From an uncultured Rhodospirillales bacterium (GTDB taxonomy: Bacteria; Pseudomonadota; Alphaproteobacteria; Acetobacterales; Acetobacteraceae), in NCBI GenBank assembly GCA_903823665.1, contig CAIJTR010000187.1, positions 1 to 35,156 of the forward strand: a stretch of DNA of 35,156 nt, read 5' to 3'. This document shows, piece after piece, positions 1 through 35,156 of this stretch. The stretch's first letter is position 1. The number at the start of each line of letters is the position of its first letter. The position numbers and the translations under genes are program-made. A model generated the notes under the pieces. The model worked only from the letters and a program-made list of their open reading frames with translations, ran no database searches and had not been told where the DNA came from.

Positions 1-33
1 GACACTCTTTCCCTACACGACGCTTTCCGATCT
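1..33 (+). other. Illumina Read 1/P5 adapter remnant (not genomic)
   Basis: The first 33 bases are one G followed by the TruSeq Read 1 primer sequence ending in CCGATCT, with one base missing in the CGCTCTTCC part. The leading G fits the last base of the i5 index that can be read at the other end of the contig (AGGCGAAG). This is library adapter left in the assembly. Genomic sequence starts at 34. Confidence 0.97.
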
Positions 34-476
34 ACGCCGGTGTTTGTCGGGCCGAGATAGGGCGTACTGGGGCTGGCTGCATTGTAATAGGGCAGAACGA
101 CCGGACTTGCGTCAGCCTCGATGAAGCTCGCCTCCAGAAGATAGTTCACCGCCTGACCGCTCGTTGTCGGGGCGGTGAGATTGAAGATCAGTGGGTCGAG
201 ATTGACACCCATTTTTAAGAGGGCTTCAGTGGTGTCAGCCGCCAACGAACCGTAGGCGTTCTGATCCACTGTCGTGAACTGGGTGATACTGCCCGGGCCG
301 CACGTCACGGCCATGCTGGCGGGTGTGGTGGGGTTGACCGCGAGGCCATCGACCACGGTGGCCGAACCGAGCGTTGCTTGCGCAAGTGCTCCGATTGCCA
401 GCATGGTGTTGCGGTTGGTGTTGAGCAGGTCGGTATCCAGCGGGATACTGCCTGGATAGACAATGATCCGATCCAT
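34..476 (-). CDS. Phage tail fibre/tail collar-type protein, N-terminal part
   Basis: An open frame starts at ATG 476 (MDRIIVYPGSIPLDTDLL) and runs off the genomic sequence at 34, giving about 147 codons with no stop. It is the last visible gene of the leftward structural operon and lies 34 bases after the gpI-like gene. The tail-fibre gene is expected there in contractile-tailed phages. The N-terminus, with alternating short hydrophobic stretches and many Thr, Ala and Asn residues, fits the baseplate-attachment part of a tail fibre. No receptor-binding tip is visible because the C-terminus is lost. The cut is caused by adapter sequence, so this is not evidence of a broken gene. The family call rests mainly on position. 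Confidence 0.7.
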
Positions 477-510
477 ATCTGTGGCCCTTTCCTGTTAGGC
501 TTGCGGGAGT

Positions 511-1167
511 TCAGTTCAAGATCCGCGTCCAGGCGATAGTGGAAACGGGCATCACGTGGGCGATGGCATTTGTGATGTCGGCGTCGACGATTTCGCCGGT
601 GAGCATGGATAGGCTTGCGTATTGGAGGGCACCGCCGCCGTAGGAGCCGGTCGGTTGTCCGTAACCGGCGACATAGGCGATGCCGCTGCCGGACGGGCGA
701 TAGGCGGTGACGAAACATTGGAACGGGAGCAGCAGGCTGCCCCATCCGCCTGCAACGCCATAGCCCAGCGGGCCATTGTAGCAGCCGGTGTCGGTGGGTC
801 TGGCTGGCTCGAAAATCGTGGGGGCTCGACCGGTGAGATCGCCCAGTGCTGAGGCGATTGCGGATCGCGTGTTGCGCTCGCGCAGAAGTTCCCGGGAAAT
901 GCGGGTGCGGAATGCCGCGTCTGGCTCAGCGGTACGGCGGGGGAGTGCTGTGCCTAAGAAATCATCGCTGATCAGATCGAGGAACTGGTCGGTTGCGGTC
1001 CCAAGCCGCGTCTGGCGCTTGGTGTATGCCAGGGCCTGATAGAGCCATACCCAGGTGCTGGCCAGGCCGGTCAGCAGACCGTCAAGCAGCGGGGTATTGT
1101 CTGCGAACCAGCGTCGAGGAAGGGCCGCCTTTAAGCGGCGGAGCATGTCGTTCGTGTCACTGGTCAT
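511..1167 (-). CDS. Phage tail protein I-like baseplate protein
   Basis: This 218-residue protein lies directly after the gpJ-like gene, whose stop is one base before this ATG, so translation is probably coupled. In P2- and Mu-type phages the gene after J encodes gpI (Mu gp48/YmfQ type), a baseplate wedge protein that links J to the fibres. The first half is helical and charged (MLRRLKAALPRRWF, then ISRELLRERNTRSAIASAL). The second half is Gly-, Tyr- and Ser-rich with a run around GYGQPTGSYGGGAL. The role is inferred from order and size. No catalytic motif is expected or seen. Confidence 0.65.
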   Translation of the reverse strand: MTSDTNDMLRRLKAALPRRWFADNTPLLDGLLTGLASTWVWLYQALAYTKRQTRLGTATDQFLDLISDDFLGTALPRRTAEPDAAFRTRISRELLRERNTRSAIASALGDLTGRAPTIFEPARPTDTGCYNGPLGYGVAGGWGSLLLPFQCFVTAYRPSGSGIAYVAGYGQPTGSYGGGALQYASLSMLTGEIVDADITNAIAHVMPVSTIAWTRILN

Positions 1168-1168
1168 G

Positions 1169-2293
1169 TCAGGCGACCTGCAAACTGCCGGCCTTCACAA
1201 GACCTGCGGGACCAGGGGTGACATCAGTTGTGCCCAGATTGAGCAAGACGTTGGTGACGTTGATGACGTTAGGATCAGCGGCATAGGCAAGTTGAGTGAG
1301 CCGCGACCATGGCAGGCTTGCACCGATGGGCAGCGCGTTGATGGAGGACTGCAGGCTGGCGACTACGTTTGCGGCAATCGCGATGTGGGCAGAACTTGCC
1401 GGTGTTGTGATCGACAATGAGACGTTGGCCAATGTCACCATGGGCGACTGGACCGAGTATGTCGATCCGATCGGCCTAACCGCTTCGATGGCTTCTGCGA
1501 CCTGTGTGAGGAGAGTGGCAGATGGGCTTCCGGTGCCATCGTCAACCGTGACGATGAAACAGCCCATTGCAGGGGTGCCGCCTGACACGACGTTCTCTTG
1601 CAAGGTGTAGGTGAGGCCTTGACGGACAGATAGGATTGCGTGGTCTATCGCTTGGGACGTGCCGCGGGCGCGGCTTGCGAGGTAGCCGGAAAAGCGGGTT
1701 CGGAGCGGTGCGTCGGCTTCGGCATCGAGGCCGCCCACAAAAGCATTTTGGTTGGTAACCGTATCAATTCCGGAAACAGCCGACGCGATCAGGCTGATTG
1801 TGCCGGGCTGGACGTTGCCGAGACTGCCAGATGCTGTCGCGACGGCGCTGACCGTCAAACTCGCGACGCCTGCACCCAGCGTGTAGCCGTTGAGGGATTG
1901 GCTCCACGCCGGGTTGTTAGGGTCGGCGATGACTGAGAAGCTTAGCAATCCGTTGGCTGTTCTGACCAACGTCGCAGCGGGAATCACGGCCTGCAGCGTG
2001 GGTGTGAACCGGCTGAACGTGACTAGGCCGGTGGCAGGGACTGCGGGCAGGCGTGCGAGTGCGAAATCTGCACACCAAGTGTCGAGATCGGTGCCATTAC
2101 TGGTGGCTGCCCGTGTGGTCGCGAGAACCTGGACGATGAGCCATTGCATCCACAGAGCAAGGGAAGCGTTGGCCTCCAGGATTGCGCGCAATGTGCTGCC
2201 GACAGTGAGGTCGATCAGTTGTGCGGCGGATCCCTGCACGGCGGCGGCGGCATTGCTTACGAGGGTGGAGAAGTTCTGAAGCTGGAGCTGCAT
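1169..2293 (-). CDS. Baseplate assembly protein J
   Basis: The protein has 374 residues if translation starts at ATG 2293 (MQLQLQNFSTLVSNAAAAVQG). A longer frame reaches 2530 but overlaps the gp25-like gene. The chosen start leaves only 2 bases after the gp25 stop at 2296. The sequence shows typical Baseplate_J features: an N-terminal helix with LTVGSTLRAILEANASLALWMQWLI, a hydrophobic beta-rich middle, and GLDAEADAPLRTRFSGYLASRARGT, which matches the conserved segment of the family. J forms the baseplate wedge between the gp25 sheath initiator and protein I. It sits in the canonical W-J-I order. Confidence 0.92.
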   Translation of the reverse strand: MQLQLQNFSTLVSNAAAAVQGSAAQLIDLTVGSTLRAILEANASLALWMQWLIVQVLATTRAATSNGTDLDTWCADFALARLPAVPATGLVTFSRFTPTLQAVIPAATLVRTANGLLSFSVIADPNNPAWSQSLNGYTLGAGVASLTVSAVATASGSLGNVQPGTISLIASAVSGIDTVTNQNAFVGGLDAEADAPLRTRFSGYLASRARGTSQAIDHAILSVRQGLTYTLQENVVSGGTPAMGCFIVTVDDGTGSPSATLLTQVAEAIEAVRPIGSTYSVQSPMVTLANVSLSITTPASSAHIAIAANVVASLQSSINALPIGASLPWSRLTQLAYAADPNVINVTNVLLNLGTTDVTPGPAGLVKAGSLQVA

Positions 2294-2295
2294 GT

Positions 2296-2664
2296 TTAGG
2301 CTCCGACTACGAATGAGAGGGTTTGGGTGGTCCCGTTGGTAGCGTCGGCATATCGAATGTGGACGTAGACCCCGCCGGAGACGTCGGATTGAACGTCGAT
2401 CACCGGCTCTGGCGTTCGCGCCACCGTGGCCTCCTTGAAGATCTGGCTGCGGATAACGGCGGCAATTCCCACTGCGTTGGTGGGTTGGCCTACGAAGCTT
2501 GCCAATCCGGCACCATAGTTGAGATGCCAAAGATAGTCTGAGGGGTTGGTGAGCAGACGCTTCAAGGTGCGCTGGAGCGTGAGGGCTGGGCCGCTTGCAG
2601 TTGCGATGTCACCTGTTGGCGAAAGTGTAAGATCGGCACCGAACTGATGGGAGATATCGGGCAT
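2296..2664 (-). CDS. gpW/gp25-like baseplate sheath-initiator protein
   Basis: This 122-residue protein has the usual length and signature of the GPW_gp25 family: an N-terminal LSPTGDIATASGPALTLQRTLKRLLTNPSDYLWHL region, then GLASFVGQP and a C-terminal beta segment. In contractile tails this protein seeds sheath polymerisation on the baseplate. The name lysozyme-like is historical and no enzymatic activity should be inferred. It lies between the gpV-like and gpJ-like genes, as in P2. Confidence 0.92.
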   Translation of the reverse strand: MPDISHQFGADLTLSPTGDIATASGPALTLQRTLKRLLTNPSDYLWHLNYGAGLASFVGQPTNAVGIAAVIRSQIFKEATVARTPEPVIDVQSDVSGGVYVHIRYADATNGTTQTLSFVVGA

Positions 2665-2678
2665 TCTGTGCGGGACCC

Positions 2679-3230
2679 TTAATCTGGAGCAGATGTCGTG
2701 GAGGTGGTGCCGCTGCGGCTGTCGATATGGGTGTGAATATCGTAGTGTTGTCGCAACCGATCCAACGTGCCTTTGCAGTCGGCGAGATCCTGCTGGGATT
2801 GGATCGTGCCACTGACGAAGAGATTTCCTGTCAGGTGAACGTCACCCTGCATGTGGATTGTGCCATCCGTCAGGAGCTTGATGAACGCACCAGATTGATG
2901 AACGAGCCAGCACTCTCCGCTGGGTGCCTGCGGTGTGTGTGCGTTGTCTGACCATGCACGGCCGATGACGATGCCGTGCTCGGCATTGCCCTCCTGTCCC
3001 AGAACGACGACCTGATCACCGGGAGTTGGTGGGCATGAGATGCCCCAGCCGTTGCCGACCCAGGGAGAGAGCACTGGCAGCCAGCCGGTCAGCACGCCTT
3101 CTGGCTGAAGCTTGACGCGGACGGCGGGTCTCGTTGGGTCAACCGAAGTGACGGTTGCAAAGCGCGGCTGCGCGGTGGTGCGGTCAAGCGCTGCGGCTTG
3201 ACCTTTTAGGGCGTTTAAAAACTGTTCCAA
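2679..3230 (-). CDS. Baseplate assembly protein V (spike hub)
   Basis: The reading frame has no ATG at a sensible position. A TTG at 3230 is preceded by GGAGAATAGAG, a good ribosome-binding site, and lies two bases after the stop of the gpD-like gene, giving 183 residues. After an N-terminal helix comes an OB-fold-like region: ATVTSVDPTRPAVRVKL, then GWLPVLSPWVGNGWG and PTPGDQVVVLGQEG. This is the typical phage_base_V/gp5-OB pattern. It is followed by repeats ending in DGTIHMQGDVHLTGNLFVSGTI, a beta-helix spike, and a His-containing tail (HYDIHTHI) that could bind metal at the tip. It acts as the membrane-piercing central spike under the tail tube. Confidence 0.9.
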   Translation of the reverse strand: MEQFLNALKGQAAALDRTTAQPRFATVTSVDPTRPAVRVKLQPEGVLTGWLPVLSPWVGNGWGISCPPTPGDQVVVLGQEGNAEHGIVIGRAWSDNAHTPQAPSGECWLVHQSGAFIKLLTDGTIHMQGDVHLTGNLFVSGTIQSQQDLADCKGTLDRLRQHYDIHTHIDSRSGTTSTTSAPD

Positions 3231-3232
3231 CT

Positions 3233-4288
3233 CTATTCTCCGATCGAGTTGGCGAGCACGGAGCTGTTGCGTGCCCGGAGCGATTGGGTGAAGCCGCTTT
3301 GGACGTCCAGCCGGCGGGTGACTTCGTCGATCCAATAGAGTTGATCGAATGCCGTCTTTGTTCCCGCAAGCATGATCTGTTGGCGTGGCATCAGGGTCAG
3401 CTCACCGGGCATATCCGCCTCGATGACGCGCTCATGGCTTGTCAGTTCCGCGAGGCGGGACTGCGCGAGGCGGAGGGCTGCGTCGGGGGTGAGATTTGGA
3501 ACGACATAGACGAACGTTTGCGAAGGGCTGGCAGTGCCGCTCGACGTGACTGTTTGAACGAAGCTTTGCGCCAGGCGGCTGTTCCAACTGCGGACGGTGA
3601 CTGCGATGTTTCCAGCAAGCGTGAGGGATCGCTCCATCGAGAGTGACATTAGATTAGCGGGGCCGTTCAGCGTTGGCTGCTGGCTTAGGACGATGGTCTG
3701 AGGAGTGGAGATGACCGGTGGCTGGAAATAGAGGGTTGTGGAACTGACGAAGACATCGAAACCTTCGTGGCTGGCTAAGGTGATGAGCAGATCCCATTCG
3801 CTGACCGTGCGGCTAAAGCTGTCGAGCGTGGTGCGGTCGTGTTCAAGTTGCCAGTAGGCACCGACAGGCGTGGTGGTTGCGGTGACCTTTGCGCTTAGTC
3901 CACGCCGTGCCGCTAGGATGGCGGCGATTTGGCTGGACGTTTGATTGGCGAAGGTCTCCTGCGTGCGGGCCTGGATGAAGCGGGAGGTGAAATCCCGCCC
4001 TTCAAGCGTGACGCGGAGTGCCCTGGGATCAATGCGGAGTTGGTCGATGTCGCCATGGATTACGCTGGCGTAGCCGACACCGTCGAGACTCAATTGAATT
4101 TCAATTTGTGCTTGGTCGATCGCGGACCATGTGTTGGCACCGGTAGTGTTTGTTTGCATATCGAGACGGAAGCGGTCTGCGGCGTAGTGGTTGTTGGAGG
4201 TGATTTCTGCGCGAAGCGCACCGGCTGTTTCGACACCGTTCACCAGCACCCGCATACGCGGTTGGCGGAGATCAGGCGGTTGCAGCAA
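3233..4288 (-). CDS. Late control D-like tail hub protein
   Basis: The best start is TTG 4288, seven codons before DLRQPRMRV, because GGAGG precedes it. An internal ATG at 4255 has no ribosome-binding site. From the TTG the protein has 351 residues and overlaps the LysM gene by 17 bases. The segment VTLEGRDFTSRFIQARTQETFANQTSSQIAAIL is typical of the phage_GPD/gp27 hub family, as is the late YWIDEVTRRLD stretch. The protein forms the hub ring joining tube and spike. It lies in the order X-D-V found in P2-like tails. Confidence 0.88.
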   Translation of the reverse strand: MLQPPDLRQPRMRVLVNGVETAGALRAEITSNNHYAADRFRLDMQTNTTGANTWSAIDQAQIEIQLSLDGVGYASVIHGDIDQLRIDPRALRVTLEGRDFTSRFIQARTQETFANQTSSQIAAILAARRGLSAKVTATTTPVGAYWQLEHDRTTLDSFSRTVSEWDLLITLASHEGFDVFVSSTTLYFQPPVISTPQTIVLSQQPTLNGPANLMSLSMERSLTLAGNIAVTVRSWNSRLAQSFVQTVTSSGTASPSQTFVYVVPNLTPDAALRLAQSRLAELTSHERVIEADMPGELTLMPRQQIMLAGTKTAFDQLYWIDEVTRRLDVQSGFTQSLRARNSSVLANSIGE

Positions 4289-4460
4289 TGCCGCCTCCCG
4301 CGTTTGCGTCTGGGTCTGGAATGACCAGAGTGGCGATGCCGGTGATGAAGGCATCGGACAGGTTATTGGCCTGTGCGATGCGTATCCATTGCGTTGCGTC
4401 GCCGAGGTGGATGGCCGCCAGTTGGAAGAGATTGCCACCTGCGACAGTCAGTGTTTGCAT
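4272..4460 (-). CDS. LysM-domain tail protein (gpX-like)
   Basis: This is a small 62-residue protein almost entirely made of one LysM motif: LTVAGGNLFQLAAIHLGDATQWIRIAQANNL, then TLVIP. In P2 (gpX) and in many contractile injection systems a LysM protein lies between the tape-measure region and the hub protein, where it binds baseplate partners or peptidoglycan. The start codon is ATG 4460. It overlaps the next gene (gpD-like), so the two are likely translated together. Confidence 0.87.
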   Translation of the reverse strand: MQTLTVAGGNLFQLAAIHLGDATQWIRIAQANNLSDAFITGIATLVIPDPDANAGGGIAATA

Positions 4461-4471
4461 CGCCAGGTTCC

Positions 4472-5050
4472 TTAGATGAGTGCCGAGTTGCGGGCGGCGC
4501 GGGCGAGATAGCCGGCGGCGGCGGATTGCTGAGCGGCGGCGGCGGCAAGTGCCGGGGCAGTTGCAATGTTGGTTGGAGACAGCAGTTGAGCATCCAAATT
4601 CGCTGGAACCGCCGATGGTGCGATGGCGGTAGCGCTGGCTCGGTCTTGAAGGACGCTAGTTGCGGCAGCGATGGGGAGTTGGATCTGCGCCGCCGATTCA
4701 TCCTGCAGGACGCAGCATGAGATCTGATAGGGTATCCAGTTGGATCGCACCTGTTGAGCTTCGAATTTGGCAATGACAACTGAGTAGAAGAAGCTTCCCC
4801 AGGTGAGAGGCCAGAGGTTGCCACTAGATCGCATCAGATCGAGCCCACGGGCGCGGGTGGCTGCGTCAGGGCCGGTGAAGATACCGGCCCAGGTGATATC
4901 GTTGTCGTCCCGCCCCATGGCGTCGATGACACGAGAGCCGCCGGGCATGCGATGTATTGCAAGACGTTGTGCGCCGCCCCAGGCGATTGTGCTGGGCAAT
5001 TCGAAGCCTTGGAACAGCACCGGACCGAGCAGCAATTCCAGACTGGCCAT
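4472..5050 (-). CDS. gpU-like tail protein
   Basis: This 192-residue protein starts at ATG 5050, preceded by GGAGAT and overlapping the end of the upstream gene, whose TGA is at 5055-5053. The N-terminal 120 residues have a compact folded character, with DDNDITWAGIFTGPDAATRARGLDLMRSSG and LTWGSFFYSVVIAKFEA. This resembles tail proteins found next to gpX in myophages. The C-terminal 60 residues are Ala-rich and probably flexible. The name is based on order (tape measure, U, X, D) and general resemblance. Confidence 0.6.
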   Translation of the reverse strand: MASLELLLGPVLFQGFELPSTIAWGGAQRLAIHRMPGGSRVIDAMGRDDNDITWAGIFTGPDAATRARGLDLMRSSGNLWPLTWGSFFYSVVIAKFEAQQVRSNWIPYQISCCVLQDESAAQIQLPIAAATSVLQDRASATAIAPSAVPANLDAQLLSPTNIATAPALAAAAAQQSAAAGYLARAARNSALI

Positions 5051-5052
5051 AT

Positions 5053-6021
5053 TCAATCTCCGCTTTGTTGCGCGCCGGGCCAGCTGATGCCGAGGCGTGG
5101 ATCGAAGGAGGTTCCACCGGCCGGGGGACGGCTGGCTTGGCGCGCTAGGTTGGAGGCGACCCAGTGACCGAGGCGTGTTCCGTCGAGATAGACGTCTCCA
5201 GTGGTCGGAGTTGCCGAGGCCGTTTGGGTTTGAGGCGCGATTGGATGTTGCGCGGAAGCGGCCTGTGGTTGGCCCGACAACGGCTGGACGCGCGTTTCAA
5301 GCTGTTGTGGTGCTGCGGACTGCCGGGTTGCGGGGGTCGCGTCTGACCGTGCTGCATTGGCGAACGGCGGTGGAGCTGGCGATTGCGCGGCGGCTTCGGA
5401 CACGGTGGTAGGAGCTACGGAGGTTGCGGCTGGGGGACTTGGCGCAGCGCTGGAGTGACGTTCCGGTGGCTCGCGTGGCGTGACAGGCGCTTTGGGCGGT
5501 GGTGATCGGTCTGGTTTGTCGATGGGCCTAGGGGACGCTGCAAGCGCTGGCTGAGTTGAGGGCGGAGGTGTGGGCGGTGCCAGCACAATCGGCACCTGTG
5601 TGACCGGAGATGCAGGTGAGATGTCAGCGTCAACGCTCAACGGCTGCGGAGTCCGGCTTGCCGTCAGTGCCGTGGACTGCGCCGAGGGCCCAGGGGCGTT
5701 CGGAATGACCGGGCTTAGTTGTGTGGCAGGCGCGAGGCCCGGTCTATTGTCATCCGGTTGTTGGACTGCCGGTGCTGGCTGAGTGGTTGGTCCGACCTCT
5801 GCATTCACAGGCGGTGGTGCCGGAAGCGCTGGCAGGCGTGCGGGGGGAATGAAACCCGCGGCTGTTGTTTGGGCGGCGAGCGCCTGGAGTTGCCGCAGGT
5901 TGCTGGCGCTGTCGGCAATGGCACCGTCAAGCGCCTTCAGCTCATCGCGAATGGCCGCCACACCTGCACTGACGCCGTTATCCAGGGCGAGGCGGATGCC
6001 GATTAAGTAGGCGTCCTCCAT
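5053..6021 (-). CDS. Putative short tail tape-measure protein, Pro/Ala-rich
   Basis: This 322-residue protein occupies the tape-measure position, two genes after the frameshifted chaperone and just before the gpU-, X- and D-like genes. It has a short N-terminal helical segment (DELKALDGAIADSASNLRQL, residues about 26-45). About 200 residues follow that are very rich in Pro, Ala, Gln and Ser and probably disordered. It ends in a conserved-looking C-terminal block with DVYLDGTRLGHWVASNLA and RPPAGGTSFDPRLG. No transmembrane helices, long coiled coil or lytic domain are visible, and it is far shorter than usual tape measures (often 600 or more residues). It starts at ATG 6021, sharing an ATGA overlap with the gp10-like gene. 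The tape-measure role is inferred from position only. It could instead be an adaptor. Confidence 0.5.
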   Translation of the reverse strand: MEDAYLIGIRLALDNGVSAGVAAIRDELKALDGAIADSASNLRQLQALAAQTTAAGFIPPARLPALPAPPPVNAEVGPTTQPAPAVQQPDDNRPGLAPATQLSPVIPNAPGPSAQSTALTASRTPQPLSVDADISPASPVTQVPIVLAPPTPPPSTQPALAASPRPIDKPDRSPPPKAPVTPREPPERHSSAAPSPPAATSVAPTTVSEAAAQSPAPPPFANAARSDATPATRQSAAPQQLETRVQPLSGQPQAASAQHPIAPQTQTASATPTTGDVYLDGTRLGHWVASNLARQASRPPAGGTSFDPRLGISWPGAQQSGD

Positions 6022-6380
6022 CAGCGGGCTCCCAATGCGGTGGCGACGGCCAATCCGATGGCGTGCGCGATGCCCTCACCGGATTTTGCTGCGATGGGCG
6101 CGAAGGTTGGGCGGGGCGTGATGGTGGCGGTGCCATGCTCCTGATAGACGGCGACGTCTGACGTGCTTGCGACGACTGCATCCGGCCCTTGCGACCGGGC
6201 TTCGACGCTGTCTCTCAGCGTGCCGGTTCTAAGCCACGGATAATCATGTGGGCCACCAGGCGGAACGGAGAGTGCCTGACGGATTTGGTCTGCAAGGCCG
6301 TTCGCGGCGACACTCAGTGCCGTTTCGCCGACGGTTTTAAAATCCTGGTCGAGCTGGCTGATGGCGGTTGATAATTTCAC
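6021..6380 (-). CDS. HK97 gp10-like phage protein
   Basis: This 119-residue protein starts at GTG 6380. The GTG overlaps the TGA of the frameshift extension upstream (GTGA). The late motif YQEHGTATITPRPTFAPIA matches the HK97-gp10-like family signature, as does DYPWLRTGTLRDSVEA. These proteins act in head closure or tail completion. Here the gene lies between the tail chaperone and the putative tape measure, which is later in the order than usual for this family, where it normally sits with the head-tail connectors. Confidence 0.8.
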   Translation of the reverse strand: MKLSTAISQLDQDFKTVGETALSVAANGLADQIRQALSVPPGGPHDYPWLRTGTLRDSVEARSQGPDAVVASTSDVAVYQEHGTATITPRPTFAPIAAKSGEGIAHAIGLAVATALGAR

Positions 6381-6550
6381 GGCCGTTCCTTCCAGGTGAG
6401 CGTCTCAAAGTCGAAGGTGCCGCCATCAAGCTGGCCAAGGGCTACGACCCAGGCAAGGCGGTCTTCCGGTGGTAGGGAGAAGGCGACGTCGAACGGCACC
6501 CCGTTCCGGCACAGATAAAGGCTGTCGACCAGATCGGGGTGCCTACTCAG
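6377..6550 (-). CDS. Frameshift extension (T part) of the tail assembly chaperone
   Basis: This 57-codon open frame has no ATG and no usable start in front. It begins inside the end of the chaperone gene in the -1 frame (LSRHPDLVDSLYLCRNG) and ends at TGA 6379-6377. It is well formed and coding-like (PFDVAFSLPPEDRLAWVVALG). It is best read as the part added when ribosomes slip at GGGAAAC (6556-6550), giving a fusion of about 171 residues. In phage lambda and many others the G and GT products together chaperone the tape measure. The placement between tube and tape measure matches that rule. Confidence 0.85.
   Translation of the reverse strand: MSRHPDLVDSLYLCRNGVPFDVAFSLPPEDRLAWVVALGQLDGGTFDFETLTWKERP
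6495..6543 (-). other. Predicted frameshift-stimulating RNA stem-loop
   Basis: In the leftward mRNA the sequence GGCACCCCG (6543-6535) pairs perfectly with CGGGGTGCC (6503-6495) around a 31-nt loop. The 9-bp stem begins 6 nt after the slippery heptamer, inside the 5-9 nt window usual for -1 frameshift stimulators. The loop has room for extra pairing or a pseudoknot, but no strong one is obvious by eye. Confidence 0.8.
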
Positions 6551-6891
6551 TTTCCCGCGTGGATGGCCTGATCGACGGGTGGAGCCTCTGGTGCAAGTGC
6601 CAGGGCGACGGCAGCAATTCCGGTATCACCGAGACGTGAGACGAGACTTTCGATCTGCGCCTCAGTGGTTGGGGTGGGAATTGGGATGTCGTCGATGGAG
6701 GTGACGCTACAGGCCAGCGTGGCCATGCCGAGCCAGAGGTGGTTTTGAGCTAGGATGGGACCGGCGGCTTTGAACAAACGCAGCTTGTCGAGTGCTGACA
6801 GGCGGCGAATGTTGATCCGGCGGCCTTCGCTGTCGGTCAGGCTCTGCATCGCGGCTATAGTTGCGAGGTGGCGGTGCGTTGGAGATTCCAT
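6547..6891 (-). CDS. Tail assembly chaperone (G-type product)
   Basis: This 114-residue protein is encoded immediately after the tail tube gene. This is the universal place for the tail assembly chaperone, which coats the tape measure during tail assembly and is absent from the mature particle. The sequence is helical with INIRRLSALDKLRLFKAAG and a Pro-rich segment (IPIPTPTTEAQIESLVSRLG). The zero-frame end is HAGN then TGA, and the last two codons are part of a slippery GGGAAAC. The function follows from the combination of location and frameshift cassette. Sequence similarity alone would not settle it. Confidence 0.85.
   Translation of the reverse strand: MESPTHRHLATIAAMQSLTDSEGRRINIRRLSALDKLRLFKAAGPILAQNHLWLGMATLACSVTSIDDIPIPTPTTEAQIESLVSRLGDTGIAAVALALAPEAPPVDQAIHAGN
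6550..6556 (-). promoter_or_regulatory. Programmed -1 frameshift slippery heptamer GGGAAAC
   Basis: The mRNA reads G GGA AAC TGA in the zero frame. This matches the X XXY YYZ rule (GGG, AAA, C), so both tRNAs can re-pair after a one-base backward slip. The zero-frame stop follows at once, and the -1 frame stays open for 57 codons. Phage lambda uses the near-identical GGGAAAG at the same gene position. Confidence 0.85.
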
Positions 6892-6901
6892 CGCGATGGC
6901 C

Positions 6902-7330
6902 TTAGACGCGGACGCGGGTGGCAGCGAAGAATTCCAGACGCTGCTTCACACTATGGTCACCGCGCCACTGCCCGGCCTGGGTGAGTTTAAAGACGACCGA
7001 GGTGAACTGATACGTACTAGTGCTGCCGTTCACTTCACTGACGTATTGATAGAGCGTGCCGGTTGGGACCGCACTGCCGCCGATGAAGGCGGCTTCGGTT
7101 TGGGCGATGAAATCATCGACTGAGGAGCTACCGCGTTCAATCTCGAAGTGTCCCTCCCAGCCTTTCGGCAGTTCGGCTGCGAGCTGGCTGCCGTCGATCC
7201 GGTCGACGCGGATGGGGGCGGTGAGCTGGCGGGCTTCGAAGCCAGTGACGTGGCTGAGATCGACGCGGCCGAATGGGCCCATCAGGACGAGTTGGCAGTC
7301 GCGACCTACGTTGAAGGCGGTGCTGGTCAT
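6902..7330 (-). CDS. Phage tail tube protein
   Basis: This 142-residue protein follows the sheath gene by 12 bases, the standard sheath-tube order of contractile tails. It shows the beta-rich pattern of tube proteins: an N-terminal NVGRDCQLVLMGPFGRVDLSHVTGF, then APIRVDRIDG and a C-terminal beta segment with VFKLTQAGQWRGDHSVKQRLEFFA. It polymerises into the inner tube through which DNA passes. The size agrees with P2- and Mu-type tube proteins. Confidence 0.85.
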   Translation of the reverse strand: MTSTAFNVGRDCQLVLMGPFGRVDLSHVTGFEARQLTAPIRVDRIDGSQLAAELPKGWEGHFEIERGSSSVDDFIAQTEAAFIGGSAVPTGTLYQYVSEVNGSTSTYQFTSVVFKLTQAGQWRGDHSVKQRLEFFAATRVRV

Positions 7331-7342
7331 GATTTGAGTTCC

Positions 7343-8914
7343 TTATGCCTGCAACGCGCCGGGAGCGCCGGGAAGGGTTTGGCGGCTGACCTGGACAGTC
7401 TGCCCGCCTTCAATGTTGACGATGAACTTCTCATTGATCGCCTGATATTGGATCTGTGCGTCGGACTGCACGTAACCTAGGCCGGTTCGGGTGAGCGGGT
7501 TGTTGGTAGTGTCGCAGATGACGCTGAATGGGAGCGCGCCGTTGGTGCTGCCGAGCAGGCCCTGGCTGAGCATGCCTTGCAAAAAGCTCAGTTGGGTTGA
7601 GCGGATGCGGCGGAACAGGGAGGCGTTGATCACTTGGCCGACGTATTGCCCCATGCCGGAGGCGAGCGTGGCGGCGATGAAATTCGTCAGGCGCGTGTAG
7701 TTGTCACCGTTGGTGGCGGCGTTGCTGCTTGAGTTATGGCCACCGCGCACCCCCCAGAACGAGCCAGCGGGCTGCGGGTTGGCGACCACGTCTATGCCAG
7801 CGCCGATCAGGGCCCCGAGATCTGCAGCGGAATAGGTTGCCGATTGGCCACTGCCGGGATTGCCAGATTTTTGCGATCCGACGACGCCGTAGAGCGGTTT
7901 ATTCAGGCTGGATTGTTCGGGTGAGAGATTGGCTAGGCGACCGGCGACAAAGCCCTGCGGGCTGATCAGCCGCAAAGCGGCGTTGGTCTGGTCGTTCCAG
8001 TAGATCCAATCGCCAAAAAGCAGTTTGCACGCATAGGTGTCAAGACCAGCGGCCTGTTTGGTGGCGATTGCGTTTGCGATGGAGTCCGACGCCGGGCCGG
8101 TAAGGATCATGTAGACCCCTTCGGACAAACCGAAGGCGGCCTGGGTTGTCCATTGCGTGCTGTCGTCAGCGTCCGCCAGAACGCCGATGGAGCAGGCCTG
8201 GCCGCGCAGGGCATACATGCCGTGACGCGGCAGAGTGTCGGTTCCAACCACGGTTGCGGCCGAGATCGTGGTGACGCCGTCCGTGCCGACCGGTCCACCG
8301 TTGAAGGTGTAGTTCGCCGTAGCGGGGGCAACTGACGTACCGCCGGAGGTAGCGACGACAAGCTGGCTGGGGCCGCGTTGCACGCCATTGCCGGTGTTGA
8401 TGGCGCTTGCCAGATTGATCCAGAACTGGGTGCCGGTCCCGGCAATGTTGTTGAAAACCTCTGGCTGTAATCCTGGCAAGACGATGGTGCAGCGCCAGGT
8501 TCCGGCGGCACTGCCGGGTGAGAGGGAAAGTGAGATGAGATTGCCGAGACTGCCGGTGTAGATTGCCACGACGAAGAATGAGGTGCCAGGTAGCATGAAG
8601 GCGGCGGCAGTGTCTGTGCCGTCCGTTACGCGGACACAGCGGAAGTTTGACGCGCCCTGCTGCACGGCTGCGGCGACGGTGGTGCCCATGTCGTATTTGC
8701 GGGCCATCACCGGTCCGAAGTTGCGGGCATAGTCGGCCATGCTGGAGGCGATGACGGGCTGGCCGACCGGACCCCAGCTTGCAGTGCCCACGACGCCCAT
8801 GATGTTGGTCGGCACGCCGTTGAGAACGAGGTTCTGCGGCGGCACGATCTGCACGTAGAGATCGGGTACCACGAGGGCGGTGGTGTTGATGTTACCTTGC
8901 TGAACAATCGGCAT
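7343..8914 (-). CDS. Contractile tail sheath protein
   Basis: This 523-residue protein has the usual sheath length. The N-terminal region (NLVLNGVPTNIMGVVGTASWGPVGQPV and ARKYDMGTTVAAAVQQGASNFRCVRVTDGT) is typical of phage tail sheath families. The C-terminal part has LTNFIAATLASGMGQYVGQVINASLFRRIRSTQLSFLQGMLSQGLLG, then a beta segment (VNIEGGQTVQVSRQTLPG). Its presence shows that the tail is contractile. The protein contracts around the tube to drive injection. It starts at ATG 8914, three bases after the stop of the small protein upstream. Confidence 0.93.
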   Translation of the reverse strand: MPIVQQGNINTTALVVPDLYVQIVPPQNLVLNGVPTNIMGVVGTASWGPVGQPVIASSMADYARNFGPVMARKYDMGTTVAAAVQQGASNFRCVRVTDGTDTAAAFMLPGTSFFVVAIYTGSLGNLISLSLSPGSAAGTWRCTIVLPGLQPEVFNNIAGTGTQFWINLASAINTGNGVQRGPSQLVVATSGGTSVAPATANYTFNGGPVGTDGVTTISAATVVGTDTLPRHGMYALRGQACSIGVLADADDSTQWTTQAAFGLSEGVYMILTGPASDSIANAIATKQAAGLDTYACKLLFGDWIYWNDQTNAALRLISPQGFVAGRLANLSPEQSSLNKPLYGVVGSQKSGNPGSGQSATYSAADLGALIGAGIDVVANPQPAGSFWGVRGGHNSSSNAATNGDNYTRLTNFIAATLASGMGQYVGQVINASLFRRIRSTQLSFLQGMLSQGLLGSTNGALPFSVICDTTNNPLTRTGLGYVQSDAQIQYQAINEKFIVNIEGGQTVQVSRQTLPGAPGALQA

Positions 8915-8917
8915 CGT

Positions 8918-9112
8918 TCAATGCTCCAGTGCGGTCGTTGCGGGAGCGGATAGAGCGGGAGCGGATGCGGCGTTGGCGGACGGGGCGAGCACGCGCACGA
9001 CGTGGCCGGAGTATTCACCCGCCAATGTTTCGGCGACGGTCGCCGGATCGGACAGGTGGTCGCCCTTGGCATGCGGGCCGAACGCCCGCGTCACCACGAG
9101 AATAACGTTCAT
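8918..9112 (-). CDS. Small phage protein upstream of tail sheath, unknown
   Basis: The gene encodes 64 residues beginning MNVILVVTRAFGPHAKGDHLSD. It contains a short folded-looking N-terminal part (to about residue 42, HVVRVL) and an Ala/Pro/Ser-rich tail. Mu-like phages also carry a small gene just before the sheath (DUF2635), but the sequence does not clearly match that family. It is packed between the 275-aa gene and the sheath with 3- and 10-base gaps, so it is almost certainly translated. Confidence 0.65.
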   Translation of the reverse strand: MNVILVVTRAFGPHAKGDHLSDPATVAETLAGEYSGHVVRVLAPSANAASAPALSAPATTALEH

Positions 9113-9122
9113 GGAATTTCCT

Positions 9123-9950
9123 TTAGCCTAGGAGGGATTGGGTTTGGAGGCCGTTTGGCGAGAGCACGCTGCGGCCGAAGATAACTGCGGGCAGCGTAGT
9201 GGCGATAGTGGTGGGATATTCGACAGCGACCAGCAGATCACGGCGGTAGAGGTTGGCGTTCTGGCTTTGGTCGAAGACGAGCGTGTCTACCTCACGCAAG
9301 CGGGCTTGGCTGGAATCTGTGAGTGTCAGGAAGGTTTGCGTGCTGAGGGCCTGATCGATCAGGATGGCTGTTTGGTCTCGCAGTGCCGGCGTGGGACACC
9401 AACATGACAGGCGAAAGCCTTGCACCTGTCTTCGTGTTTCTGTCAGCGATAGTTGATCGGCAACGACGCGGGCGATCAACGAGCCTGCTCCGGGAACCGT
9501 CAGTGAGGCACCAGTGACCTGCACGATACGGTGGGTGCGGATGTAGCTGGCGAGGATGGCGGCGACGAGTTGGGGGGTGTCGCCCATTGCGGTGCGATGG
9601 ACGAAGGCGCTGTTGTCGACTACCACCCCGGCAAGTTGGCCGAGGTCTGCGCTGCCGGAAAATGTCACTGACTGGCCACTGACGGACGCGATGAGAGCTG
9701 GAAGCACGAGCGATTCGGCGGCCGGCGGATCGATATAACGGGTTGTGTTCTGGTGGTGCGCGGGATTGGGGTAGATGGTGACGTTAATTGTCCCGGCTGC
9801 AAGATCGCCGTTCAACGTCGTTTGATTTGGCCAGCCTCGGTATATTTTCACTAGCCCGCCGAGGGTGGATGGTGCGGCGGTGCCAAATGGGTAAATGACG
9901 CTCGTGATGAGTGTTGCGAGGACGGTTTCCACATCTGATTGATCGGCCAT
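9123..9950 (-). CDS. Putative tail terminator/neck protein
   Basis: This 275-residue protein starts MADQSDVETVLATLITSVIYP. Its place between the head-tail connectors and the sheath suggests a neck or tail-terminator role. Visible segments are KIYRGWPNQTTLNGDLAAGTINVTIYP, then a domain with GFRLSCWCPTPALRDQTAILIDQAL, which resembles terminator-like proteins that contact the tube end. I do not recognise the family with certainty. It is longer than most terminators (about 130-180 residues), and the middle region may be an inserted domain. Confidence 0.6.
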   Translation of the reverse strand: MADQSDVETVLATLITSVIYPFGTAAPSTLGGLVKIYRGWPNQTTLNGDLAAGTINVTIYPNPAHHQNTTRYIDPPAAESLVLPALIASVSGQSVTFSGSADLGQLAGVVVDNSAFVHRTAMGDTPQLVAAILASYIRTHRIVQVTGASLTVPGAGSLIARVVADQLSLTETRRQVQGFRLSCWCPTPALRDQTAILIDQALSTQTFLTLTDSSQARLREVDTLVFDQSQNANLYRRDLLVAVEYPTTIATTLPAVIFGRSVLSPNGLQTQSLLG

Positions 9951-9962
9951 GTGGATTTATCC

Positions 9963-10613
9963 TTAGGTCGAGGCTTGCTTGACGGTGAGGCGGGTTCCTT
10001 GGTCTGACGTCTCGGCAATCGATACGATACCGGTTCTGCCTTCGTCGTCTGTCACGATATCACCGATCTGAAGTGCCAGACGCAGACTGGCGGGCAAGAG
10101 GATCTCCCAGGAGGACGGCGTCAATTCAGATTGAATGCCGGCGCTAGCGGTTCCTCCACCGGCGGTGATCTGCAGGCTCGCAGGCCAGGCCTCGGCGAGG
10201 ATGGTGTCGAGCGCAGAGACCGCACCGCCATAGACATTCAGGCCGGCTGCATTGGCAGATGCCGGGCGAGAAATTGTAATCACCCGCATCGCGTGGACGC
10301 ACAAGACGGGAAGCAGCGGCTGCTTGGCGGCGACGAAGAATACTGCGTTGTCATCACGCCTGCAAAGGATGTCACCAGCTTTGGCGTATGCCGCATCAAA
10401 AATACCCTCCCAGTGGGCGTCACTTTGCGGAACCGGACGGCGTATGCGGCCGCCGATTGGAAGAAATGCGGCGCGTAGGCGCATGATGCGGTGCTCAGAT
10501 GCCAACGGGTGCGATGGGCCTTTGGGCCGGAACAAATCGCATTCCATGCCAATGGCGGCTGCGGCTTTGCCGTATCCATTGTAGATCCGGTCCTGCAAGG
10601 TGATGCCGTCCAT
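9963..10613 (-). CDS. Phage head-tail region protein, unknown
   Basis: The product is 216 residues from ATG 10613 (MDGITLQDRIYNGYGKAAAAIG). This ATG overlaps the TAA of the connector gene upstream (TAATG), so translation is coupled. The frame stays open upstream but only as an overlap. The sequence has a mixed region with PIGGRIRRPVPQSDAHWEGIFDAAYAKAGDIL and a C-terminal beta-rich block (LQIGDIVTDDEGRTGIVSIAET). Its position suggests head completion or a minor structural role. I do not recognise the family. Confidence 0.6.
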   Translation of the reverse strand: MDGITLQDRIYNGYGKAAAAIGMECDLFRPKGPSHPLASEHRIMRLRAAFLPIGGRIRRPVPQSDAHWEGIFDAAYAKAGDILCRRDDNAVFFVAAKQPLLPVLCVHAMRVITISRPASANAAGLNVYGGAVSALDTILAEAWPASLQITAGGGTASAGIQSELTPSSWEILLPASLRLALQIGDIVTDDEGRTGIVSIAETSDQGTRLTVKQAST

Positions 10614-10990
10614 TACACCACCAGCCTTGTGCCACCATCGCCGAGGGCTGGGCCTGCGGGAACGCCGAAGAAGCCGCAGAGCCTGCGTCGCCAATCGTCA
10701 AACAAGCGTGTGCGGTCGGCGACCTCACGGGCGTTGCGCACCCAGGCGGCGGCAGTGTCGGTGTCGAGCGTGGCGGAGGCGTTGGTGATTGCGGCTTCAA
10801 GTGTGGCCAGCGTTGCGAGATAAGTTCTAGCGATGGTCTCTTCAGACCCTGAGAGCCGCTGCATGCGATATTCGAGCAAGCCGTAGGCCTGATAGAAACG
10901 CCAATTGCTGAAACCGCCATTGCCAAGGCCGTAAGCGGGGTAGCCCATGTGGCGACGTAAGTCGGTAAGTTCGCTGTCTAGGAAAGCCAT
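10613..10990 (-). CDS. Putative head-tail connector protein
   Basis: This 125-residue helical protein begins MAFLDSELTDLRRHMGYPAYGLG and is encoded directly after the major capsid gene. It is mostly alpha-helical (NWRFYQAYGLLEYRMQRLSGSEETIARTYLATLATLEAAI), as expected of adaptor/connector proteins that sit below the portal. The name is inferred from order, size and fold type. Confidence 0.62.
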   Translation of the reverse strand: MAFLDSELTDLRRHMGYPAYGLGNGGFSNWRFYQAYGLLEYRMQRLSGSEETIARTYLATLATLEAAITNASATLDTDTAAAWVRNAREVADRTRLFDDWRRRLCGFFGVPAGPALGDGGTRLVV

Positions 10991-11024
10991 GTCTTGGTCC
11001 CTGCCCTGCTGGCTGCGCGGCGGT

Positions 11025-11051
11025 GGCTGCCTTTCCGCATGAAAGGCAGCC
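11025..11051 (-). other. Strong hairpin just after the major capsid gene
   Basis: A perfect 10-bp stem (GGCTGCCTTT paired with AAAGGCAGCC) with a 7-nt loop starts 15 bases after the capsid stop codon. No T-run follows on the leftward strand, so it is not a classical terminator. It may stabilise the 3' end of capsid mRNA or partly attenuate transcription of the tail genes. Confidence 0.6.
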
Positions 11052-11065
11052 GGAGGCAGGACGGG

Positions 11066-12388
11066 TTAGCCAATATGCTCGATGAGAACAGCGCGCTTGA
11101 AGTTTGCGTTCGTGGCGGTGGGCAAAGTGCTCGGGTTCGTCGTCGTGTCAGACGGAGCGCAAAACCCGCCGATCCAATACCAGCTTTGGGCGATGATCTG
11201 CTGCAGGCGATCAATCGGCTCGCGGGTGACCATGGCGATGCCATCGACAATGGCGACCAGGCTTTCATCCGGTGCGACATCTGCATCGGCCATGCCGGCA
11301 AAGTCACCTTCGATCAGTGCACCCTGACCGCAGACGATTGGCCGTCGAACATAGGCACCAGAGACGCTCGGCGAGTTCTGGATGTAGGCTTCGTTCGTTA
11401 ACATGAAGCGTAGGCCGAGAAACTCGCTGATTGTGCCTTTGCGGAAGACCTGGTTGGCCGAGGTGGCACCCTGGAACAGCTGGCGGAAGTTGGGATCAGA
11501 GAACAGCTGACGGGCGCTCACCGGGTCGAGGTAGCAGTTGTAGACACCGTCGATCTCCGGCACTGCGTTAAGGCGGAGCTGGGCGACGGCGTTGAGCAGC
11601 GTTGACATGTCGAGCAAATCACCGGCCACGAGACCAGCGGTGGTGCTGCGGTTGTTGGGGCGCATGATCGAGCTTGCGTTCGCCCCGGTGACAGCCGAAT
11701 TCGCAGCACCGTCTGAGACCGATACGTTGGCTGTGAAAGTGAGCACCCCCGAGATACCGTTCGGCGCGGACGTCAGGTTGGTGGCGTCTGCCGCTGTACC
11801 AATCAGGGTGTAGCTTCCCGAGCCCACGATGACACTCATCGTCGTGCTGCCGCCAACTGGCGTTTGCACTCCGTTGGAAAAGACAGTTTGGAAGCCGCGG
11901 ATGTCATCGACCGAGATCGATGTGCTGGGCGCACCGAGGGCAACGCGAACACGGGTATTGCCGCCGAAATATGGGGCGAACAGGGCGTTGCGTGCCAACT
12001 CATCCAGCGAGCGAGCAGCCTGTTCGCCGTTGATGGCGGCGTTGAGCAGAAACTGACTGGCAATGCCCACGCGCGAGGTGACCATGTTAAGGTCGGTGGT
12101 TGCGGCATAATGGTTCAGCGTGATGGTGAATTGCTCAACGGCAAAAGTGGCTGGCACTAGGCCGTTGTCGAGGTTGGTGTTCAATGCCGGGACGGTTGGG
12201 GTGGTGACCGATGGCTTGAGGCCGGCGCGGGTTTTGGTGAGCGTTTCACCGATGCCAACGGCAAATTCGTGACGATCCGCGCACATGCGGTAGCCGAGGC
12301 GGCTGTTGAGTGCAGCCTGGAATTCACGTTCCAGGAAACCCTGCTGGATGATAGGCTGAAGAGCTGCCGGAAAATTCTGAATACCCAT
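11066..12388 (-). CDS. Major capsid protein
   Basis: This 440-residue protein is encoded after the scaffold gene and before the connectors, the canonical place for the major head protein. It resembles HK97-fold capsid proteins of the P22/N4-gp56-like groups. It begins GIQNFPAALQPIIQQGFLEREFQ and has GVYNCYLDPVSARQLFSDPNFRQLFQGA, then ISEFLGLRFMLTNEAYIQ and a late SWYWIGGFCAPSDT. No N-terminal prohead protease delta domain is visible, consistent with the separate scaffold protein. GAGGAA eight bases before ATG 12388 is a good ribosome-binding site, and hairpins lie on both sides of the gene. Confidence 0.88.
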   Translation of the reverse strand: MGIQNFPAALQPIIQQGFLEREFQAALNSRLGYRMCADRHEFAVGIGETLTKTRAGLKPSVTTPTVPALNTNLDNGLVPATFAVEQFTITLNHYAATTDLNMVTSRVGIASQFLLNAAINGEQAARSLDELARNALFAPYFGGNTRVRVALGAPSTSISVDDIRGFQTVFSNGVQTPVGGSTTMSVIVGSGSYTLIGTAADATNLTSAPNGISGVLTFTANVSVSDGAANSAVTGANASSIMRPNNRSTTAGLVAGDLLDMSTLLNAVAQLRLNAVPEIDGVYNCYLDPVSARQLFSDPNFRQLFQGATSANQVFRKGTISEFLGLRFMLTNEAYIQNSPSVSGAYVRRPIVCGQGALIEGDFAGMADADVAPDESLVAIVDGIAMVTREPIDRLQQIIAQSWYWIGGFCAPSDTTTNPSTLPTATNANFKRAVLIEHIG

Positions 12389-12416
12389 AGTGATCGTTCC
12401 TCATAGGGGTGCGACC

Positions 12417-12436
12417 GCGCTTGCTGATGCAAGCAC
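12417..12436 (-). other. Small hairpin before the major capsid gene
   Basis: In leftward mRNA, GTGCTTGC pairs with GCAAGCGC (one G-U pair) around the loop ATCA. It lies 29 bases before the capsid ATG and 36 bases after the scaffold stop. It may set a processing point that gives capsid mRNA its own 5' end. No promoter motif is clear here. Confidence 0.4.
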
Positions 12437-12471
12437 GGGACTGCAAACGTTGTTTGGAGAGAAGCCAGCGG

Positions 12472-12861
12472 TCAGCGGCGGCGCAGAAGCTCCGCGCGGG
12501 CGGCCTGCCATTCGGCGTGGTTCATCGTCGCCGCACGTTTGGCGAGCGGCGCGCTGGACGGCGGGGTGGCAGCGGCAGTTGTGGAACTGGCTCCGTGAAA
12601 CAGCCAGGGCTTGCTGCGGCGAAGCTCTGACATCAGACGGTCAGCGCCCTCGACCTCGCCTTTTTCATTGAGACTGACCGAGCTTTGATCGATGAGTTTC
12701 AGGCCGTCGATATCGACGATACCGGCCTTGATCGCGTGGCTTTTGAGCTCCGCGTGGATGAGACGGGCCTGATGGGCGGTTGCCAGATCAGCCAAACGGC
12801 GCTCAAGTTCGACGATACGTTCTTCAGGTCCGTGGGGTGAGTTGCTTGCTGGTTCTGTCAT
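12472..12861 (-). CDS. Putative phage scaffold protein
   Basis: The protein has 129 residues. The first half is a charged helix (EERIVELERRLADLATAHQARLIHAELKSHAIKAG). It is followed by the segment IVDIDGLKLIDQSSVSLNEKGEVEGADRLMSELRRSKPWLF, which is typical of scaffolds encoded next to the major capsid in siphovirus- and myovirus-type modules. The C-terminus is basic (NHAEWQAARAELLRRR), as in capsid-binding scaffold tails. It starts at ATG 12861, overlapping the portal stop (ATGA). The scaffold directs capsid assembly and leaves the mature head. Confidence 0.75.
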   Translation of the reverse strand: MTEPASNSPHGPEERIVELERRLADLATAHQARLIHAELKSHAIKAGIVDIDGLKLIDQSSVSLNEKGEVEGADRLMSELRRSKPWLFHGASSTTAAATPPSSAPLAKRAATMNHAEWQAARAELLRRR

Positions 12862-14258
12862 GTTTGCTCCTGCGCAATGCGGGCGCGTTCGGCTGAGATG
12901 TCGGATACGGCGTAGAGATCGGCGATGCTGCGCAAGGCTGTTTCAGGTGACAGCAGACCCGATTGGGTTAGTGTCGCGAGAGATTGTGCATCCAGACTGC
13001 GATCTTGCGCATCTGGGGCGTAATATCGTGGCCATTGCAGACGCAAACGGGCGCTGCGGTTCAGTGCTGCGATGGGCTCGTGATGCGTGGTGAGATCGTA
13101 GCGGTGGCTGGCCTCGATGATCATTCGGAATATCTGCAGAATTGCCGCGCCGTAGCTGACGCGGAGATTGTCGGCGAGGAAAATGAGGCCTTGGTTCATC
13201 ATTTCAAGCGCGCGGCCGGATTGGGCTGCGGTGAGCCGGTCGGCACTGGCGCGGTTGCCGTGAACCCCTTCTAGTGCAAGCTCACGCAGCGTTCGTACGT
13301 ATTCGATAACGGCACTGGCGGCGGTGCCGTTGATCTCGAGCATGCGGGCGTCGCCGTGTTCGCTGACGACGAGGGCGTTGCCGCCGCCGCGCACAAGCGA
13401 GCTGGTATCACCCGCCGGTTCGCGAATGAGCAAGGTGGGGTCGGAGCTGTATTTGAGGCCGCGGCCGGCCTGGCTAAGCTGGTAATCGATTTCGATAGCG
13501 GTATCGATGGCGGGCTTGAACGTGCAGGCACCATCGATTCCGTCAGCGCCATCGGGGCCGCCGGGTAGATTGCGGATCCAGACGATGGGAACGAAACCGA
13601 GGCCGTGGTTAGTGCTGCGCGCCTCATCGATTTCGGGCGGGTGTGCGCTGGTTGTGGGCCATGGGATGAACCATGTTTCGCGTTCGACGTCCCAAATCCG
13701 CTGAAACCAGTATGTCGTTTGCCGATCGGTGATCGCATAACCCATGTCGGCAAGGACGCTACCTTGGACTTTGTATTTCTCGGTGACGCTCTGCAGCGTA
13801 TCTGGTGCCATTGGGTTCCAGACCGGCGTGAGGTAGAGCGTTTCCAGTACCTTCAGAAAGATACGACCGCTGAGAACCCTCAGCCACACGGCAACGGAGC
13901 CAATGGCACCTCGCAGGGCTGCTTCCTGCATAACGGCGTTGAGGTGGGTTTCCGCTGTGATGTCCGCGAAGATCGAACGCAGTTCAGAGTCGTCAGTGTC
14001 GATTGTCGGGAAGTGCTCATTACTGAACACCAGGCTGATGCTGTCATCGACAACTATCCGGGCGAGCGGGTAGCGGACGCTGGGACGGCGCTGACGGAGA
14101 GGGATGTATTCGCCAGACGAGGTTCGCTCGTCATGAAAATCATAGGGCAGCACATCATATAATGCACCGTCCTGAACAAGCTTGTAGAGGTTGAGCCGGG
14201 CTGTGCGTGGCGGGTAGTCACGGTCGGCTGGAATGAGGCTCGCGATGGCGTTGAACAT
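12858..14258 (-). CDS. Portal protein
   Basis: This 466-residue protein is of the SPP1-gp6-like type. It forms the dodecameric ring through which DNA enters and leaves the head. The N-terminal part has ARIVVDDSISLVFSNEHFP. The middle has IEIDYQLSQAGRGLKYSSDPTLLI, a typical portal stretch. The later LTAAQSGRALEMMNQGLIFLADNLRVSYG corresponds to the long tunnel and clip helices. The length is normal. It follows the glycosyltransferase-like gene by 39 bases and overlaps the scaffold gene. Confidence 0.88.
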   Translation of the reverse strand: MFNAIASLIPADRDYPPRTARLNLYKLVQDGALYDVLPYDFHDERTSSGEYIPLRQRRPSVRYPLARIVVDDSISLVFSNEHFPTIDTDDSELRSIFADITAETHLNAVMQEAALRGAIGSVAVWLRVLSGRIFLKVLETLYLTPVWNPMAPDTLQSVTEKYKVQGSVLADMGYAITDRQTTYWFQRIWDVERETWFIPWPTTSAHPPEIDEARSTNHGLGFVPIVWIRNLPGGPDGADGIDGACTFKPAIDTAIEIDYQLSQAGRGLKYSSDPTLLIREPAGDTSSLVRGGGNALVVSEHGDARMLEINGTAASAVIEYVRTLRELALEGVHGNRASADRLTAAQSGRALEMMNQGLIFLADNLRVSYGAAILQIFRMIIEASHRYDLTTHHEPIAALNRSARLRLQWPRYYAPDAQDRSLDAQSLATLTQSGLLSPETALRSIADLYAVSDISAERARIAQEQT

Positions 14259-14297
14259 GGGCGCTTGCCTTTGACTGGAAGGGATGGGCGGCAGCCC

Positions 14298-15242
14298 TTA
14301 GCCGAGGCTGTTGCTGTCTTCGTCGCGCTGGCGGAGGTAGAGTTCGAGTTCGCGGCGCAGAACTGGCTTGTTGCAAGCGAGTTCCATGACGCCCCACGTG
14401 TTGCACTTGAGGTCTCTGTCCGGATCGAAGCCGTGACGCAGAAACATACTCCAGCGTTCGAGGTATTGGCGTTTCGGCTTGGCACCATGCCAATGATGCT
14501 CGATCGTGCCAGGAACTGCGCCGATATTGCCGTTGATATGGCGGGTGACGCGGTCCTGCCATTGCATTAGACGACGCTGGTAGGAGGGGCTCGTGCCGCC
14601 AGGGATGGATTGGTCGGCGGCACCCACGAGTGATAGAGCCATGTGATGGTCCCCCGCCCCCATGGCCGCGAAGTCTATCAGGCCACCCGTCCAGTTAAGT
14701 GCCTGCCGCGTGGCGGCCCAGGCGTATCCAGGATGCGGGTAATCATTGTAGCCGCCGTTGAAGACCCAGAACTTGTCGTGGGTGGCGACAACCGGGCTGC
14801 CCTGATGCAGCTGGCGGCAGAAGCTCACGTGATGCTGTAGATGCTCGTCATGTGGGCCGAGATCATAGGCGTCGGTCCATGGCTGAACGATGTCGTAGAG
14901 TTGCAAGGCGTGGACGGTCTCAGTTGCCCAATGCGGCCTACGAAAATGGATATCGGCGTCGATCCAGGCCACGTACTGCCATTCCGCCGGAAGGCGGGAC
15001 AGACCGATGTTGATGAGATTTTCCTTGTTCCAAACAATGGTCTTACTGCGGACACCGACGAAATTGATACCTAGCGTATCGGCAAGCTCATGCGGACGGT
15101 CGCCGTAGGCGCATTCAACGACGGTGAGTCTGACGCCACTGTCCAGCATGTGTGCGATGAAGCGCCGGGCAAGGATGCTGCGCGATTGCCAACGGATTGG
15201 GTTGGCGACGACTGCAATGACATGGAGAAGGTCGGCGCGCAT
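14298..15242 (-). CDS. GT-A-like glycosyltransferase in the phage packaging module
   Basis: The protein has 314 residues and looks like a nucleotide-sugar glycosyltransferase of GT-A fold. It begins LLHVIAVVANPIRWQSR, followed by a Rossmann-like N-terminal half. The motif WIDADIHF (residues 93-100) contains DAD at 95-97, the metal-binding DxD type. A segment with GTIEHHWHGAKPKRQYLERW near residue 250 resembles galactosyltransferase C-terminal motifs. It is encoded between terminase (stop 34 bases upstream) and portal in the same direction, so it is expressed with the virion genes. The substrate is unknown. It could modify the host surface, phage proteins or another glycan. It is a moron-type gene, not needed for packaging itself. 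Confidence 0.75.
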   Translation of the reverse strand: MRADLLHVIAVVANPIRWQSRSILARRFIAHMLDSGVRLTVVECAYGDRPHELADTLGINFVGVRSKTIVWNKENLINIGLSRLPAEWQYVAWIDADIHFRRPHWATETVHALQLYDIVQPWTDAYDLGPHDEHLQHHVSFCRQLHQGSPVVATHDKFWVFNGGYNDYPHPGYAWAATRQALNWTGGLIDFAAMGAGDHHMALSLVGAADQSIPGGTSPSYQRRLMQWQDRVTRHINGNIGAVPGTIEHHWHGAKPKRQYLERWSMFLRHGFDPDRDLKCNTWGVMELACNKPVLRRELELYLRQRDEDSNSLG

Positions 15243-15276
15243 GTTGGGGCCTTCACGGTTCGCATGGGTGGTGGGA

Positions 15277-16698
15277 TTAGCGGGCCATCATCGGCACATT
15301 CAGGCGACGTGGCTGCGTGGCGACTTCAGACACGAGGGAGAAGGCGCGGCTGAGGGCATCGACCTGGTCGTCTTTGCGGCCATTCGGAAAGTCGCGTAGT
15401 TCGTCAAGAAACGTGCGGTTCCAGCCCGCGCGAACCATGGAGAGCATGCCGGCATCCACGGCAGCGGCGGCTGGCTGGGCACGCAGAAATTTGCTGCCCG
15501 TTTCCGGACTGGCACGCACGCGGTGGCCAGCGAGGCGGGTCGTGAGCCAGGCGATTTGCTGCTTACCGGCCTGACCTGGATCTTGTGCAAGGCCGATAGT
15601 GACCGACGGGCCATCCTGGCTGGCCGTGGCACAGATCGCGTTGGCAATTTCGATGGGGCCTTCGCGCAGCCGGACGATGTCAGTGATGACGTATTGATGG
15701 TTCGACGTAACGGCGAGCTTAAGGCCGACCGTCCAATCGGGATCGCGTCCCTCGGTTGGCTGCGTGCCCGCGAGATCCCATGCGCGGATTTCGCGGATGA
15801 TGGAGGGCGGTTGGTCGAGCACCTGAATGCGGGCAGAGAGGAACAATGCGTCTGCATCCGGAGTGGGGTTTTGCTGGTAGGTGGCTTGCCAATATCTGGG
15901 GCCAACGCTGTGGCGCGTGCGTTCGAGCGCTCGTTGATCGAAAGCTTCCGGCCACAATGCGGCACCGGGTTCGCGGCCCATGGGATCATTCTCTTCGGCC
16001 AGTGCCGGTAGGCGCAGGACGGTCCAGCTAGGATCGTTCTGCAAGATTCGTCCACCGAGGTCGTCTTCATGCCATCGGGTCATGATGAGTATGATCCGGC
16101 CCTGGGGTCTGAGGCGGGTGAGCAAGTCGGCGCGATACCAGTTCCATAGGGTGTTACGGGCTGCGGCGCTGACGGCCTCCGCCATGTTTTTTACCGGATC
16201 GTCGATCAGGACGAGGTCGGCCCGTCGCCCGGTAATGGGGCCACGAACGCCACATGCGAAGTAGTCACCCCGGTTTGAGGTGCGCCAACGAGATGCGCCG
16301 CGGTCCTCTTTGGAAAGCTCGTAGCCAAGTGTTTCGGCGTTTTCGCGGACAAGCGCGCGGGTGTGGCGGGCGAAGTGGGAGGCGAGGCTGTCGGTGTGGC
16401 AGGCGCTGATGATGGAGGTGGCGGGGTGACGGGTGAACCACCAGGCCGGGAAGATACTCGAGGCATAAGTGGATTTTCCGTGGCCGGGCGGCAACAGGAG
16501 CATCAGCCGATCGATGCGGCCGGCGGCGATGTCATTCAGTTTCTCTATTATAAGGTGATGATGCGCTGCGATGGTGTGACTTTGGGGCTCGCCTACGTGT
16601 AGCGCCCAGTCCAGGAGGGAGAGCTGCGGAGCGCCGGTGCCATGCTCAGACAGCGGCGCGGCCAGCTCCGAGGGGAGCTGGTTTGCGCATGGGGGCAT
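15277..16698 (-). CDS. Terminase large subunit
   Basis: The 473-residue packaging motor has an ATPase domain with Walker A PPGHGKST (residues 70-77) and Walker B LVLIDDP (about 162-168). The coupling region has LIMTRWHEDDLGGRIL. The nuclease half begins at AWDLAGT (Asp 308), a RNase-H-like acidic site, with a later DDQVDALSRAF that supplies further acidic residues. The protein cuts concatemeric DNA and pumps it into the head. It is the first gene of the leftward structural operon, and AGGA precedes ATG 16698. No small-subunit gene is recognisable next to it. Confidence 0.95.
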   Translation of the reverse strand: MPPCANQLPSELAAPLSEHGTGAPQLSLLDWALHVGEPQSHTIAAHHHLIIEKLNDIAAGRIDRLMLLLPPGHGKSTYASSIFPAWWFTRHPATSIISACHTDSLASHFARHTRALVRENAETLGYELSKEDRGASRWRTSNRGDYFACGVRGPITGRRADLVLIDDPVKNMAEAVSAAARNTLWNWYRADLLTRLRPQGRIILIMTRWHEDDLGGRILQNDPSWTVLRLPALAEENDPMGREPGAALWPEAFDQRALERTRHSVGPRYWQATYQQNPTPDADALFLSARIQVLDQPPSIIREIRAWDLAGTQPTEGRDPDWTVGLKLAVTSNHQYVITDIVRLREGPIEIANAICATASQDGPSVTIGLAQDPGQAGKQQIAWLTTRLAGHRVRASPETGSKFLRAQPAAAAVDAGMLSMVRAGWNRTFLDELRDFPNGRKDDQVDALSRAFSLVSEVATQPRRLNVPMMAR

Positions 16699-17222
16699 GT
16701 GATCCTGGGATTTTGGGGACGATGGAAGTGCGCTGCGTGCGCCTCAGTCCGATCATAAGGAAATAGATAGATCATTTTGGGGTGGTTGGGAAGGAACTTC
16801 TTCCACTTTAGGGCGAATTTCCTTTTGCGGCGGATTTTCTGGGTGCGCGACAGGAAAACTGCAACGGACCGGATTGATGCATTTCAGCGCATGCGTTGAC
16901 ATGTTGCGCAGATTAATTTTGAGAAATTGTTTTTTTTCAGTGGTTTATGCAGATATTCCACAAAGTTGACAAATGGAATGTCTTCTGGTTGTGACTGAAT
17001 ATGGCAAGAATGGGGCGATGCTGGGCACGATAAAGGGTTGATCTGCGGACGTTCTCTTGCATCTATGCTCACTCTGACTGCGGTATTTCGCCACGAGCAC
17101 TATGTGTTGCTGTAGCTGGATTTTGGGCTGGCTTGGCGAGTGTGCCATCGGCCTGTCAGGAACTGGATCGTTTTGCATCCGGCCCTGAGCTACAGCCTCG
17201 CTGGAACGAGATGGGAGCGTTG
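16699..17222. other. Non-coding stretch between terminase and RlpA-like gene
   Basis: This 524-base stretch has no convincing gene. Short frames lack ribosome-binding sites and coding character. It must carry leftward control for the structural operon and rightward control for the RlpA-like gene. TTGACA hexamers occur on the + strand near 16,897 and 16,965, but no matching -10 element lies 16-18 bases away. The part from 16,740 to 16,980 is visibly richer in A+T. Confidence 0.5.
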
Positions 17223-17876
17223 ATGATCGCTGTGACAAAGAGAGCGTTTGGGATCACCCTCTCGCTTATGATGAGTGTTTCGATGGCAGAGCCTGCGATG
17301 GCCGCCGCCACAGACGCAAGCAAGGAAAATGGCAAAGTTCACCGTGCATCGACCACAACCGGTGCGACGGCTTCGACCAGGGCCAGAACCGGCACCAAGA
17401 CGACCACAAAAACGTTAGCCTCGGCCAATCGAGCTTCGCACGGGCGTGCCCGCACGCGCGATATTCCGTCCTATTCGGGTTGGTCGAGCGATCGCAACAT
17501 TCGTCGCGCCAGCCTGTCTGGTCATGTTGACCATTCTTTGATCGATGACGGCACGCTATGGCGTGAGGACGGTCATCAGTCGTCGACGTGGCAGCAGGTC
17601 GGGATGGCTTCCTGGTATGGCGGCAAGCGTTGGCAGGGCCATGCGACGAGTTCGGGTAGCGCGTTCGATGAGAATGCCCTTACGGCGGCGCATGCAACGT
17701 TGCCGCTGGGGACGAAGGTGCGTGTTGTTCGCCATGACGGCGCGCGTTCCGTCATTGTGACGATCAATGACCGGCCCGGCACGCGCACGCGGATCATCGA
17801 CCTATCGCGTGAAGCCGCCAAACAGCTGGGTATTCTCGATGCCGGCGTGGCAATGGTGACGCTGCAGCCGATGTGA
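17223..17876 (+). CDS. RlpA-like double-psi beta-barrel secreted protein
   Basis: The protein has 217 residues from ATG 17223, which has GGGAG five bases before it. A longer frame from 17133 would put 30 polar residues before the signal peptide. An N-terminal signal sequence (MIAVTKRAFGITLSLMMSVSM, ending near AMAAA) is followed by a Thr/Ala/Arg-rich linker to about residue 120. The DPBB domain then begins GMASWYGGKRWQGHATSSG and has TAAHATLPLGTKVRV, TINDRPG and RIIDLSREAAKQLG. Family members bind or cleave denuded peptidoglycan strands in the periplasm. The usual DRGPF loop is shortened to DRPG. It lies between phage genes and runs opposite to them, so it may be a phage-carried wall enzyme or a host gene. 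Confidence 0.88.
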   Translation: MIAVTKRAFGITLSLMMSVSMAEPAMAAATDASKENGKVHRASTTTGATASTRARTGTKTTTKTLASANRASHGRARTRDIPSYSGWSSDRNIRRASLSGHVDHSLIDDGTLWREDGHQSSTWQQVGMASWYGGKRWQGHATSSGSAFDENALTAAHATLPLGTKVRVVRHDGARSVIVTINDRPGTRTRIIDLSREAAKQLGILDAGVAMVTLQPM

Positions 17877-17882
17877 GGCGGC

Positions 17883-17909
17883 ACAGGCGGCGGATGATTC
17901 GCCGCCTGT
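17883..17909. terminator. Hairpin between convergent RlpA-like and DUF6362-like genes
   Basis: A perfect 10-bp stem (ACAGGCGGCG paired with CGCCGCCTGT) with a 7-nt loop lies in the 45-base gap between the two convergent stop codons. A T-run is missing on both strands, so terminator strength is uncertain. The position supports a transcription boundary. Confidence 0.55.
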
Positions 17910-17921
17910 CTGTCTACCTAT

Positions 17922-18404
17922 TCAGGCGGAGAGCATCGTTTTTACGATGATGTCGATCCCCTGCGCGTGCCAGCGCTGGATCGCTTTGTGGTCCGCCCCC
18001 AGCAGTGTGGCCAGGCGGCGCCACGGGAACAAATGGCGGTCCGTCACGGGGCTGATCAGTGAACGCGCGCCTACGATTCGGCGCAGCACGTAACGGTCCA
18101 GCGGGATGCGCGGTATCCAATCCAGCGCCTCATCCATTCGGGTGATTTGCGCCGATGTTGGTGCGGACGGCCGAAGTCGCGCATCGACGCTGTCCCAGCC
18201 GTAGGCCTCGATGGCAGATTGTACGACATCATGCCGAGAGGTGCGGAGCTTTGTGGTTGGCCCTTTGTTTGGCAAGGACAGCAGCGCCCGCCCCGCCTCC
18301 TCCAGACGGTAGACCACGAACTCGGCGTCGACTGGGTGCTGCTCACCCTGGCGTGCGCTTTTGATGGCGCGCGTAGGCTGTGATGTGGCTGGCATGCCGG
18401 TCAT
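17922..18404 (-). CDS. DUF6362-like phage protein
   Basis: The protein has 160 residues from ATG 18404, which overlaps the stop of the gene upstream (ATGA). The segment VVYRLEEAGRALLSLP is followed by DVVQSAIEAYGW, then TRMDEALDWIPRIPLDRYVLRRIVGARSLISPVTDRHLFPWRRLATLLGADHKAIQRWHAQGIDIIV. This pattern matches the DUF6362 family, recalled as common in alphaproteobacterial prophages and GTA-related loci. The C-terminal half looks like a helix-turn-helix. The molecular role is unknown. A DNA-binding or packaging-related role is possible but not shown. Confidence 0.72.
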   Translation of the reverse strand: MTGMPATSQPTRAIKSARQGEQHPVDAEFVVYRLEEAGRALLSLPNKGPTTKLRTSRHDVVQSAIEAYGWDSVDARLRPSAPTSAQITRMDEALDWIPRIPLDRYVLRRIVGARSLISPVTDRHLFPWRRLATLLGADHKAIQRWHAQGIDIIVKTMLSA

Positions 18405-18817
18405 CCTTTTATAACGAGGTGTTGGGTGATGGGACCAATGGCTGCGTTGCACCGCAGCATTCGCAAATGATGGGCGATGCTGTCATTGGCGATGCGATCG
18501 ATCTCGCTTCGGTTCAGGGCCGATGCAGCGGCAGCACGGGCCGCGGCGCGAAGGACTTGTGGTGAGACTCGCGCGGCCAGCAAAGGCCGCAGGACGGCAC
18601 GAGCCGCGCGGGCAGCTTCGGCCCGGTGAATTTCTACTGATGGAGCCTGGGGGCTGAGTCTGGCGCGGCGGCCGCAATCGGACACCCTGGCGGGCAATGC
18701 CATCGTGACGAAGGCTGCCAGCGCTTCAGCACGACCCATCATACCGCAGGCAACAAGTTGGGCGAGAATCGGTGCCGCGCTGTGGAGGGAGTCCGGGACG
18801 ATGCCGGTTTTGGGCAT
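18401..18817 (-). CDS. Unknown helical phage protein
   Basis: A 138-residue product is predicted from ATG 18817, which follows the TGA of the GcrA-like gene by one base. The frame extends up to 19000, but that part lies inside the GcrA-like gene. The protein has an Ala/Arg-rich helical middle (AARAARAVLRPLLAARVSPQVLRAAARAAAA) and SEIDRIANDSIAHHLRML near the end. No family is recognised. Being central in a compact early operon between the GcrA-like and DUF6362-like genes, it is probably a phage gene involved in regulation or packaging. Confidence 0.6.
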   Translation of the reverse strand: MPKTGIVPDSLHSAAPILAQLVACGMMGRAEALAAFVTMALPARVSDCGRRARLSPQAPSVEIHRAEAARAARAVLRPLLAARVSPQVLRAAARAAAASALNRSEIDRIANDSIAHHLRMLRCNAAIGPITQHLVIKG

Positions 18818-18818
18818 C

Positions 18819-19256
18819 TCAGGCCACCGGCTGGCTGGCTGCAGGACGGTGCGCCTCGGAAGACTTTCTATGTTGTTCGTGTGTCCGGAAGTGGTCCCGC
18901 CATGGATATTCATAGGCCTCGCCTTCCATGCAGGTTCCTGCGGTGATGAGATTCCAGCTAATGGGGTGACCGGCGGGAAGTGGTTCACGATTGCAATCAT
19001 CCCGTTGCTCGGACTCGGCAGGCTGCAATGGACGCTTGAGCGGGGGCCGGGTGGGAACGGTCAGACCAATCTGCCTTGCATGGCAGGCGATGGTGCTGCG
19101 GCTCAAGCGGAAGGCTAACGCGATTGCGCGAAGGGAAAGGCCATCGAGGTGCATTTTCACCAGACGCGCATCGGCATGTGGTGACCAGGAGACGCGGCCG
19201 GGCATGCGGACTCGGTTGGAAACGGGGCTTGGGGTGGCTGTTGAACTCGCTTGCAT
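18819..19256 (-). CDS. GcrA-like helix-turn-helix regulator of the prophage
   Basis: The protein has 145 residues from ATG 19256, with GGAG eight bases upstream. Residues about 24-66 (WSPHADARLVKMHLDGLSLRAIA, then LSRSTIACHARQIGL) match the GcrA-type HTH with an initial Trp. GcrA is an alphaproteobacterial cell-cycle factor that works with methylated GANTC sites and sigma-70 RNA polymerase. The C-terminal half is unlike host GcrA (it has HPISWNLITAGTC at about 97-109), which suggests a phage version. It is the first gene leftward from the divergent switch region, the place usually taken by a Cro or early activator. Confidence 0.72.
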   Translation of the reverse strand: MQASSTATPSPVSNRVRMPGRVSWSPHADARLVKMHLDGLSLRAIALAFRLSRSTIACHARQIGLTVPTRPPLKRPLQPAESEQRDDCNREPLPAGHPISWNLITAGTCMEGEAYEYPWRDHFRTHEQHRKSSEAHRPAASQPVA

Positions 19257-19294
19257 AGGGTGGCTCCGCTGAGAGGGGCTAACGCTCAGCGCTG

Positions 19295-19323
19295 TAGTTA
19301 GATTTAATCACTTTAAATGTCAA
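19295..19323 (-). promoter_or_regulatory. Predicted leftward promoter of the GcrA-like operon
   Basis: On the minus strand a perfect TTGACA (19323-19318) is followed after exactly 17 bases by TAACTA (19300-19295), a fair -10 match. The start of the GcrA-like gene lies 39 bases further. The spacer contains the palindrome described separately. Confidence 0.6.
19302..19318. promoter_or_regulatory. Predicted repressor operator (ATTTAA-N5-TTAAAT)
   Basis: A perfect inverted repeat of 6 bases with a 5-base centre fills the spacer of the predicted leftward promoter. It is the best candidate for the XRE repressor binding site, since a dimer bound there would block RNA polymerase. The assignment to this repressor is inferred. 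Confidence 0.5.
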
Positions 19324-19390
19324 TAAGACTATCCTGGCATTGTTATTTTTTTTCACGTATCGAGGCCGCAGCATTGGAGAGCAAGCAGCG

Positions 19391-19750
19391 ATGGACACGG
19401 CAGCAATCGGGACACGCATCAAAGCAGCACGCGAGCGGGCGGGCCTTACTCAGGCGGGCCTTGCAGAACGCGTGGGCGTCACGCGCAGCGCGGTGGCGCA
19501 ATGGGAGACCGGACGATCTGGCCAAGTTGGCGGCAATCTCACGCAAATAGCCTCTGTTCTCGGCATCGGAGTTGAATATCTGCTGCTAGGAAGCACGCCG
19601 GGACTGGTTTGGTCGGAAATGGCGGGGCCGGATGGGATGACTGGTGACGAATTGGCACTGCTGCGGCTCTACCGTGAGTGCCCCCCGGAAGACCGCACGC
19701 TGGTTGCGCAGTTAGCAAAACGCTTGGTGCTATCAAAGGAGAAACAGTAA
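19391..19750 (+). CDS. XRE-family phage repressor without peptidase domain
   Basis: This 119-residue protein starts at ATG 19391, with GGAGA ten bases upstream. Residues 8-62 form an HTH_3 domain (RIKAARERAGLTQAGLAERVGVTRSAVAQWETGR). A short helical tail with LALLRLYRECPPEDRTLVAQLAKRL may dimerise. It lacks the S24 autoprotease half of lambda CI, so RecA-driven self-cleavage is not expected. It is divergent from the GcrA-like gene across 134 bases, the arrangement of a lysogeny switch. It is probably the rightmost prophage gene in the window. Confidence 0.85.
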   Translation: MDTAAIGTRIKAARERAGLTQAGLAERVGVTRSAVAQWETGRSGQVGGNLTQIASVLGIGVEYLLLGSTPGLVWSEMAGPDGMTGDELALLRLYRECPPEDRTLVAQLAKRLVLSKEKQ

Positions 19751-20338
19751 CTCAATATGACACATAGTAATTTTTGATAAAGTAAACCCGCCCCAAAGCA
19801 CTTCCACAATACGACTGCCAATAAAATTTCTTATTTCAATTGCTCGCACTTGCACCATTTTGTTTGGAGCAACACTTTGACGCAGGGTGCAGATAGACTC
19901 GGCATCCCTGGGACGATTACGATCAACCATTGTAATACCACGTCATCAATTTTGAAGTGGGCACCGGCCCAGAGAATGCGTCAAAAATCAAAGCATAAAA
20001 AATGATGAACTGCCAAAGCCTTAGCTCTTTATGACATGTGCGTGATGCTAGCGGCCACCTCTCACGAGGGGTTAACAACCCCAAAAATTGATTGAAAATG
20101 AGGCATCTGCCTTTTGGGAGGCAGAACACCCACCGAAACTGGGCACTATTTTTTGCACTTTGGCAGCCATCATGAGGCGCGCGACTACGGTGAATTCGAA
20201 TTGTGAGTAAAATGTGACAGAGCGGCTTCAATTTTAGAATTTCGCTGTCGTTTGATTGATATTTCCACTTGATCTTCATGGAACGCCTGACCTACAACCC
20301 CCTTAAGATAGCTATCACACGGTCATTAGGGGTTAAGC
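19751..20338. other. AT-richer gap without convincing gene, likely prophage edge zone
   Basis: This 588-base stretch separates the repressor from the beta-roll protein gene. Short frames on the minus strand (up to 118 codons) lack ribosome-binding sites and look like random translation. Small hairpins (TCTGCCT/AGGCAGA at 20,106-20,125; GGGGTT/AACCCC near 20,078-20,092) have no T-run on the proper side. No tRNA is visible. A prophage attachment site could lie here, but the other end is outside the window. Confidence 0.45.
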
Positions 20339-21640
20339 ATGGCGTACGTAACGATTTCCGGCGCTTCCGGCACAAACATCGTCAACACCATTCAGTATAC
20401 CTCGGCGGCCACGGCTGCTCTCGCGCAGGCTGCCGCGGCGAACATCTCTTCGCTGATCACAAGCAGCCAAGCAACTCAGGCGAGCCTGAACAGCGGCACC
20501 GCTCCGACCGGGACGTTCATTGCTTCGATCGGCTCGACGGTTGATACCAACGTGGGCCCCGTAACGGCGAACAATATATCAACCGCCGTTGGATTCACGA
20601 TCAACAACCTCGCGAACACCATCGCTTCGAACAGCCGTTTCTCGTTTGGAAATGAGTCGGTGATCTCGGGCATTGGCAACTTGAATTTCTCCGACAACGC
20701 CGCTTCGACCCAGATATTCGCGGGCGGCGGCAACAACACGATTACGTTCAGCAGCTTCTCTTCGAACGGCTCGTTTACGGGTGACGGTGCCAACCAGATC
20801 GGTGTGAACACCACCAGCGGTGTAACGTCAGTGTTCGGCACCGCCGCTTCCACCGATACCATCTACGGTGGTTCGGCCAGCAGCAACATCGCATATAAGT
20901 CGACCGCCGGATCGAGCGCTTTCATTCTTGAGCGCAACGCCAACCTCACTGTGTTCGGTGGTGCTGGTGGTTCGACTACGGTGTTCGGCGGCGCGAACAG
21001 TGGCCTGACATCGCCATCCGGCGCTGGTACGCTGACCGTTGTAAACGGTCAGGGCTTCTTCATTGGTGGCTCGGGCGGGCCGAACATTATGTCGACCTCC
21101 TCGATCGGCGGCACGACGCTCGTCGGCGGCGGCAACGGCGACGTGCTAACATCGAACGGTCAGGGCGACATCATCAGCGGTGGTTCGGGCCTGTCGACGA
21201 TTAATGCATCCAACTCGGTCGGTGGTGACTCGCTCGCTGGCGTCCAGAATGGCGCTTCGGTCATTTACGGTTCGAAGTCCATTGGCGACGCGATCTTCCT
21301 CACCAACTCCTCGATCACTGGCGCGCTCAACGGCACGTCTTACACCGGCGCAGACATCTTCCTGCACACTGGTGCTAGCACGGCGCTGTATGGCCTGAAC
21401 TCCACCGTGGCCAATATTATCTACGCTGGTGCACCTTCGGCTGGCATGGGCGCTGAGAAGGCGACGATCAACGACTTTATCTCCGGCACAGATAAGTTGG
21501 TCCTCCAGACATCGGTTACCGGTGCAGGTGTGACAATCGCCGGCGGTGCTGGCGGCTCAACAGTGGTAACGACGACGAACGGTTCGACCTTCACGTTCCT
21601 GAACGCGCCGATCGCTCTGACGGATATCGTTAAGTCGTAA
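20339..21640 (+). CDS. Gly/Ser/Thr-rich beta-roll secreted protein (RTX/adhesin-like)
   Basis: The protein has 433 residues from ATG 20339, with AGGGG eight bases before. It has no Sec signal peptide. From residue about 115 it is built of Gly-rich short beta repeats, for example FAGGGNNTITF, FGGAGGSTTVFGG, GGGNGDVLTSNGQGDIISGG. These resemble degenerate RTX nonapeptides. The C-terminus has DFISGTDKLVL, then TFTFLNAPIALTDIV, similar to the end of type I secreted proteins where the secretion signal lies. It is therefore likely exported by an ABC-type type I system and acts outside the cell. The specific function is unknown, and no secretion genes are next to it. Confidence 0.75.
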   Translation: MAYVTISGASGTNIVNTIQYTSAATAALAQAAAANISSLITSSQATQASLNSGTAPTGTFIASIGSTVDTNVGPVTANNISTAVGFTINNLANTIASNSRFSFGNESVISGIGNLNFSDNAASTQIFAGGGNNTITFSSFSSNGSFTGDGANQIGVNTTSGVTSVFGTAASTDTIYGGSASSNIAYKSTAGSSAFILERNANLTVFGGAGGSTTVFGGANSGLTSPSGAGTLTVVNGQGFFIGGSGGPNIMSTSSIGGTTLVGGGNGDVLTSNGQGDIISGGSGLSTINASNSVGGDSLAGVQNGASVIYGSKSIGDAIFLTNSSITGALNGTSYTGADIFLHTGASTALYGLNSTVANIIYAGAPSAGMGAEKATINDFISGTDKLVLQTSVTGAGVTIAGGAGGSTVVTTTNGSTFTFLNAPIALTDIVKS

Positions 21641-21651
21641 GACCTTACGCT

Positions 21652-21689
21652 AAAAAAAGGCCACCACGGAAACGTGGTGGCCTTTTTTT
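21652..21689. terminator. Strong bidirectional Rho-independent terminator
   Basis: A perfect 17-bp stem including AGGCCACCACG and CGTGGTGGCCT surrounds a GAAA tetraloop. The stem is flanked by A7 on the left and T7 on the right, so it works in both directions. It serves the convergent beta-roll gene and Hint-like gene. Confidence 0.96.
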
Positions 21690-21699
21690 GCCCCCCCCC

Positions 21700-22569
21700 T
21701 CAAGCGGACCAGAGCAAGCTGTGCCAATCGGTGATATGAATCGATAACGTCCGAACAGACGACTTGGCAGGGAGAATGATGATCGAATCGCCATCAGTCC
21801 ATCTCCAGCTCATGCCCTCACCTGATTCAGCTCGGTGAAAACCACGGGTGAGTGACGGTCCGTCAAGGGCGATGTCAACGCCATCCACCTGCAGCCGGAA
21901 TATCGCCACTCCTAGCCTACGGCCGTCACCCGGTGGCTGCACGGACGGACTTGTCACCTTGATAATCGTGCTACGTGGCGGCAACGCAAAGCGCAAAATA
22001 GTGTGTGACCCATCGAGCTCGGCCTCGATCAAGCTCAGATCGTCCGACCCATTCCAAACTTTCAAAGGCGGTTCACCCGATGGAGCGGAACGAGCTGTTT
22101 CAGAGGTGCTGGTGGGTGGATTGCCGGCTTCAGGCTGCATGAGGCTGGATAGGCGAACCACGCCCACTGCCAGGTTCTCAACGACGATTCGGTCCGCGCC
22201 ATCGACCTGCACATTGACCCAAACCGGCGCGGAGGTGCCTGATGTCAGAATGGAGACCGCAGACATGCGATGCAAAGGCGCGTCCATGTTGGGAATCGCG
22301 ATTGGTACGTTTGGGTCTAGCCACAAATTCTGTCGCGGCACACCAGGGGCGACACTGCCGGCAGCAATTTTCGCCACCTGAAGCGGCCGGTCTGCGTCCT
22401 CGATCGCCATGATACGGCGAAAGCACATCCGGCCACCAACCGCCGCCAAAACTTCATCGCCCAACGCAATATCCGCCAGCGAACGGTAGACCGGGCCTAT
22501 CGCCGGGTCGAGGACATACAAGCACGCCGTCTCGGGAAGAGTGAGCAGCGTATCGGTTATGTCGGCCAT
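21700..22569 (-). CDS. Degenerate Hint_2-like domain protein
   Basis: The protein has 289 residues from ATG 22569. Residues about 30-110 (IALGDEVLAAVGGRMCFRRI, then RPLQVAKIAAGSVAPGVPRQNLWLDPNVPIAIPN) follow the pattern of Hint_2 domains, which in related proteins have GDLVLTADGG and LWVSPDHAVL. The nucleophilic Cys and the usual His seem to be missing, so self-splicing or cleavage is doubtful. The C-terminal half is beta-rich (ILRFALPPRSTIIKVTSPS, then FRLQVDGVDIAL) without a recognised family. It shares a terminator with the convergent beta-roll gene. Many Acetobacteraceae surface proteins carry Hint_2, which supports the family link but not an activity. Confidence 0.65.
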   Translation of the reverse strand: MADITDTLLTLPETACLYVLDPAIGPVYRSLADIALGDEVLAAVGGRMCFRRIMAIEDADRPLQVAKIAAGSVAPGVPRQNLWLDPNVPIAIPNMDAPLHRMSAVSILTSGTSAPVWVNVQVDGADRIVVENLAVGVVRLSSLMQPEAGNPPTSTSETARSAPSGEPPLKVWNGSDDLSLIEAELDGSHTILRFALPPRSTIIKVTSPSVQPPGDGRRLGVAIFRLQVDGVDIALDGPSLTRGFHRAESGEGMSWRWTDGDSIIILPAKSSVRTLSIHITDWHSLLWSA

Positions 22570-22711
22570 TTATCCGTCCTATCATTTTGGGTTCAGTGCA
22601 GCCTGAAATTCATGCTACGTGCAAGAGCATGTGGTAGTGTGTTGGCACAATTACTCATTGCCAGAAATGATGATTGACCCTCGCAAAATCAAAAGGGTCA
22701 GGAGAAATTCG

Positions 22712-23983
22712 ATGTTTGCGAATACGCTGAACGGCTGGCTGCACCAGAGAGGTATTCATTACGGCTGGGTTATGGTGGTGCTGACGTTCCTGACCATGCT
22801 CGCAACCGCAGCCGTCATGGGCCTGGTGGCCGTGATGATTTTGCCGTTAAAGTCAGAGTTTGGCTGGGAGACCGGCGATATTTCCGGCGCATTTGGCCTG
22901 CGCGTGTTGCTGTACGGGTGCGTTGCCCCATTCGCAGCGGCGTTCCTTGCGCGATATGGCGTCCGCCGCATGGTCAGCGTTGCTTTGATACTCGTGCTCA
23001 TTGGGCTTGCTGCGGCGTCTCAGGTTACCGCCGTCTGGCACCTTTGGGTAACTTGGGGTTTCATTGTGGGCTTGGCGACCGGACTAACCGCTCTCGTGCT
23101 GGGTGCCACGGTGGCTACGACGTGGTTCAGCGCCCGGCGCGGTTTGGTGGTGGGCCTGTTCACTGCTTCCAACGCCACCGGGCAGTTGCTGTTCTTGCCG
23201 ATTGCGGCCTGGATGACCGAGCATGCCGGCTGGCGGATTGCATTGGTGCCGCCATTGGTTGCGTGCACGTTGGCCTGGGCCCTTATGGTGCTGTTCGGCC
23301 GCGATCATCCAAGTGAACTCGGGCTCGCGCCATTTGGTGAAACCACCGTCGTGGCGGCCCCACCGCGTCCAACGGGCAACCCATTCAGCGCAAGCATTGC
23401 GGTTCTGGGCGAGGCCGTGTTTGTGCCGATGTTTTGGCTGCTGTTCGGTACATTTTTCGTGTGTGGGCTTTCAACGAGCGGCCTTGTGCAATCCCACTTC
23501 GTTCCGCTGTGCCATGATTTTGGCGTAGATGCCGGGGAAGCAACCGGATTGCTGGCGATCATCGGCGCGTTCGATTTCATTGGAACCATTGCATCGGGCT
23601 GGCTGTCTGACCGCTTCAACAATCGTAACCTGCTGTTTGCCTATTATGGGTTGCGGGGATTGAGCCTGATGGCCCTGCCCTACACGGATTTCTCGTTGTT
23701 GGGGCTTAGCGTGTTCGCTGTGTTCTACGGCCTGGACTGGGTGGCGACGGTTCCGCCGACGGTCCGCTTGGCGGCCAATGCGTTTGGACGCGTAAAGGCA
23801 CCAGTGGTATTTGGCTGGGTGTTCATGGGGCACCAGCTGGGCGGTGCGGTGGCAGTGGTTGGAGCCGGGATGACCCGTGACGCTTTGGGAAGCTACCTGC
23901 CAGCCTTCTTTGCCTCCGGTGTGCTTTGTATCGCTGCTGCATTGGCGGTGGTTTGGCATCGGCGGGAGAAGGCATTGGCGTAA
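22712..23983 (+). CDS. MFS transporter, oxalate/formate antiporter-like
   Basis: The protein has 423 residues from ATG 22712, with AGGAGA seven bases before it. The frame is open from 22619 but the upstream part is polar and lacks a ribosome-binding site. It has about 12 hydrophobic segments. The first is HYGWVMVVLTFLTMLATAAVMG, a typical start for the OFA-type monocarboxylate branch. ATTWFSARRGLVVGLFTASNATGQLLFLP is a conserved mid-N-terminal motif, and GWLSDRFNNRNLL is the loop between helices in the second half. The substrate is not predictable and is probably a small organic anion. Confidence 0.88.
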   Translation: MFANTLNGWLHQRGIHYGWVMVVLTFLTMLATAAVMGLVAVMILPLKSEFGWETGDISGAFGLRVLLYGCVAPFAAAFLARYGVRRMVSVALILVLIGLAAASQVTAVWHLWVTWGFIVGLATGLTALVLGATVATTWFSARRGLVVGLFTASNATGQLLFLPIAAWMTEHAGWRIALVPPLVACTLAWALMVLFGRDHPSELGLAPFGETTVVAAPPRPTGNPFSASIAVLGEAVFVPMFWLLFGTFFVCGLSTSGLVQSHFVPLCHDFGVDAGEATGLLAIIGAFDFIGTIASGWLSDRFNNRNLLFAYYGLRGLSLMALPYTDFSLLGLSVFAVFYGLDWVATVPPTVRLAANAFGRVKAPVVFGWVFMGHQLGGAVAVVGAGMTRDALGSYLPAFFASGVLCIAAALAVVWHRREKALA

Positions 23984-24052
23984 CCGGCTGTCACATATCG
24001 AGGAGGTTGTGGCATAGCGGGTACGTTCGTAGGAACCCGCTGTATGTAATGT

Positions 24053-26224
24053 GTGCATTTTCCACATTTCCACGTAATCTCACGCCAAACTGTGGATGTA
24101 CCAGATCACGTGGCGTCTCCCAATCGTCCTGATGCTGAGCGTTTGAAACTCCGGACCATCGCACTTGCGCTTATTTTTGCGAGTATCGCGATCTTTGTCG
24201 CAGCCGTAATCATCACCAACAATATCTCCGCTAAAGTGATGCAGCGCGCCGAAGACCGCGCTTTGGTCCGAATGCAGGGTTCGGCGGATGCACTTGCCGA
24301 CGAACTCCGCGAAAGACTGAACAGCCTTGGGGAGTTCAGCCGACTTGCGGCACTTACTATCTCGTTTACGCCAGATAGCGAGCCCCGGGCGCGGAGCCTT
24401 GCCGCACTGTCCAACGCCATTGAGGCTAGCCCGCTCTCAATTATGCATTTCCAGCTCTCGGATGCGGACGGGCGCAAAATTGTGGAGTTGGGCACCGAAC
24501 CTGCTGGGGATGTGGACGAGCCTGGCGTGATCGGTCTGGGGCGGCTTTGGCGAACGCCCACCAGGGCGCTGGCGCAGCATTACACCAGCCGATTGCCGGA
24601 AAAGCCCTCGCTCGTCGCCAGTGTGACGTTCGACCCGAATGCCCTTTCAGTCGCTCTGGCCCGCGCGCTGCCGCCTGATATTGGAAGCGATACGATAATT
24701 GTGTCAGCGATTGCGCGGTTGAGTGACGGTGTTCACGTGGCGCGCTCGAAAGAGCCTGAGCGGCTGGCGGATGCTGAAATTCCGATGACACCGGACGAGT
24801 TGACGCTGGTCCGCGCCGTGATGCGTCAGGCCCGCAAAATGGTCAGCCCCGTCACCGGGCTTGAGATATTGCTGGCACACCGCAGCCTTCCTGAACTTGA
24901 TCTTTCCATCGGGGCACTGGCACCCCGCAGCCAGTTGCTGGCGTCCTCGCTGGTCGAAGAGTTTAACATCCGGCTGATTGCGTTGATGACGCTGCCGGCG
25001 TGCCTGGGGTTGTCTGCGCTGGCACTGGCGCTGGAGAGCCGGCGCAGAGTGCAGTTGGCGAACACCGAAACTAGGCTGCAGGCGGAAGCCGAAGCAGCGG
25101 TTCGCGAAGAGCTGACCAATCTGGTAAGTTGTTCGCCGGCGATGTTGTATCGTGGACAGATCGACTCAGATGGCAAGTACATCCGGCATTTCATCACGCC
25201 GAACAGCCTGCCTGTGACCGGTTGGGAGCCGCAGGCGCTGAGCGACCCTGAGCGCGTTTGGAACCTGATGGCGGAAGAAGATCGCCATATTCGCCATACG
25301 AATTATGCGCGGGCGCTGCGGGAGGGCCGTGCATCGATCGATTACCGCTTTTTGCGGCCGGATGGCGGCTATTCGTGGCTGCGCAACGAGGCGGTTGTGA
25401 TCAAACGGCTTCCCAATGGTGGTGCGGATGTTGCGGGTGCAGTGACCAATATCAGCCACGAGCGTGAGCTAGCGGCATCGGCAGCGTTGCACAACCGCAT
25501 GGCCACGCTTGGTGAAATTGCAACATCACTGGCGCATGAGTTGACCCAGCCGGTGACCGTGATTGGCATGGCGGCGTCGATTGCGCAGTCGATGGCAGAG
25601 GATTGTGCGGCACCAGACGCTCTGCTGTCTCAGATCTCGGCCATTTTGCGGCAAACGGACCGGGCCGGTGAGATGATCCGGCATCTGCGCAGCTATGGGC
25701 ATGTTGAGGGCGGCGATTTGGCGGCGGTTGATCTTTCGCAGGCGGTGACCGGGGCAATGTCGCTTGCTGGTAGCCCGCTGCGCGAAGCCCGCGTCGAGGT
25801 CTCAATTGAATTGGATGAGCATGTGCCTCAAGTGGTGGCACGGATGGTTCAGGTTGAGCAGATCCTGGTCAACCTACTGATGAATGCGCGTGATGCATTG
25901 CGCGACGTGCCTGCGGAGCACAGGCACGTTCGGGTGTTCGCCACCGTCGGCGACAAGGTGCGCCTGAATGTTTGCGATAACGGCTCTGGGCTTTCAGCAG
26001 ACGTGAAGCGGCGGCTGTTCCAGGCCTTTTTCACCACCAAGCCACCTGGTCAGGGCACCGGCTTAGGTTTGTCACTGTGTCAAACAATGATGCACGGCTT
26101 TGGCGGCGACATCATTGCCGACAACACGCCTGATGGCACGATGTTCACGCTGGAATTCAAGCGGGCGACGGCGTTGCAACTTGTGCCACCCGAGACCAAG
26201 ACCGAGACAGCCGCCTCGGTCTGA
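24053..26224 (+). CDS. Membrane sensor histidine kinase with PAS domain
   Basis: The protein has up to 723 residues. The start is uncertain (GTG 24053, or GTG 24092 or 24110) and none has a clear ribosome-binding site. TM1 is at about 33-58 (TIALALIFASIAIFVAAVII). A periplasmic sensor region follows to about 303, then TM2 (IRLIALMTLPACLGLSALALAL). A PAS domain (YRGQIDSDGKYIRHFITPN) spans about 355-470. The dimerisation helix has LAHELTQPV with phospho-acceptor His 495. The N box is VNLLMNARDALRD, the G1 box DNGSGL, the F box FQAFFTTKPPG and the G2 box GTGLGLSLC. All catalytic motifs are intact. No response regulator lies next to it, so it is an orphan kinase. Confidence 0.93.
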   Translation: MHFPHFHVISRQTVDVPDHVASPNRPDAERLKLRTIALALIFASIAIFVAAVIITNNISAKVMQRAEDRALVRMQGSADALADELRERLNSLGEFSRLAALTISFTPDSEPRARSLAALSNAIEASPLSIMHFQLSDADGRKIVELGTEPAGDVDEPGVIGLGRLWRTPTRALAQHYTSRLPEKPSLVASVTFDPNALSVALARALPPDIGSDTIIVSAIARLSDGVHVARSKEPERLADAEIPMTPDELTLVRAVMRQARKMVSPVTGLEILLAHRSLPELDLSIGALAPRSQLLASSLVEEFNIRLIALMTLPACLGLSALALALESRRRVQLANTETRLQAEAEAAVREELTNLVSCSPAMLYRGQIDSDGKYIRHFITPNSLPVTGWEPQALSDPERVWNLMAEEDRHIRHTNYARALREGRASIDYRFLRPDGGYSWLRNEAVVIKRLPNGGADVAGAVTNISHERELAASAALHNRMATLGEIATSLAHELTQPVTVIGMAASIAQSMAEDCAAPDALLSQISAILRQTDRAGEMIRHLRSYGHVEGGDLAAVDLSQAVTGAMSLAGSPLREARVEVSIELDEHVPQVVARMVQVEQILVNLLMNARDALRDVPAEHRHVRVFATVGDKVRLNVCDNGSGLSADVKRRLFQAFFTTKPPGQGTGLGLSLCQTMMHGFGGDIIADNTPDGTMFTLEFKRATALQLVPPETKTETAASV

Positions 26225-26226
26225 TG

Positions 26227-28104
26227 TCAGGCTACGACTGAAGTGCGCTCTATCGAGGCACGCGCCCACGCGGCGGCTGCATCTTCGTCGAACAACTCGG
26301 TCAGCTTCTTCATCATGGTGCCGCCGAGTTCCTCTGCATCGACGATGGTGACGGCGCGCTTGTAGTAACGCGTGACGTCATGCCCGATGCCGATTGCGAC
26401 GAGTTCGACAGCGCGGCGGTCCTCGATTTCCTTGATAACGTCACGCAGGTGGCGTTCCAGGTAGTTGCCTGGATTGACCGATAGCGTGCTGTCATCGACG
26501 GGCGCACCGTCGCTGATGACCATGAGAATGCGGCGATGCTCGGGGCGCGCGAGAATGCGGCGGTAGGCCCAGAGCAAGGCTTCGCCGTCGATGTTTTCCT
26601 TGAGCAAGCCCTCGCGCAGCATGAGGCCAAGGTTCTTGCGACTGCGGCGCCACGGGCTGTCCGCAGATTTGTAGATGATGTGGCGCAGGTCGTTGAGGCG
26701 GCCGGGGTTGCGCGGCTTGCCTTCCTGCACCCAACGCTCACGCGATTGGCCGCCTTTCCAGGCGCGAGTGGTGAAGCCGAGGACTTCGGTTTTGACCGCG
26801 CAGCGTTCGAGCGTGCGGGCGAGAATATCCCCACACATGGCGGCGACAGTGATGGGGCGACCGCGCATGGAGCCGCTGTTGTCGATCAAGAGCGTGACGA
26901 CGGTGTCACGGAATTCGGTATCGCGCTCGTGCTTGTAGGAGAGCGCCATCATCGGGTTGACGATGACGCGGGCGAGACGGCCGGCGTCGAGCTGGCCTTC
27001 TTCGAGATCGAAGTCCCATGCGCGGGTCTGTTGCGCCATCAGACGACGCTGCAGGCGGTTGGCGAGCTTGGCGACGACGCCCTGGAGATGCTGGAGTTGC
27101 GTGTCAAGATGCTGGCGCAGGCGAGCGAGTTCGTCGGCATCACACAGATCAGAGGCGTCGATTTCCTCGTCGAATTGGCGAGTGTAGGGGCGGTAGCTTG
27201 CCTCTGGATCACCACTTGGCTTTTCACGGCGTGGCTGCGGGCCACCGGGACGGTCGTCACCTTCGGCGGCGGCGCTGTCATCGTCGGCTTCTTCGCCAGC
27301 TTCGTCGTCGGCGGCTTCGCCTTCCATTTGCTCAGGCTGGGCACCGAGCATCGACTCGGCTTCGGATTGCGATTGCCCCTCGCCTTCCTGGTTCTGGTCC
27401 TGCTGTCCGGCCTGTTCACCCTCGTCATCGCTGGTGTCATCGGACGGATCGGGCTCGGCATCGACTTCGGCCTCGGCGAGGTCGAGGGCGGCGAGCAACT
27501 TGCGGGCGGAACGGGTGAATGCGGATTGATCACCCGCATTCGTAGCCATTTCGTTGAGCGCGTTATCGGCCAGATCGCCGATTGTGCTGCGCCAAAGGTC
27601 CAGCACGCGGGTGGCTGATTTTGGCGCGGCTTGGCCTGACATGCGCTCACGGGCGAGGAGACCGAGGGCAGCCGCGATCGGCAGCTGATCCTTGCGGGTC
27701 ATCCGGTCGTAGCCCTCGCTTTCGCAGGTTTCTGCGAGCTTGGCGTGGAGGTTGGCTGCGATGCCGGCCATGTTGGTGGAGCCGATCACCTCCACTCGGG
27801 CCTGTTCGAGAGCGTCATAAACGTCCCGCGCCTCACGACGGCTGGGCATGCGGGCGTTGTGGACGTTGTCGTCGTGATGCTTCAGGCGCAAAGCAAGCGC
27901 GTCAGCGGCACCACGCAGGCGCGCCATTTCGGCGGGTGGCAAGGCGCGGGTCGGCAAAGGAAGCCGGGCGCGCTTGCCAGCCAAGCCGGACGGCCCCGGC
28001 TGATAAGCAACCTGGACCTCGGCGCTGCCGGCCACTGCACGCAGAGCGCTTGCAGTGGCCTTTTTGAAGTCTTCGGAACGCGTTGCGTCCTTCTTATCAG
28101 ACAC
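26227..28104 (-). CDS. cobT: Cobaltochelatase subunit CobT
   Basis: The 625-residue subunit of the aerobic cobalt chelatase (CobNST) acts with CobS to drive cobalt insertion into hydrogenobyrinic acid a,c-diamide. The N-terminal 200 residues are helical. Residues about 220-300 are very acidic ([15 protein letters not shown] and [14 protein letters not shown]). The C-terminal von Willebrand A domain carries the MIDAS motif [11 protein letters not shown] near residues 405-410 and later [11 protein letters not shown]. Length and order are typical. It begins 6 bases after the cobS stop, and its stop is only 2 bases from that of the convergent kinase gene. CobN is not visible. Confidence 0.96.
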
Positions 28105-28110
28105 GATTGG

Positions 28111-29118
28111 CTAGCCTTTGCGCACCATGTTTCCAGTCGGCAGCTCTTCGTTGAAGCAACGCTGGTAATATTCAGCCACCGTCGAGCGTTCGGCCTCGTC
28201 GCATTTGTTGAGGAACGAGAGGCGGAAGGCAAAGCCGATATCGTTGAAGATTTTGGTGTTTTCTGCCCAGGTGATGACCGTCCGGGGACTCATAACGGTG
28301 GAGATGTCACCGTTGATGAAGCCGGCACGAGTGAGGTCGGCCAGGGCCACCATGCTCTCAATGCGCTTTTTGGCGGCTTTGTCCGTCGCGTCCGTGCCCA
28401 TTTTGGCCATGACGATGTCAGTCTCCTGACCGTGCGGCAGGTAGTTCAACGTGGCAACGATGTTCCAGCGGTCCATCTGGCCTTGGTTGATCTGCTGTGT
28501 GCCGTGGTAGAGGCCGGTGGTGTCACCCAGGCCCACCGTGTTGGCAGTGGCGAACAGGCGGAAGCCCGGGTGCGGGCGGATGACCTTGTTCTGGTCGAGC
28601 AGAGTGAGCTTGCCCTCCACTTCCAGCACGCGCTGGATGACAAACATCACGTCCGGCCGGCCTGCGTCATACTCATCGAACACCAGGGCGCAGGAGTGCT
28701 GCAGCGCCCACGGCAGGATGCCTTCGCGGAATTCGGTGATCTGCTTGCCGTCCTTGAGGACGATAGCGTCTTTGCCGATCAGATCAATACGGCTGATGTG
28801 GCTGTCGAGGTTGACGCGGATGCAGGGCCAGTTGAGGCGCGCTGCAACCTGCTCGATATGGGTGGATTTGCCGGTGCCGTGGTAGCCCTGGATCATCACG
28901 CGGCGGTTGAACGCAAAGCCTGCGAGAATGGCCAGCGTGGTGTCGCGGTCAAACTTATAGGTTGGGTCAACATCCGGCACGTGCTCCGTGCGGATGGAGA
29001 AGCCCGGCACGTGCAGATCGGAGTCGATGCCGAACGTGGCGCGCACGTCCAACGTGATGTCGGGCATCGAAATGGCCGAGGTGGGCGTGGGGCTGGCAGA
29101 GAGAGCGGCATCGTTCAT
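28111..29118 (-). CDS. cobS: Cobaltochelatase subunit CobS (AAA+ ATPase)
   Basis: The 335-residue AAA+ ATPase has Walker [10 protein letters not shown] (residues 78-86) and Walker [11 protein letters not shown] (Asp 148, Glu 149). The N-terminal start MNDAALS is preceded by a weak AGGA. With CobT it forms a two-tier ring that powers cobalt insertion by CobN. The sequence [36 protein letters not shown] is the conserved sensor region. The gene is directly upstream of cobT and downstream of the J-domain gene, the usual alphaproteobacterial order. Confidence 0.96.
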
Positions 29119-29201
29119 CGAGCATAGGTCCTGTGCGTCAATTCCGGGATGATACGCCCGGGTTTTCCAGATGGGTAGTGCAGCCTGACAATCGTACGGT
29201 C

Positions 29202-29789
29202 TTAACCCGTCGCTGCCTGCGGTTCAGCGGTGAGGCGGACGCGAATGGCGGCGTAGGCGAGGTTGATGTTCTTTAGTTTCTCTTCCGAGGCAAGATCGCC
29301 GCCATTGGCGTCGGGATGGTGGCGCTTGGCGAGTTCCTTGTAGCGGGCCTTCAACATGTCCAGCGTGACGGGCCAGTCGAGGCCCAGCGTTGCCATGGGC
29401 TCGCGCAGATCGGTCGGCATGATGTCCGCGGCGGGCGGTGCTTTGTTGCGCGCGCCAAGACCGGCGTTGAGGACATGGTTCGGATCGCGCAGCATTTGCT
29501 CGTCGATATGCCCACCCAAATGACCGAGAGGCCAGGTTGGGCGTTGCCAAGCGGTGTCGGCGCGGAGTTGCGCCTCGATTTGACCGGGCGTCATGCCTTT
29601 GTAGAAATCCCACCCCGCATTGTAAGCACGGACGTGATCGAGGCAGAACCAGAAGTACTGGTTCAGCGCGGTGCGCGATTTTGGTGCCCGGTATTCTCCG
29701 AGGTTAGGGCAGCCGGCGATGTCGCAACTATGACCCGGTGCTGCCGGATCTGGCGCGTAGGCGCGCGGTCGGGGTGTGCTGCGGGTCAT
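29202..29789 (-). CDS. J-domain protein upstream of cobST
   Basis: The protein has 195 residues. The C-terminal J domain (about residues 125-185) begins [32 protein letters not shown] and keeps the HPD triad that stimulates DnaK. The N-terminal part is conserved in this gene family in alphaproteobacteria and has [17 protein letters not shown], then [13 protein letters not shown]. The Cys and His residues (C..C, then C..H) could bind a metal. It is probably a specialised Hsp70 co-chaperone. The genomic link with cobS and cobT is common, but a role in chelatase assembly is inference. Confidence 0.88.
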
Positions 29790-29839
29790 GGTTCGGTTAT
29801 GTGCGGGTGATCGGGTGGATGGAAAGAGGAGAAATGCAA

Positions 29840-30106
29840 ATGGATCGAAAGCAGCGGATTGAGGCGGCCTTGCAGGCGGGTTTTGCGCCGACGGAGTTGA
29901 GGGTGATCGATGAAAGCGCCCTGCACGCCGGACATGCCGGTGCCCGCGAGGGAGGGCAGACGCATTACCAGGTGATGATGGTGTCTGACCGGTTCACGTC
30001 GCTTGGCCGCTTGGCTCGGTCGCGCGCGGTGCATGAGGCGCTGGCGGCTGAATTTGCCGGCGGTTTACATGCCCTATCATTAAATTTACGAGCACCCAGC
30101 GAATAG
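29840..30106 (+). CDS. bolA: BolA family protein
   Basis: The protein has 88 residues from ATG 29840, seven bases after GAGGAGA. ATGs at 29819 and 29834 are possible but worse placed. The fold signature is RIEAALQAGFAPTELRVIDES, HAGH, THYQVMMVSDRFTSLGRLARSRAVHEALAAEF. BolA proteins work with monothiol glutaredoxins in iron-sulphur cluster handling. The gene is divergent from the J-domain gene across 50 bases, a common alphaproteobacterial arrangement. Confidence 0.92.
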   Translation: MDRKQRIEAALQAGFAPTELRVIDESALHAGHAGAREGGQTHYQVMMVSDRFTSLGRLARSRAVHEALAAEFAGGLHALSLNLRAPSE

Positions 30107-30186
30107 CAAGTTCACACCTGTAAATAGAAAAGATGAAAAACATACCATTGTATATTTTTGAAAAACCGGCTTCCACCTCAAGAATT

Positions 30187-30206
30187 TGTTTACTATTTAA
30201 TAAACA
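30187..30206. promoter_or_regulatory. Inverted repeat before RHH gene, candidate operator
   Basis: TGTTTA and TAAACA form a perfect 6-bp inverted repeat with an 8-base AT-rich centre, ending 31 bases before the GTG start of the ribbon-helix-helix gene. Many RHH proteins repress their own gene at such sites. No experiment supports it here. Confidence 0.35.
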
Positions 30207-30237
30207 TATTGGATGCCTATAGAGACGGGAGGCTGGC

Positions 30238-30540
30238 GTGGGTGAGAGCCGATTGGTGAACCGAAACGTCACTTCGGCCGGTGGGCGGACGAGTATTCGC
30301 CTTGAACCGGAACTTTGGGATGCGCTTGGCGAGATTTGCCGTCGTGAGAACATGACGCTGACCGAAGCCATTCGCATGATTGAGCGGGTATCACGGAGTT
30401 CCGGTGTGGCCGGTGGCCGCACAAGCGCTGTGCGGGTTCACATCGTATCGTATTTCCGTGACGCCGCGACCGATCATGGTCATGCGCAGGCGGGACATGG
30501 CCACGTCACGACGAACGGGATGATGAGCGCAAATAGCTGA
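30238..30540 (+). CDS. Ribbon-helix-helix domain protein
   Basis: The protein has 100 residues from GTG 30238, with GGGAGG five bases before. Residues about 17-50 (RTSIRLEPELWDALGEICRRENMTLTEAIRMIE) match the RHH_4-type DNA-binding domain: a beta strand, then two helices. The later part is His-rich (HGHAQAGHGHVTTNG) and might bind metal, but no partner is known. It is probably a small transcriptional regulator. Its targets cannot be predicted. Confidence 0.8.
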   Translation: MGESRLVNRNVTSAGGRTSIRLEPELWDALGEICRRENMTLTEAIRMIERVSRSSGVAGGRTSAVRVHIVSYFRDAATDHGHAQAGHGHVTTNGMMSANS

Positions 30541-30547
30541 TTTTGGC

Positions 30548-30575
30548 TGGCGAACGCTATTTAAGGCGTCCGCCA
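30548..30575. terminator. Hairpin between convergent RHH and lipoprotein genes
   Basis: TGGCGAACGC pairs with GCGTCCGCCA with one mismatch (10 positions) around an 8-base loop. The hairpin lies between the two convergent stop codons. The T-run is weak on both strands, so it may be a poor or Rho-assisted terminator. Confidence 0.5.
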
Positions 30576-30582
30576 CATCGCG

Positions 30583-30828
30583 TTATTTGCCCTTCGCCGC
30601 AGCGATCAGAGCATCTTCATCCTGGAAACCGTAGTAAGTCAGCTCCTGAACGCAGGCGTTGACCTCCTGGACCACGCTGTTGGTCGTCAGCACATTGTAG
30701 CGATCAGACTTACACGTGGCAGCGACCCCGGAGCGTGGGTCAACCATGCGCACTTCCTTGTAGCGGCCACAGCCAGAGAGGGCGGCCAGAGAGATCAAAA
30801 ACAGTGCGGCACGGCCGGCTTTGGTCAT
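30583..30828 (-). CDS. Small outer-membrane lipoprotein
   Basis: The protein has 81 residues from ATG 30828, with GAGGA eight bases before it. The frame runs upstream but without a ribosome-binding site. A lipoprotein signal peptide (MTKAGRAALFLISLAALSGC) gives a lipobox LSGC with lipidated Cys 20. The mature part is short: EVRMVDPRSGVAATCKSDRY, then EVNACVQELTYYGFQ, with two Cys that could form a disulphide. The family is not named. Similar small lipoproteins are recalled from Acetobacteraceae. It has no obvious operon partner. Confidence 0.75.
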   Translation of the reverse strand: MTKAGRAALFLISLAALSGCGRYKEVRMVDPRSGVAATCKSDRYNVLTTNSVVQEVNACVQELTYYGFQDEDALIAAAKGK

Positions 30829-31202
30829 ATGTATTTTCCTCATCGGACGGCGGATCGGGCCAAAGGTGCCACGAGACCGCGTGTGCGTTCGATATCGTAT
30901 TCCTGAGTGAAACCAAAGCCAGCATGTCCACGACGCACTGCCGACCGTTTTGAGCGCGGAATCGGTTGAGAAATTTCTCTGCGTGATGTTCGATCTGCAG
31001 GGGTGTTGACTTGCATGATTTCTATATGGGTCTGGGGTGCATTTTTTCATTTCTTCTGGCCCAATTGATGGTATGCCGGGAGCGTAAATGTGTGTGCGCC
31101 AGTTCACAGACGCTTGGCACACATGGTTTGCTATTTATGATGCCGTGCAGGAGCGCGATGCCTGAGTGACTGATCGGGCAACACTCTCGGAGAACTTCGT
31201 TG
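30829..31202. other. Intergenic control region of lipoprotein and RND operon
   Basis: This stretch is 374 bases between divergent genes. No coding frame is convincing. A hexamer TTGACT near 31,005 is not followed by a good -10 element at the proper distance. An imperfect inverted repeat (ATGTGTG with CCA, then TGGCACACAT, at 31,088-31,124) is 78 bases before the adaptor start and could be a regulator site, as efflux operons often have. Confidence 0.4.
31088..31124. promoter_or_regulatory. Imperfect inverted repeat upstream of the RND operon
   Basis: The left arm ATGTGTG plus CCA (31,088-31,094 and 31,099-31,101) matches the reverse complement of TGGCACACAT (31,115-31,124), with a 4-base insertion in the left arm. 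It is a possible operator for a local regulator. No regulator gene is adjacent in the window. Confidence 0.28.
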
Positions 31203-32327
31203 ATGCTGGCTCGAGGGTGTTTTTTCGACCGATTGTCCCGTAACGTATTGATTTTGGTTGGCTTGACAGCCGCCGCACCGAGTCTGGCACTTGCCCAGGC
31301 GGGTGGCGGCGTGCCTGTGACGGTGAGCAAGCCAAGCTATCAGGATGTGCCAGTCTACCTTAAGGGCCTTGGGCTGGTGGCGGCGTCGAATACTGTGGTG
31401 CTGCATCCCCGGGTGGATGGCACGCTTGACCGCGTGCTGTTCAATGAGGGCGATGAGGTTAAAGCAGGCGCATTGCTCGCGGTGATTGACCCCCGCCCTT
31501 ATCAGGCTGTGCTGGACCAAGTGGTCGCCAAGAAGGCGAGCGATGAGGCGTCGCTGACAAATGCTCGTCAGAGCCTGGGTCGATCTACCCAGCTGGCACG
31601 CAATCAATTTGAGACACAGGCGACCGTTGACAATAATGTGGCCTCAGTTGCGCAGCTTACTGCAGCGATCAAGGGTGATGAGGCGAACATTGCAGCGGCA
31701 AGGCTGAATTTGGAGTTCACCCAGATCACCGCCCCGTTCGACGGGCGTGTTGGATTGCGGCTGACGGACCCTGGCAGCTTTATTCGTGCGGCTGACAACA
31801 CCAGCCCAGGCATTGCAACGCTGAGCGCCATTCATCCTGTGACGGTGACGTTCACGCTGCCGCAGGACCGGCTTGGGCAAATCATCACGGCAATGAGCAA
31901 GGGCAAGCCCAGCGTTCTGACATCCACCGCCGACGACAAGACTCAGCTTTCGACCGGCAAAATGCTGACAATCGACAACACGATCGACACCACAACAGGC
32001 ACGATCAAGGTGAAGGCGATATTCGACAACACGGACAGTAAGCTCTGGCCCGGACAATTCCTCAATGCGAGGATGCTGGTTGATGTCCGACAGCATGCTT
32101 TGACTGTGCCTACATCAGCTATCCTGCGAGGTCAGCTGGGAATGTATGTCTACACCATTCAGCCAGACCAGACGGCAAAGTCTGTTCCGGTTGAGGTGGT
32201 GCAAGACACGGGGAATATTGCCGTTGTTTCGAGTGGCCTTACCGGCACCGAGACGGTTGTGGTGGCCGGGCAGTCCAGGCTTGCAAACGGCAGCAAGGTG
32301 CAAGCCACGAACGCTCCCGGTAGCTGA
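31203..32327 (+). CDS. RND efflux periplasmic adaptor (MFP, MdtA-like)
   Basis: The protein has 374 residues from ATG 31203, with GGAGA nine bases before. A TTG at 31200 is an alternative. A signal peptide with VLILVGLTAAAPSLALAQA is cleaved near residue 32. The lipoyl-like part has VVLHPRVDGTLDRVLFNEGDEVKAGALLAVIDPRPYQ. It is followed by a helical hairpin (DQVVAKKASDEASLTNARQSLG) and a beta-barrel with LEFTQITAPFDGRVGLRL. It links the inner-membrane pump to an outer-membrane TolC-like channel. The pump gene is 64 bases downstream. Confidence 0.92.
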   Translation: MLARGCFFDRLSRNVLILVGLTAAAPSLALAQAGGGVPVTVSKPSYQDVPVYLKGLGLVAASNTVVLHPRVDGTLDRVLFNEGDEVKAGALLAVIDPRPYQAVLDQVVAKKASDEASLTNARQSLGRSTQLARNQFETQATVDNNVASVAQLTAAIKGDEANIAAARLNLEFTQITAPFDGRVGLRLTDPGSFIRAADNTSPGIATLSAIHPVTVTFTLPQDRLGQIITAMSKGKPSVLTSTADDKTQLSTGKMLTIDNTIDTTTGTIKVKAIFDNTDSKLWPGQFLNARMLVDVRQHALTVPTSAILRGQLGMYVYTIQPDQTAKSVPVEVVQDTGNIAVVSSGLTGTETVVVAGQSRLANGSKVQATNAPGS

Positions 32328-32391
32328 AGACTCTATGTAAGACTCGAATGGTATCCTCCACTCACATCGCCCAATTGATCGGTCGAATGAT

Positions 32392-35085
32392 ATGAGCATC
32401 TCCACCCCGTTCATCAAAAAGCCGGTTGCTACGTCTCTCGTGATGGCCGCTATATTGCTCATCGGGTTGGTAGCCTATCCACTTCTGCCAGTGGCACCGC
32501 TGCCAAGGGTGGAATTTCCGACGATCCAGGTGACGGGATCATTTCCGGGTGCAAGTTCAGAGACGATGGCAACCTCGGTTGCAGCGCCGCTGGAACGCCA
32601 GTTCAGTCAGATTCCAGGACTTGCACAGCTCACATCGATTTCGGTGGCTGGCGGTTCTCAGGTGGTTTTGCAGTTCGATCTTGATCGCAACATCGATGCT
32701 GCGTCGCTCGACGTGCAGGCTGCTATTCAGGCCGCCTCTGGCCAGTTGCCAAAGGCGCTGCCGTCTCCTCCCACGTTCCGTAAGGTGAACCCGTCCGACA
32801 GCCCGATTCTGATTTTGGCTGTGCAGTCAGACACGCTTGCGCTGACTGAGATTGACGAGGCTGCTGACACGGTGCTGGCGCAGCAGATGTCGCAGATCCA
32901 GGGTGTTTCGCAGGTTTTGATCGGTGGCGAGCAGAAGCCATCGGTACGTGTTCAAGTTGACCCGGCGCGCTTGGCCGCCATGGGCCTGACGATGGAAGAC
33001 GTTCGCCTGATGCTGGTGAGTGCCACGACGAACTCGCCGAAGGGGACCATCAACGGCGACAAGCAGGCGTTCAGCATTTTTGCCAATGACCAGCTGACGA
33101 AGGCGAAAGAATACGAGAATTTGGTGCTGGCGTATCGTAACGGCGCACCGATCCGGCTTGCGGATATTGGCGTGACAGTGGACGCGGCTGAGAACCTGCA
33201 GCTGGCCGGGTGGCAAAACGGGCGGCGCGGCATTCAGCTGTTTATCTTCAAGCAGCCGGGTGCAAACGTGATCGACACAGTGGATCGGATCAAGGCGAAC
33301 CTGCCGGCACTGAAGGCTTCGATTTCACCGGCGATTTCGGTGACGCAGATCCTTGACCGGACGCAGACCATTCGTGCGTCGGTGGCGGACGTGCAGTTCA
33401 CGCTGATGATCTCGATCGGCCTCGTGGTGGCGGTGATCTTCGTCTTCCTGCGCAATTTCTGGGCGACGGTGATCCCGTCCGTAACGGTACCGCTGGCTCT
33501 GATCGGGGCGCTTGCGGTGATGTATTTACTCGACTACAGCCTAGACAATTTGTCGCTGATGGCGATGACGATTGCCGTGGGTTTCGTGGTCGACGACGCC
33601 ATCGTGATGTTGGAGAATATTTATCGTCACATCGAAGACGGCATGAAGCCGATGGACGCGGCGCTGAAAGGTGCCGGCGAAATTGGGTTCACGATCATAT
33701 CAATTTCCGTCTCCCTGATCGCCGTGTTCATTCCACTGCTACTTATGGGCGGCATTGTTGGCCGGTTGATGCGTGAGTTTGCGGTGACGGTAGCGATCAC
33801 GGTGGCGGTTTCGGCGTTTATTTCGCTGACGCTGACGCCGATGATGTGCTCGCGCTTTCTCAGCCATGAGCATGGCCATCACGGCTGGGCTTACCGGATG
33901 GTGGAAAAGTTCTTTGAGGCGCTGCTGGGCGGCTATCGCCGAACGCTGGATATTGCGCTGAAATACAGTTTCATCACGCTGCTGGTATTTTTCGCGACGG
34001 CGGGCACCACCGCGTATTTGTTCGTGAAGATCCCGAAGGGCTTCTTTCCGCAGCAGGACAACGGTGTGTTGATCGGTATCACCGAGGGTTCGCAGGATAT
34101 CTCGTTTGCTGAAATGTCTCGCAAGCAGTTGGAGTTGGGCAAGATTGTCGGTGAAGACCCTGACGTGGCGGGCTATTCGTCATCAGTCGGTGCCGCCAGC
34201 GGATCTCCTGCCAACAATGGGCGTATCTACGTCGCTCTCAAGCCATTTGAGGAACGCACGTCCTCTGCGCAGAAGGTTATTGCCCGCCTGAGACCGAAGC
34301 TGGCGAAAGTGGCAGGCGTGGAGGCAAGGTTCCAGGCCGGCCAAGATATCAACGTCGGCGGCCGTCTGGCGAAGGCGCAGTATCAGTTCACGCTGCAGGA
34401 CGCCGACATCAACGAGCTTTACGCGTGGGCCCCAAAAATTCTGGGGGGTCTCGGCAAGATCGACGTTCTACGCGACCTTAGCAGTGACCAGCAAATGGCG
34501 GGCACGACGGCGACGCTGACGATTGATCGTGATCGCGCCGCGAGCTTCGGAATTCTGCCGCAGGTGATTGACGACACGTTGTATGACGCGTTCGGCCAGC
34601 GGCAGGTGACGCAGTATTTCACACAAGTGAACTCCTACCACCTGATCTTGGAAGTATTGCCAGATCAGCAGGGATTGCTGGACACGCTAGACAAACTCCA
34701 TGTGCGCTCAAGCACCGGTGTGGCGGTTCCGTTGTCGACTTTTGTGACGGTTTCAACCAAGCCGGTGGTACCGCTTTCGATCAACCACCAGAGCCAGTTC
34801 CCGGCGGTGACGCTGTCGTTCAATTTGGCTGACGGCGTGGCACTTGGCGATGCGGTGACCAAGGTGAACACGGTGATGAGCCAGCTTGGGGTGCCGGCCG
34901 GGTTGCGCGGGACGTTCCAGGGCACGGCGCAGGCGTTCCAGTCCTCGCTGGCAAGCCAGCCTTACCTGATCGCGGCGGCGTTGATCTCGGTCTATCTGAT
35001 CCTGGGCATTCTCTATGAGAGCTACATTCTGCCGCTGACCATTCTATCCACGCTGCCGTCCGCCGGTGTGGGTGCATTCCTTATG
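32392..35085 (+). CDS. RND multidrug efflux permease (MdtB/MdtC-like), truncated
   Basis: This open frame starts at ATG 32392 (MSISTPFIKKPVATSLVMAA) and has no stop. The last genomic codon is at 35083-35085, so 898 codons of an expected 1,020-1,050 remain. It is an HAE-1-type pump: GVSQVLIGGEQKPSVRVQVDP in the porter domain, GFVVDDAIVMLENI (TM4, with the Asp-Asp proton relay), then IPKGFFPQQDNG at the second large loop. The remaining TM region ends before the TM10 Lys of the relay, so that residue cannot be checked. The frame stays open through the adapter and would add 23 false residues beginning RSEERRVGKEC. Confidence 0.94.
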
Positions 35086-35156
35086 AGATCGGAAGAGCGT
35101 CGTGTAGGGAAAGAGTGTCTTCGCCTGTGTAGATCTCGGTGGTCGCCGTATCATTA
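35086..35156 (+). other. Illumina P5/Read 1 adapter with i5 index (not genomic)
   Basis: The last 71 bases start AGATCGGAAGAGCGTCGTG, the reverse complement of the Read 1 primer. They continue with CTTCGCCT, the reverse complement of i5 index AGGCGAAG (TruSeq D505, from memory). The P5 part then runs to ATCATT, plus one extra base. This is read-through adapter that was not trimmed. Confidence 0.98.

Follow-up and report, generated by a model that had tools for sequence, protein, structure and literature searches.

Among the closest described counterparts of the element reported here is the G/GT gene pair of phage lambda, where the end of a short gene in the tail module carries a heptamer of the form X XXY YYZ (PMC5009743). 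In that pair the −1 frame extension lacks an upstream start of its own and the short form has a chaperone-like fold; the present locus resembles it in gene, heptamer and extension and, by a moderate match, possibly in the fold. A −1 shift of the same kind occurs in contractile-tailed phages, in the E and E+E' genes of P2, the likeness drawn here being one of description. Excerpts of PMC5009743 state that frameshifting is 2- to 3-fold more frequent in P2 and related phages, and give G_GGA_AAC and A_AAA_AAC as the g-t frameshift sites of HCTV-1 and HCTV-2. These haloarchaeal viruses share both principal heptamers with the family described below, but they are archaeal siphoviruses, and the likeness drawn here is that of the heptamers. 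Departures from lambda G/GT are equally plain: the heptamer here ends in AAC, not in the AAG favoured in E. coli, the cassette includes a stem of fixed geometry, the prophage has a sheath gene, the next gene is gp10-like, and the extension has neither a sequence nor a fold match to a known T domain.

The stretch analysed, hereafter the window, comprises 35,156 nucleotides of contig CAIJTR010000187.1, from an uncultured Rhodospirillales bacterium. A 114-codon open reading frame on its minus strand ends in GCG GGA AAC TGA and very probably undergoes programmed −1 ribosomal frameshifting; it would code for a tail assembly chaperone, in a prophage whose tail is read as contractile because a sheath gene is present. 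The features of the cassette and its neighbours are as follows.

6547–6891, minus strand: zero-frame open reading frame of 114 residues, predicted tail assembly chaperone, short form (open reading frame list, PHROG 20383, fold match)
6550–6556, minus strand: slippery heptamer GGGAAAC, in the phase G GGA AAC (sequence; conserved in relatives)
6547–6549, minus strand: zero-frame stop TGA, abutting the heptamer (sequence)
6544–6549, minus strand: 6-nt spacer between heptamer and stem (sequence)
6535–6543, minus strand: 5' arm of the predicted stimulatory stem, GGCACCCCG (sequence, pairing, covariation, folding energy)
6504–6534, minus strand: 31-nt loop of the stem (sequence)
6495–6503, minus strand: 3' arm of the stem, CGGGGTGCC, coding for xGVP in the −1 frame (pairing, covariation, codons)
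6505–6533, minus strand: span of an inner 3-bp helix, 6533–6531 with 6507–6505 (RNAalifold; pairing counts)
6377–6550, minus strand: −1 frame extension, 57 codons (6550–6380) and TGA (6379–6377), the T-like part of a predicted 171-residue fusion
6021–6380, minus strand: next gene, HK97-gp10-like (PF04883, E 5.8e-5; PHROG 5, E 1.3e-7; HK97-gp10/Neck1 families)
5053–6021, minus strand: tape-measure candidate of 322 residues, by position only, one gene beyond the gp10-like gene
6902–7330, minus strand: upstream gene of 142 residues, tail tube candidate by position (PHROG 12993, of unknown function; follows the sheath gene)
7343–8914, minus strand: tail sheath (PHROG 23, E 1e-42)

Terminase and portal genes lie farther upstream in the same orientation as the cassette gene. 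The spacing of 6 nt between heptamer and stem falls inside the range usual for −1 frameshift stimulators, generally 5–8 nt according to the excerpted text of PMC4066793, and one unpaired nucleotide on each side separates the inner helix from the 9-bp stem. The 73 nt 3' of the heptamer fold with −33.7 kcal/mol (z −3.78), a stability equalled by none of 200 dinucleotide shuffles, and heptamers of the X XXY YYZ type occur in the window at a background of 0.0014 per base per strand. A first-pass annotation, made from the letters of the window, had proposed the in-phase GGGAAAC, the 9-bp stem beginning six bases later with its 31-nt loop, and a −1 frame open for 57 codons up to a GTGA overlap with the next gene; each of these stands as described, the TGA at 6379–6377 overlapping the GTG at 6380 that starts the next open reading frame. 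Two of its further claims held in part. The extension was said to have no start codon, which is true upstream of codon 17 (counted from 0), where the single in-frame GTG of the window's extension (6499) lies within the 3' arm; and the gene was placed between tube and tape measure, where it does follow the sheath gene and the tube candidate, but the gp10-like gene comes next and the tape-measure candidate, for which Pfam and PHROG searches gave no match, only after that.

On the frameshift reading, most ribosomes would read GGA AAC TGA and release the 114-residue chaperone, while a minority, on meeting the 9-bp stem 6 nt downstream, would pause with tRNAs on GGA and AAC that slip together to GGG and AAA, and would then translate 57 more codons, for a fusion of 171 residues. 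The lambda proteins gpG and gpGT suggest what the two might do: the short form would serve as a coat for the tape measure, the C-terminal part of the fusion would recruit tube subunits, and both forms would leave the finished tail. What the sequences show directly is the signal and its conservation; that ribosomes slip there, how often they do so, and what each protein does are inferred.

To follow the heptamer across these relatives, 147 loci were read (the window's own, 129 loci from family genomes among the matches listed, 16 from IMG/VR, and that of phage phiKX1), and the two in which the contig ends before the end of the first open reading frame (L043 and L045) were left out. Of the remaining 145 loci, 143, the window included, have an in-phase X XXY YYZ heptamer: GGGAAAC in 93, AAAAAAC in 44, AAAAAAA in two (L065 and L143), CCCTTTG in two, and GGGAAAT and AAAAAAT in one each, with none in L023 and L122. 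The A-rich members would invite a reading in which RNA polymerase slips at the heptamer and produces a mixed mRNA population, AAAAAAC offering six consecutive A residues and AAAAAAA a still longer run. We give this almost no credence, for the window and most loci (93/145) have GGGAAAC, with runs of three only, and a slipping polymerase would need neither a fixed spacer nor a covarying RNA stem downstream. A homologue of the extension lies in the −1 frame in 143 of the 145 loci; the exceptions are L044, where the contig ends at the stop, and L122, where the corresponding copy lies in the +1 frame. In L023 the extension is kept and the heptamer lost.

The position of the zero-frame stop bears on how the shift would take place. 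The stop abuts the heptamer in 128 of 145 loci, contrary to the first-pass expectation that it would not be conserved, and this favours a mechanism in which the ribosome slips while the stop occupies the A site and AAC the P site, not during elongation on the heptamer. In two loci, however, the stop lies 3 nt further on and in 13 it lies 18–21 nt on, and 12 of these 13 (the exception being L114) keep at least eight of nine stem pairs. Stops 18 nt downstream were likewise found in 17 of the 119 IMG/VR pattern matches listed and in seven of the best 80 of 481 IMG/VR relatives of the upstream protein, both sets being described below, and five Pantoea-type loci have the stop 36 nt on. These displaced stops, 18 to 36 nt away with the heptamer kept, argue against a stop-dependent shift, as does the uniform GGG or AAA at XXX, which points to two tRNAs; we consider such a shift unlikely and the elongation-phase slippage described above much the better account.

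Evidence for tandem slippage comes from a pattern scan of IMG/VR in which the requirement was three purines followed by AAAC and a stem, so that XXX was free among eight triples. At least 119 loci, in 114 distinct stretches, matched. Among the matches listed, XXX was GGG in 93 and AAA in 26, and none of the other six triples occurred (119/119); a restriction to GGG or AAA alone is what tandem slippage, involving two tRNAs, requires. The best 80 of the 481 IMG/VR relatives of the upstream protein all carry the heptamer (GGGAAAC in 78, AAAAAAC in two) and all have the −1 frame extension, a uniformity to be read with the fact that this set was found with profile A2, itself made from cassette-bearing loci. 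Profiles A2 and A3 consist of 57 and 50 sequences, hand-picked among such loci, and the IMG/VR samples partly overlap the first set of loci through recurring contigs. Neighbouring genes served as controls: a heptamer abuts the stop in 0/143 tube, 0/139 sheath and 0/32 gp10-like genes, compared with 125/142 in the cassette gene, and an in-phase heptamer within 24 nt of the stop occurs in five tube genes, no sheath or gp10-like gene and 140 cassette genes. A Shine-Dalgarno-like stimulator upstream of the heptamer was seen in 57 of 128 loci and in 31% of shuffles, a mild excess at most, with no conserved element.

Could the extension instead be a second, overlapping gene that ribosomes enter at a separate start, through re-initiation or translational coupling, with no frameshift involved? 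Several observations would suit such an arrangement. In L122, a divergent locus (33% identical), the frame of the second part has an ATG preceded by a GGAG, inside the end of the first open reading frame; this locus appears to have escaped to separate genes, its second part forming an overlapping gene of its own. The GTG at codon 17 of the window's extension is near invariant among relatives; some start-type codon is present by extension codon 23 in 140 of 141 loci (Shine-Dalgarno motifs were scored for early starts only), from which a shorter internal product could arise; and the GenBank record of phiKX1 has both parts as two genes. Yet in 112 of the 141 loci the −1 frame contains no ATG, GTG or TTG from the previous stop up to extension codon 5, and although a start-type codon at or before codon 5 exists in the other 29, a Shine-Dalgarno core precedes it in only four, at codon 0 in L088 and hundreds of nucleotides upstream in the other three. 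The near-invariance of the GTG is accounted for by the stem, since L143 has changed both arms together and its GTG is gone. A separate gene would, moreover, leave unexplained why XXX is GGG or AAA in all 119 listed pattern matches when six other triples were allowed. Two separate genes are, in our judgement, very improbable as an account of this family.

Conservation of the stem was scored in a fixed register (spacer 6, arms 9, loop 31), with L141 left out of the stem counts. At least eight of the nine pairs form in 128 of 132 distinct cassettes; L080, L111 and L114 have no stem in register and L131 has five of nine pairs. The first three are excluded from the codon counts given below, and L131 also from the RNAalifold analysis and from the pairing counts, which cover 128 rows. 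In the IMG/VR set of the best 80 of 481, nine pairs form in 78 loci and eight in two. Across the 128 rows, 97.5% of the cells of the outer stem are paired, compared with 38–51% when the partner is slid by 1–3 nt, and both sides have changed in five of the nine pairs, with three pairs exchanged in L143. The number of both-side changes (11 cells, compared with 2–19 in slid versions) does not by itself set the outer stem apart from the slides; the fraction paired does so. For the inner helix, 82.6% of cells are paired (23–69% when slid) and both sides have changed in 46 cells (0–32 when slid). A subset A1, made of 39 of the 128 rows with mutual identity below 78% and scored with the inner helix included, has 91.5% of cells paired against 36–51% slid and 24 both-side-changed cells in seven of 12 pairs against 4–21, the slide by −1 coming close with 21. 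None of 500 shuffles of A1 reaches any of the measures; because related sequences can beat such shuffles without structure, the weight is put here on the slides and on the codons.

The codons of the arms are frozen. Gly is GGG in 122 of 129 cases (expected 0.28), Val is GTG in 128/128 (0.53), His is CAC in 121/126 (0.51) and Pro is CCC in 94/113 (0.25), whereas the following Pro codon, which has its third base beyond the stem, is free (CCG in 59/127, expected 0.53). The spacer, too, is biased: its Ser codon is AGC in 80 of 107 cases (expected 0.28) and otherwise AGT, at a place where the stop that overlaps it puts a further constraint on the sequence. The possibility of a pseudoknot or other distant pairing was tried and rejected: the APC-corrected mutual-information pairs listed from the strongest 40 in 128 rows are scattered and many are rarely Watson-Crick, as signals from codons and relatedness would give, while one pair, 23–51, belongs to the inner helix predicted by RNAalifold. 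A search of Rfam at the cassette site returned one chance hit and nothing relevant.

Taken with the heptamer in 143/145 loci, these results bear out the alignment of homologues that had been proposed as a check, both heptamer and stem being kept, and the reading as a programmed −1 frameshift is supported by the joint conservation of heptamer, spacer, stem and extension, by compensatory changes and by synonymous constraint. Of the contrary cases that the first-pass annotation had listed as refuting, a separate gene with its own start is apparent in L122, and the downstream frame is retained after loss of the heptamer in L023. Set against the 143 loci that have a heptamer, these two exceptions weigh less.

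The predicted products are modelled with high scores (AlphaFold2 pLDDT 92.0 for the 114-residue product and 92.7 for the extension). For the former, the best solved fold matches are HK97 2ob9 and YqbN 3klu, with 8–19% sequence identity and moderate scores. In Foldseek 2ob9 leads the PDB chains (probability 0.93, E 0.026, TM 0.44), and in VIA-align 3klu (Z 5.1) and 2ob9 (Z 4.8) top 381 aligned chains, with Z values that can also arise from a common arrangement alone. The record of 2ob9 is titled as the HK97 tail assembly chaperone; its gene product is gp13, and YqbN likewise has a chaperone role. Within a library of viral structures, the top match is an unnamed phage protein (E 7.3e-7); 3rd and 6th places go to the tail assembly chaperones of Bacillus phage Gemini and Rhodococcus phage Finch, 4th and 16th to baseplate hub proteins. 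We lean towards a tail assembly chaperone fold for the 114-residue product and go no further, because the Foldseek and VIA-align scores are moderate. The predicted model of the extension has no convincing match among solved structures, from which a new fold does not follow, and its sequence has none in Pfam, PHROGs or the PDB, with no known T domain found: PHROGs gave weak matches to unannotated families (1–3 of 50 members), Pfam gave nothing for either half of the window's proteins and single-member matches only in the alignments, and the PDB searched by sequence gave nothing convincing for either half.

The cassette is widespread within the host family and is found beyond it. Of 397 family genomes, 160 have a match to the upstream protein, the genome of the window among them, and a covariance model of the cassette, made from 39 sequences and run on 299 genomes of the order, gave 108 positives, every one from the host family. 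In the class-wide covariance search, run with strict filters and 12 candidates scored per genome, two of 385 genomes were positive, that of the window and a second from its family; with the upstream profile, one weak match at class level lay beyond the family (G687, E 8.6e-4). Five relatives turned up among named genomes, all metagenome-assembled and titled Rhodospirillales (four) or Proteobacteria (one). Confinement to the host family is nevertheless ruled out by plasmid records of Pantoea and Aquitalea. Three Pantoea (Gammaproteobacteria) plasmid loci have AAAAAAC TAG, a 61-codon −1 extension and a stem at the same position, mostly AGAACCCCG/CGGGGTTCC, in which a C-G pair has become A-U and the first pair is open; the covariance model scores one of these records, already known as a positive, at E 2.2e-7 in 742 kb. 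Heptamer, hairpin and extension are arranged as in Pantoea on a plasmid of Aquitalea (Betaproteobacteria). Among 47 IMG/VR relatives of the Pantoea protein, which represent just 17 distinct cassette sequences, AAAAAAC is present in 46, at the stop in 41 and 36 nt before it in five, the sole exception being a 71-residue partial match (L517).

Two named phages, phiKX1 and phiKX2, both infecting Komagataeibacter, are also relatives, and their hosts fit a placement of the window's own host, most likely, in Acetobacteraceae. In phiKX1, whose chaperone is about 33% identical, AAAAAAC TGA is followed by the same stem in the same register, and the annotation divides the cassette between two hypothetical genes; the word 'frameshift' has no occurrence in the main text of the phage's description (PMC8566455). 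The gene tables of the three Pantoea plasmids and the Aquitalea plasmid leave a gap of 177–181 nt at the extension, these tables being those of PLSDB, which are incomplete, so that the original records may list more. From these gaps and from the two-gene split in phiKX1, annotation seems to miss the extension. Nor did a description of this cassette appear among the titles and beginnings of abstracts in the literature searched, which takes in few subscription papers.

We read these loci as host-restricted prophages, not as a fixed locus, because their flanks differ and one genome has, among the matches listed, at least three copies. A domesticated, vertically inherited particle resembling a gene transfer agent was rejected on the evidence of five gene maps, in which the host DNA on either side changes from genus to genus and, farther out than about 17 kb, also within the genus. 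This reading stands despite a correlation with the host: distances computed for capsid, for sheath and for portal track those of CobS, the single host gene on which the host distances are based, with Mantel rho of 0.75–0.81 over 21 genomes (0/2000 permutations) and of 0.37–0.52 within 16 genomes (12/2000 permutations for the capsid).

The choice of AAC may be related to the tRNAs of the host. Excerpts of PMC4066793 class GGGAAAC and AAAAAAC as low-efficiency heptamers in E. coli, which tells against the frameshift reading, yet as very likely sites in IS elements, and according to PMC5009743 E. coli is among the roughly one half of the bacteria known in which there is only one tRNA-Lys. In the genome of the window, tRNA-Lys(CUU), tRNA-Lys(UUU) and one tRNA-Asn(GUU) occur among the 30 loci examined of 46 tRNA matches, and AAG sites may be avoided because tRNA-Lys(CUU) reads AAG. 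As a guide to the level of frameshifting to be expected here, the excerpted PMC3711429 gives measured values of 6% and 7% for two genes that belong to a cluster of phage tail assembly chaperones. We suggest, with somewhat less than even confidence, that heptamer, 6-nt spacer, 9-bp stem and 31-nt loop make up one family of RNA elements of fixed geometry in the prophages of alpha-, beta- and gammaproteobacteria, in which a weak AAC slip site and a strong hairpin would be co-tuned to set the chaperone ratio in hosts with tRNA-Lys(CUU), where the site favoured in E. coli would do poorly.

Judged by sequence comparison, there is a strong case that the cassette adds to the known class of lambda-type G/GT frameshifts, and the comparative evidence is unusually complete. 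Its natural variants comprise two main heptamers, moved stops, compensated stems and one apparent escape to a separate gene, a set suited to studying the interplay of weak AAC slip sites and hairpins in bacteria.

Some loci depart from the predicted frameshift cassette of the putative tail assembly chaperone gene. In L122, a divergent relative, the extension lies in the +1 frame and has its own ATG, with GGAG upstream, around the end of the first open reading frame, an arrangement that, judged from its sequence, is an apparent escape from frameshifting. In L023 the slippery heptamer is gone; the downstream portion of the cassette is retained, as is the extension in the −1 frame, and the covariance model of the cassette matches this locus over its positions 11-80 only. 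L111 and L114 represent a divergent subtype with the heptamer CCCTTTG and without a stem in register.

The profile of the upstream protein, the 114-residue zero-frame product, gave a weak match outside the Acetobacteraceae at L461 (contig G687:C131, 20767-20967, E = 8.6e-4). Two equal-scoring copies were detected on opposite strands of a single contig, G207:C145 (23068-23391 and 57702-58025); this pairing is perhaps an assembly palindrome.

Two other genes of the window were noted:

14298-15242, gene between terminase and portal, with a sub-threshold glycosyltransferase match
17133-17876, RlpA-like (DPBB) gene, also present in L319-L324, L331, L332 and L336

No counterpart of the first was found among the 21 related loci compared. 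Of 20 related loci, 9, spanning seven genera, carry the RlpA-like gene no more than a few kb from the terminase; it may therefore be part of the element.

Among the matches listed, no tyrosine integrase (PF00589) was detected within ~20 kb of the chaperone gene on contigs G018:C36, G062:C1, G217:C1 and G232:C6.

Distances of capsid, sheath and portal track those of one host gene, CobS (Mantel rho 0.75-0.81, 21 genomes; loci L319-L338, the window and L359-L379). Despite this correlation, the flanks of the element are unlike from genus to genus in the five gene maps inspected, and three copies were listed as matches within one genome. These observations favor host-restricted prophages over a locus that has been domesticated and fixed.
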